Assembly (NCBI RefSeq): GCF_027595985.1
Contig: NC_073308.1
Span: 18,188,005 to 18,252,004 of the forward strand
DNA: 64,000 bases
Source of the DNA: Sorex araneus
Lineage: Eukaryota; Chordata; Mammalia; Eulipotyphla; Soricidae
Direction: 5' to 3'
Of this stretch, positions 1-64,000 are shown one piece after another. The notes beneath the pieces were generated by a model, which was not told where the DNA came from, made no database searches, and worked only from the letters and a program-made list of their open reading frames with translations. The translations under genes and the position numbers were made by a program. The first letter of the stretch is position 1. Each line of letters starts with the position of its first letter.

Positions 1-129
1 GGCTTTGATGACCCTTCAGTCTCAACAGAATCAAAGGCCTTCTTTAAATTGATGAATGTTAGAGTGGCATCATGTATTCTCACGAAATTTCAATGAGCTT
101 GGTCACTGTGTGGACATGGTCAATCATGC

Positions 130-834
130 TCAATCCTTTCGAAACCCGGCTTGCTTGCATGGTTGTCCCTCATCTAGTGTTCTGCCTATTTTATTCAGGA
201 TGACTCGAGTGAACAACTTGTAGACGACGGACAACAGGCAGATTGGGTGATAGTTGCCGATATTGTGGATGTCTCCCTTCTTGTACAACAGAAAGGTCCT
301 GCTGGTTTTCCATTGGGATGGAACCTTGCATACAGACAGGTAGTGTGTGAAGAGCTGAGCCACTGTATTGATGAGTACTGGCCGCAGATTCTTCAAGTGT
401 TCAGGTCTGACCTTGTTTGGACCGGGTGCTGTACGCTTCTTTAACAACAAAATGATGTGTCGGATTTTGGAAGGGAGGACGTTGGGAACGACATATCCAT
501 CCTGCGGAATTTGGTATGTGGGCAGGCGGAGATGGCTGTCGAAGAGATCCGAGTAGAAGTCGTAAATAATCCTCTCCATTGCCTTTCTGGAAGATGTGAT
601 AGATCCATCAGGACATCGGAGGGCAGTCATCTTGGTCTTGTAGTTGGTGAAGGACAGGCGAGTGTTGCAAATACCTTTCCCAGTTTCTGCTGCATCAGCC
701 AACACTACTGCTCTTCTTGCTTTGAAGTCTTCCTTTATCGCTTCTCTGCACAGCTTTGCGAGCTCGGACGTTAGCTTGTGATTGCCTGAGGCTCGTGCCA
801 AACAACGTTGGTGAATGAGCTTGAGAATTTCCAA
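130..834 (-). pseudogene. RTE reverse transcriptase fragment (N-terminal fingers region)
   Basis: This is an open frame of 234 codons in the RTE LINE. Its C-terminal half holds the conserved APGPNKVRPEHL block and the region LYKKGDIHNIGNYHPICLLS, where RTE proteins usually have an NYRPI motif; here Arg is replaced by His. The frame stops after AGFRKD because of a frameshift. The RT continues in other frames down to position 1 with a recognisable LKKAFDSVETE segment. No functional enzyme is expected. Confidence 0.8.
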
Positions 835-1004
835 GGACAGTCATCTGTTTGTGTCTTTCCCTCTCTTGGCATTGTTTGTGCAGTCATGGAGTTGTTGAAC
901 CAGTCGATTGTATTCCTCGTGGATGTTGTCAATGACGGCATCTTCCCACGTTGCCACAGTAGTGCCAAAGAGCTCCCAGTTGGTGGTCATTCTGGGAGTT
1001 CTCT

Positions 1005-1181
1005 CTTTTTTTTTTTTTTGCTTTTTGGGTCATACCTGGCAATGCACAGGGATTACTCCTGGCTCTGCACTCAGGAATTACCCCTGGCAGTGCTCAGGGG
1101 ACCATGTGGGATGCTGGGAATCGAACTCGGGTCGGCCACGTGCAAGGCATAAGCCCTACCTGCTGTGCTATTGCTCCAGCC
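1005..1181 (-). mobile_element. SOR-type SINE, short form, inserted in the RTE LINE
   Basis: The poly-T end is at 1005 and the tRNA-like head (TGTGCTATTGCTCCAGCC read on +) at the right. A B-box-like GGGTCGGCC...AATCGAACTC region is visible. It is flanked by a 13-bp target-site duplication (CTGGGAGTTCTCT) at 992-1004 and 1182-1194. It interrupts the endonuclease coding region, so it inserted after the LINE. Confidence 0.95.
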
Positions 1182-1304
1182 CTGGGAGTTCTCTTCTTAA
1201 ACTTAAACTTTGCTGACCTTTCTCCCCATCTGTGAAGTAGAATTTTGTAAGAAGGAGACGGTGGTCCAATCCCATTTGAAATTTTGGGACAACAGTGACA
1301 TCGG

Positions 1305-1925
1305 TCAGACAAGACCTTCGATTGAATATGATGTGGTCAATTTCATTGTGGAACTGTTCACCAGGAGACTCCCATGTCCAACGTTTAGATTCAGCCTTCT
1401 GGAACTGTGAGTTGCCATGGATGGTCTTGGCCGACATGATGAACTCAGACTCTCACCCTGTTCATTCCATTCTAGGCCATGTGTTCCAATGTGGAGTTCT
1501 TCAGGTGACCTTCTCGGTCCTATCTTGGCATTAAAATCACCAACAATGATCTTGTATAAGGTGTGGTCTTCTTTATAGAACTTCTCCAGCTCCATGTAGA
1601 ACTTCTCAATTTCTTCTTTATCATACTTGGACGTTGGTGCATAGACGACGAAGATAGAAACTGCCGGCAGTTAGCCACATCTATTCAAGTGTAATAGTCC
1701 GATTTGAGTTGTTAGGCATTTGAATGAATCAATGCTCATGGCCAAGTTTCTGTTGACAAGGACACGATGCCACCAATGCCTCTTGTCGCATGTTCCAAGG
1801 AACAGTTCTTCTCCAGTGTTGAAAATGGCGTGATGTGACTGATGCCTTCTCGTTTTGGTCAGACCAATGATGTCATACTTGATCTTCTGCTCTTGCAGCA
1901 TCAGGTCCTTGATGGATGCATCCAA
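1305..1925 (-). pseudogene. RTE apurinic endonuclease domain remnants
   Basis: Two broken frames encode pieces of an exonuclease III-like endonuclease. At 1925-1671 there is an N-terminal block with KYDIIGLTKTRRH, where active elements have a LTETR catalytic Glu, here read as Lys. At 1595-1518 there is the GDFNAKIG motif. The C-terminal block with NEIDHIIFNRR and GLDHRLL continues at 1437-1195. This domain nicks target DNA in LINE retrotransposition. Frames are broken between the blocks. Confidence 0.75.
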
Positions 1926-2054
1926 TGTATGTGCGTTGAAAGTACGGTCATTTTAGTCCTTCTTCATTTTGACAGTCTAGTTCATCCGTGAGATTTTATC
2001 AGCCTCATCCTTCTTAACACTGGCGTATTGGGGGCTCTTTTGGTGTCAGGCAAA

Positions 2055-2185
2055 TGAGTCCCATTCTTGTTACTGTTTTGGGCATATCGAATACTCTGAT
2101 GGTAGCTTGCCAGGCGCTGCTGCTGTGCGGGCAGGGTATTCTCGGTAGGTATTGCCGGGCTCTCTGAGAGGGATGGAGGCCTTTA
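2055..2185 (-). repeat. RTE leader segment shared with the long SOR SINE body
   Basis: On + this stretch reads GTTACTGTTTTGGGCATATC..., then GGTAGCTTGCCAGGC, then CCGGGCTCTCTGAGAGGGAT. The same ordered blocks make up the body of the long SINEs at 19446-19697 and 34645-34880. Here they lie just upstream of the LINE endonuclease and have no tRNA-like head. Confidence 0.7.
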
Positions 2186-2285
2186 GGGTGGCTTCCAATC
2201 GTCCTTACAGGTTCCCATGGTTCACACCATATTTGAACCCCATCAAATATGGTGAGAAAATTATGGAAAATGGGTATTAAATGTC

Positions 2286-2590
2286 TAATGGTGTCTGGAA
2301 AACGGCCTAGAGTGTGGTGGCAGCTGGGTAGTGGAGTTAGTGGAGGTTGGCCAGTGAGGTATTTATTTGGCTTGGGTAGGGTGGGGCATCCGGGTTTGAT
2401 CCCTGGGGCGCCAGAGATTGTAGGAGGCAGACAGAAGATCTTGTTTCCGGGACTCGTTGAGTCTGGTGTCCAAGGTCGCAAAGTTCTGTTTTATCTGGTT
2501 CTGTGGGGCTTCACTCATGCATGAGTTTGGCCCGAGTGTATGAAAAGCGGCCTGGAGCGTGGCAGTGGCTGGGTAGTGGAGATGTCTCCA
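2286..2590 (-). repeat. Duplicated block in the RTE 5' leader
   Basis: A segment of roughly 50 bp beginning GTGTCTGGAAAACGGCCTAG (about 2290-2345) recurs in diverged form at about 2536-2585 (GTGTATGAAAAGCGGCCTGG), both followed by GCTGGGTAGTGGAG. They look like leader monomers of the LINE. It could also be a separate repeat next to it. Confidence 0.45.
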
Positions 2591-4245
2591 CACATCTTCC
2601 TAAATAACTACACTTACTACCTGTTCCACACAGAACAGAATATTCCTCCCTGTAGAACTCTATTCCAGTTTTCAAAGAAAAATAAAACTTCCTGTATAAT
2701 TTCCACATTGCTAAATTTCTTGACCCTGCTTTGTAAAAGAAGAGCAGAATCATATCACAGGATTTATAAAATTATCCAGCCCTTCTCAGCCCTTCCCAGT
2801 CCCTCCCATTTGCAGGAGATATCTCATTTACTGAAATGGATGTCTGTGGTTGGGAAAATGAGGCAACTTTAAGGACTCCTTTTCTGCCATGAAAATTGTC
2901 CTTTATGATAAAATAACTTCTTTGCAGAACTGAAGACTCTTTGCCATTACCACAGTGGCCAAAGGGATTCATTAAAAAGCCAGCCTGGTATTCTAGAGGC
3001 TCCCATAGCTGAAAGGAGGAGAGAAGAAAAGATAAACCAGCAGCAATTCTTTGGCTTCTCCTGTAAGTCTTATTTTCCACTTCCTCATGTTTTCTTCCAT
3101 TTTCTTTTGGATTCACCACTGGATAGACAACAGACACATTTTTCAAAAAAGCAGAAATGAAGTTTTTCCAATGATGTAACTCTACCTATGTTGTTCTAAT
3201 GCTAGGTGCATTAGAATCTGGGAAAGTGGGTATTTGATTTAATGCAGGCCATCTTAGCTGGTCACTTATTAAGTGACTGTTGGCAAGGAAATCTATTCAT
3301 TTATACAACAATTAACAAATTGACAACCCACTGTGAGCTGAAATGAGAGCTCCAACCATGAAGTAACAGACATGGGACTTCCACTTAAGAAATGTCATTC
3401 CACTTTGCAAACTTACTCAGTTTCTCCCCATGAATCTGGGACTAATTAGAAAGCCTGATTCAGGGAGTAAGTGTGAAGCAGAGAGAAGATTCTCATGGAG
3501 GAATGTTGAAGTTCAATAATAAAGACAATTATTTCATTTAAATTGTTCAGGTTAAAAATGGTTTATACTTACATTTGTAAGCTTTAACCTTATGTAATGC
3601 TTTTGTTTATTGGATATCTGATAGACATGTACTATGTAGTTATAAGCACAAATATAAACTCAATGAGTCACCTCCTCAACTGCTCTTCCTCCTTCAATTT
3701 TATAGTATGTTGAACAGACACAAAACCTTGTGTGAATGAATTCTATTCATCTTTGTACTCTTCTCCTTTTACCTAACACAATTTCTGGATTAACAGAAGG
3801 TGAATGGTATTTATTTGTTTTAAAATGCTGTCAGTTAATAGAGAAAAAACAGAAGGAAGAAAAGATAAACACCATGTCTAACTCAACTGCCCAGAACTGG
3901 TTGTCCATTATGACTTATTGCCAGGGATCAGCTGCAAGAAGCAAAGATCTTAAATCTGTAGGCTCAACTGTGCCCAGGTTTTAACACAATCCTAACCAAG
4001 CTATTAGCATGTAACAGGCTACAGGGACATTAGCAGGGCCCCCCTTCCTATGAGAACTTTAACATTTGCATGACAAGTGGGAGGAGTTACAAGGGACATA
4101 GCTTTTCCTTCTTGAAAATGACATAATGAGGGCTGAAAATAGGGACAAGATGGACCATTTGTGGAATCATAAGAAAGACCTCTTGTCTGTGCATATGCAT
4201 AGGCGGAAAGTGGTCCAAGGTAAGGGAGAGGTAGGGACTAGGAAA
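2586..4245. other. Intergenic, no recognised feature
   Basis: This is AT-rich DNA with only short, incoherent reading frames. I see no gene, RNA or clear repeat. The frame at 3736-3984 has no recognisable family and no coding context. Confidence 0.5.
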
Positions 4246-4247
4246 CA

Positions 4248-4362
4248 GACTTTTTCAACCTTGGCACTACTGACATGTGGGATCAGGTAATTATTTGTGA
4301 TAAGGATATGTGCTTTGTAGGATGTTTAGCAGTTGATAATGAGCTGCCAGTAGCACAACCTA
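4248..4362 (-). mobile_element. MER5A-like hAT (Charlie) DNA transposon fragment
   Basis: The stretch TTTTCAACCTTGGCACTACT...GGATGTTTAGCAG...GCCAGTAGCA matches, in order, the end of the eutherian MER5A consensus in reverse orientation. It is an old, immobile fossil. The match is from memory of the consensus, and the right boundary is approximate. Confidence 0.65.
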
Positions 4363-4574
4363 GCTTGAGAAGCCTAAATGACAATGATGTAATCTGGAGC
4401 AAGGCAGTGGCAGTAGTGTGGGAAGGAGAGAATAGATTCATTGGGAAGAAGGCTTCTGGTATCGATTATATGACCATGTTTCTTTCTAATGGTGATTTTC
4501 ACTGTTCTATTGGATCCAGACTCAAAGCCTGGAAAAGAATATGAAATATAGGGTTTCCAGTTATTTTTAATTGT

Positions 4575-4750
4575 TTTGGGGTTTTGCTTTGATTTTTTTG
4601 TTTTGGACCATACCTGGAGGTGTTCAGGGGCACACCTGACCTAGCTTGGGGTCACTTGTAGTACTGAGGGACCATTTAGTCCAGAGGACAAACCAAACCA
4701 GCCTCTTGCATAAAAATTGTTTAGCCATTGAGTTACCTTTCTGACCCCAG
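4575..4750 (-). mobile_element. Degraded SOR-type SINE
   Basis: It begins with TTTTGTTTTGGACCATACCTGG and GGTGTTCAGGGGCACACC, and ends with a weak CCATTGAGTTACCTTTCTGACCCC head. It is highly diverged, so an old insertion. Confidence 0.65.
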
Positions 4751-5434
4751 GGCTTCCTGTTATGACAGCCAATTTCAACTGGTTCTAATTTCCAATTCAG
4801 GAGCTTTCATTGCTAATCCTTACTGGTTATCATAGTTTATAACTGCATATTTGTTAAGCTTGACTTTGAAATTGTCTGTGATATGAAGGACATAGTTTGC
4901 ATTTCCTCTTGAACCTCACAAGCCTTTTAAAATTATCTGGTTGTTTTTCTTGGGAACAGAATTCCCAGAGGCTTGTTAAAGCAGTTCCCATCCTTCTATC
5001 AATCTTCATTTTTAAGGAAAAGTCAGAGGAATTCCAAGTTTAGAGGAAGAAATAACATGGCTTAGTGTTCCACAGCCTGTGAATCTGTTGAAGTCAACAG
5101 CCTGGTCTCTGGTTATCTTGCAGAAAAATCCACAACAGTCAGAACATATTGATTACCCTAGTTAGAGGATTTCAGGAATCAACTCATTATACCCACCCTC
5201 ACATGCTACTTCACCTTTTCCATCAGTGAGACAAGGAACAAAGGGTCAATGCTTCCCTGAAACTTCCATCTGCTAATTAGAGAGACCCTTTATGAGGTGA
5301 GGCTGAATATAAGTGGGTCATTACTGAATTCCAGTAAAAATTAAAAATAGACTATTTCACTGTTGTTGGTTTACTATAGGTGGGAAAGATCATCAATGGC
5401 TTCAAAGAGTTGCAAGAATCAGTGATTAGTTTCA

Positions 5435-5922
<488 letters not shown>

Positions 5923-5925
5923 TCT

Positions 5926-6066
5926 TTTGGCATTTTTTGTATCACACCCAGCAACACTCAGGGGATACTCCTGGCTCTGCACTGAGGAATCATTCCTGGT
6001 GGTGCTTGGAGGACCATATGAGATAACAGGGATTGAACCTCCCTACCATACTGTCACTTCAGCCCC
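5926..6066 (-). mobile_element. SOR-type SINE with microsatellite tail
   Basis: TTTTGGCATTTTTTGTATCA, then ACTCAGGGGATACTCCTGGC and CTGTCACTTCAGCCCC follow the SINE consensus in reverse. Its tail has become, or seeded, the 490-bp pyrimidine tract to the left. Confidence 0.85.
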
Positions 6067-6317
6067 AGTGATGAGTTTCTAAGGGTGAGATTTGGGCTCC
6101 AATGAGTCTCCTACCATCCCTCAAAGGAGAGGTCCTTATTGTGTGGGTCGCCATTTTCCACCTGCTTCTGATTTACTGCATTTTGAAGACCTAGTTTTAG
6201 AGTTGTGACCATATTCATGGCTTAGTCCAGGAAATGATACTGACAATGACAGAGAGCTCTTTCCTTCAGAAATGGCATCAAGTTTTCTTAAAAGAAAAAG
6301 TGTTCCAGGAATAATTT

Positions 6318-6500
6318 AAACAGAGAGATAGTACAGAAGTTAAAGCACATACCTTACATGGGACTAACCTACTTAAACCCCTGGCACCACATGGTCCCAA
6401 AGCATCACTGGGTGTAACCATGGGGCCACCAAGCACTACTGGGGTGAGCAGATAATCCTTGGCACTGCAGGACCTCAGCAAGCCTTACATCCTTGCACTC
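6318..6500 (+). mobile_element. Degraded SOR-type SINE
   Basis: The head reads ACAGAGAGATAGTACAGAAG, followed by CCTTACATGGGACTAACC and GGCACCACATGGTCCC. The 3' half is scrambled. Diverged copy, boundaries approximate. Confidence 0.6.
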
Positions 6501-7049
6501 TTGCATTGACCTGGAAGCCCAGTTGGCCAATCATGAGCAGGGAAAGACTGGGGTTCCTGAGCACTTTTTAGGAGACTCTCTCCACCCCATCCCCTAAGGA
6601 TCTGTGAGTACAGATGCAGAGCAATAAAACAAGCCATGTCCATTTCAACCCTGTGCCAAATGTCCGAATAAGACTCACATCCAGACTCAAATTACTGAAC
6701 TAATCCTTGTTTTATGGAGATACTTCTTAATTTGGAGATGAAACTGGCTTTTCACATATATGCCAGCATTTTACATCCATTGTTCCTCTCTCTTGTGCAA
6801 TGACAAGTCTGCACTGCAATAAATCTGATGAAGTTAAAGCCCAGTGTTATCTACATTGCATTGTAAGAAAACCAAATTTCCTTTTTCTTTCACAAGAATG
6901 AGCACATTTAAAATGTCACAATGAACAAAGCCTAAAAGAAAATTAGAAAAGCAAGCGGGAAATGTACTGCAGCTTAATTGAAAGATTTTGCTGTAATAAC
7001 GGTCATGTTCCATTTGTTGTGATAAGTAGTATTTATTAGAAATGCAACT

Positions 7050-7310
7050 ATCTCCATTTAAAAATTAATTTTAATTATAATTTTGGCAATATGGCTATAC
7101 TAACTTAAGTTTATAATACTGATGTACAAAGGAACTGCACACCACTACCACTGAAGTATCCATGTCCCTCCACCACTGTCCTTCTGTCCCTTTTGGTCCC
7201 ATCTTCCTTCTCCCAATGCCTGCACTGTTTGTTGATTGACAGACATGGTTTGGGTGCGAAGTCACCTCACTTTAACACCACCAAAGTGCTTTAGACCCAC
7301 TACCACTTTT
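7050..7310 (-). mobile_element. Probable old L1 3' UTR fragment
   Basis: TAAGTTTATAATACTGATGT and the CCACCACTGTCC stretch resemble the reverse of older shrew L1 3' ends seen elsewhere in the window. Weakly supported. Confidence 0.35.
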
Positions 7311-7694
7311 TAAAAGGAAAATTCTCTCTAGCAATATCACAACCACTCTTGTAGTAGGCAACTTCAAGAAACTGAGAGGTTAATGTTTCAGTAGATCCTG
7401 AAAGGTTGACCTCACTGACCAGGGGACAGAATCACTGGGAGGTAGCAGCAGAAATACTGGACAGATCCCCATCATGTGACCTGGGGCATAGTGGTCTCAA
7501 CCAACAAGTCTCAAGAGTTAGGCAGGCATTGAAAATTTACAGTTTAAATAAACAAAATCCACAACTTTGCAAGATTTCTCTTTAAGTCGTCATGACTTCA
7601 TACAGTCATGAGAGACAAGAGAAAACGTAGTTCTCTTGCCAAAAAGACAAACCTGTTTTATTTTTTTGTGATCTAGTTCCTTAATCTCTTTTTC

Positions 7695-7880
7695 TTTTTT
7701 TTTTTTTTTTTTTTTTTGCTTTTTGGGTCACACCCAGCGATGCTCAGGGGTTACTCCTGGCTTTGCACTCAGGAATTACTCCTGGCGGTGCTTGGGGGAC
7801 CATATGGGATGCCGGGGATCGAACCCGGGTCGGCCGCATGCAAGGCAAACGCCCTACCCGCTGTGCTATCGCTCCGGCCC
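7695..7880 (-). mobile_element. SOR-type SINE, young short form
   Basis: Nearly consensus copy: long T tract, GGTCACACCCAGCGATGCTC, and a head ending GCTGTGCTATCGCTCCGGCCC. The flanking direct repeat CTCTTTTTC is at 7686-7694 and 7881-7889. Intact A- and B-box-like segments make it one of the youngest copies here. Confidence 0.95.
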
Positions 7881-7889
7881 CTCTTTTTC

Positions 7890-8394
7890 AAATTGAGATA
7901 CTCTTCATGTCCTTTTTTTTTTTTTTTGTGGAGGGGGGACATCCAGTTTGTTTTTTTACTTTCTGAAGATAGAAACATTTTTTCAAACCACTAGGCAGCA
8001 AACATCCTGATCATGAATGAAAGGCTTGACAAAGCTCTCTGTTGTCTAAACTTTAAGTTTGTTGTTATTATTCATCTATGAATCAGATATTCAGAAGCTA
8101 GAAGTCCTGTGTTTAGACAAAGCTGCCTGAAGTCTGAATGGTACATTGTGCTTCATGCTGAGCCCATATTTTGATCCCAATAAGTGTAACCAATACCAAT
8201 AAATTCAGTAAAATCTGTAGGGTGACAGCATCCATCCTCTGGGTTTTCCATCCCTTTCAGATACTGAGGGTAAGGATACTTCTGTGCTGGCAGTGGAGTT
8301 GTGAAAAGTAGAAAATCTAACAACAGGAAACCTCCTGGCATGATCTTGGGCAGTAGGAAACACAGCTTGAGCCAATTATATTTAAATATAAACA
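7890..8394. other. Intergenic, no recognised feature
   Basis: A poly-T run and unremarkable DNA. The frame at 8153-8395 on the minus strand has no recognisable family. Confidence 0.45.
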
Positions 8395-8409
8395 AAAATT
8401 GCTTTCTTT

Positions 8410-9682
8410 TTTAAAATTTAAGTTATTTATTTTATTGAATCACCATGTGGAAAGTTACAAAGTTCTCAGGCTTATGTCTCAGTTATACAATACTCAAACA
8501 CCCATCCCTTCACCAGTGCACATATTCCACCACCAAAATCCCCAGTATATCTCCCACCCCTGCCCCCCCACCCCCACCTGCGTAACTGATGAATTTCACT
8601 TCATTTTCTCTTTACCTTGATTACATTCCATATTTCAACACAAAACTCACTATTGTTGTTGGAGTTTCACCCCAAAAAAGACAGCCCTACTGCCAAGGAA
8701 GCATTTGATAATTTGTTTTCCATTGCTCAGAATGAAAAGATATGAAGTCCCGGCTGTTCCAAGTACACAACTCTTTTTTTTTCTCCTTCCCATGCCATCA
8801 AGTTTGTGCCTGCTTAATAGTCTTCATAATATGGCAGGTGCCACGCTACTTCTCCCCGAAAAGGGGGAAAAAAAAACGAGAAAGAAGGATATTTCCTCTA
8901 CTCAGCTGGCGTGGGGCTATGGCTTAGTTCACAGTCCAGAGACATGGCTGCAAGCAGTTTCTGGGACCAAAAGTGGTCTAGTTGGCCTCCGGATCCTGCA
9001 TCAAAGCGGCCGCACAAAAGTGTGGCTACCCGGGTCGAATCTTGGTGGAGTGCGCACTGGTATCGTCCCTGGCCCGAGACTGCCCAAGCATCCCGCTGTT
9101 CCAAGTACATAATTTTTTTCTTTCTTTTTTCTTTTTTCTCCTTCCCGTGCCACCAAGTTTGTACCTGCTTAATAGACCTCATAATTAGTGGACGCCACCC
9201 TGCTTCTCCCCAAAAAGGGAAAAAAACCGAGAAAGAAGGATATTTCCTCTCCTCGGCCGGCGTGGGACTATGGCTTAGTTCACAGTCTAGAGACATGGCT
9301 GCTACTTTGATTACCTTCAATATTTCAACAAAAAACTCACTATTATTGTTTGGAGTTTCCCCCCAAAGTCAGACCTGCTAAAAAGGAACCGTTTCACATT
9401 GCTGACAATTAAGAGATATTAGGTCTGTCGCGGCCGCATGGTTTTGGATTTCTGTATAAAGTCCAGGGAAAATTTTGCCAGAAATTGCATCACTGCAAGC
9501 TTTTACTTCCGTTTTGTGGTGCTCATAAGATGGAAAAGCCTGGAGAGAGAAACCCTATTCCCCTGGTGCCGCATGGGGCAGTGGCTCAGTTCACAGTCTA
9601 GAGGCATTTCTGCGAGCTGCTGGTGTCCAAAGTAGTTCAGTTGGCCTCTGGGATCATGCTCGTGCAGCAGTGGAAAGGCCCC
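8410..9682 (-). mobile_element. Composite L1-tailed retroelement, copy 1 (full length)
   Basis: A 15-bp target-site duplication (AAAATTGCTTTCTTT) at 8395-8409 and 9683-9697 bounds a 1.27-kb element in reverse orientation. Its 3' part (8410 to about 8700) is shared with local L1 3' ends (TTATTGAATCACCATG..., CACCCATCCCTTCACC...). Its 5' terminus, read on minus, is GGGGCCTTTCCA. Inside is a tandem duplication: about 8747-8951 recurs at about 9090-9302, with GGCTTAGTTCACAGTC and GAGACATGGCTGC in both. A second partial L1-tail-like segment lies at 9303-9420. No long ORF, so non-autonomous. Confidence 0.75.
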
Positions 9683-9697
9683 AAAATTGCTTTCTTT

Positions 9698-10555
9698 GTA
9701 TGCACCTTTTATGAAATTATTTCAGTGAAAACTCATTCATTTTATTATTAACACTTCTTTTACTTTTAAGAACACGGAAATAGAAATTTTATGTCAGTTG
9801 GGAAAGTACTACCATATTAAATTTGTGTATTCTTTAAAAATTACACTCATTTATTAATGGACATGCCAGGCTTGGTGTACCTGACATCAGTAGGATACTA
9901 TATTGTATCATGGATGTAAGGAGAGATGCCCAGCACTTTGATGAACATAAAGCATGTAGTCATGATGGTACAGATTTCATAGAGCATCATGTTGCCAAAT
10001 GGGGTTACTTAGTAACAAGAATCTCTCATGACCAAGCAAGAAAAATGGCAGATGGACAATGAGTGCTGACTCAACTCAGGATAGGCAACTGCCAATCCTT
10101 TCCTCCCCAGTCCTTGCCAGGAGAGGCAGTAAGTGCTAGGGACTACAGGTAGGAGATAATGGGTGTTGGGTTGAGGACTGTGACCTCTACTTGTTTGAGT
10201 CTCCTGGACCTCAGCCTTAGCTCTCATCTGTGGAAGCACCATTATCTCTCAGAGTCATCTCTCGACTCCCAGTGTTGAGTGCCCACACACCCCGTATCTC
10301 GAGCCCTGGCCTCTTTATTGAGATCCAACCACCTACTCAATATTTTCACCTACACATCAAGGTAAATAAAAAGAACTGATTTCTCTCACAAAACTGGTCA
10401 TCTCCAGAGATCTTCTTTGGGAAAAATCTGCCCCGCATCCCACCATCTAAACTGTGAGGTCAAAAATCTAGGCATGATATTTTATTCTTTTTTTCCTCAC
10501 CTTTTATATACAAACTACTGACAACTGCTTATTTCGATGTCATAAATATAAGGTT
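9698..10555. other. Intergenic, no recognised feature
   Basis: Mixed-composition DNA without a coherent frame. The minus-strand frame at 10009-10242 shows no family motif. Confidence 0.45.
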
Positions 10556-10557
10556 AA

Positions 10558-10740
10558 GAGTAAGGGAGATCAGGGATTAAGGTGCTTGCTTTGCATATGG
10601 CCTACCCAAGTTTGATGCCCAACACATATGATCCCTGAACACCTCTAGGAGTGACCTCTGAATATAGATCCAGGAATAAGCCTGAGCACTATTGGATATG
10701 ACCCCCAAACCAAATAAAATAAAATGAAAATGTAAAAATA
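10558..10740 (+). mobile_element. SOR-type SINE, diverged
   Basis: GGGAGATCAGGGATTAAGG head, TTGCTTTGCATATGGCC, then GGAGTGACCTCTGAATATAG and GAGCACTATTGGATATGACC, followed by an A-rich AATAAAAT tail. Confidence 0.75.
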
Positions 10741-10744
10741 TAAT

Positions 10745-12464
10745 GTAAGTGTAACGAGCTCAAATTTTTTTGGATATGAAGCTGAATGACTTACCCTGGC
10801 CTACATGGATATGTGTGATGTGGTCCCTCCCAGTCTGTGAGGTCCCCTCCTACTCATTGTGCTTTCATCGTCATTTTTGTTCCTCAGAAGAGCATGTTGC
10901 TTTCTCCTAAATCTTCCCTCACATTGTCACATGGCTTCACAATTTCACTCTGACAGCCTAGCTGAAAAGTTTTTTGACCCTTTCATTTTTTTTGACCTTG
11001 CCCTACAAACCTTCACTTCTGCCATCATCCTGTGCCAACATCATCCTAACTCATTATTTTCAGGCATTCATCACTACCTACATCCCCTTTTGTTTGTTTA
11101 GGTTTCTTACTCCCCCCAAATAGTAGTTTAAGAACAAGTGTCTGGTTAAGGATCCCAAAGACCTAAAACTAAAACTGAGACATAGCAAGGATTTATTTAG
11201 ATTGGATGAAAGAATACGAAGGAAGGGCTCTAGGACCTGATCACTAGAAATAATCAATGTCTTCAATGACACAGTCAAACTCAGAACAATAGAACAGAAG
11301 GTGACAATGATTCCAAAGGGAAGGAAATGGCAGATGTTCACCAACAATTCAGAACGCATTTTCCACTAGCAGAAATGGGAATATGTGAAAGTCTGGGAGG
11401 CCCCAAGCAGTCCACTTTTCTCTTTTGTTTGCTGGATAATTCAGAAATGCTGGGCCAGTCTTGTCACTGCTGATGAATACTGCCTATAAGACTGTTAACT
11501 CCCATAGCAAGGTGAGCTTTTAATGGAAAGGTTTTATGCAAGGTGGAATATGTCTCCTTGATGCATGATAGCATCCGGCTCGCTAATGCAGGCTCAGAGA
11601 CCAGGAGTCCAAGAGTAATTTGTTCAAATGAAATAAAGCCTATTAGTCTTGCCAGTATTCACCTGCTTCATTGTTTAACACCAACCAGATGATGTAATCT
11701 GTCCCTTTCTTGTTTACAGGGATGTTTCTAAAGAGGCAATCAAACACTGCCTCAGTCTGGTTAGGAATAATGAGGCCACTGTCTGGGTCTTAATTATATC
11801 ACAGGCAGGAGTTCAGTGGAGAACAAAGATAAAGAGGAAGCTGTGCTTTCTTTCAGATGTTTCAAAGGATTCAGTAACTCGTGTCTTGTGAATGAAGATG
11901 ACAAGGTTCGGGAACAGCCAAATGGGTAGAAGAAATCTAGAATGCTAGACTTCAGAGGATGTTCCATTTTTCCTAGAGAGAAAATTCCCCAGGTCTGTGA
12001 AGAAATGGAGTTCTAATTTATTAAAGGCTTTCAAAAGCCTTAGGGTGATGTCCATGTGGGAGATTCTTACTAGAAATTCCTTCAGTCCTAAAGGTTAATT
12101 TCCAAAGAGATCCAGAGGATCATGTGCTCAGACACATCTAAATTCCGGAGTTCTCTCCCCGAAGAAAGGTTATCAACTTGACTGTATTTGAGCCTTCTGA
12201 TTTAGCATTTATGTTCGTCTTCATATTCTTGACACTCTGTCACTATTTAAAAGAAAACTGTAGTGCTAGAACCATATACATTATTACTATTACATATGAC
12301 TGCTATAGAATTTCCTTGCAGAAATTTTTATTTTAGTCCTGAATCATAGCTTTTTGGAGGAAAGGGGGATGGTTTGGGAAAACACAGTCTACATGGAAAT
12401 TTATTCCATAAAGCAGAGGAATGTTAAGCTGGAAACATTTCCAGAGTATCGACCTGTTAATTTT
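10745..12464. other. Intergenic, no recognised feature
   Basis: About 1.7 kb without a recognisable gene or clear repeat. Some stretches may be unique conserved DNA, which needs alignment to tell. Confidence 0.45.
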
Positions 12465-12479
12465 AAACCAGTAACTCCT

Positions 12480-12658
12480 GGGGACGGAGCAATAGTTCAG
12501 TGGGTAGGGCATTTGCCTTGCACACAGCTGATCCAGATTCGATTCCCAGCATCTCACATAGTCCCCTGAGCACTGCCAGAAGTAATTCCTGAATGCAAAG
12601 CCAGGAGTAATAACTGAGCATCGCTGGGTGTGGCCCAAAAAGCCAAAAATAAATAAAT
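12480..12658 (+). mobile_element. SOR-type SINE, short form
   Basis: Head GGGACGGAGCAATAGTTCAG, B-box-like AGATTCGATTCCC, and tail AAAAATAAATAAATAA. The imperfect 15-bp duplication AAACCAGTAACTCCT / AAACTAGTAAGTCCT is at 12465-12479 and 12659-12673. Confidence 0.92.
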
Positions 12659-12717
12659 AAACTAGTAAGTCCTTTAGCCTAGCCTGTCCCTTCTTTCCCC
12701 TTCTTCTTTTCTTTTTA

Positions 12718-13235
12718 TAAAATTGAATCACCATGAGATATACAGTTACAAAGCTTTCACAACCAGGTTTCAGTCATACTGTGTTCCAACACCCGTCTCT
12801 CCACCAGTGTACATTTCCCACCACCAATGTCCCCAGTATCCTTCCCAACACTCCCACCCCACCAATACCCCACTCCCCTTCTGCCTCTATGGCAGACACT
12901 TTAATTCTTACCCTTACTCTACTTTGGGGCATTATGGTTCACAAAACAGATACTAAGAGGCCATCATGTTTGGTACTTAACCTACTTTGAGCACAAATCT
13001 CCCTTCCAGAGCGATCCCTCAATCATCATTGTAATAGTGGTCCCTTCTCTATCCTAACTGCCGTATCCTCTAGAACTTGAGGCAGACTTCCGACCATGGG
13101 CCAATCCTTTTGGGCCTAATTTTTACTTTCCTTGGGTGTCAGTCTCATATTGTTATTTATATCCCACAAATGAGTGCAGTCACCCTGTCCCTTTGTACTG
13201 ATCATTCATTTATGACTTCAATGCCATACCTCATG
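12718..13235 (-). mobile_element. L1 3' end (ORF2 terminus and 3' UTR)
   Basis: Reverse-oriented: A-tail complement TAAAATTGAATCACCATGAG, then the L1 3' UTR (CACCACCAATGTCCCCAGTA) and CAAATGAGTGCAGTCA, which matches the plus-strand L1 copy near 19060-19075. 5'-truncated and diverged. Confidence 0.75.
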
Positions 13236-13264
13236 TGTGACAGGGTTTACTGCATCCACCATTG

Positions 13265-13325
13265 AAGTTCTAGGTTCAGCTATGTGCAAGACAAGCACCT
13301 TACCTGCTATACTAGCTCTCCAGTC
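13265..13325 (-). mobile_element. SOR-type SINE head fragment
   Basis: GTGCAAGACAAGCACCTTAC then GCTCTCCAGTC match only the tRNA-like head in reverse. Confidence 0.5.
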
Positions 13326-13616
13326 TCTTCATGCTAGTTTGAGAAGAATAAATATGGATGAAGTCATTTAAAGATGTCTATTATATTCAGTCATTGATGC
13401 TGTTTCTTAAGTCTGAAGATGTTCTTAATGATTGTCTAAATAGAAAGGTGTTGATATCTCTAAAGTATTATAGGAATGAATCTTTAAGTCATTAGTTCAA
13501 TGTAATTACTATTATGTTGAATAATTTTTGCTTCACATACTTGACACTGCTGCTATGTAAATACAGGCTGAAATTGTGTCTCTTGGAGAACTGATTTAAT
13601 GCACTTATTTTAGGGG

Positions 13617-13712
13617 TGTCTTTCTTTTTTTGCTTTTAGCACTGAGACTTGAACTCAGGACCTCAAACATTCAAAACATTCTCTCTACCACTGAGCCACA
13701 CCCCAATCCTAT
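13617..13712 (-). mobile_element. Second tRNA-derived SINE type, fragment
   Basis: GCACTGAGACTTGAACTCAG then CTCTACCACTGAGCCACACC resemble a simple tRNA-headed SINE distinct from SOR. Similar short copies lie at 39150-39232, 50540-50637 and 55228-55315. Confidence 0.5.
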
Positions 13713-13780
13713 AATGCACTTTGTTAGTCCAGATAATTTCTCTTGATTTGAATTTTGCTTTCTCTGAAATTAATAGAGCT

Positions 13781-13952
13781 GCTTTTTTTTCTTTTACGGT
13801 TGCACCCGCAATGCACAGGGGTTACTCCTGGCTCTGCACTCAGGAATTACTCTTGGTGGTGCTTGGGGGACCATATGGGATGCTGGCAATCGAACCCAGG
13901 TTGGCTGCGTGCAAGGCAAATGCCCTACCCACTGTGCTATCTCTCCAGCCCC
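13781..13952 (-). mobile_element. SOR-type SINE, short form
   Basis: T tract, GCACAGGGGTTACTCCTGGC, GGGGGACCATATGGGATGCT and the CTGTGCTATCTCTCCAGCCC head. Confidence 0.93.
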
Positions 13953-14249
13953 TACTTATGCTTTCTTTGAATGTGGCTTGTCCAAACAAAGAGTCTCTAA
14001 ACTTTGGGATTTTGATAAATTTAGTTTTTACATTTGTTCTTTTACAGGTTATACTTTTGGTTCTGAACATCAAGAATCTTTGCTTGCCCAAGGGCATAAT
14101 GTTTAAGGGCATAATGTTTTTCTCCTGTTTTTTTCTTGTAGGGTGTTTTATGCTTAAGTCTGTTCCATTTTGATCAATTTTCACATACAGAGCAAGGTAT
14201 AAGTTGAAATAGTCTCGTTTTTTCTTTGTATTCCTGCTTCACTTACTTT

Positions 14250-14432
14250 TCTCCCTCCCTCCTTCCTCCCTCCCTCCTTTTCTCCCTTCCCTCCTTCCTT
14301 CCTTCCTTCCTTCCTTCCTTCCTTCCTTCCTTCCTTCCTTCCTTCCTTCCTTCCTTCCTTCCTTCCTTCCTTCCTTCCTTCCTTTTTAACTTTCTCCCCT
14401 CCCTCCCTCCCGCCTTTCTTCCTTCCTTCCTT
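14250..14432. repeat. (CCTT)n/(CCCT)n microsatellite
   Basis: About 180 bp, largely pure CCTT with CCCT edges. Confidence 0.97.
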
Positions 14433-14757
14433 TGTAAGAAGGCAATAGAGTATTCTGAAGTATTTTGATATTTTCTTATAAGTATTGACATTTCAACAAG
14501 AAACTATATTTTTAATCCTTCTGCTTCTAGTCTTCTCCCAAAAGGAGTAGCCTGACAGTGATGTCCAGCAGACTCAGTCTGTAGGGCCAGGATTATTTCA
14601 TCACAATATCCATCCTTAATTTTATTAATCAGGGAAAAGCAGGATATGGATGCTGGTTAATAATGGAAACAAAGAAATTTAAGTTAACTGTAGCAGAGAA
14701 TTGGAGTCATGAGGTTTGGTGAGGAAGTGACAAGAATGCTAAAGAATATAGTAATAT

Positions 14758-14921
14758 GGGCCAGAGTTGTAGTACAGTGAGTAGGGCTCTTTCCTTGCAC
14801 ACAGTCAACCTGGATCCAATCCCTGACTTTTCATAAAATTCTGATAGGATTTTAGGACCCTATCAGAAGTGATCTCTGAGCACAGAGCCAGGAATAAGCA
14901 CTGCTAGATACAGCCCCAAAT
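14758..14921 (+). mobile_element. SOR-type SINE, diverged
   Basis: GGGCCAGAGTTGTAGTACAG head. The 3' half has GTGATCTCTGAGCACAGAGC and ends in a CCAAAAGAAAC tail, into which the next SINE inserted. Confidence 0.8.
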
Positions 14922-14932
14922 CCAAAAGAAAC

Positions 14933-15098
14933 TTTTTTTTTTCTTTTTGGACCACACCTGGCGATGCACAGGGGTTACTCCTGGCTCATGCACTCAGGAA
15001 TTACTTTTTTTGGTGCTTGGGAGACCACATGGGATGCTGGGATTTGATCCAGGGGTCGGTCATGTAAATGCCCTACTCATTGTGCTCTCGTTCCAGTC
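14933..15098 (-). mobile_element. SOR-type SINE inserted in the tail of another SINE
   Basis: T tract, GGCGATGCACAGGGGTTACT, and head TTGTGCTCTCGTTCCAGT. The duplication CCAAAAGAAAC at 14922-14932 and 15099-15109 comes from the tail of the neighbouring plus-strand SINE. Confidence 0.9.
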
Positions 15099-15109
15099 CC
15101 AAAAGAAAC

Positions 15110-15927
15110 TTTTTTAAAAAAAAATTATTGAATCACCATGAGAACAGTTACAAAGCTTTCCAGTTTGTCTCGGCTATACAATGAGAAAACACCCCTCCCT
15201 TCACCAGTGCACATTTTCCACCACCAAGAACCCCAGTATACCCCTGATCTCACCCCTCCCCCTGCCTGTTTGGCAGAAGATTTCCACTTTACTCTCTTTC
15301 CACTTTGGTCACTTTCAATATTTTGACAAAAGATCCGCTGTTATTATTTGGAATTTTCCCCAACAATTAGACCTGCCGAAAAGTCATCATTAGATAATTT
15401 GTTTTCTATTGCTGGTTATGAAGAGCATTTGATGTCATGCAGCCGCAATAGCAGCCGTACGATCTTGGGTTTCTGATATTTAAGTAATAAGTCTGGAGGG
15501 ATTCCTGCCAAAAGCTGCTGGATTCTGAGATTGGTTTATGTGCCTCTGGGATCATGGCCGTTTAGGAGCCAGAGGAGCAGTTCGTGGGTGGCAACTTGGG
15601 GCCTCGTCATGGCGGGGAGAGGGGCCAGTTCCACCTCCCAACCCATGAGGCCCCACTAATCTTGTCACTGCAGTCTCATACCTGGCTCTCCGATAGGCTC
15701 TGAAAGATGGCGGCCATCATGCCATCCCCACCAAGGGAGCAGGAAAGGCAGAAGGGACAAACAACCTTCTGCACACGGGGTGGCATGGCAGCATAGTTTA
15801 ACTCACAGTCCAGATGCTGCTGGATTCCGAGATTGGTTTGTGTGCTTCTGGGATCATGGTTGTTCAGGAGCTGGAGGAGCAGTTCCTGAGCGGCAACTCG
15901 GGGCCTCGTCAGGGTGGGGAGAGGGGA
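15110..15927 (-). mobile_element. Composite L1-tailed retroelement, copy 2
   Basis: The L1-like 3' end (TTATTGAATCACCATGAGAA, CACCCCTCCCTTCACCAGTG) is followed by the composite body. A block at 15515-15624 recurs at 15817-15926 (offset 302 bp; CTGCTGGATT, GAGATTGGTTT, TGGGATCATGG, GGGCCTCGTCA in both). This end lacks the GGGGCCTTTCCA start, so the copy is 5'-truncated. It lies in inverted orientation to copy 3. Confidence 0.7.
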
Positions 15928-16003
15928 AAAAACTTTTATAAATGAAAGAATATAGCCATAGCAGATTAGAGAAGAGACTGCATAATAATTAAGATTCAGC
16001 ATC

Positions 16004-16004
16004 C

Positions 16005-16047
<43 letters not shown>
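16004..16047. repeat. (CA)n microsatellite
   Basis: 22 uninterrupted CA units between the two inverted composite elements. Confidence 0.98.
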
Positions 16048-16049
<2 letters not shown>

Positions 16050-16116
16050 TCCAGACCTTGATGCATAGGGTAAGACTGTGTCTCACTAGAATATGCAAAC
16101 AGAAAATCTATTAGAG

Positions 16117-17122
16117 GGGCCTTTCCAGCAGGCACCACAAGCCGGAGAATGCTCCGGACCCCAGACTGGGCCCACAACACCAGGGTGCCAGACGGAGAAG
16201 GTACAGCCAGCACGTCTTCTCCAGATGGAGCCCCAGCGACACTGAGCTTCTACTAACACGGCTTGGGTATTCGGGACTGGGACATCTCCAACCGCGGGGC
16301 CGCGCGACCTTTCCTAATATACAAAAAATATACTCAGGAATGGCTCCACCACCCCTGAGCGTCCATTATTCCAGAGGCACAGAAACCAATCTCAGAACAC
16401 AGCGGCTTCTGGCAGATATACTCCTGGACTCTGAATTAAGCTATGGCCCCGTGCAGCCCTGGGAAGGGAAGGGTTTCTGTCCCTTGGCCTTTTCCCCACT
16501 GGACAGCATGGCGACCGCCACCGTTCAGAACCAACTGGACAGAGAGGTAGGAGTTTGCAGTGATGGGATGGGATGCATGGGGAATCTTGCGATGGGGGAA
16601 GCAGAACCGGCCCTGTCTCCTGCCCAAATAAGGCCCTGAGCGGTCACCCATGAACAGCTCTTCCGCTCCTGAACAGCCATGATCCCAGCGCCACAGAAAC
16701 CAATCTTGTAATGCAGTGGCTGCTGGCAGAAATACCTCTGGACTTAATACCAGAATTTCAAAACTGGGAGGCCCCTTTCATGACCGTGCAACATCATATG
16801 CTCTTTATGACCAACAATAGAAAACATACAATCTAAGATGCCATTCCAACAGGTCTGACTGTTGGAGGAAAAACTCCAAATAATGATAGTGAGTTTCCTG
16901 TCGAAAATTGAATGTAATCAAAGTAAGGAAAGAGTAAAGTGAAAAATCATCTGCCACACAGGCATAGGGGGAGTGGGAGGGGTGGTATGCTGGGGTTTTG
17001 CTGGTGGAACATGTGCACTGGTGAAGGGATGGGTGTTTGAGCATAGTATGATTGAGACTCAATCCTAAAAGCCCTGTAACTGTTCTCACGGTGACTCAAT
17101 TTAAAAATAAATTAAAAAAAGA
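16117..17122 (+). mobile_element. Composite L1-tailed retroelement, copy 3 (full length)
   Basis: A perfect 16-bp target-site duplication (AGAAAATCTATTAGAG) at 16101-16116 and 17123-17138 bounds 1006 bp. It starts GGGCCTTTCCAGCAGG, has a GC-rich 5' half, and contains two diverged copies of a block with CACAGAAACCAATCT (16378 and 16692, offset 314 bp). It ends in an L1-like 3' UTR (GGATGGGTGTTTGAGCATAG, then an A-rich tail). The frame at 16340-16639 is short and unlike any known family. The structure is that of an L1-mobilised non-autonomous element. Confidence 0.8.
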
Positions 17123-17451
17123 AGAAAATCTATTAGAGACTACAGGAAAAAAGGCCCTTTTACATGACAGAAAACTTGTTCATGGAGAGGGTTCCTTTCT
17201 GAAATGACAGCCTGAGGCCAGAGGATGCTGGGTAATTGCTGTCTAATAGGTGCTGGTGGCCAGTATGGTGGCAAAAGCAAGAGGCTAGAGAAGCCCAGTG
17301 TCACCTGAGTTGATCTGGAGAAGGTGTGGAGAAGGCTAGGAGAGCTTGGTGGAACCAGGAAAAAGGTGTCTTCTTACAATGTCAATCTAGTGCCCTCTAC
17401 TGTCAAGATGAATATCCCACTGGTAGGATATAGCAAAACAAAATCTATATC

Positions 17452-17454
<3 letters not shown>

Positions 17455-17491
<37 letters not shown>
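17455..17491. repeat. (TA)n microsatellite
   Basis: About 18 TA units. Confidence 0.97.
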
Positions 17492-17492
<1 letters not shown>

Positions 17493-17536
17493 CCTGAAAG
17501 AGCCCCCAATATGCCATCAGTCTACTCTAGTACGCA

Positions 17537-17620
17537 ACAGGGATGGATGGAGACATTACTGGCGCCCACTTGAGCAACTTGATGAAAAACGGGATGACAG
17601 TGATACAGTGATATGTATAT
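17537..17620 (+). mobile_element. Long-form SOR SINE, 3' tail fragment
   Basis: GGAGACATTACTGGCGCCCA and GGGATGACAGTGATACAGTGA match the 3' end of the long SINE form. It ends in repeated ACAGTG units rather than poly(A) and runs into an AT-rich satellite (17611-17655). Confidence 0.75.
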
Positions 17621-17884
17621 ATATTATATATGTATATGTATACATATATACATAAAAGACCCAGATGGATTTTCATAGAGCAGCCAAAAATGATTAAGAC
17701 AAAGCTGAGGCTTCAGCGGCAATATCCAACCTTGTCAATGATTTTAGTTCATTATAAAGGCACACTTTTTTCCCCCTTCTAATTTATGAATTGCAGAGCT
17801 TCCCAGAAACCACAACTGTCTACTCTTAATATATGGCTAAATGCGAAAGTGCATCAGTCTGATTGGGCATGAGTAGTTTGTAGC

Positions 17885-18020
17885 TTTGTAGTTGAACAGA
17901 CCATTTAGGTTTGAATGTGATTCTGTCAATGACTGGCTGTACGGTTTGAGGTCATAATGTTTCTGTACATCACTCTCCATGACCAAATAAAGGAAAGGAC
18001 AGCATCTAGCTCATAATTTT
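17885..18020 (+). mobile_element. MIR SINE fragment
   Basis: GAACAGACCATTTAGGTTTG, TGATTCTGTCAATGACTGGC and the later CAAATAAAGGAAAGGACAGC follow the MIR consensus in order (tRNA-derived part, core, tail). Confidence 0.55.
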
Positions 18021-18029
18021 ACTATGCAA

Positions 18030-18700
18030 ATCAACAGGCTAATATGGTTCTCCCTTAACAGCAAAATTACCCCTTTCTGAAAATCAGATGTTTTTGCCAG
18101 AAAATCTAGAACCTATTTTATGTCATTTCCAGGAAAAAAAATCTTAAATATTGTAACAAATCAACTGGTCTTATCTCCCAATAAATTTCTTAAATTTCAA
18201 TTCAAAATGTAAATTCCTTATATATATTTACATATATATACATAAATTCTCATAGTAAGATGCAAGATGCCAAAACTATTGGTGGTCACAGTATACTGTT
18301 AACCATGAGTGTTTCATATGCAAGACAGGTATTTTTCCATTGAAATAAGGTTTCTCTCTTCCTCATTCTGCCTCCATGTCTACCATTTTCTTCAACGTTT
18401 TACCAACTTTGTTTAGAACTCATTGCATAATGCAGGGCAAAATCAGGGTCTAAATATAAAAGCCAAATGAACACAACTTCAAGACCATAGATTGACCTGG
18501 ATCTTGAAAACTTTGGGGTGCACTTATCTGGGTGACAAAAATATTCCCTTTTCAGAAGTTTATGCTGGAATCCTATCTTTTGGCAAATGTGTCTGGAATA
18601 TACATTAGTCCAACTGTGTTGAGCTTGGAGGACATAAATATCAAATCCTTTCCCTCTCATCAACTGCAATGCGTTGAATATTTTTGAAATTTTGAATATT
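18030..18700. other. Intergenic, no recognised gene
   Basis: The 178-codon minus-strand frame (18400-18936) overlaps the start of an L1 and shows no protein family. I regard it as chance openness. Confidence 0.5.
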
Positions 18701-18704
18701 AAAA

Positions 18705-19440
18705 TCCAGTAACCTTTTTGGAAAACAATATGGGGCATTCCTTTAAAAACTAGAAATTGAGCTTCCATATGACCCTGCAATAGCACTTCTGGGAACATAT
18801 CCTGAGGGTGAAAACAGCACAGTAGAAGTGACATATGCACCTGTATGTTCATTGCAGCACTGCTCACAACAGCCAGAATCTGGAAACAACTCGAGTGCCA
18901 GAGAACAGATGACTTGTTAAAGAAACTTTGGTACATCTACACAATGGAATACTATGCAGATGGCAGCTGTTAGGAAAGATGAAGTCATGAAGTTTGCTTT
19001 AAAGTGGACAGTCATGGAAAGTACCATGCTAAGTGAAATGAGTCAGAGACAGACATAGAATGACTGCACTCATTTGTGAAATATAAAATAACATGAGACT
19101 GACAACCAAGGATAGTAGAGACAGAGCCAGGAAGATTGCTCCATGGTTGGAAGCCTGCCTGATGAGCTGGGGGAGAAGGCAGTCAATCATAATTGGAGGG
19201 ATAATTTGGGGTGGGAGATGTGTGCTGAAAGTAGGTAAAGGACCAAATGTGATAACCTCTCAGTATCTGTACTGCAAACCATAATGACCAAAAGTAGAGA
19301 GAGAGTATGAGGGAAACTGTCTGCATAGAGGCAGGGAGAGGGGTGGGATGGGACAGAGATACCAGGGATACTGATGGTGGAGGGATGGGTGTTCCATCAT
19401 TGTATGACTGAAACTCAAACATGAAAACATTGTAACTATT
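18705..19440 (+). mobile_element. L1 3' end (ORF2 terminus and 3' UTR), 5'-truncated
   Basis: CACAATGGAATACTATGCAG, the AAGTGAAATGAGTCAGAGA block and the preceding CATATGACCCTGCAATAGCA are the classical L1 ORF2 C-terminal coding region. The 3' UTR has GGAGGGATGGGTGTTCCATC and GACTGAAACTCAAACATGAA. A long-form SINE follows directly at its 3' end. Confidence 0.88.
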
Positions 19441-19445
19441 TCACT

Positions 19446-19697
19446 GTAGCACTGTAGCACTGTTGTCCCATTGTTCATCAATTTGCTCGAGTGGGCACCA
19501 GTAACGTCTCCATTGTGAGACTTGTTGTTACTGTTTTTTGGCATACTGAATACTCCACGGGTAGCTTGCCAGTCTCTGCTGTGTGCGTGGGATACTCTCG
19601 GTACCATTGCCAGATTCTCTGAGAGGGATGGAGGAATTGAACCCAGGTCGGTGACGTGCAAGACAAATGCCTTACCCACTGTGCTAGTGCTCCAGAT
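19446..19697 (-). mobile_element. Long-form SOR SINE (tRNA head, RTE-like body, ACAGTG tail)
   Basis: Left end: CACTGTAGCACTGTAGCACTG, a tandem tail. Then GGGCACCAGTAACGTCTCC, GTTACTGTTTTTTGGCATAC, GGTAGCTTGCCAGTCTCTGC and CTCTGAGAGGGATGGAGGAA, then the SOR head (CCCAGGTCGGTGACGTGCAA ... TGTGCTAGTGCTCCAG). The body is absent from short-form copies. It was probably moved by an RTE rather than an L1 machinery; that is inference from the tail and from the segment shared with the LINE at 2055-2185. Confidence 0.85.
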
Positions 19698-19759
19698 AGA
19701 ATCACTATCTCACAGTGATTCAATTAAAAAAAATTATCAAATTAAAAGCAAACCAAAAA

Positions 19760-20420
19760 ACCTCCAGTAAGTCCTCTAAGTGGAATAAAAAAAAAAAAGG
19801 AACACTAGCCTTTAGAATATGCTTGGCTTATAGAAAAAGAAGTTAGGGTTCATGTATCAACTTGGGACTCATGAGCCACTAGTCTTCCTCCCCTACCTCG
19901 CTCCCCACTGGGACCTGCGCTCCTTGCTTCCAAGGAGCAATACTCTACCTAAAGTGGCCCCACATGAAGGCAGCTGATTCTAGCTAGACAGCAGAGCTGC
20001 ACAGCTGGTGTGAGACCTTAGCAAGACGCTGGCCTCAGGCCATGGGTGTGTGTATGGGGGGCAAGGAGCTTGTGGGATGCAGAGATCTCCGTGGGACTGT
20101 CCTGGCATCCCCAGAACCCAGGTTAAGGGCAAGATCTTATGAGGATCTTCTGCAATCAAAAGCCACTGGCAGCACAGATCCAGAACGGACAACCTGCTTA
20201 GGTCCCTTGCTGTGCACTGGCAGGAGCGCTGGGGGTCGACTATGATCATCTTCTGCTGAGCGACCCAAAATACTCCCGGGGTCTTTAGAAGGCAGGTGAG
20301 GGGCATTTGTGGGACTCCCTACTGCACCTGGGCCAACACATTAAATAAAGCTATAAATCAGGGGCGCCGCCTGAGTAGGAAATGGGAGCCAGGCCCAGCA
20401 GCTAGCGAAGAAGGCAGAGG
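19760..20420. other. Intergenic DNA upstream of RRP15
   Basis: No gene. A TATAAAT-like string at 20352-20358 lies about 260 bp upstream of the RRP15 ATG. The promoter is otherwise a TATA-less CpG island, so its relevance is doubtful. Confidence 0.4.
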
Positions 20421-20612
20421 CTGGCTGAGCGGAGGGGAGGGTCGGGGGTGCGGAGTGTCCTGGGAAGGGCTTCCCCGAAACACAGCCCGGTCTGACCCCG
20501 CCGGGCCCGGAAGTCGCGAGGAAGCCCCGCCCCGGAACCTTGTGTCGGCGGAACCCGGCCCCGGCGCCGTGCCCAGCGCCCGGCCCCGCTTTGCAGGGCA
20601 CTTCCGGCGGGC

Positions 20613-20623
20613 AACATGGCGGC
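20613..20623 (+). promoter_or_regulatory. YY1 motif overlapping the RRP15 start codon
   Basis: AACATGGCGGC matches the YY1 consensus AANATGGCGGC, and its ATG is the initiator codon. This arrangement is known from many housekeeping promoters. Binding itself is inferred. Confidence 0.6.
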
Positions 20624-20760
20624 GGCCGCGCGGGACTCACGTGCGAGCGCCGGGAAGAAGCTGAAAAGTTCGCTGCAGAAGAGGAAGAAGATGAAAGCGG
20701 TGGCCCGGGCTGTGGCGGCGCAGCTGGAAGGCGAGGACGAGGACGCTTCCGACAATGGAG
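20616..20760 (+). CDS. RRP15: RRP15 coding exon 1
   Basis: 48 codons plus one base, beginning [11 protein letters not shown] and ending in an acidic [11 protein letters not shown] stretch. The donor is GTAAGG at 20761. It contains the Lys-rich [14 protein letters not shown] segment. Confidence 0.95.
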
Positions 20761-23700
20761 GTAAGGGCCGGGACGGCGCGCTGACCGCCCCGAGGCGCCG
20801 CCGGGCGAGTGCGGGAGCAGGGGTGAGCCCGCCGGCCGCCCGTGGGGCTCCCCCTGTCCCCGTGGCTGCGAGGGGCCGGGGCGCGGGGCCGGCGGGGAGT
20901 CCGGACGCCGCGGTGCTGGGGAAGCAGCGCTGTCTCCTGCAGGGCCGGAACCCGCCGTCCAGTGCTCGCGGGTGGACTGCCGGGGCAGTGGCGTGGCGGA
21001 GCGGATTGTGGCAAAAGCTGGAGGAGGGTAGGGGTGAGAAGTGGGGAAGGCGCGGAGCACGGCGGCCGAGTCGGCAGTGAGCTGGGGTTCACGGGGAGTG
21101 CAGCGAAGAGGGCCGAGAGGGTAGGTGCGTGCGTGCAGGTGACGCTCAGGGACCTGCCGGCGATTCATCGGGGTGCTCCTCGGAGCGGGTTGGATACAGT
21201 AGCAGAAGATAAGGCGCTCGCTGGGGCTGATGGAGGAAAGGAAAGGTATTATTGCTCGTGTGTGACCCTTCGCCCATCTGCCCCTCTGCACTGTCGTTGT
21301 GCTAGCTTCCCTCTTAGGAACTGCAGCCGACTGCTCTCCCGCCCCCTCCTTACACAGCCCCAAGTGCACTATTATGAATCCTTTCTACTACCTGAAACCC
21401 ACCTAAGAGCCATTCGTTATTTCGTTTTGGTTTGGGGGCCACACCAGCGGTGCTCAGGGCTGACTTCTGCATCTGCCGTCCGGGAACCGTATGTAGTGCG
21501 GGAATAAAGCCCAACTGGCCATGCATGCAAGACAAACGCTCTACCCCCTGTACTGTCTCTCAGGCCTCCCATTCATTCACTTAAAATAGATCGTGGGGCT
21601 AGAGAGATAATGCAGCTGGGAAGACCCTTGACTTAGATGTAGCCCTTTTAGGTTTGATCCGCCAGGACCCCCAAGCGCAGTCACGTATAAGACATGAGAA
21701 CAGCCAGATGTGCCTTAAAACCCCAAACTAAACAAGACAAGTAAAATATTTCATATCTCAGACCTGCTAGTGAATCTGCTCAGGAGGATTCAGTCACTGC
21801 CCCAACTGAATTGACATACCAAATGTTTGGCCTGTGTGATCCAGCTCTTGCGGCCATCCTCAGTCAGCTTGCTGCTCCCTGATCAGCAACCCTGGCTGGC
21901 AACGGTTTCCCTCTCCCCCCACCCAGACATTAAGCCTGCCCCTGGCAACCTTCATTTGAAACGTTAAACCTGTCCAGGTGCACTGGGGCCTTTGGAAAAC
22001 CCTTGAAAAACCCTTCAGGGCCTAACCTGTCTCCACCCCTCCCTTCTTTCACTCCCAGTCCAGAGACACCTCTCTGACCTCTCTAGCTGCCATGGCACCT
22101 GGACATTCTCGCAGCCTTCATGGATTCACTTGCTATTCTATTTTCTTATTTCTCAGCATTTTCCAAAACACCTCACATATTTGCCCTGTGTCTCTCCCAG
22201 CTGGAGTTATGTACAAAAAGAGGCTGTTCCTGGGAGCCCAAAAACACACAGCCAAAACACCATCTGCACTCCTATGTTCATTGCACAGCTGTTCACCATA
22301 GCCAGAATCTAGAAACAACCTGAGTGCCCAAGAACAGATGAATGGATAAAGAAACTAGCACATCTACACAATGGAATACTATGCAGCAGTCGGGAAAAAT
22401 GAAGTCATGAAATTTGCCTGTAAATGGATGGACATGGAGAGTATCATGCTAAGCGAAATGAGTCAGAAGGAGAGGGACAGATACAGAATGACTGCATTCA
22501 TTTGTGGTATATAAAAACTATGTAGTAGAAGACTAATACCCATGGCTAGGGAAAACAGGAGTTAGGAGGATATGTGTGGGGCTGAGGGTAGGTAAGATAG
22601 AGAAGAGACCAGTATGACAATAATAGCTGGGAATGATCACACTGGACAAGAACTGAGGGTTAAAAGTAGGTAAAGGGATAGTCTTGATAACATTTTGGTA
22701 TCAGTATTGCAAACCACAATGTTCAGAAGTGGGAAGGAGAGAGGAGGGGGGCAACAGGAGAAAAGCGCCTGCCATCGAGGCGGGGTAGGGGTGATGGGAG
22801 GGTCTTACCCTACAGGAGAGGACACTGGTGCTCAGAAATGTACGCTGGTGGAGGGATGGGTTTGGAATACAGTGTGACTGAAACCCAATCACGATCTGCT
22901 TTGTAAGGATATATCTCACAGTGATTCAATACAAAAGTTAAAAAAAAAATGGCTGTTCTAGTCCATGCATGTAAAAACACTGCCTGTTTCATGGTGGATC
23001 CTTCTTGGGTATTTAGGAGAGTAAGTGGATGAACCCAGGTTTCCAGGACAAAAAGGAAACTTGTCATTAAGCTCCTGCACTGGCCCGATGATTAGAGGCC
23101 TCAGCTCTTCTCAGAGAAGTTGAGAGAAACTGTTGAGCAGGGTTTACAACTTGTGGTTTTGATTTTCTTCAACTCAGTACTTTAGTTTCATGATTCCCAA
23201 ACTCATTCGGCTTTCCACCCCCTTTTCAGAAAACATACCACTCAGAAAAATATATGGGGCTGGAGTGATACTACAGTGGGAAGGACATTTGCCTTGAACG
23301 CGCTGAGTCAGGCTCAATTCCCATGATGGAAGAGAACTTCTTGCCCTTCTCTACCTTCTTTTCCCCCATGGCACCCGCTCTGGCTTTGCTTAGACACCTT
23401 TTCGTCCAACTAGAGTCAGAAGCCCAGGAGGGCCCTGATATTTGTAGTCTATGGGTGAGTATGTGGTTGTGTGTCTCTGTGCATGTGGTTCCCACATGGT
23501 TCTTGGAGCACCATAAGGAGTGATTGCTGAGTGCAGAGTCAGGAGTAATCCTTGAGCATCACCGGGAGTGGCCCAACAGGCCCAAAAAAATTTTTTTTAG
23601 AGAAAGAAAAATACAGGCCCCTTCCCACATGTAACTCCTCCCATGCAGTTGTACCACCAGTTTGAAATGAGTTGGTGATTGTAAAGCCCTTGGTGTATGA

Positions 23701-26700
23701 CTCAGGGCATCTGCTCCTAAGTATTAACAGTAATGGTTGTGGTCACCTTCTACCCTCCAAAATGAAGTCCCATTGCTTTGTTGCCATGTAAGCCTCCTGT
23801 CCTTCGGTAGTGGGGACACTTTCCAGAAAAAGAGGTTCTAATTTCCCCAGGCAGCCTTTCAGGGTAACTCTGGCATTTGTATTTTTTTATTTTTATTTTT
23901 TGCCTCTCTGGGTCACACAGGCCATGCTCAGAGGTTACTCCTGGCTCTGCACCCAGGAACTACTTCTGGTGGTGCTTGGGGGAACCATATGGGATGCCAG
24001 GGATCGAACTGGGGTCACCTACGTACAAGGAAAACTCCCTCCCCACTGTACTGTTGTTCTGGCCCCTGGCATTTGTATTTCACATATTTCACACATGAGA
24101 AAAGAAGCTGTGTTGTTAGTGTTCATCTAGAACAGTGGGCCTTAGCTGCAGGTCTGTGTAGGGGGGCAGGCTGAAGGCAGGAAGAAGATGGGTCTGTCAT
24201 CAGGGAGAGGAAGGCCCTTAAGTCCATGGAGGCAGAGAGGTTGCTCCTGCTCTATCACTCTTTTTTCTTTCTTTCTTTTTTTTCTTTTCGGGTCACATCT
24301 GGCTCTGCACTCAGGAATCACCCCTGGCGGTGCTCAGGGAACCATATGGGATGCTGGGAATTGAACCCGGGTCGGCCGCGTGCAAGGCAAACACCCTACC
24401 CGCTGTGCTATTGCTCCAGCCCCTGCTCTGTCACTCTTGCTGTCGAATCCCACCGCTTCACCACGTATGCGAGGGGAAGGTCAGGATGAGGGGGAGTGAT
24501 CCTCACAGCTGGTGGTCATCCGCTGTGTTGCTCCACAGACCCTTAAGGCTTCTGTTGGCAACAGTGAGTCCCTTCCGTTTCCTTGTGTGAGTCCAGGAAG
24601 GCTGAGGAAGGGTGTGTGAGAGCTGTAGAAGTTCGCTCCCCCAGACATGATCAGACTGGGTCATACTGGGACTCCTCGCCCTTCCGATTGCTCGGGACTT
24701 CTCTGTGGCTCTCGGGCCCCCCGGCCCTTTCTCTCCGACTGCATCACAGTGCAGATTAATGACAGAGGGGTTTTCTGATTTGCTGCTTTCTGTACTATAG
24801 GCCTGTTCATTATAAAGATGAAACATTCACATTTGGTGTAACTCAGGATTTGCTGTTGACTCTTGGAAATTGCTTTTAATTGCTGGTCCAGTCAGTGGTT
24901 TCTGAAAAGGTGACCCTTGGAAGTCATGTTTGTGTGTATGTGGCCTTGGCAGAACTGCTGAGTACCCGAGTATCCATGAAGATACATACTCTTCATGATG
25001 TATCCTGAAGAGTCCCGGAGGTAAGAAGACTGATTTTGGCTTCAGACACACAAGGAGTCAGTGTGCAAATTGCAGGTGTGGGTAATGACTTCATTTTGAT
25101 TTGAGTTTGATCATCAAAATCGATAGGGTTGTCAGTCAGGTGATAAGTACTGGCTGGTTCCTGGAGCCGTGATGATTTCCCATTCCTCATGGTTGTGCCC
25201 ATGCGACTATAAGCTAGTACTTAGGAATCATAACCATGTTTTCTTGAATTGTTCTGGTCACATGTGAAAAATGGCTGTAGGCTTCCAATACCTAGTAGGT
25301 CCTGGGAGCTAACCCTTCATTTCTGATGAACTACAAAGCTGTGGGGCATCCTCGCTTCGCAGATAAATGTGCTTTTCATTAAACTGCAGCTCAGAGTCTC
25401 CACTTATCACTTCCCTTCCCTAGCCGGGAGCTTGCATAGTCCCACGCAGGCGACAGGCTGCTTCCAGCTTCATCTGCTCTGGGCTCTTCTGGGCTATGTG
25501 ATCACATCTGGCTCTGTCCCCAGTAGCATTTCTATGCTTCCATTTCATTTTCAGTTACTTTCATGGAAACCTATGATGACGTCATAGTTTTTTAAAGGAA
25601 AGGAAAGTAGTAAAGCATTGATTTGGAATTGTCTGAATGTGGTAGTAATTGTCTAGAAAGTAACGTTGTGTGAGCAGGAGTGATTTATGGCTGAGAAGGG
25701 GAGCATAGTTTCCTAAAGGTCTTAATTGCTAAGGGGCCATCAAAATGAGGACGTGGAAAGGGCTGTTCTGGTACACTGAGACTTAGCTCAAAATGGTTTT
25801 TTAAATTTCAGGCTTGATTAAGTGACGGTTTTTTGTGTCTGTTTAGTACGTGTCATGTCGTAGTTTTCATAATTGAATCTGGTTCAGAGCTTTGCAGGCC
25901 CTCAGGAGTCAGACAGTAGTTTTGATTTGCCCTGTTAATTCAATTTTGAGTTTAACTTTTTTAAGCTTTTGAGGTGTAAATAGAAGATAGCCAGTTCATT
26001 GGACTGTTGTGAGGTTTAAATGGTACTGCATAAAGGTGCATAAAGGTTTACCCAAGTTGCTACAATTTCAGTCACCTGAGTATTTAGAAAGGTTGATTCC
26101 TTTTAAGTCCTGGTTCCCATGCCTTTGGGATTCTTCTGCCCTGGAGTGTTGGTGACAATTTTAATTTTCATATAGAGCATTGACTCGGGTCTAAGATATT
26201 TGGGTTTCTTGATGGAGTACCCCCTCTCCCCATCTCTTCATTGAATCTTTCCTTGTGTCCTTGTCTCCTCATTCTGACTCTTCTTTGCCCTTTTAGGAGC
26301 AACTTGAACATTGTCTTTGTGAAAGCCATCCCAGGGGGCTGGTGTACAGCAGGGGGGAGCAGATGGTCTGGGTACCCGCTGTGCACCACCAGGAGTGATC
26401 TCCCGAGTGCAGAGCCAGGTGTGGCCCCCAAACAAATAGTGAAAGACCCCCAGTCATTTGTTCCTTGTTATTTGTTCTCTTAGAAAAACGTTTAAGATGC
26501 TTGTGCAGCCAGTTCAGCGATGTTCCTGACCTTGGTGTACTTTTTCCCTTCTTGAGGGAGAGCCGAGTGTAGGCTTCCCACATCATCGTCAGGAGCACGC
26601 AGTGAATGGTGAAGGGCTCCGAGCTCTCCCAAAGCCCTGCCCCAGGGTGAAGGCAAGGAGCCCCCTTTTCTGACGGAAGCAGACAGTGCTGGGACAGGTG

Positions 26701-29700
26701 TTTGGCGGCGGCAGTGGCCGAGGAGGAAGGAGTGGGCACCGATCTTTCGGGAGTTGGTGGGGCGAGGGCAGTGTATGAAACAGGTTCATCCTGCAGCCTC
26801 TTTTCCGGTGCCCTGTGCTTCTGGGGTCTGTAGCTGGGTGCGGAGGTGACCCAGCATGTGAGCAGCCCCCGAAGGAAAGCAAGCCTCTGGTCTGGTTTGG
26901 AAGGAAGGAAGAACTAGCTGGAGGGGGTCCAGAGGGGCAAGAAGCCCCAGGCTGCCTGTGTCTCCCTGGACACCGAGCAGGCTGCAGCATGCAAGGCACT
27001 TCCTGGGACGAACACTAGATGTCAGTGTTGTCCTTTCCCATCTGACCAGGAGCCGCGGACTTCTCAGTGTCCCTCCATGCCCCATGTGCTTCCCTGACGC
27101 TAGCTCCTGGGCCACCGGGCTGCCTTCCATTTCGGTGCCTGTTAGAAGTGCTTTTCAGAGAATCGTGTGTGCAGTTAGTGTCTGGGCAGGGCTTCTGACT
27201 CAGGAGTAAGCCTTACCCGCTTGAACTGCGCTGTCCAGCTGCTGCCACCCCACGCCCTGCTTCCAGACACTTTGCAGGAGGGGAGAATTGTGTTCCTTTG
27301 GAATCAGGGATGTAATGTTTGATATGCTGCTAATGCTACTAGCTTTTATTGGGTAAGATTGGAGTGAATTTTTTCACACTGTGGGCAGGAATGTGGTTCA
27401 TGTACTGACTGTATTTGCACACCAGACCTGCTCCTGAGCCGTTACGCTATCTCTGGCTTGTGAATTTCTATTTAAGCAGTGTTTTTGTTGTTTTTTACAG
27501 AACAGACAGCCTTTCAGGGCAGTAGACTATTTTTCTCAGTATTTTCTTTAATATTTTTTGTATCAGCTCTGAGCATCTTGGTACTCAGGGTCACTTCTGG
27601 CAGTGCTCATGGCACTGTATGTGTTTGTTTTTAAACCAGTCCTGGCTTGTGGATATGCTAGATCCCCTCACCCCCCATGGTCCTTGTCAGTACACGTCAC
27701 CAGCCACCTCAAAGTAGGCTTGTTTGGGACCTTGGCTATATCTCTGCCGCCTGCTCTGAGCGTCCTCCTCTGAGCATGCCTGGGCCAGCTCTTCCAGGGC
27801 CGGTGTGGTGGGAGGGGGCGCTCAGTCCCTGCAGCTGTGGAGTCAGGAAAGGCGGTCTTGTAGGACTGAAGGTAGATGGGGAACTATTTGCTCTGTGCAG
27901 GATTCGGGGCGAGGGGGGGGCGGTGGCCAGGGTCTCGGTAATCCTGGGGGCTGCAAGTTTGACTTCCTGCTCCTAGATCCTGTCGGAAGGAAAGAGGATC
28001 CCCTTCCTTCTGATGATGAAGCAGTCGAGGCCGACAACGAGGAGGAGTCTGAGCCGCAGGCTGCCAGCAGCCTTGACAGTTCTGCAGAGAGCACCCTGGG
28101 AGCCAGTGGGGGCTGGGCAGACGCCATGGCCAAGATTCTTAACAGGAAAATTCCTAAAAGCAAAGCCACCATTCTGGTCAAAAACAAAGAGCTGGAGAAA
28201 GAAAAAGAGAAGTTAAAGCAAGAGAGACTGGAGAGAAGAGCGCAGGTGAGCCTCCACTCGGGCCCAGCAGGCGGGAGCCCAACTCCTGCCCCGCCCTGCC
28301 CCCAGCACCCCGCACCCTCTGCTCAGGAGATGTCCCGCTTCTGTGGAGGGTGGGTGACCACGGGGAAGGTCGGAGAGCTGGTCGACTCCCTTGGCTGTGC
28401 TGATGTTCTAATCATCCAAGTGGCCAGAGGGAGGTATCAGCCCTCTTATTTATGTACTATGTATTTAATATATTTTTATTGAAGCACTGCGAGATAGACC
28501 TTTTCAAAGCTTTACAGAGTTGTTCATGATTAGGTTACAGTCATACAGTGTCCCAGCACCCATTCCTCCAGTGTACATTTCCCAGGACCAGTATCCCCAG
28601 GTTACTCCCTTCAACCCTCCTGCCTCTATGACAGGCACCCCTCTCTCCCTTTCTCTCTTTCCCTCCCTCCCTCTTGCTCTTCCCCTCCCTCCCTCTCTCC
28701 CTCTCCCTCTCCCTCTCCCTCTCCCTCCCTCCCTCCCTCCCTCCCTCCCTCCCTCCCTCCCTCTCTCTCCCTTTCTCTCTCTCTTTCCCTCCCTCCCTCT
28801 TTCCCTCCCTCTCTCTTTCCTTCCCTCCCTCCGTGTCTCTCTCTCTCTCTCTCTTTCTCTTTCTCCCTCCCTCCCTCTTTGTACTTTTGCTTTGTGATCT
28901 GAAATACAGATACTGAAAGGTTATCGTGTATATCCCTTTACCTACTTCAACACTCAGTTCTTGTCCAGGGTGATCATTTCCAACTATTATTGCATGCTGG
29001 TCCCTTTCTATCTTACCTACCCTCACCCCACACACAGTTGTGGTTGGTTCCAACCACTGACCGGTCCTCCTAGTCCTTTTTTTCCTCTGGCCATGATATT
29101 AGTCTTTTATTACATATTTTTTTATATACCACAGGTGAATGGAGTTGTTCTATATCTGTCCCTGTCCTTCGGGCTCATTTCATTCAGCACGATACTCTCC
29201 ATGTCCATCTGTTTATAGGAAAATTTCATGACTTCCTTTTTACTAGCAGCTGAAATACTACGGTATTCCATTGTGTAGATATGCCATATTTTTTTTATCC
29301 TGTTGTCTGTTCTCAGCATCAGCCCTTTTAAAGTCAAGACTTTCTGGGTCATGATTTTTTTTTTTTCCGGTTGAGTTCAATATAATGATAATTTGGTTGG
29401 ATTATGAACTTTTAGGATCATTGTCATTGTTTTTTTGCTAACAATCTATTCATAATGTAAACTTTAAAGGTAATATCGGGTTGACTATAGTTCTGAATAC
29501 CAGTGATATAATTGCTAAATAGTACGTACAATAATAAGGTTTTTTAATACTTGGTGCTTTTTTAAGTGAAGTATTTTTACATCTAAATATTTAGTTTATA
29601 TACATAAATATATATAATTTATATATATAAACAAAATATGTGTGTGTGTGTATATATATGCATATATATATAGAGAGAGAGAGAGAGAGAGTTAGTTTTG

Positions 29701-32700
29701 GGGCCACATCACAGTGGCCTCAGGGCTTACTCCCGGCTCTGCACTCAGGGATCACTCCTGGCAGGACTCAGGGACCAACCATATGCTAGTTGTCAGACCC
29801 AGAGTGGCTGCATGCAAGTAAGTACCCTGCCAGCCACATATACTCCCCTGCATCCCCCTTGCTCCTGAGGCAATGTTTTTAAAGAAAAATAACTTTCTAC
29901 AACCATACATTGTAAGAGTGCTGATTTCCAGAAATTACTTAATAGGTAGTAATAGAAGAGTAGATTTGAACTGGCATATAATTCCTTTTAAGTTCATCAG
30001 CCCCTTCTGCTTCCAAATGAATGTTTTCTTTATCCTGAATGCTGGTTGCTTGGAAAGGCTCTGTGAAGATAGAACTCCAAGCCTGCCTTTTAGAAACAAA
30101 ATGCACTCTATTATTATGCACTTACCATGCTTCATTTAAGATAAATTTTGTCTCTGAATCTTACTGATAGCTTTCAACTGAAAATTTGAATCTTTGTTTA
30201 TTATCTGGCAAAAGCTAGCACAGGCTTTAAAGATATTAGAAGCCTTCCTTCTAATGCTAGTTTTTTGGTGAGGAAGAATAACATCTTGGCACACAAGGAG
30301 TGAGCGCCTGACTACCGTTGACTGATGCTCAGTGCGGGAGAAGATCCTCGCATGTACTGCGGGACCACGCGGTACTCGTGTTGGCTGAGGCTAGGGCACA
30401 CCACTGCGCCTGCTGTGCTTCAGTGAGTCTGTGGAAATCGGCCTTATTGTTGCCATGCTTAAGCATGAAGAGCTTCTGCACTCTCGGGGCTTGTTTGCTA
30501 ATCTGGGTATAAAAATACATTTCCGGGGCCCAGGCATAGTACAGTAGGTGGGGCTCTCGCCTTGCATGCAGCAGACTAGGTTTTGGTCCCTAGCATCCCA
30601 TATGGTCCCTCGAGCAACGCCAAGAGTGATTACTGAGTGCAGTCAGGAGTAACTCCTGAACATTGCCAAGAGTGACCCTAAAACAAAACAAAAACCAACT
30701 TTGCAGAGTTAAATGCTTCCGGGCTCGGGACTAGGGTGCCTGCTGTCTGGGTTTCCAGCTGTCCACAGCCACACTTGCGGGGAGTCTTATTTCAGAGTGA
30801 GAGCAGTTCAGTTTTCCTTTGCTTAGGCATTTTCTGGTGGGTGATTGGAGAGGAGAGGGAGGAGAGATGCTGGAGAGACCCATCCCCTCGGGGCTGGTGG
30901 GTACTGGGGAAGCTGCTGAGCCCGCTGCCTGAGGCAGGCACGGCTCTGAGCCTGCAGAGTCCGGGGCCGTGTGAGGGGTAGCATGTTGCCTCCCGCTCCC
31001 CTCTGCCTTAGAATAGCCCGTCAGCTTGCAGTAGCTTGGGGCTGACCGCGGGGAGAGCGGGAGCTGAGGTCAGTTTTGCAGACAGAAACTTGGTCACTGT
31101 ATGAAGAGGCACTCTGCATCCAAGGCTGCTCTTGGAGAAGCTGATGGAAGTTTCTATAAGGAGAAGCAGTGCTTAATCCTGTGGTTACCAGAGAGGCAGT
31201 GGCGTGGCTTCCCCAGGCAGCCTCTTAGCTGGAGGTAGTGTGGGTGCATGCGTGGGGTTTTTCCCCTGAGCACTCAGCTGCTGGCAGCCCTCCAGGCCCA
31301 GCTCCCCGAGCCTGACAGCTGCCCACTCGGTGCCTTGTGCATGACGCCGAGTGCTGACCGCAGGCTCCCCGTGCTGGACCCCTCAGAGCCGGGTGGTTTT
31401 CACATTCCCCCTGACACGCTTAAGCCCAGATGATTGATTACCTTTGTCCTTTCACAGAGTATCATATCAAAGTCTACTGCACTTTCAAAAAGGCCTAATA
31501 CTCTTTCACATCTTACTGTTTATAACACAGCTTGACAAGAAGCGGGAATGGGAAATGATGTGCAGAGTCAAGCCAGATGTCGTCAAAGACAAAGAAACCG
31601 AGAGAAATCTTCAGAGGATCGCAACGAGGTGAGACGGCGAGCCGGCGCTTTGCGAGAAGCGCTGCGAGCTTGGATGGGCGCCTCTCCTGATGAGTCTGGG
31701 GTCCCACGCAAGCCCTCTCTCAGCCAGGTGCTCGATGCCCGCTCCGGTCTATTGCGTGCCGAACCCAACCCAGGATCCTGCTGCTCTCACGTGAATAGAC
31801 AAAGAAAGTGGGCGTTCGGCTCCGCTCTGTCTCCAGGGCTCTGGTTTCTGACTGTCCTGAGAACAGCCCGAGTGGACCTTTCTGCAGCATTTCTTTTATG
31901 CTGCTTCGTTAGCGGCCTGCATGGTTCTTCCTCTTCCAGTGCAGTAGTTTCCTGGTGTAGTACCTCGTTCTGGGAAGCAGTTTGTGCTGTCCATAGCTTT
32001 TGCTCTTCCTCATGGCTCTCCTGACCCCGAGTGTGTGCGGGATGACTTGGGTGACCAAGGCTGAGCAGGAGCTGCGGGTTGCTGGGTGTTCCTTGGCCTC
32101 GCCTGCGTCCTGTCAGAATGACAGTCTTAAAGGCAGAGGCGCCTGGAACCCGAGGGATACATGGGGTTCTAGGTGCTTTGCACATGGCTGAGCCTGTTTC
32201 AATCCCTGGCACTACATAGAGTTGTCCAGGCCCTACCAGAATCTCTTGAGTTCAGGGCCAGGAGTAAGCCCTGAGTGAGCGCTGCAGGATATGGGCCCTG
32301 CGCCCTCATAAAAAAGGAGGAAAAAAACAAGCCCCAAAGAGTGGTTATATGCAGAGTAGGATTCCGTTCACCTCAAGTTCTTTCTGTGATCTAGTGTCTG
32401 AAAGTGGACAGCTGCTGGGTTCAGGCTGGCACCAGTCCTGCCTCCCGCGGTGTGCCCAGGCCTGCTGCTTGGTGCCTCTGTCGCTGTCCCTGTAAGGAGA
32501 GGAGCACAGTGCACCTCTCCGAGAGGGCAGAGCTGGCACCTGGGGTGAGCACCACAAGACACCTCCTTTGCCTCACCTGGGCTCAGACTCTGTCTAAGCT
32601 GGTTTCTTGGATATTGGTAGAAGGGGAGACGGGACTCTGAGTCGGGGACAGCGGGCTTCACTGCAGCAGCCGAGGCCGAGCGTCCTGTGAGGCGGGAGGG

Positions 32701-35700
32701 TGTGTAGGACCTGAGGCAGGGGGTATGTCGGGGTGCAAACTGTAGCGGGGAGTTTAGGAGAGTGACAGCGTAACGCTGGAAGGGCAGTGACTGCCTCGGG
32801 TCCTTGCTCTCAGGGGAAAGGGAAGGAAGCTGCACGGGTAATTGAAACTGTTCTTGTAGTCATAAGAACACATACAGAGAGGTGTGATGGATTTCAGTGC
32901 TGTGTTTTAGTGCACCTGATCTTTCCATGTGATCATTAAGTAAGCCTATAATCAGAGTTGATACCGTTACTAACACCTTTTTAAAGGTTCCCTTTTTCTT
33001 ACTTGGTCAGAATCTGATGTACATTTAAAACTTGGTGCACAGGGGCTGGAGCTATAACACAGCGGGTAGGGTGTTGCCTTGCAGCGGCTGACCCGGGTTC
33101 AATTCCCAGTAATCCCATAAGGTCCCCTGAGCACCACCAGGAGTAATTCCTGAGTGCAAAGCCAGGAGTAACCCCTGTGCATTGCCAGGTGTGACCCAAA
33201 ACGCCAAAAAAAAAAAAAACCAAAAAAAAAAGGAAAAAAAACCTTGATGCACTTTGCAGTGTGGATGAGCTGTGGCCATCCTCACGTGGGGCCCCTGAGA
33301 CACTGGGGGTCTTCACCCTTGGCCTCACCGGGAGTGAACCTGGTCTACAGAACAAACTATTCTCAGTGAGGTTTCTTAGGTAGAATTTTAAATTAGTTTT
33401 GTCTCCTAAAAGTCACAGAGAAGACTTAACCCAGTGCTTTTAAAACTACTTGAAGTTTCTTTTTCCCATTTACAAATGAAATTTTGATCCAGAAAAATCT
33501 TTCATTGGGGGTGGGTGGTGATTAGGCTTATTCCTTTATAGTGCATGCAGTCGTTAATTATGTTTTGAGGCATAGATGTTGTTTAAAAAGGAATTCTTAG
33601 TTCTGATGCATAGGGGATAATTCCGAAAGATCACAACTGAAAAGAAAAGATCATCCCAGTTCAGTTCTGACTAGAAATGTCTGTTCATCATTGATGTTCA
33701 TGGTGCTGGCCGTAAACGCAGTCCCTGGTTCTGCCTTTGCCCTGCACAGTCCCTTTTCTAGGCACTCGGAGTGCTGTGCTGGCCCCAGCTTGTGTCTGCT
33801 CTGCTGGACATTGTGTTGCCTGTTTCACTGCAGTGTCTGGTGGCTTTTGTAGGGGTGTGGTGCAGTTATTCAACGCTGTTCAAAAGCATCAAAAGAACGT
33901 TGATGAGAAGGTTAAAGAAGCGGGAAGCTCCATTAGGAAACGTGCAAAGCTGATCTCAACTGTTTCCAAGAAAGACTTCATCAGCGTTCTGCGAGGCATG
34001 GATGGAAGTTCGAAAGAGAAAAGTGGGAAGAACCCAAGGGACAAGCTGGTAAGGTTCTGGGGCCAGCCTCCACACAGCCCGCTCTGCACCCTTCTGTCGT
34101 TGGGGACAGTATCATTTTTAGAAAAAAAGAATGTGAAAAGAAGAGTATTGTCCAAGATGGCCAACAGATGCATGAAATTACAGTTGAGTCGGTCGTTACT
34201 GTGCTGTAGTTTCCGGAACTCAGCCTGAGTGCTGCCCAGTGAAATGAAGGGGTACTGGGTGTACTTTAGAGAAGAAGATAGGTGGGGCAGGAAAGGCAGA
34301 ATGCTCCTTCTCACTCCTGTTTTTCTCCTGTGAAAAATGAGCTCTTTCTTCAGTTCTGTTGTCAGATATAATTCTTTTTTAATAAGAACATTGTCCATCT
34401 CATGTTAAAGCTAGTCATTTGTACTGGCCATTTTTGTGTATTAATGGTAGTACACTTGTAATGCACAGAAATTCCTTATATTCTTGGTACTCACAAATTT
34501 AACAATTTTTTTTTTCTTTTAAGAATTCTTATACTGGAAAGCTCATGTACAGAAGTGAGTCACTTGGTCACTCACTGCCCAATGTCTACTTCTCACTGGT
34601 GCTATTTCTTACTCACTATCCTATCAGATCACAATAGGATCACTCACTGTCATCCTGTTGCTCATCGATTTGTTCGAGCGGGCACCAGTAATGTCTCTCA
34701 TTGGGAGACTTATTGTTACTGTTTTTGACATATCCAGTACGCACAGGTAGCTTGCCAGGCTCTGCCGCTTGGGCTCGATACTCTCAGTAGCTTGCCGGGC
34801 TCTCCGAGAGGGGCGGAGGAATCGAACTCGGGTTGGCCGCGTGAAAGGTGAAGGCCCAACCACTGTGCTATCGCTCCATCCCCATCGCTCACAATAAATC
34901 TTTTAAAATTAATATAAGGAGCTTAGTTTATTATTAACAATTTTTTATTCATGTATTGGTGAGACAAGGTGGCAGGAGGGGATGATGCTTTCGCAACACT
35001 TGCGAAAATGCTTTAGTAGGGGTCCCAGATGGTTGTGAAATCAGAAAGTGTTCAGCTTGAAGACATAGTGACAGTCATCAACAGTTCTGCTCTGGTCCTT
35101 CGCCGTCACAGAACAGAGGTGCCCATAACAGGTTCGTGAGCTGCTCCTGTTCTTGAATGCAGGAGGCCCAGGTTCTGTCCCTGGCACTGCCAGGAGTGAC
35201 CCTTAAGCAGAGTTGGGAGTAGCCCTGACTCCCGCTGAGCGTGGCCCTCAGAAGAACCTTTTTTCATTGTGTCCTGTGAATCTGGATGGTAACTGGGGAG
35301 GTCTTGTTCTGTTGAATTATTTCCCTCTAGGCTGAAGATGCTCTTTGAGACATTCGTAAACCTGGCATAGCCGGATGTAGTTCCCCGTCCTGGGAGTGAT
35401 GTGATTAGTTGGTCTTGTTTGAGGAAAGGGGAACCGAGTCAGGACCAGCCCGTGGGCACAATGGCCTCTCGCTGCTCTGGGGCCGGGCGGGGGGAGCAGG
35501 CCGGCGAGAGGGGCCCTGATTCCAGGGGCCCCGGGGCATTGACTTGACTTAAGACTGCCATGATTTGGAGGGATGAGAAAGAGGGAGAAACTGCAGGTTA
35601 GTGAAGGTGACAGGCCGGGAGACGTAGAAGCGGGGACTGGCATTGTGACCTGATGGCAGAGGGGGAGATTGGAGATCTGGCTCCTGGGCCGCTTGGGGAG

Positions 35701-36523
35701 GCAGCCCGCGGTGAAGACAAGGTGGAAGCAACGGAGGAAGGAGAGAGGGTCTCAGCAGGCACCAAAGTGTCAGCCCCAGAGGAGGAGCTGCTGGGGACAC
35801 TGAGCCCACCGGGAAGAGGGCAGCACCTCTGAGAGCCCTTTGCCCCCTCAAGGTTCACTTCAAGGTTGCTGGTGTCAGTGTCAGTTGTTTGGTGACAACT
35901 CTCGAATCCAGACCTTAGGGTCTCTCCCTTGGGCCCCAATGAAGGAAGCACAACCTGCAGGAGTGTGACAGCCTGTGAGGCCCAGGCTGTCCCCAGCCAT
36001 GCCCCTGAGCAGAGAAACTGATGGGCGCGGTGTCCGCAGACCGCCCGAGTGGACCAAGGGTCAGGAGAGCACCTGAAACCGGGATTCGGAGCCTGTGGGA
36101 ATCCTGCCTCTCTCTCCCCAGTGAGAGACGGGCCTCCTGGAATGGGGGGTGAGTGGGACTTCTGTAGAGTGCCCGAGGTTTTCCAGTTGTTGGTCTCCCA
36201 GTGGCTCTTTCCTTGAAAAAGACACTAAACTCTAGTCTGATATCAGGAGTTGTAAGCTGTCCGCGTTGAGGTGGACACATGCAGGGCCTTCAGCCTGAGT
36301 CTTCCCGAGAATGGCGGCTCTGGGCTCTAGTTAACTCCTCGAGTACAGACTTGGTGCACACTTTTCATGACTTCGGAGTTTCTAATGTTTTGATCTCAGC
36401 ATAGGTATTTTGAGAATGAAGCCACAACAGCTTCTCAGTAAATGGACAGGCGATCTGGTCCCTGATAGAAAGTAATTTCCATGATAAGGATATTTTCAGA
36501 GTAACAGATTTCAGTAAGAATTC

Positions 36524-36578
<55 letters not shown>

Positions 36579-39500
36579 GAGAGAGAGAATGAGAGTGTTC
36601 TGGTCTTGTGAAACGAGCATTTTCAACAAGAGAACATCTTCCCTAAGGAGCAGCAGTGGCCTGCAGGCCCTGCGTTGCCCAGTCTCTGGCAGTGGGGACG
36701 CTTTGCAGCCAACACCCAGCTTCCTCGGTGTCTCAGAGCAGCCTCCGATCCGCAGTGGTTGTGCGCCTGCAAAACTGCGCTTCGCTTTGGGCCTCTGGCC
36801 CCCTCAGTTCTTCCTCCCCTGGGGCAAGCAGGGGTGGGTGGGGCTCTCCCCCGACTGTGTGCTTCCCCCACAGTGCTCTGGACTGCTTTCTCCTGCAGAG
36901 GTGGGGGTCTGGGAGGCAGGCAAGGGGGTGGAGGTTGTCCTTAAATCGCCCTGGAGCCCAGGGCAAAGGCATTCTGCTCTCACAGAAAGTCTCTCTGCTG
37001 GGAATGCGTGGAATTCGAACTTAGTAAATAATTCTGCCTAATGTTTGTTTACTGAACATGCCTAAATAGATTAGAGCTTAGACAGATGGGAGACTCCAAG
37101 CTGGGGCTACAGAGGCGGCTGGGGCAGCATGGAGCCAGGTCCCCCTGGGTTTTGCCTCTCCCAATAGGCTGCTGAGGGTTTCTGAGCCGCCAGGCTGTGT
37201 GGTTGGGGGCAGGGGCAGGGGTTCAGGGGAGGACTGTGGAGCTGTGTGCTCAAGTGAAGAGCAGCCATGGTCCCGTGTGAAGGGACCTTCTCCCTCTTGG
37301 CAGTCACTTGGGTCTCTGTTGCTCTGGGGTCCTCATCAAAGATGCTGAGTGCGAAGTTTCATTTTCTGCTTGTCCTGCAAGAAGAAAGCTCGTACCACAG
37401 GCTTGCACCTATGTGCATTTTTATTATTTGTGTGTGTTGGGGAAGGAGGGAACATACCCAGTGGTGCTCAGGGGCTTTCCTGCCCCTGCTCAGGGGTCCA
37501 CTCCTGGCAGTGCTCCAGGGAGTGAACCTTACGTGGTACTGGGGTTTGGAACCAGAGTCCACCGCGTGAGCAAGTGCCTTAGCCTCTGTTACCTCTCTGC
37601 CCAGAGACTACCTTCCTGTGTTTTGCTCTCAACCATCCTTTTGGAGTTGTGGGCAGCTGTGGGGGCTGGGATGCCTAGACACACATTCTGCGGGGGCCAC
37701 TGACCACAGCACCTGAGTGAGACCATTAGAGCCCTTCATACTCCTTGCAGAGATGCGGGAGAAGCAGCCGAATTCCCAGTGTCTGCGAAGTGCTTCGAGC
37801 CAGGCTCAGCACATGGTTGGCTCAAGTCTGGGATGTGGTGATTTTTGTTTTGCTGGCCTTTCATCCTTAGAATGAATTTCTGATTGACTTTTCATGTTTT
37901 CCTAACAAATTGGAAAACAATTTGAAGTGAAGCTGTTAGTACTGTAGGAGTTACCAGATAATCCAAGATTTGTTCGTGATTTACTATAAAAATGGGCTAC
38001 TTTGGATCTGGAGAGTTGTCCCTCGTCGTCAGTATGTCTGGTCTGGCAGTGTGTACTTCTCGTAGAATCATGAGGCTGGCCTTGGGAGATCTCAGAATGA
38101 TCCCATTCTGCGTCCTGACCAACAGTGCTTGGACTAACTGGCCCCTTGTGTGCCTCCCTGGGACCTTGGTGTCTCCTGGGAGCCTCTCTGCTGCTTGTAC
38201 ATTCGTACTGTGGAGAATCTTAGGCCGTATGCCCTGAGTGGGGTTCTGGGCTCTGTCTGTCACAAGGGGGTGGAAGAGGGCCTGGAAGGGGCCTCACCTG
38301 TGCCAGTGCCCCTGAGGTGCCCCACACCAGCAGAGACTTCTTCCAGCTGCACAGTGGGTGTCCCGGGAGCTGGGTCACGGAGTAGAGAGCACCCTCACAG
38401 CGAGAGCCTGAGTTGAGCGGCTGCCCCCATCTTACTGTCTCTGAAGACCCTTTCCTCAGCCCCCCAGCCCCATGTGTAGAGACAGTACAGTGGGCAGGGC
38501 GCTAGCCATGCACGTGGCAGTCCAGTTCAATCCCTGGCATCCCTTTTGTTTTACCGAGCCCCACCAGGAGTGATAACCTGAGCACACATACAGAAATAAG
38601 CCCTGAGCACTGCTGAGTGTGGCCCCAAATAAGAATCAGTCCAAAAGAAGCATAAGTGGGCTTGTCGCATGGAGTCCTGGGAAGCAATTAAAATGAGCTA
38701 CAACTCAGTGGAGAAGTGAAACAAGCAAACGTTGATAGAGACTACTAGGAATTATTCACTAGGGATTTGGGGGATCCATGAAAAGCAGAGTTTTTATTGG
38801 AACGTTGTCTTTCCATGTGATCTTGAATCTCTAGACTTGTCTTTGGACTCCGCATATAATCCAGATTGAGAATTTTGAATTCTTTTGATTTCTCGGCTGT
38901 AAAGTTTTTTCTACTGAGAAGATTGTTAGTTTTCTTACTAAGGATCTTAAAGATTTGTATCTGACTTCCATTCATTTCTACCAACTCACATTTTTCACCT
39001 GGAAATCTCAGAATTTCTTGCCAGGGTGCAGCTCTTGCATTCTTCAGGAATTCTTGTTAAACAGTTCCTGATATTCTTGATCAGTCTGTGCCTTTTTTCA
39101 CTCCTTCGCTTGTTGTATCTGATTTTAACTGCTTCACTAGACTCCAAGAACAAGAGGTAGCTTAAGCTGTAAAGCATTTTGCTTTGCATGTTTGAGGCCC
39201 TGGGTTTGATCCCCAGCATGCAAAAAAAGGGGGATTTGGGGTTGGGTGGGTAATTCCCACAGTCTTCTGTCCTACAGCTACAATTCCTACAGTCACAGTT
39301 CATAAGCAACATTTTAAGATCGATGAGAGGGGTGATTGCTGGTTCAAGTTCTAAAGAGCGTACTGGCAAGTGTACAGCATCCAGGTTGCTGAGATGAATC
39401 TGGCCGATTCTAAGACCCTGTTTCATTCAGGTGAAACAATTAAAATGAAAAGGGAATGTTCTGGGGAAGGCTGTGAAATCAATTATTTGTGATTGCTAAA

Positions 39501-42500
39501 TGTAGATGTAATTATACTGTTCGTGTTGGGGGACTTGGCCTTAATTCTTCCCCCTCCAACATTGAAACGAAGGAGCCCTTTTAGTGGCGTGGTGGGAACC
39601 GATGATCAGCGCCAGCCTCTGCTGCAGTTTCCTCTGCAGGAGTGTCTCAGCGCCGCAGTGTGAGCCATAATATTGCCAGGGGTGTCTCCATCGTCCAAAG
39701 GACACAAGCTGCTTCTGTATGATCTTGATTAAATACTGGTTTAAAACCAGGCCTGTGAGGGCGAGGACTGTTGTGCTTCTCGGTGTCATGTGGCTTTCAT
39801 TAAGTTTGTGCATTTAGTCCGTTGGACTCTGCAGTTGCTGTTAGAGCTGAGTGACCATGTGGGTCTCCTTAGGCCGCTGGGCCTCGGGCACCTTGCAGGC
39901 CACTCCCACCAGCTTCTAGCGCTGCTGCCTGGTGACCGTCCAGTTCGCCCGTCAGCACTGACCTGCCTTCCCTCCTGTGCCTGACGCGTGTAGGGTGGTC
40001 AGCAGTCTCTTACATGCACGTTATCACAGGCTGAGGAAGCTGGGAGGCTGGTTTATGGTTCTTAAAATCTGAACCCGTAAAACACCCTGATTTGCAATGC
40101 TAGAGTGAGCAGTGAACTACGGTTCAAATTATGATTCTCTTGTCTTTCATTCTTTTTCTAAAAATAATCCATCAACGTGCCACTATTCCTACTTTACAAG
40201 CAAAACAAAATCCCTTCATTCTCACAATGACTCAACATTTAATGAGTCTATTTAGTGGTTACCCAGGCAAGCGTTCCCAATGAATGTCACATTTGGAATT
40301 TGCCTTAGGTTTTCTCCTTGTGCTAATCTTTGATCTACCTTTTCTTTGTGAGTGTTCCAAATATTTAGGAAGTTTTCATTCTTCATAGTAAATCATTTTT
40401 ATGGAAAAGATAAAGTTGAGATAATGTAAATCATTGTATGACAGAATTTGCCAGAGTTCTGACTTTTATATAAATTATCTTAAACATGGTCTTCTTCACT
40501 GTATTTTGTTAGCTATTTAACTGTGTTGTTTCTAGTTGATCACAGGTAGTGTATAAATACATAGTATTCTCACTGAAGATGCTTCAGAGCGGTGTGGTAT
40601 TGCTAAAAGAACTTGAACTTGGAATCAAATGGTTGTAGGATTGAGAGTCAGTTGATCCATTTATAAACTCTGAATGTAAGTTGCTTCACTCCTTTGAGCC
40701 TTGCTTTCCTTCGATGAGGTGAGCTGAGAGGAGCATTGCTCCCTGGCCAGAAACTGGAACAGAGTTAAAAATAAAGTGCTTGGCACTTGAGCAGATCATT
40801 CATGTTTGACCATCTCTCGCATGCTGAGGAAGATCTGTTCTGCTTCCTAAGCCAGAGGGTTTCACGGGGAAGAGCTTTTGAAGAAAGTCTTGGGGGAGAC
40901 TGGTGAAGCTGGAGATGATGGGTAAAAATGGTTGAGGTGTAGCTTTCTCCTCCTGCGCTCCTGTTGCATTGCTCTCCTTTGGTTTGATTCTCTGCAAGGC
41001 CCCTGCTTTCTGGACAGTACCAGATAGAGCAATTCTCAGCCCACTCTCCCTAGTCCGGGTTACTCCTGGCTCCCTGCAGTGCCACTTTCTTGACTTGATG
41101 GCACTTGGCTGTCTCTCCTGACTCATTAATTTGGTGTATTTCCTCTGGACGTTTGCTTACCCTAAGGGAAGATTTTTTTGTTTTATAAAGTCAGCTTCCC
41201 TTGCCCTCATGTTGTATATATTCCTATGAAGTGAATACTTTCAACATCTCCTGTGGCCTGAACTAGCAGCACCACAGCTGGATGTCGCCCTGCTTACTTT
41301 CTCTCTCTTATTCTGAAGCTGTTCGTGGTCTTGTCTGTGGCTGTCCCCAGCATCTCCAGCTGTCCAGGGTCCATTCCTTCTGACAGTCTGTCTGTCTGCC
41401 TCGCTTCTGGCACTGCATGCTCCCTGCTCAGGCCGTGCTGGGACGGGCATCTTCCTGGATAGGTTTCCTCTTTCCTGGGCCCTGAGTCCCTGGGTTTGCT
41501 TCCCCCGTTTTGAACAAGCTGCCCTTCCATGGTCTTTTAAGCTGAGGAGATGGCCCCTGGCTGAACTGCGCCTGCAGCCCTTGTGCCCTCCTGCCCATGC
41601 GTCCTGGCTGCAGCTTGTCCCCCCCTTGAGTGTGGCCTGTCTGATGAGGGGTCTCCGCTTGCTCATCACACAGCACCATCCCTTTCCCCTTATTGGCACC
41701 CCTCCTCCTCTACCCCCTCCCCACTTCCTCTTCTGTGTAGTTTACTAAGAAAGGCTTGGTTGGGGGTAAACGTCAGGAGACCCACAGGTCTCTTCTAACT
41801 GCAGAATAATTCTGGAATGATTCTGCCTGGGTTGACATTCTCCTCCATCAGCACCTGGAGCCCAGTGTGGGAGGAGGCCGGGCCCCATTCTCTGGGGAGT
41901 GGGGCTCCCTCCATTCCAGACCTCTGACTGCGGCTCTCCGTCTCCTGTCTGACAGGGGCCAGGACTGGCAGCTCCTGGGTTTCTGGAAAGCTGCTGTGTC
42001 GGTGAGGGGACTGACAGCCTGACAATCGAGTCTCGGTTTTAGCTTCCTTGGCTGCTTCACCTTCCTCATTGGCTGTCTGGCCTGCATCCCCTCCTGCTGC
42101 GTCCTCATGGGTCTGTCTGAATGTGAAGTCAGGTTTCCTTGGCTTTGTTCAATGTGACAGTTGAGCGGATGCGTCATTTCCTTTCACACTACCACCGAAA
42201 CACGTGGATTTGAAATGAAATGATTATTCTGTTGCCGGTAAAACAGTTTCTGCCTTGAGCTGCCATATAGACAGGGGTTCTCAAGGGTCCGCGCTTGTTG
42301 CCTTCCCATCTGTTTTCCCTCCGTATCACTCCTCACAATGTGAAGGTGCCAAGGTTACACCACACCAGGTCTCGGTGCAGTTCCAGAATCAGAAACATCT
42401 CTCTTGGCCCAAGATTGTCCTGGGTGTTTTGTAGTGTCCAGAGACTCCTGAGAAGTATTTGCCCATTTGGAAATGCAGGTTCTTGGGTTTGGTGCACACT

Positions 42501-45074
42501 GGATCCCTGGAGATTTGTCCCAACAGGTCATAACAGGTCAGTGGGCCAGCCCCACCCTGAGTGTTTGAGTCAGTCCATCTGGATTGGGGCCTGATCTTGA
42601 ATTTTCTTAAAGTGAAATTAAAGCCAGTGCTGCTGCTCCAGAGACCACACTTGGAGAACCTGATACCTGGTAGCATGAATGCTTTCCTGATACCTGGTAG
42701 CATGAATGCTTTCCTGATACCTGGTAGCATGAATGCTTTCCTGATACCTGGTAGCATGAATGCTTTCCTGATACCTGGTAGCATGAATGCTTTCCTGATA
42801 CCTGGTAGCATGAATGCTTTCCTGATACCTGGTAGCATGAATGCTTCCCTCCTCTGGTCATGCTTTACATTGTCGCATCGGATATCTGTGACTGCCCTCC
42901 TTACCTTGAGGTCAGGACAAGCGTGGAGGCCCTCAGCATCAGCGTTTGGGCCAGCAGCTCCTTCCCCTGGTTGCCATCTTCCGTGCTCTCTGAGCCTTGG
43001 ACTCACATTATCATTCTCCCTGTCTTTGTACCTGCCCATTTCTTCTGACCTTGCCATTCACTAGGCAGGTGGAGTGAGTCAGTGCATGGGTGGGCTACAG
43101 ATGGGAGGACCCTGCATGGAGGTGGATCCCCTGGGGTCTGCTCTAGTTGGGAGCACAGGGACTGCCTGGGGGACACGATTGTCCAGACATGAAGAGTAGA
43201 CCACGGGGTCTCTGCGACCATGAACACCCATGCCGGACGCATGTCCTGGACAGAGGAAGCATGTACCTGGGACACCGGGAGGTATGGAGCCATTGCTCCT
43301 CCCTGGATCTCCGTTTCTTGGAATCCATGTTTTCTTGGTTGAGGCACATACCCTGGGTTGGATCGAGGAGAGCGAGTGGCCTCTGTTCAGCTGGGTACCT
43401 GTCCACTGGTAGCAGAGTGGGGTTCGCGTGTGGGTTAAGCATGGAACCAGCTACAGATCTGGGCTGTGCTCCTCTGGGGAGTTTCAAGAGTGACCGTCCC
43501 AGCTCCTTGCTCTGCCAGTGTCACGCGGTGTTGGGACTGCCGGGCTGTGGACTGGGAGCAACCCTGGCCGTATCGCATACAGAGTGCTCTGACTTAGCGG
43601 GCCCGTGCTGAGCTCTGCTCCCCTCTGCCTTCCGCATGCTCTGCTTGGCTCTCTGGCCCCCAGGAAGGTGTGTTGGCCAGTCCTGCTCTCTGGCGCACTG
43701 TCCTGCTGGACAGGAGAGGACTTTCTGGTGGCTGTCATTAGTTGGTTGTCATTAGCTCAGCAGAATTTTACAAGTGACCTCCCACAGTCCCACCTATGTC
43801 CTCCGTATCTTTTTTCTTAAAAATTGTTTGATTTTGATCCCTGGCCCCACACATGGTCCCTTGGGCACCGCCAAGATTGACCCCAGAGCACAAAGTTAGG
43901 AGTCAGGCCTGAGCAACGCCCTACATCAGCAGCAGCAAAAACTGTTCTTCATAGGGCGAATAGGCCTCCTGAAGATGACATGCTTTCTTACCAGATGTCA
44001 TGGGCTCTGCATAGTTAGATCACCCAAATTTGATCCTACAAATGGGCTCATGAGGGCAGAGTTGCAAAAGCCGGCATATATTGTGTATACAGAAAAGCAG
44101 TGCCGGGCGCACGGTTTTCAGTATTTGCAGATTGAAGGAAGAAGTCTTGGTCGAGTGTAGATTGTATTCATGCCACAAGGTGGTGGTGTTGTACCATGAA
44201 ACCAGAGACTCATTTTTGGGTTCTCTCACAGGTCTGCCTAAATCCCACGTATAAACAAACTGAATGGACTGCCTGTTGTGGCTGTTGACCCAAATCAGTT
44301 ATTTATAGGTTTAGCAGGAGGTTAGTTTTCTGATTGTGATAGGTAGTGACATCATGACCCACATAAAGAACATTTGTTTCAAATTTTTATCAGATGTTAA
44401 TAAGATAACATCTGTGCAGGTTAACATAATGCCTGGTTGCTTTCCTTTTCTCTCCTTTAGCTAGAGAGATAGTATAGGAGGTGTACTACCAGGAGATACT
44501 GTGGTGCTCCCTAAACAGTGCTCAGGTAGCTCCTTGAGAAGAGTCCGGAATAACCACTGGCAGGTGTAGCCAAGGGGGCTCTCCTTCAAATTTCTATTTG
44601 TGTAAAAGGTGTTTTTTTTTTTTTTTTGGTAACTTGTCCCTGAACACTAGATAATACTGTAAATTTATTTTGATTGTGAGGTTTTAAAATTGACATCTAA
44701 TTATATTTTCTCAGTGCATGAAGAGAAAGAAAAATTTGTTTCCATTATGTTTGTGGGGAGAGGAGGTGTTAAATGTTTCATTAGCCTATAACTCTTAACT
44801 TCATCTTTGTGTATATGTGTTTGGTGTGGAAATAAAGCCACTCTCCAGTTGGTCTTGGCCAGGTTCCTGCCGGGAAGCAGTGCTGGTCAGCTTGAGAGTT
44901 TGGCCTTTCTCTGAGTGAAACTGATGTGTGTTTCTGCGCCCTCCCCAGAGCACAGGAAACTCAGAAGAGGGTCCCAGCTGGAAGATCCTGCGGGACGACT
45001 TCATGATGGGCAGTGCCATGAAGGACTGGGATCGGGAGAGCGACGGGCCTGCTGCGAGTGACCCCGACACCTGA
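20616..45074 (+). CDS. RRP15: RRP15, ribosomal RNA-processing protein 15 (five coding exons)
   Basis: Joining 20616-20760, 27977-28245, 31531-31628, 33853-34048 and 44949-45074 gives 834 nt, 277 aa plus stop, with GT-AG junctions and consistent phases throughout. The product follows human RRP15 (282 aa) along its length. It is a nucleolar factor of pre-60S particles; the yeast homologue is needed to mature 27S pre-rRNA toward 25S and 5.8S. Visible parts: a basic stretch at residues 14-27 (nuclear/nucleolar targeting), an acidic stretch at 38-46, a charged helix at about 115-165 rich in Lys/Glu/Arg (coiled-coil-like), the conserved block [13 protein letters not shown] at 172-184, and a C-terminal ILRDDFMMG motif. 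The start ATG sits in a YY1/CpG context. The N-terminal third is the most diverged part, as expected for this family. Recognition is by protein similarity from memory. Confidence 0.96.
21424..21567 (-). mobile_element. SOR-type SINE, diverged
   Basis: GGGGGCCACACCAGCGGTGC, AAAGCCCAACTGGCCATGCA and CTGTACTGTCTCTCAGGCC in reverse order of the consensus. Internal deletion. Confidence 0.8.
21595..21740 (+). mobile_element. SOR-type SINE, diverged
   Basis: GGGGCTAGAGAGATAATGCA head, TAGGTTTGATCCGCC B-box-like region and an A-rich end. It forms a convergent pair with the previous copy about 30 bp away. Confidence 0.7.
22190..22950 (+). mobile_element. L1 3' end (ORF2 terminus and 3' UTR), 5'-truncated
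   Basis: CACAATGGAATACTATGCAG, AAGCGAAATGAGTCAGAAGG and TACAGAATGACTGCATTCAT mark the ORF2 end. The 3' UTR ends CTCACAGTGATTCAATACAA and an A tract. Confidence 0.88.
23256..23600 (+). mobile_element. SOR-type SINE split by about 160 bp of foreign DNA
   Basis: The head (GGGGCTGGAGTGATACTACA ... GGCTCAATTCCCATGATGG) ends near 23329. The 3' half (CCCACATGGTTCTTGGAGCA ... GAGCATCACCGGGAGTGGCC) resumes near 23491. The middle 23330-23490 is not SINE. An AGAAAAATA-type duplication flanks the whole. Confidence 0.8.
23885..24065 (-). mobile_element. SOR-type SINE, short form
   Basis: Consensus order in reverse, with a perfect 15-bp duplication (CTGGCATTTGTATTT) at 23870-23884 and 24066-24080. Confidence 0.93.
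24263..24422 (-). mobile_element. SOR-type SINE with internal deletion
   Basis: A T-rich tail runs straight into GGGTCACATCTGGCTCTGCA, missing about 25 bp of the 3' part, then a consensus head. 16-bp duplication with one mismatch (CTGCTCTATCACTCTT / CTGCTCTGTCACTCTT) at 24247-24262 and 24423-24438. Confidence 0.93.
25970..26050 (+). mobile_element. MIR fragment, probable
   Basis: GGACTGTTGTGAGGTTTAAATGG then TAAAGGT resembles the MIR 3' part. Short, so tentative. Confidence 0.4.
26320..26445 (+). mobile_element. SOR-type SINE, 3' half
   Basis: CACCACCAGGAGTGATCTCC and GAGTGCAGAGCCAGGTGTGG match the 3' half. The head is scrambled. Confidence 0.6.
27548..27650 (-). mobile_element. Possible degraded SOR-type SINE
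   Basis: TTTTTTGTATCAGCTCTGAG, ACTCAGGGTCACTTCTGGCA then GTGCTCATGGCACTGTATG. Head missing. Confidence 0.35.
27977..28245 (+). CDS. RRP15: RRP15 coding exon 2
   Basis: Acceptor CTCCTAG at 27970-27976, donor GTGAGC at 28246. Residues 49-138. Holds SDDEAVEAD, the conserved [13 protein letters not shown] and [18 protein letters not shown]. Enters in phase 1 and leaves in phase 0. Confidence 0.95.
28445..29345 (-). mobile_element. L1 3' end carrying an expanded CT-rich tract
   Basis: TTTATTGAAGCACTGCGAGA begins the reversed 3' UTR. GGCTCATTTCATTCAGCACG and CATTGTGTAGATATGCC are the complement of the ORF2 terminus. The polypurine region of the 3' UTR has grown into a 240-bp tract (28640-28880). 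Confidence 0.85.
28640..28880. repeat. (CCCT)n/(CT)n microsatellite inside L1 3' UTR
   Basis: Pyrimidine-only mixed tract. Leu/Pro/Ser or Arg/Glu/Gly frames through it are artefacts. Confidence 0.95.
29585..29692. repeat. Compound AT/GT/GA microsatellite
   Basis: TATATA blocks, (GT)7, more TA, then (GA)n just before a SINE. Confidence 0.9.
29693..29855 (-). mobile_element. SOR-type SINE, diverged
   Basis: TTTTGGGGCCACATCACAGT, CTCCCGGCTCTGCACTCAGG, GGATCACTCCTGGCAGGACT in reverse order. The head is poor. Confidence 0.75.
30523..30702 (+). mobile_element. SOR-type SINE
   Basis: GGGGCCCAGGCATAGTACAG head, CATCCCATATGGTCCC, GAGTGATTACTGAGTGCAG, tail AAAACAAAACAAAAACC. Confidence 0.85.
31531..31628 (+). 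CDS. RRP15: RRP15 coding exon 3
   Basis: Acceptor ATAACACAG, donor GTGAGA at 31629. Encodes the highly conserved [20 protein letters not shown] and NLQRIAT, ending two bases into an Arg codon. Confidence 0.96.
32160..32330 (+). mobile_element. SOR-type SINE, diverged
   Basis: TTTGCACATGGCTGAGCCTG, CAATCCCTGGCACTACAT, GCCAGGAGTAAGCCCTGAGT and an A-rich end. Confidence 0.75.
33041..33240 (+). mobile_element. SOR-type SINE, young short form
   Basis: Consensus head AGGGGCTGGAGCTATAACAC and 3' half. The long interrupted A tail is about 45 nt. Imperfect duplication AAAACTTGGTGCAC / AAAACCTTGATGCAC around it. Confidence 0.94.
33853..34048 (+). CDS. RRP15: RRP15 coding exon 4
   Basis: Acceptor TTTTGTAG, donor GTAAGG at 34049. 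Encodes [20 protein letters not shown] and [20 protein letters not shown], the core of the RRP15 domain. Residues 171-236, leaving in phase 0. Confidence 0.96.
34645..34880 (-). mobile_element. Long-form SOR SINE
   Basis: CACTGTCATCCTGTTGCTCA, GGGCACCAGTAATGTCTCTC, GTTACTGTTTTTGACATATC, GGTAGCTTGCCAGGCTCTGC, CCGGGCTCTCCGAGAGGGGC, then the SOR head. Same architecture as 19446-19697, with a single tail unit left. Confidence 0.87.
35100..35262 (+). mobile_element. SOR-type SINE, diverged
   Basis: GTTCTGTCCCTGGCACTGCC, GGAGTGACCCTTAAGCAG, GGGAGTAGCCCTGACTC. Head weak. Confidence 0.6.
36530..36590. repeat. (GA)n microsatellite
   Basis: About 25 GA units with one interruption (GATGAGA). Confidence 0.97.
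37430..37605 (-). mobile_element. SOR-type SINE, diverged, with internal repeat
   Basis: CCCAGTGGTGCTCAGGGGCT, CTCAGGGGTCCACTCCTGGC, CAGTGCTCCAGGGAGTGAAC. Lacks a clean head. Confidence 0.6.
38467..38645 (+). mobile_element. SOR-type SINE, diverged
   Basis: GTAGAGACAGTACAGTGGGC head, GTTCAATCCCTGGCATCCC, CCACCAGGAGTGATAACCTG, GAGCACTGCTGAGTGTGGCC. Confidence 0.8.
39150..39232 (+). mobile_element. Second tRNA-derived SINE type
   Basis: AAGAGGTAGCTTAAGCTGTA, TGAGGCCCTGGGTTTGATCC, then a short A tail. Simple tRNA-plus-tail structure, unlike SOR. Confidence 0.5.
40580..40790 (+). mobile_element. MIR SINE, nearly full length
   Basis: GAGCGGTGTGGTATTGCTAA, GAACTTGGAATCAAATGG, TTGCTTCACTCCTTTGAGCC and AAAGTGCTTGGCACTTGAGC run through the MIR consensus in order. 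An ancient mammalian repeat. Confidence 0.75.
42661..42849. repeat. 27-bp minisatellite, seven copies
   Basis: A unit starting TGATACCTGGTAGCATGAAT repeats at 42661, 42688, 42715, 42742, 42769, 42796 and 42823. The first six are identical and the last lacks one T. Because 27 is a multiple of 3, both strands stay open, giving nine-residue peptide repeats. I see no sign that it is translated. Confidence 0.98.
43828..43940 (+). mobile_element. SOR-type SINE, 5'-truncated
   Basis: TTTTGATCCCTGGCCCCACA, ATGGTCCCTTGGGCACCGCC, then a poor 3' end. Confidence 0.7.
44457..44582 (+). mobile_element. SOR-type SINE, diverged
   Basis: AGCTAGAGAGATAGTATAGG head and GGAATAACCACTGGCAGGTG. Lies less than 500 bp upstream of the terminal RRP15 exon. 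Confidence 0.65.
44949..45074 (+). CDS. RRP15: RRP15 coding exon 5 (terminal)
   Basis: Acceptor CTCCCCAG, stop TGA at 45072-45074. Encodes [20 protein letters not shown] and [10 protein letters not shown], then a short acidic tail ending DPDT. The tail is several residues shorter than in human. A second AG two bases downstream would shift the frame, so 44949 is the right junction. Confidence 0.95.
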
Positions 45075-45404
45075 GCTCTAGGACCCCGAACTTCCAGTCC
45101 TGTCCTCCGGGAACGGGCGTGCCTTGACAGCAGGAAAGCCCAGAGCTGCAGTTTAGGCCCCACTGTAATGTTTTGGACATTTTAAACATTATTCCTCAGC
45201 GTTTGTATAAAGGAACATTTCTGTTTGACTGAAAAATAGAAATTTTGTTAGACCATTACGGATTGACATGCTGGTGACAGATGCTGAGGTTTTGCTTTCG
45301 TATCGCCTATTTCTGGAAATGCATAAGGGAAAATGAACTAGAAGTTCCTATTTTTCCACCTTCTAACTTAGAGACCTACAGATCTTTTCTTCAGATGCAA
45401 AGTT

Positions 45405-45472
45405 TTATTTATATATATGTGCATATGTATACGTATGTATGTATATGCACACATGTACATACACAAATACCA
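45405..45472. repeat. (ATGT)n-like microsatellite in the RRP15 3' UTR
   Basis: Imperfect alternating purine-pyrimidine tract (TATATATGTGCATATGTATA...). Confidence 0.85.
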
Positions 45473-45834
45473 ACCTTTGTTAGGTTATTTTTGTATGAAA
45501 GATTTACTACGGCAAAGTTCTTATGTTTGTTTTGCCAACAAGGCATATTTTTTTAGGAAGCATGTTTAATGTACCCCCTGGAATATTTGACGAGCTAAAA
45601 TTCTTTTATGGGCTGGCAGACCCCTAAGATGGTGCCATTAGACAGCTGGTCATCCACATCAGAACACAGCATCCGCTTTGAAACCTCATCCCCGACTGTT
45701 GCCTCAGAGATCGTTCCAAAAAATGGGGCAAATTCTCATATGAAATTGTAAAGGAAGAGAAAAAAAGCACTGTATGAGCCCCAAGTTTCAGTAAAACTGA
45801 GCCTGAGATTTGTTGGGGGTAGGGGGCGTGATTT

Positions 45835-45840
45835 AATAAA
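45835..45840 (+). terminator. RRP15: Candidate poly(A) signal, RRP15
   Basis: Canonical AATAAA 761 bp past the stop, followed within 40 bp by T-rich sequence. Confidence 0.55.
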
Positions 45841-45955
45841 TGCGATATGTTCCATTCCCTAAGGATCCGTCCCTCTCTTGTCTTTCCGTGATGAAAAGAC
45901 TCGCTCCTTCTCCCCAGTGTGCATACTGGCATCTGTTCGGGATCATAGGATTATT

Positions 45956-45973
45956 CCCCCCCCCCCCCCCCCC
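45956..45973. repeat. Poly(C) run of 18
   Basis: Uninterrupted C18 on +, G18 on -, just past the first poly(A) signal. Confidence 0.98.
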
Positions 45974-46211
45974 AGCACTGTTCTGTGTAGAGATATTTGT
46001 ATTTTCAGATCCTTTTGAGTGTTACAGGTATTACATAATGAAAGCTAAATTAGTCCAGCGGCTGGTATTTGATACCATAAAAGAAGGGGCACATTAAAAT
46101 AACAATCTGCTAAACCAGAGAAGATCAAAATTCAGTTTTCATATTTATTCCAAATTTTCAACTTTCAGGATTTATAAAATTATAGAATTACCATTATATC
46201 AATGTAATGAA

Positions 46212-46217
46212 AATAAA
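46212..46217 (+). terminator. RRP15: Candidate distal poly(A) signal, RRP15
   Basis: AATAAA in AT-rich DNA, about 100 bp before a young SINE. Confidence 0.4.
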
Positions 46218-46315
46218 ACATGAAAAAATATATTTCAGTAGTAACACAAGTGTGCAAAATGTTCCAATTGAACTATCATTCTAATATTAATATTTTAATA
46301 TAACATAAATATTTT

Positions 46316-46489
46316 CTTTTTTTTTTGTTTTTTGGGTCACACCTGGCAACGCTCATGGGTTACTCCTGGCTCTGCACTCAGGAATTACTCCTGGCGGTGC
46401 TCAGGGGACCATATGGGATGCTGGGAATCGAACCCGGGTTGGCCGCGTGCAAGACAAACGCCCTACCCGCTGTGCTATTGTTCCAGCCT
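46316..46489 (-). mobile_element. SOR-type SINE, young short form
   Basis: T tract, GGTCACACCTGGCAACGCTC, GGGACCATATGGGATGCTGG and CTGTGCTATTGTTCCAGCC head. Flanks share ATAAATATTTTC / ATAGATATTTTC. Confidence 0.94.
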
Positions 46490-47377
46490 CTATGATATAG
46501 ATATTTTCAATAGAAGCTGAAAAACTACCTGAAACCTTTTTCTCCCCAGAAATTAAATCTATAATAAAAATAGCAGAATTAACAGTCTGTACATGTTGGT
46601 GGGGAAGTCATTCAAAGAATACAGAAGTACCAGCTGCTTTGTCATTTGGTCTGCTGTCTTGTCCATGGGGAGTGATGCTTTCCTTGAAGATGCTTTTACT
46701 GATACTCTGCAGTCTATGATGATTCCTTTGCTATATGTTGATACATGTGAGCCACTCGAATTTCATTTTCTAAACAGTTGGAAATCAGGGGTGTGTGGAC
46801 CACCAGCAGGCTGTGTCTTCTCTTGAGGGGAGAGATCATCTCTCACTGTCATCATAAAGGGTACTAGTCTCCCCACAAAGGGCCGCCCCTCAGGTACAGG
46901 CAGAGATACGGACTAGGGGAGAGAGAAACATTCCGTCCACAGCAGCAGCTGGGCCACATTCCTGACCCAGCTATGAAACAACTTGAGCTGCTATTGTAAA
47001 ATCTCTGAGTAAAATTGGAGTAGAAATTTAAGGACGAATTTAGGCAGCATTAAGTGGGCATGGCATCCCAACAGTGGCTCACATTATTTGGGTGATGATA
47101 CTGTTTATGATGAAATAATCTCTTTACTCCTTCAAAGACAGAAAACATTAAGCTCTTTCCAAAGCACAACTGCAGTAAGTTCTTACTGGTTTATTTGGAT
47201 AGTGCGAAGATCTGGTTTAATGGCAGTTACCTGAAATAAAGCAATCATCTGTCAGATTTGAAATATCTCTTAACAGATACCCTTTAAGGACTTAAAAAAA
47301 AAAAACCCTTTTAAGTACATACACTTTGAATTTTAAAAATTTACTAATTTTTACTTTAAAAAAAAAACTTATCTTTT

Positions 47378-47562
47378 ATGGAACAATAGTACAGCAGTTA
47401 GGGCACTAACTAAATTTTGGAATCAAGTGTACCTTTCATGAGATGAGACAGCCAGATTTGATCCCCAGCATCACACGATAACCCGAACCCACCAGGAGTG
47501 ATCCCTAAGCACAGAGCTAGGTGTAAGCCCTGTGTGCCCCTTCCTCTCAAAAAAAAAAGATA
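47378..47562 (+). mobile_element. SOR-type SINE carrying a small insertion
   Basis: GGAACAATAGTACAGCAGTT head, then an extra segment of about 24 bp (47412-47435) absent from all other copies, then CAGATTTGATCCCCAGCATC, ACCAGGAGTGATCCCTAAGC and a poly(A) tail. Confidence 0.82.
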
Positions 47563-48300
47563 ACCTTTTAAAGAACAATTACAATGGAATAGATTTATCG
47601 GTCATGCTATTATGATGTTAAGATTGTTTTTATTGGGGAGCACAGTTGGGGGAAACAGAACTTATTCCGCTCTTGCCTTAAATTCGTGTAGGAGGATCAG
47701 AGTGAGTTTTGTCTCCACTTGGTTTGTTAGTGATAGGTACTGTCAGGTAAGCCCTACGGATGTTATAAGCTCGAGGACTATTTGAGGTGAATTGGCAGTA
47801 TGCACAGACTTTGGAGACAGAAGAGAGAACTATTCCATGCCTACAAAAAGCTCTCTCATTCCTCCTCAAGAAAACAGGAGCCTGAACTCGGGCCAGCTGG
47901 AGGGACATTCACACACTAGGCTGGCCCCGGGAGTGTTCTTCACTGGGGGAGCTTCTCGGAGTTTGACTGAATGTGCTCACCCACAGGGCCTGGAAGCTGA
48001 TTTGGAAGGTGAATGGCATTGTGGGTAGGTGGGTGAGGAGATATTTTTAAAAGTGGTGCTAAAAATGCTAACCCAGGTTTTTTCAGATCTAATCAGAAAT
48101 TCATAGATGTTTTCCCAACAATTCTGAAACAATCTGAGCTTCTCTAGAGAGTGCTCTCTAGCCTAGAGAATCACATTAGTGTTGTTCATCCTGTCGGCTA
48201 CGTCTTACTCCAAGGAGTGAGGATTTAGGACTTGTTAAGTAGATGTGTGGTAAACCCCAAAGACGGAGTCATCAAGCCTGTTTAAGAATGCCTGGACCAG

Positions 48301-48425
48301 AGCTGGAGAGGCAGTCCAGGGATACAGGCACCCCCCTTAAATGAGTGGAACCCCTGAAGCCCAACACCACAAATGGTTCCCAGGGAGCACATACAGTTCC
48401 CAAGCCCCAGCAACAGGAATAGCTG
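48301..48425 (+). mobile_element. Degraded SOR-type SINE
   Basis: GCTGGAGAGGCAGTCCAGGG head and CAACACCACAAATGGTTCCC. 3' half poor. Confidence 0.45.
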
Positions 48426-50370
48426 AAGACCCACCTTCCCCTGTCCCAGCATTGCTCACTCTGCCCTTGAGTTTTGCCCTCCCCCTCGATAGGAGAAGTA
48501 CATATTTAGTTTTCTGATAAATGTTCATAGGTTTTTACCCCAAGAGGCTTATTAGAAGAGTCAGTAGAGTTCCTCGCTTTATTAAGTCAACACTTTCCGA
48601 TGGAATCTGGTTGAAATTGTTTCCCCATTATCCAGTATGGTGGCACTGTGACAATGGAAGGTCCATGTGACCATTGACACGAAAGAACTGGCTTCCTCCT
48701 TCCTCCTTTTTATTACTTGGAGATTCACTGTCTACCGCTGGCTTGCAATGGCCTAGTCAACTATGAAGAGAATAGAGGTATAGAGCATATTTAGCCCAGT
48801 AAAACAAATTTTGGAATCAAGTGTACCTTGTGTTTTTCCCATAATTCTTAAGAATAGATTTTAGGCATATAAACATCCAGGTGCAGTTTTGTTGATCGAA
48901 TGACTGTTGATTCCTTTTCCACAACATGTTTTGAAAGAGAGATAGACTCACTTTCACTCCAGTTACTTCCAAGGTGGGTTGTGTCCTCAAATTATGCCAC
49001 TCTTCATTGCAAATGGCACCTGAAGAAATTCCAGCCCTCTGATAATTACAAATAGCACTTGAATTTTTAGCAACAAGGTCCTGCATGAATAGACCAAACA
49101 TAGCATCTTACTGCTGGGTTCTTGAAAAAACAAAGGCTTAGGATACCCCAGATAGAAGATGAGAACCACCAAAGCAACAGATCTGTTGCCAGCTCTTAGC
49201 ACCCTGGGCTTTGGCTGTATCAGGGAAACCTCCTTGCTCTGTTGTGGGACTGTCATTTCCAGCAGCCCTAGCCTGCTCCAGCTCATACTGGACATCCTGC
49301 CAGAGCAAATGGAGGATGGGGGGTGGGAGGTCAGCAAACAAAGGAGCAAAATGACCATTATTAATACAGCCGGTTTACAATGATGAGGTGTTAACCACAT
49401 TCCTATAAATAGCAGTTTTTCTAACCTCTGAATTAGGACCCTGTCTTTCATGCAGTCGGTTCAGAAACATCAAAGCAGGCACACCAAGTTTGTGTGGGGG
49501 TCAGGTCCAGCCTGGGCTCTCTGCAGAGACAGCTGAGCCTCGCCCTTCCTCGTGGGTGGCCTCACAGCTGTTGGTTTCACCCCACGGCTACTAGACAGTT
49601 GCCACTCTGACTTGGAGTCTGACTCCAGTCCCCGCAATAATGCGTCCCCTCCCACAGCGCGGACATAAACAGTGGATCGACGTCAGCTCTCAAAACACCA
49701 GTAAGGCAGCCAGACCCAGCGGTTCCCCTGAAATGCTGAGGAGTAAGTACCAAGCATAACATCAGGGCTGTTTCTACATAATATTTGTCTTTGTACAATA
49801 ACACTGGGCTCCCTGAAGTGAACTGTAAACACGAGAAGCTCAGAAGGGTTCAAGGTGATACCCTTTCCTAGAAATGGTTGGAGCCTGGGAGTCCCCCATG
49901 GCCGATCACACAACTGCCATGGATCGTCCTTCGCGCTCTGCCATATGTATATGCCTATGGATCAGGGAGATGATAGTGCCAGCAGATATGTTTAGAAACA
50001 TCGTGTGTGCATTGTTGGGGTGCAGGAGCACAGTTTTGGCATCGACAGCGTGAGCAGTGTGTCTGTGAGCTATACATCCTTTGACTTTTCAAGGCACCCT
50101 GGGAGAGCGAGCTGAGATCTGTCCTTATAATGATGTTGGTGCTGTGTGAAGCCTGTTGTTCAGTGCCTGGTGATGGGATTTCATCCTCTTACACACTTGC
50201 AGGGTGAAAGTGCTTCCAGTGTGGACTTGCATTTGTTTCTGATCAATCGTAAAGATCCCTCTCCTGGACTACGTGCTCCCCACAGCGCACAGTAGTTTAA
50301 AGGCTGGAAGATAGTAGGAAGATAGTAGGTATTTATGAAGACTAGTAATTCTGCTTCTGGAAACCCTCCT

Positions 50371-50373
<3 letters not shown>

Positions 50374-50456
<83 letters not shown>
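50374..50456. repeat. (CT)n microsatellite
   Basis: About 41 perfect TC units followed by GCTCTT variants to about 50480. Confidence 0.98.
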
Positions 50457-50459
<3 letters not shown>

Positions 50460-50539
50460 CTTGCTCTTGCTCTCGCTCTCTCTGCCCCCCTTCCTCTCCC
50501 TCCCCACCCACACTTTGGAAACAGTTCTACAGTTCTATA

Positions 50540-50637
50540 GGTTTGTTGGTTTTTTGGGGGTTTTTTTGACATCAGGAATCCAGAACCTCAAATAAACAAG
50601 AATGTGTGCTCTACCCCAAAGCCTACGTCCCTGGCCC
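50540..50637 (-). mobile_element. Second tRNA-derived SINE type, degraded
   Basis: TTTTTTTGACATCAGGAATC, TGTGCTCTACCCCAAAGCC, TCCCTGGCCC in reverse. Confidence 0.4.
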
Positions 50638-50879
50638 ATAATGGCAAGAAATTTCAGATAACCTGCAAGTTCTGTCACAAACACACTTCCAGCAATGCTA
50701 GCCCTTCCACTTTTAAAAATTATGTTCTAGGCTATGTCTGGCAGAGCACTTGCGCTGCTTCTGTGCTGAGTTCTGTTCCCAGCACCCTCGAAAATAAAAT
50801 GCTGACGGGGGAAAGCACAGTAGCCAATAATACATCTATTAAAGAGATAAGATTAAAAATGGGGTGTGGGAGTCCCTAG

Positions 50880-51075
50880 AGAGGTTAGAGCAATAGTGGA
50901 GATAGTGTGGCCGGCAGGGAGCTTTTTCTGCACACTGACTCGGGTTCGATCCCCAGCACCACATCTTGTCCCCTGATCACACCAGGAGTGATCCCTGAGC
51001 ATAGAACCAAGAGCAAGCCCTGAGCACTACAGGATGTGGCTCCCAAACATAAAAATAAATAAAGTTAAAAACAGT
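50880..51075 (+). mobile_element. SOR-type SINE
   Basis: GAGGTTAGAGCAATAGTGGA head, GACTCGGGTTCGATCCCCAG, ACACCAGGAGTGATCCCTGA, tail AAAAATAAATAAAG. Confidence 0.85.
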
Positions 51076-52184
51076 AAAAATTTTAGTGTCAACAATTTAT
51101 TTGATGAAAATAAAACTATTCTTTCTTAAGAAAATAAATTTGCTGAACTGGAAGGATAATTCTCATGATGATCCTGACATTCATTGAAGCTTTTCACATC
51201 ATTCTAAAATAGCTCTTCTAAAACCTAAATTCTACATCTTACCAGAACACTCTGAACATAGAGAGGGAGATGCAATAGATGTGTATGTGCAGGGTACCGG
51301 TCGAGTTTTATAAATTTGCCAACTTTGAGTGTCAGCATAGATTTCCAGTAGGCGTAAATTTCCTTCTTGTGTCACTATTGTTTCTCTCTGCCTCTTGTAA
51401 ATATAAATGTATTCTAGATTTTTCCACAAAGTATTGCTATTTTTGCTTTCAACCATTTTATTCTGCTAGTTGCATAGGTCATCCAGGTAAAGTTGGAACA
51501 GAGACATAGTAACAGCAGGCATTCCCACTTTATTGTTATATGGTAGGTACCTAGGATGCCTGTAAGTTACGCAGTCATTTGTAATGACCCTAAAAGCAGA
51601 TCCAGACGCAGATAATAGGTAAAATCCACAGCCATCTGGTCAAACTCGGGCTGAATCACAGTGGTTACACACAAGGTCAGTTCCTCACATTTTGAGGACG
51701 TGAACATTTGACGCAAGGGGAGGTTCTGAGAACTGGATCCAACTGTGGGCAAATAAATGGACACTTCATCCAGTTCTGTTTCCCAAAGACCAGTGGAAGA
51801 GAGGCAGGCTGGCCCCACGGATTGACTTAAGGGTCATTTTTCCTAACAGCAGCAAGTTCAAGTACAGAGTCGTCGGCCAGTGTGGGAGTCTACAGTGTCC
51901 TCCTGGATAGTGCATGGCAGGTCACTGGAGTGTGTCCGGTAATTTTGTTAACTATTAAGATGCTGCAGAAGAAAACCACACTTTCTAGAGTGGCCTAGCT
52001 TTCTATCAGTACAGACTTGCTCCTTTTACTACAAAGATAACCTGGATTGCCCATAAACTCTTTCTTAAGATATTCATTAGGTGACTCATGAAAGGGTAAG
52101 TGCTCAAGATTATAAGTCCCCAAATACTGCCTGTACCATAAAGAATGTCTTGTTGACCAAGACATTACAAGCAGTTAATTGTAA

Positions 52185-52358
52185 TGGGAACCAGAGAGAC
52201 AGTTCAGGAGGTAAGTTACTTAACTTGCCTTGCACATCACCCAGTTTTGATCCCCAGCACCCCATATGTTCCCCAAACTCCACCAGGAGTCAACCCGGAG
52301 GATAGAACCAGGAGTCAACCTGAGCACCATCATGTGCCTCCTCCCCAAACCCAACTTT
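52185..52358 (+). mobile_element. SOR-type SINE
   Basis: GAACCAGAGAGACAGTTCAG, CTTGCCTTGCACATCACCC, TTTTGATCCCCAGCACCCCA, then a duplicated CCAGGAGTCAACC motif (52281 and 52308). Confidence 0.8.
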
Positions 52359-54147
52359 TGCAAGGAATGAAATAATGTGGGAACTTTTCAAATAGGTGTA
52401 TATTCCAATATGTACATGAAATCAATAGTTGTCATTTTAAGCACAATAACATTTTTCCCAAAATTCCCTCTCTCCAGCAGCCCCCCGCCAAATTACCTAT
52501 GAGCAAGTATTCTTTAGGTGAAAGAGTTTTGAAAACAACTTTATAGCAAAATGATACTATAATGTATCATTTTGATATACAAAATGTACAAAATGATACA
52601 AATATCATGGATAAAAATATTCGGAGGAAATATATGGAGCATGTTGGACTTCTCTAAATGCGAGTTGTAAGTCACCCCCTCTCTCCTCTAGGTGGCATGA
52701 TTTAAGCTCTCTTTGAATTAAATACAAAGACTCGCATAGCCTCAGGAGCCACAGAGACATCAATACTACAGTGGTGTGGGTCAAATTGGTCACTAATAAC
52801 ACAAGTGGCCTGTTTTTTTAATGACTTCAATTAATGGCTTTAAAAGACAGAGACCTCTAAACCCAAACAAGTGAAAACAAGGCAGCCAAGATCATTTTTG
52901 CATACTGCAGATGTTTCTTTGGGTTCTGGTACACACCCATCACTTCTGGGTTTCATTCTGGGTTGATGGCTTTCTGTTTGTTAGGAGCAGTCAAAATACT
53001 GTCTCCAGACTTAAAAGGATGCATCCAGAAAGCTGTTAGAGTGAGAAACCAGCGGCTCGGCATCCTGGTCACCAAAATTCCCAGAAAACATTGTTACAAT
53101 CAGGTGAAGTTTATTTCCCAAGTGTCTGTGGCTATGTGAAGACTTTATTGCTCATTAAGCAGGAAAGAGTGTCATATAATTAAGTTGCTAAAAGGTGACC
53201 TGAAACTCCACATAACCAGCAGAAACATTCCATTTTTTGTTTTTGTTTTTGTTTTTTTCTGGATACTAAAAGGGGCAGAAGACATTTATTTTCACTTTTC
53301 AGAGTCTTTATTATTTATTTTCCAAAATGTGTAAGAACATTTGGTTTTTGTGGCATACACAAAAGGACTTGTTAATCCCCAATCATTATCATCTTTATTC
53401 TTTTCTTTCTTTCCATGAGGGAGACCGGCTTTCGTGGAGCTCAGAAGAGTTGGGATCACTGGTCTTTCAGGGGCTTTATTTTGGGGGCAGTGCATGTTTA
53501 TAACAATGATAAAATGGTACAAGTTAATATTTCCAAACTCTAGCTCTGATAGTGATTCTTAGAATTTGGTATCGAGGCAAAGAAAACAGACTTGAAAAAA
53601 TTTGTAAAATGAATTACTATTGTAATCCCTTCCCCCAAAAAATATCAGAAATGTGAAAGTCTAACTGATGAATGACTTTTAAGTTTAAAGTGGCATCATC
53701 TGGCTAAATTTATGACTGATATTCTCCACTGGGGAACACACAGGTTTATGTGATAAGAACTTTCTTTGAGAGTGAAACAAACACCCCTGACAGTTCATGG
53801 TGTGGTCATCAGTCTTCAGTTTTGTAAATCTTAACTCTCTCTTTACGTTGCTTATAAAATTATTTAGTAAGTAGACTTGCCTTCTAAAATCCTTCTATAC
53901 TGGTTTTCCATTCTGACAACAACCTCATGGTTTTCTTTTTATGTTCAGGCACAATTCCCTGTTGGTTTGTTTTGCTTTTTTAATTGCAGGATAAGCAAGG
54001 CAGAAGCAACCCAAGATGGTTTCAAATCCAGATAAATCATTGGTAAAGTAGCTCAGGAAAATGCGCACATTCAGATTTTTATAGGATCTATAAAATTATG
54101 ACAAGACAATCTATGAAATTATGACAAGTTCATTTGAAAATCATATC

Positions 54148-54283
54148 TTGGATTGGAGAGATAGTACAGCCCAGGTTCAATCCCAGGTACAACAAAGAGT
54201 CTCCAGAGCATTTCCAGAAAGGCGTGATCCTTACAGCCAGGAGTAAGCCCTGAGTACCAACCAAGTATGACCCAAACAAAACA
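54148..54283 (+). mobile_element. SOR-type SINE with deleted head segment
   Basis: GGATTGGAGAGATAGTACAG joins directly to CCCAGGTTCAATCCCAGG, so about 25 bp between the boxes is missing. 3' half is GCCAGGAGTAAGCCCTGAGT. Confidence 0.8.
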
Positions 54284-55227
54284 TTCCTTAATGACAAAAT
54301 GTCACATAAATTTTAGTTACAATAATATGAACCTTATTTTAAAAAATGTTTTTTTTCTTCTCTCATTCTCTACTTCTATTTTAACTCCATTGACCCTTTT
54401 CTCTCGCTCACTTTCCCTAGGGACACAGTTGGGGTCTCGTGATTTGATAGGTGCATCTGAACGCTGGGGGTGAAGGGAGGAGAAGTGGAATTAGGTTTTT
54501 GTAAAGATGAAGGTCAAGCAGTGTCCTAAAACTAAGGAAAATGCTGCCACCTTCTTTTTATCAACATTAGTGTCTCCTAAGCCCATCCATACTCGTACTT
54601 TACTATCTGACAACTGTCCCCATATGTTCATTTATTTATATCAGTCACTACATGCTATTTATAGCACTCACTAAATGCTATTTCGGTGCATGAATTTCCC
54701 CAGGAGTAAGGAGCCAGACTCCACAGACTTCAGGAGACCTTGGGGGATGAGAGAGACCAGGCCTCTGAGAGCCTCTGGACACGGACGGGGAACTCTCACT
54801 GGGCCCCAAAGAGACTCAGCAGAGACAGGGTCCCGCAGGCCACAAGCAATCCTAACACCGAGGCTAATCATAACTCCAAAGGGAAGGTAAATGTTCCAGG
54901 AGCCTCAGGAAGTGGAAGCTATCTGTTCATGGCCCCAGGCCCTATTGGCATGTCCCTTAGTCTGGACTCCACCTTGTGCTCACCCCAGGTTGTTGATCAG
55001 CTCTGCCTTTCTTCTCATCACTCTCACTGTCATTTCTTTCTTCCATAAACCTCTGGGCACGAAGGGTAAATGATACTTGGATTGCTTTTCCTGGAAATAA
55101 TTTGATTTCCGTATTCTAAGAGCAAAAATATAGAAATCACCTATAGTCCCTGAGACCAAAATTGTATAGACTGAATCCTGTTTTTTGAAATGTGATATCA
55201 AAGATAGAAAATTTAAAGTAAAGAAGC

Positions 55228-55315
55228 AGGGAGGTAACAGTGGCTAAGTAATTACTTTGTATGTGTGAGGCTCTGGGTTCGATTCCCAGAACCATAAAGT
55301 AAAAAGGAAGGAAAA
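55228..55315 (+). mobile_element. Second tRNA-derived SINE type
   Basis: GGTAACAGTGGCTAAGTAAT and GGCTCTGGGTTCGATTCCC (B-box-like), then a short A-rich tail. Confidence 0.5.
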
Positions 55316-57249
55316 CCTGAGAAAGGCTTCTATGTATATTGCATGAAGGGTTATTTTTCATGCATTTACATTCAACACAGTCAGTGAAAGCCTCAGATTT
55401 CTTTCCCCAGCCTCTACCAAGTCTGAAACCATTGCAAAAAACTGTTAAACTGTTCTCAGTGACGTTATTTTTTATCACTTGGGATGGGCTCTTTGGTTGG
55501 TAAACCTTTGCCTGTGTTCCTCAGGGCATGACGAGGGTAGGACTCAATTCTAGGTGCACTCTTGTTTTGATATCAAGCATTTGTTCAGCCTGTTGTGGGA
55601 ATTACACATTTATCCAGAGACATCCCATTCCTGAGCAGAGGAGGGCTAGTGTTTAGAACTGCTGCCCCAGTCTCTCAACAAGATCTGGAAAACAAAGACT
55701 TCCATCTCGGGGTGAAAATTTGAGATGTGAACTTAGTCTCTGACTTTGGATGGGCTTTTTGAATTCTGTTTTCCAAGAATGTTTTTGCACCTTTTTTTTT
55801 TTTTTTTGCAGTATCTGGGGGTGAATGCTATATGCTTAAAATACTCCGTGAGACTGCGCCTTCAGGAATGACTGGGAGGTGCTCCCATAAAGCAGCTCCT
55901 GAGGGGCTCCATGGCTGTTTCGTGAGAAGAAGAAAGGGACAATCTGTCCCCTGTACTGTTGCTGACAGAATTGCAAGTGTGGGGGTAATGTGACAGTCTA
56001 CAGCATTTGACGAGCAGAAATGCAAGCTGGTATCTGCTCCCCAGACACAGCACAATTCAACTCTCTAGAGAACCTGAGGTGGTTAGTCCTTGTTGGCCCC
56101 ATTTCACAGAAGAAATGAACACCAAGTGAAGAACGTGGCTGGGATTATAGGATCTCAGAGTGATAGAAAATAGCATTCTAGAAGTCTTGCCTCTGGGACC
56201 CTCCCATTCAACCACTCCTGCTCCCCTGCATCCTTAATTAAGGTCATCCAGTAGGGTAGACACAGACAGATAGCCTGTAGGAGGTGATCAAGATGCTCTA
56301 AAAGGCTTAAGTACTCTTTGACCTTGTATAGAAGTCCTCAGTAGAGCATAAGCAGTCACTCAACTGAATGTTCAACTTTTTGGAGACAGATGAAAAGGTT
56401 CCAGAGGAGTTATAAAAGAACGAGAAAGAGCCAAACATAGCTACCAAGGAGATCCTTCCTGCTGTCTTAGGGGTCATTCTCTGAGGACTGAGAGGTAATA
56501 TTTTAGTCATTTAACTATGCTTAAGGGCTCGCCAAGCTGTCCCACCTTCCTGGAACTTGGGAACATTGAAAGTAGCCACGTGGACATAGCTCAAGAGTCA
56601 AGGGGTTGTGGGGTGAGGTAGGAAATGTTACAGCATACGCTGTTTGCCCCAAAACTGTCCTTCCTGAGCACAGGGATAGCTGGCTGAGGTCATCGCTATG
56701 TGCTGGAGTGCTTTCTGCCCTCGGTGGCTCACAGGTGCAGCTCTGCCCTGTATTCTGGGTATGAGACTTGGTGCTGGCCCTTATTTTTTGTGTTTTGGAA
56801 GCCTCCACTTCTCACACTGAGCTCCAGCAAGAACAATGCAGGGAAGCTCTAGCCCATCCATCATGCCTTGAGCTTACGTTGCTCTGCTTTTGGAATGGGA
56901 GCTGAGTATCTAATGCCTCTCAAGCTGCTTCCATTTGAAATGGGCCTCAAAGAAAGGGAACTGCTGATACTGATTTAGAACCTAATTTTCAGAATTATTA
57001 AGCAGGGGACCGGAGCAATTTCTTTATTCCAGAGTTTTACAATGGTTGTTAAGAGGGAGAAAATTCCGTGCTCAAGGGAGTTCTGAATACGCCTGGTTAA
57101 AGATAAACCATTTTTTTCTTTCCCTTTTTTCTGCACTATCTCAGAGTCTTTTGAGTGATGGGAGCTAAGAAACAGGAAGAAGAAGCAGTGAGTAAGCACC
57201 ATCTCCATGAGGTGTTCCCAGCAGGTAGGTTTACCAGACTTCTGAGTTC

Positions 57250-57395
57250 TTACAAGGTCAGAATGGGTCACACCATAGACCACAGATCCTGGCCTGGTTG
57301 TCAGCTCTTCTGCTTCCTGTGGCCTGGACACTGGGTCTCCGGTGCAGAATAGTGATTATCCTAATAGCCTCATTTCCTAGGGAGGCTGTGAAGCT
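57250..57395 (+). mobile_element. Probable MIR fragment
   Basis: CTTCTGCTTCCTGTGGCCTG, AATAGTGATTATCCTAATAG and CATTTCCTAGGGAGGCTGTG align with the MIR core and 3' part in order. Confidence 0.5.
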
Positions 57396-57911
57396 GGCCC
57401 AGTCCACACACCCGTTCAGTGATCCTATCATCAATCTCTGCCATCCACCTCTTCCCTCTGTCCATCCACGTGACTGTCCACCATCTATCTATCTCATGAT
57501 TTTGTAATCTGTGGTAGTTATTTGAATTATTTATTCAAACTTCTATTTACTAGTAGTGATTAAGGCCACACCCCCATGGTACAACCTTCCTTCTGAAAGT
57601 GGGACTAGGATCCTGGTGACTTTTCTATAATGAAAGGAACATGGGAACTAAGGAATAACAGATTTTGAGAAAATTCAACAGTTTTTGGTTTAAATCACAA
57701 GTCATTACGATCTCATGGTGACAAAATGAAATTGTTAACTCTGAGTAACCAAGGTAAGAAGAACAATATGGGAACATTGAACTATTCTTGTATTCAAATC
57801 TGGGGTAGGATGAAGCCCAGGCTGTGTGGAGAACAGAGGAGCGGCCTGTGTCTAGCCCTGGGAGAAGGGGAAGAGAAAGCAACCTGGTAGTGATGTAGGC
57901 AGCACAGGCAA

Positions 57912-58105
57912 ATCTCCATCTACCCACACACCCACACACCCACCCAACACCTACACACCCTCTCATCCACCTGTCATCTATCCATCCATTCATCCACTCA
58001 CCCACTCTCTCATCCATGGGTCCACCCTCTCATCCATTCATCCATCTACAACCCACCCTCCCATGTGCCCACCTATCCTTCCATCCACCCCTCCCACCCA
58101 TCCAC
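57912..58105. repeat. Imperfect CCAT/CACC tetranucleotide tract
   Basis: A CACCCA block (57917-57960) followed by CATCCA-type units to about 58105, partly decayed. On the minus strand it reads as a Trp/Met/Gly/Val-rich frame, which is a repeat artefact. Confidence 0.85.
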
Positions 58106-58686
58106 CCTTCCAAACCGCAACAGCAAAATACACTTCATTCTCTACACAGAAGAAATGCACCGTGTTTTCAGCAGTGCCCTTTCTAATGTATTTTCAGTTT
58201 GTATTTGACAGAGCATAGCAAGTAAACTTCACAACAGCAGGACTAGCAGTGTGTGAACTGACTGTGCAGAAAATGATTCTACTAGAAAGAAAGGAGGTGA
58301 ATCCTAGATGTGGAACACCTTCAGGGCTGGCCAGGCTCAGTGTAAAGCGATGCACAAGTCACTAACTGTGCGTGTGGTGTGCGTGCATGCTCCTGTGTGT
58401 ACGCGCGCACCACAGAAGGGACTTATTCCATTCTACAACAAGCGCTTCCATTCGGGAGACCCGCGAGCCAACCACACTAAGTCCAAATGGGAAGCCCGAG
58501 GCTTGTCCCTCATCAGATGGGTCCAAAATGACTATATAAAGGAAATGCAGTAAATCACTACTGTCAGGGCGTGCGCCCCGGCTCCTCCCGCCCTTCCCCG
58601 AAGCCGGCTGCTTTCCACACCCCCTCGCGGGTCGGGGAGAGAGCTCATGGGCTAAGTAAACGAGAGCACTTCTGACTGTAATCCTA

Positions 58687-58694
58687 GCACGTCA
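58687..58694 (+). promoter_or_regulatory. TGFB2: CRE/ATF-like site of the TGFB2 promoter
   Basis: GCACGTCA. With the start site placed at 58761 it falls at -74 to -67, the position I recall for the human CRE/ATF element. Confidence 0.7.
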
Positions 58695-58710
58695 CTTTGG
58701 TGAAGGCAAA

Positions 58711-58716
58711 CACGTG
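58711..58716 (+). promoter_or_regulatory. TGFB2: E-box (CACGTG) of the TGFB2 promoter
   Basis: A palindromic CACGTG, the class bound by USF proteins. It lies 17 bp past the CRE and 14 bp before the TATA box. Confidence 0.72.
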
Positions 58717-58730
58717 GTTCCGAGAGAACT

Positions 58731-58737
58731 TATAAAT
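58731..58737 (+). promoter_or_regulatory. TGFB2: TATA box of TGFB2
   Basis: TATAAAT (in ACTTATAAATCTC), about 30 bp before the inferred start at 58761. Confidence 0.75.
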
Positions 58738-58973
58738 CTCTCCTCCCTGGCGAGATCGTGATGTTATCTGCTGGCAGCAGAAGGTTCGCTGGAGGGGAGC
58801 TCCAGAAGCTTCCGACGACAGAGAGGAGAGCGAGAGGGGAGGGAGGAAAGAGCGAGGAGGGGGGGAGAGGAGAGAGAGAAAGAGAGGAGAGAGAGAGGGA
58901 GGGAGACAGAGGGAAAGAGGAGAGAGAGAGGGAGGGAGGGGGGAGAGAGAGAGAGGAGCGCGCGAGTGAAAGC

Positions 58974-59000
58974 ATGGAAGCGCTGGAGAACGTAGTATAA
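58974..59000 (+). CDS. Short upstream ORF in the TGFB2 leader
   Basis: ATG followed by seven codons and TAA (MEALENVV). The initiator context is moderate (A at -3: AGCATGG, with G at +4). It is the only in-leader ATG, about 1.27 kb before the main start. It may tune translation, but expression is not shown by sequence. Confidence 0.45.
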   Translation: MEALENVV

Positions 59001-59300
59001 CGGTCTGGGAAGCCTCTCCGGAGCCAGTTGGGGCTGCCTGGCTGCAGCAAGGAGACAGAAGGCAAGGAGGGTGCATTTCGGGGCGCTCGGCGCCCCCTTC
59101 CCCCAAGAGAGAAAGTCCAAGTAGGAGAGACGCCCGGCGCGGGGAGGCGAAGGGCTGCGCCCGGGGGACCCTTCGCGACGCCCTTAGGAATAAAGGTCCC
59201 GGGCCGGGGCTGCGGCTGCGGCGCGCACGGGGGCGAGCGACGGCGGGGCGGCGGCCGCGGGAGCTCTGTCGCCGGCTGGGCGACCGCAGCGAGCGGAGCA

Positions 59301-59348
59301 GGAGGCGCAGGAGGAGGAGGAGAAGGAGGAGGAGGTGGAGGAGGAGGG
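59301..59348 (+). promoter_or_regulatory. TGFB2: GGA-repeat tract, candidate RNA G-quadruplex
   Basis: Runs of GGAGGA on the transcribed RNA, ending GGAGGAGGAGGGCG. A G-quadruplex in the human TGFB2 5' UTR has been reported to raise translation; whether this is the same site needs alignment. Confidence 0.5.
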
Positions 59349-60204
59349 CGCCGGAGGCCGGACGCTCTGCCCGCGGCCGCGGCAGCAGCAGCAACGTGGA
59401 GTGAGAGGGCGGCTGGGCGCGCCGGCCGGAGTGTAGGCCCAGCGCGCAGCCCCGGGAGCCGGATCGTCGCCGCGTCTGCCACCCGCGGGACCCCTGCAGG
59501 AGCCGGTCCAGCGCCCCCAGTCCCCCTTCCCGGCGCGCGCGCACAGACACGCACACACGCGCGCACACACGCGTGCGCCCCCGCGCCCCGTGGTTACCTC
59601 GGAGGTGCCCGGTCCTGCGCCGCGGGGAAGAGCCCCCCAGCCTGGTCGGCCGCGGCGGCCCCCCCCCCGCCCGGCCCGCGCCCCCGCGCCCCCACCCCCC
59701 CGCCGCGTGCCCGCTGCCAGCCCCGCGACCTTTCCGGATCGTCCCTTTTGGCTGCAGGAGCCGAGTTCGGATCCGCCACTCGGCGTCCGACACTGACACA
59801 CTGAACTCCTAGCCCTCGGCGCAAACCGACTCCTGCGCTTAGCCACGCGTCTGCTTCTTCCACCCCCAGCTCGTCGCTCCAGGAGAACGATTTTTTTTCC
59901 CCCGGACTCAACCCTCCCCCACCCCGAGCCTACCCCCCAAGTTAAGCTTCCCCCAACCCCTCGTACGTTCACATTTCCACCCTGGGGACGACTCGCATTT
60001 TCTTTTTTAAAGGAATTCCAACCAGATACGTTTCGCCCCCCTCTCCTGCCTCCCTTCTCTTGGACGTCGGCTCGCGATTGCTTGCAAACATTTCGCATTA
60101 AAAAACAAACAAAACCCAAACGACCCGACCTGCGTTTTGAGAGTGGTTGATTCCTTTTTATTTTTAACTTTCTTTTTTTTTTTGAAAAAAAAAAAAAGAT
60201 ATAA

Positions 60205-61071
<867 letters not shown>

Positions 61072-63960
61072 TAATTTGCACCCCTGGGCTCGGAACACGG
61101 AGGGTTAAACAAAAAAACGTAGCAGCCCCCCAAAGAGCCCTCTTCGGATGACCCCACCAGGGGGTTCCCTCACCCCATGCTAGCTTGCAGAACTCGCAAA
61201 ATCTTACCGACCAAGGCGATTGGGAGATGCCTAAAAAAAAAACCGGATCAGAACCACCCCCCTTCCCTCCCTAAATTCTTGAATCTATTGCAGCAGCAAA
61301 ATGTTGACAGACACCCCTCCCCGCTTCACCTCCCCAGGCAGGATCTGGGGACCAGGTCACCTTGGCTGTTCACCTGGAGCAGCCAAGGCCAAATAGCCTT
61401 TCTCCTTTATGACCGCCTTTGAGTGGGGGGAGGTCTGTATTATTTGAGTTCACCCCAACTTGCCTTCTTAAAATCTCTAGGGGATTTTTCTTAGCCGCTT
61501 ACACTGTCTTTTCACTCGGGAGCCTTCCTTCAGTGAGTTCTTTGCACTTTTGATTGTTTCCCTGAATCTTGGAGTAGAAGACAGCAGATTTAAAAAAAAA
61601 GGAAAAAAAGAAAAAAAAAAACTCTTCGAAGGGCAGTGCCCTAAAAACCACCTGGCAGACAGTAGCAAAGGGAGTTGGGAGATGATTTACTGTGTAGTTC
61701 CTTGGGTGGGGGGAGGCAGTAGGGAAGACACTTAGAATTATTTCCACATCTTTAAAGAAAGAAAGAAGAGCCAGCTGCATGCAGTGATAGATACTTGAGA
61801 GGATTAAATGCCAGGAAGGAGAAAAAGGAGAGAAGGGGGGAAAAAAGGAAAGAAAAGAAAAGAAAGGAAACCACAACTGGAATATTTTCTGTTCCAAACC
61901 GTAATTCATTGGCCACTCGTTTCTCTCCTCCCCTTCCCATGCCTTGTGTACTTGCTGGCTGTCTCCACCATCTCTGTGTCTTGCCTAAATAGATAATATG
62001 GCCATCTTGGTAATTTTATCCCGGAGGTTCTAATTGCAGGGTGGTGCTTTTCTTTTTTAATATTTATTTTTAGTTTAACAAGTTGGAGCTATGTGACATG
62101 CCGTGTCTTGTACGTGATGGTCTCAGGATGTAAGCCACTCATGCAGCCCCAACACTCTGGGCACCTTCCTTTTGCCCTGGCTTCTTGTTCAAGAGCAGAG
62201 CAAGGAGGCCAGAGATCCTGGCATTCTGATGACTGTGTTGCCACCCAGCATGCCCTGTGCAACAGGAATCATAAATACTTGCTATCCCAGTTCTTCCGGG
62301 CAAGGAAGTTTTTCTTTTCCCTGTTCTTGGAACCAGAGAGCTATTAGGAAAGAAAGTTCACTGTAAGATGCCACAGACCCAGGAGACCAGAGCTGAGTTG
62401 AGCCGTTTGTTTTCTCTAGCACGTGCAGAAGTTCACTGGTATTCAGGCAGGCATGTTCTATAGAGCCTAAATAGCTCATTCCTTTCAATATTTACCTGAG
62501 GATCACCAGTGAACAGCCAGCCTTTTTATCCAGAAGGGAGCTCTGGTTTCACCATCAGAGAAGGTGCAGAGAGCAAATCCCCCCCTGAAGGTTTTAGTTC
62601 TTGATTCTTTGAAATCTGGTTCAGAGAACTGCGATGATCCAACTAAGATGATCACAGCTTCCAAACTGGAAACCTCAGATTGTTAAGATTTCAGAGGCTG
62701 GCCTCAAAAATCAATGTATGAGATTCTCTTCTCCAGCCCAGCCACTAAATAAATAAAAACCTCTGCAATTAGTCCAGTAAAAATACCCTAAGTTATCTGT
62801 AAGGGTGTGTAGGAGCAGAGCCTGCCCATATTAAAGTAGGTTTGATATGATGATGAATAATTTTATTGAAAATAGGTTAACTGGTGTCCCAGCACTTTAT
62901 AGTTATTCTCGAATATAGTGAGCCCTCCACCATCACCACCAGACACATACAAGCAAACAGAAGAAACAGTACTGGCTTCTGTACTGTTTCTTCTTTAAGG
63001 ACTTTCCACCCAATTTTTAACTCGGTGGTCCCGAAGTGGATGTGGGAGGGAGTCTGGGCCAGTCATTTCTTGCAGTGAATTGGCAGAGGTCAGAACCCCC
63101 AGAGATGAAGGCATGGGAAAGATCACTGCTTTATTTTTTAGCACCAACTTATTAGCATTCAGGGAGTGACTTCAGCTGAAATATTACAAATATGCTCTAA
63201 TTATACTCAATGAGCTATATATCATCATGAATTGCCGATAGCCCGTTGTGGGACAAACTCTCCGGTTCAGATGAAATATTTTTAGCCATGGGGAGATTTA
63301 AAAGTAAAAATATAAGAGATATTGTATATGCCTTCAGGCATATTTTGTCTCAAATATTATCCTTGGCCAAGCACACTATATAAATACAGTAAATATGAAT
63401 AGCACTGGCCATGTGCCAATCTCCTAGGATGACTTTGAGTTGAGAGGTATTTATGGGATATAAATAATACTGTGTCAACATTTAAATAAGGGGTCTGATT
63501 AGTTTTGAATTCATTCATATTGATCTTTTCACATGCTGTTAGTTTAAGGCTCAAAGTGGAGTTTTGCTAAGGTTTACTGGTCGTTTACCCAGTGGGAATT
63601 AGCACACTTCTATCCTTGTGACAATCCATTTGAAGTTTAAGGGGCATCTATTCATTAAAAAGGCATCACAAGCCTTTTAAAGAAACATCCTAGAGTGAGT
63701 CTAGGAAACAGGATGAAAATTCAAAAGATTCACAATTAAAATCAATAAAGGCTTGGCCAGTGAAGAAGAGGGAGATACAAATCTTTCATTTCTTTTTCTC
63801 CTTTCCTTTTTTTCATGAAAACAAACCAGACTCCAGGCTTTGGTTCTAACTGGAGGCGTTGATGATGCTATCATTGAGTGGGTTGACTGACCTAAAATGC
63901 CGAGGTCAGGTCCCCCGTCTGTCTGCACCTACACAAACCTCAAAGAATTACCCTACTTTA

Positions 63961-64000
63961 GGGCCAGGGAGATAATATAGAGTTTAAGTCTCTTGCTTTG
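63961..64000 (+). mobile_element. SOR-type SINE, head, cut by window edge
   Basis: GGGCCAGGGAGATAATATAG then CTCTTGCTTTG match the tRNA-like head. Confidence 0.75.

Follow-up and report, generated by a model that had tools for sequence, protein, structure and literature searches.

A dispersed, gene-less composite element with an L1-like tail in the shrew genome

A 1-kb segment in the genome of the shrew Sorex araneus raises the question of whether it is a mobile element and, if so, of what kind. The segment, termed copy A, occupies positions 16117..17122 (plus strand) of a window of 64,000 nucleotides, the whole stretch of DNA analysed here. Its limits are set by a target-site duplication (TSD) and by other near-full-length genome copies among the best-scored search candidates. 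Flank comparison places the 16-bp duplication at 16101..16116 and 17123..17138 (both plus strand), and its sequence, AGAAAATCTATTAGAG, is identical at 16 of 16 positions in the two flanks, which confirms the perfect duplication reported in an initial annotation of this DNA. A begins with GGGCC, has a GC content of 62% over its first 200 bp, and carries an A-rich tail at its 3′ end. The initial annotation had also described its 5′ and middle parts as lacking a long open reading frame. In agreement, the longest stop-free sense frame spans 174 codons, and a Pfam search with that frame, together with one frame of a second copy, B, returned nothing at E ≤ 0.1. A is one copy of a gene-less mobile element dispersed widely in the shrew genome.

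Two relatives of A lie in the same window. Copy B (8410..9682, minus strand) represents a sister subfamily and consists of repeated units followed by an L1-like tail; two of its stretches are 81% alike over a 215-column alignment. The separate 15-bp duplication first attributed to B was recovered by eye at 8395..8409 and 9683..9697 (plus strand) as AAAATTGCTTTCTTT, with 15 of 15 positions identical. Copy C (approximately 15116..15926, minus strand) belongs to an older subfamily and contains two M2-type units at a spacing of 302 bp, a core, and an L1-like tail.

The genome searched comprises 2.406 Gb and contains the window. With A as the query, the best 40 of 9,371 candidates, window copy included, each cover at least 930 of the 1006 bases, and the other 39 are 88-90% identical to it. 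With B, 33 of the best 40 of 11,360 candidates (32 besides B itself) cover nearly all 1273 bases, and the near-full-length candidates other than the window copy show 86-91% identity. The best 40 of 8,169 candidates for C include 39 others at 79-88%. Because the scored candidates are the best of all candidates, long copies of high similarity are over-represented in these lists. A 31-mer from the middle of A has 1,687 sites in the genome (825 + 862) at up to three mismatches, and a 31-mer across a B-specific junction has 2,069 (1,036 + 1,033); the reversed control gave 0 for each. The genome search and copy count that had been proposed for A thus establish it as multi-copy. The 3′-end patterns had no exact match in viral and prokaryote contigs, a result that carries little information, as a shrew-type SINE pattern is also absent from the viral contigs.

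Flank repeats are more frequent around A copies than between swapped flanks. Repeats scoring at least 11 are present in 11 of 21 A copies compared with 7 of 84 swapped flank pairs, and repeats scoring at least 13 in 8 of 21 compared with 2 of 84. The remaining 10 of the 21 copies have no flank repeat scoring 11 or more. In an uncontrolled count (L068 left out), 12 of 17 duplications start with purines of the AAA-, AAG-, or AGA-type, the exceptions being L011, L019, L027, L070, and L071. The target of the L1 endonuclease is TT/AAAA, and the purine-rich duplication starts fit the preference of this enzyme.

Internally, A consists of several modules, all read on the plus strand. The first is the last and 3′-shortened copy of a monomer, M1 (element positions 1-183; window 16117..16299), upstream of which some copies carry more M1 monomers of ~300 bp. 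It is followed by a tandem unit, M2 (element 216-529; 16332..16645), and by a second, partial M2 (about element 530-640; 16646..16756), which are recognised as a direct repeat (D1). Next comes a core that is common to A, B, and C and was not found in a full young L1 retrieved from the same genome (16757..16919, approximate boundaries), and finally an L1 3′ UTR-like tail with an A-rich end (16920..17122). The M2 pair is 75% identical over 99 bp at a spacing of 314 bp in A, and 86% identical over 117 bp at a spacing of 302 bp in C. TRF found no array within 16117-17122, and hence no VNTR with short units of tens of bp. In the A consensus, the CpG observed/expected ratio is 0.83 at positions 1-183, compared with 0.35 for the window. 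The consensus also contains an AATAAA close to its end. A SNORD105-like covariance match at window positions 16638-16724 (plus strand) is sub-threshold, at 23.6 bits against a gathering score of 45. It scores lower, ~20 bits, in the two further A loci that show it, and was regarded as a chance match.

The origin of the tail is indicated by comparison with four local L1 3′ ends, which were picked by eye via their ORF2 C-terminal remnants; these remnants are similar to the C-terminal end of ORF2 in the full young L1. These are an L1 3′ end at 12702..13182 (minus strand) and three L1 3′ ends with ORF2 C-terminus remnants at 18832..19447 (plus strand), 22261..22949 (plus strand), and 28464..29314 (minus strand). 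A profile built from the four matches A at element positions 804-1001 (E 7.7e-27), B at 1105-1258 (E 1.5e-23), and C (E 3.4e-24), so the L1 3′ UTR-like 3′ part described earlier is found in three of three copies. The matches are confined to the last ~200 bp of each copy, with two extra ones at E 0.96 and negative scores. The full young L1, which has an ORF1 frame of 351 codons, an ORF2 frame of 1286 codons, and a 3′ UTR, likewise has only the tail in common with the three window copies and the A consensus (67-71%; search to E 0.1). ORF1 and ORF2 of this one L1 have no match to the element body at E ≤ 0.1, which agrees with the initial view that the 5′ and middle parts correspond to no L1 coding region. 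The layout proposed at the outset, a GC-rich 5′ module, a tandem block, and an L1 tail, is borne out by the GC-rich start, the 314-bp-spaced pair, and the profile-matched tail.

The 5′ end of the element is more variable than the fixed terminus that was originally assumed. Part of that assumption stands, since there is one common start among several. However, insertions begin near +1, about 10 bases upstream, or inside an upstream monomer. Duplications placed the start in 12 of 21 A copies, with none fixed in the other nine. Five copies, including the one in the window (WIN), start within ~6 bases of +1 (the others are L010, L014, L019, and L022), two start ~10 bases upstream (L015 and L009, the latter with a repeat score of only 10), and five begin within the monomer before it, ~55-231 bases ahead of +1 (L011, L016, L020, L024, and L027). 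For B, the start coincides with GGGGCCTTTCC or lies a few bases from it in three copies, namely the window copy, L072, and L068 (there in its upstream monomer), whereas L070 and L071 start ~40 bp upstream; L069 showed no convincing duplication. Among the best-scored loci, an extra piece corresponding to element positions 1-183 lies upstream in 8 of 40 for A, and an extra 5′ piece of B in 19 of 40 for B. The linking sequence is an M1 monomer of ~297 bp that ends in ...CGCCATCTTGCCACAACCAGCAGTGAAGAATCC ahead of +1, and a 29-mer of this ending has 614 sites (279 + 335) at up to three mismatches, with 0 in the control. The extra upstream monomers in some copies therefore make the 5′ end monomeric rather than single or fixed.

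The monomer ending can include a YY1-like core, CCATCTTG. Of 21 A copies, 7 have this core in the 60 bp that precede +1; many insertions are thus without it. A perfect YY1-type core, GCCGCCATCTT, is also present in C at 15704..15714 (minus strand). At up to one mismatch, GCCGCCATCTT has three sites in the window against a mean of 0.7 in shuffles, and because 7 of 100 shuffles reach three sites, the motif in C is weak evidence by itself.

A and B are different, sister subfamilies. They have only about the first 12 bases in common at the 5′ end, and B places its own 5′ monomer ahead of a core and tail like those of A and C. Accordingly, the initial description of A and B as a real unit holds in that both are multi-copy, but not in the common 5′ start, which is limited to those ~12 bases. 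The core and tail are common to A, B, and C, and A aligns with C over 811 columns at 70%. C is 5′-truncated relative to its own relatives. Two C-type copies that were extended upstream contain M1, which is 68-75% identical to that of A, followed by two M2 units, the core, and the tail; this order of parts therefore predates the A burst. One of the two is flanked by a 16-bp duplication, AAGAAAGTTCTAGTTA (by eye), and has inserted next to old L1 ORF2 sequence, which forms the left flank. Four C-type copies, as first cut, yielded no convincing duplication. The 5′ end of C was also considered as a fixed terminus and rejected, since the pile-up of match starts there reflects the query start and the two extended copies carry M1. 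In the window, a SINE follows C, which has a possible imperfect TSD (by eye, uncontrolled). A tree of the tails, based on 14 sequences of ~150 bp with few L1s and selected copies (L076 dropped for having no anchor motif; L068, L069, and L074 left out), separates the L1s from A, B, and C with support of 89 (IQ-TREE) and 0.93 (FastTree), and the branching among A, B, and C is poorly supported (44). The mean non-CpG K2P divergence of 21 A copies from their own consensus is 0.038 (0.028-0.049), a value that is biased low.

The element is a multi-copy unit with TSDs, mostly purine-rich duplication starts, a monomeric 5′ end, an L1-like tail, and no long open reading frame. A, B, and C probably form one lineage of non-autonomous retroposons copied in trans by the L1 machinery. 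The best reading is that this lineage is long-lived, composite, and SVA-like in design, and not an SVA by its parts. In the A- and C-type layout, at least one M1 of ~300 bp precedes two M2 units ~300-314 bp apart, a short core, an L1-like tail of ~200 bp, and an A-rich end. RNA polymerase II may initiate in the tandem 5′ monomers; these can end in the YY1-like CCATCTTG core, a putative YY1 site. The polyadenylated RNA would then be recruited by L1 proteins via the L1-like tail and poly(A), that is, mobilised in trans. Nicking by the L1 endonuclease at TT/AAAA-like sites, followed by target-primed reverse transcription, would produce duplications of 11-20 bp. More tentatively, the shrew lineage may have independently built and kept an SVA-like Pol II composite system outside primates, a proposal that is about as open to doubt as to acceptance. 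Under this proposal, a non-L1 body with tandem promoter monomers would have been fused once to an L1 3′ UTR, would have given rise to three or more subfamilies that differ in their 5′ modules, and would have gone on producing copies next to L1 from the time of C to that of A.

Other origins have to be weighed against a lineage of trans-mobilised composites. The most serious, although unlikely, is that the element derives by internal deletion from an older or unsampled L1 lineage, retaining a 5′ UTR of tandem monomers (M1 and M2) and the 3′ UTR and losing ORF1 and ORF2. In its favour, the 3′ end is L1-like, and the monomeric, CpG-rich 5′ end with its YY1-type core resembles the mouse L1 monomers described in the available text of two studies (PMC11602158; PMC9022269). 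Additionally, the shrew genome contains at least two L1 5′ UTR types, so promoter replacement seems to happen. The L1s used for comparison come from a search with the Pfam ORF1 model, which gave 150 scored matches of 13,300 candidates, from which 30 loci were taken. Of these, 27 had a placeable ORF1 start and 650 bp or more of sequence ahead of it, and the L1s are 87.5-100% identical to the young copy. Sequence shared between L1s extends ~300-550 bp upstream of ORF1 in 26 of the 27, further in a few pairs, and 13 bp in L048; the two or more 5′ UTR types, both GC-rich, were seen among those inspected (L042, L034, L037, and L049). Several results speak against the deletion. A profile of the 27 upstream regions, whose positive control reached 4e-181, has no match at E ≤ 10 to M1, B, C, or the A consensus, and BLAST of M1, old M1, and old M2 against the 30 ORF1 loci gives only L035, downstream of ORF1. 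Queries with A, B, and C match only three of these loci: L035, downstream of ORF1; L043, in the flank and on the opposite strand; and L038, where a B-like tail lies 860-1,050 bp upstream of ORF1, outside the shared 5′ UTR. On the M1 side, 40 distinct loci were listed; none was seen leading into L1 ORF1, and 38 appear to belong to A elements. These 38 comprise 32 loci assessed by match coordinates alone, with a partial monomer next that mostly ends near 180, as in A; one known A match; and five of six fetched loci, of which four continue as A and the fifth, L063, is an A element interrupted by an L1. The body is also without a match to either ORF of the full young L1. An internal deletion of an autonomous L1 had been named at the outset as one finding that would refute a composite origin; for the sampled L1s, similarity of the element to the 27 upstream regions and to the one full young L1 does not go beyond the tail. 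A common origin of its 5′ part with an L1 5′ UTR finds no match in these 27 L1s, and because all lie within ~12.5% of the young copy, an extinct L1 source keeps some probability. For the non-L1 body, deletion within an L1 of the kinds sampled is a less likely origin than an ancient fusion whose product has for long followed a course separate from L1.

Two further explanations are far less probable. SINEs that carry an L1 tail are a recognised type, a point in favour of a Pol III chimera with a 7SL-, tRNA-, or 5S-derived head and an L1 tail. However, no Rfam family reaches its gathering score in the window, the sole match in A at E ≤ 1 is the SNORD105-like one, and the length, GC content, and ~300-bp unit spacing are unlike those of a Pol III SINE, which makes such a chimera highly improbable. 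The ~12-base identity of the A and B 5′ ends could suggest that they are unrelated chance composites, produced by separate template switches and forming no family. This reading is refuted by the copy counts and retains next to no probability: numerous copies in the genome keep the order of parts seen in A, numerous others that seen in B, and the core and tail recur in A, B, and C.

Many of the 150 listed ORF1 matches sit in 351-codon open frames. At L035:3046-3288, an M1 monomer (76%) starts where the L1 ORF2 match stops, probably an element nested in the L1. The reverse arrangement is found at L063, where an L1 (88-93% to the young L1) is nested in an A element that resumes behind it. The M1-ORF2 join at this locus had been considered as a chimera or as an L1 with an M1 5′ UTR, and was rejected, as the flanks show a nested 5′-truncated L1 and the junction is unique. 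In this region, covered by L063, L066, and L067 (C2:315941600-315945250), the 5′-truncated L1 sits at the M1/A boundary of the A element, with a duplication visible by eye in L063 and L067. M1 runs into unrelated sequence in L064, and at C3:69224641 it is followed by an inverted piece.

Among known systems, SVA is a non-autonomous composite of ~1-2 kb with a tandem internal block, high CpG content, no open reading frame, an A-tail, and L1-type TSDs. Its tandem block consists of short VNTR units, and its 3′ end is an ERV-derived SINE-R. HAL1 (half-L1) is a non-autonomous, L1-dependent element that retains ORF1. The shrew element resembles HAL1 in being non-autonomous and, by the proposed mechanism, L1-dependent. 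Unlike HAL1, it has no match to ORF1 of the one full young L1 in A, B, C, or the A consensus at E ≤ 0.1. Like SVA and its relative LAVA, the shrew element is composite, non-autonomous, A-tailed, CpG-rich, tandem-repeated, free of a long open reading frame, and flanked by L1-type TSDs. This likeness applies with the body being non-L1 relative to the sampled L1s and with 11 of the 21 A copies reaching a flank-repeat score of 11 or higher. The two differ in their tandem units, which in the shrew are ~300 bp apart and 75-86% alike; the 3′ end of the shrew element matches L1 3′ UTRs. Rfam scans of the window and A loci gave no match to a 7SL/Alu-like part, a feature of SVA. The parallel with primate SVA drawn in the initial annotation therefore holds for the layout but not for the parts compared, with no 7SL/Alu match in these scans and no short-unit array.

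SVA (SINE-VNTR-Alu) has kin in hominoid primates, LAVA, PVA, and FVA, and VNTR composites are called hominoid-primate-specific in the available text (PMC4432496). The shrew belongs to a different host order. As in the shrew element, L1 sequence is present in LAVA. The 5′ monomers find their closest description in the mouse L1 5′ UTR, where the Tf, Gf, and A types have a variable number of tandem units and a YY1-type core according to the accessible text (PMC9022269; PMC11602158). By this description, the shrew element is alike in its variable-number tandem 5′ monomers and YY1-type core, and differs in having monomers of ~300 bp with no ORF1 or ORF2 seen downstream. No description of such a shrew element was found in the open-access literature consulted, including the available portions of three articles (PMC6542046; PMC4476161; PMC13174262), a scope that excludes repeat libraries. 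If the proposed reading is true, the shrew would harbour a second, independent SVA-like lineage, two subfamilies of which each number well over a thousand copies that can still be recognised. Such a lineage would allow testing of the design parts for L1 trans-mobilisation, namely tandem GC-rich repeats, an L1-type promoter, an L1 tail, and poly(A). The insertions would also serve as presence/absence markers for shrews.

The window contains other features besides these copies. A decayed LINE at 133-1952 (minus strand) is RTE-type by eye, and one of three frames searched has a weak match to Exo_endo_phos_2 that falls short of the curated cut-off (E 0.0037). The available text of one study reports horizontal sharing of a shrew RTE, RTE1_Sar, with nematodes (PMC6542046). 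The start of the TGF-beta-2 coding sequence lies at 60262-60750 (plus strand; phmmer to PDB chain 8fxs_A, E 2.7e-55), and a minisatellite with a 27-bp unit, 7.1 copies, and 99% matches occupies 42659-42850.
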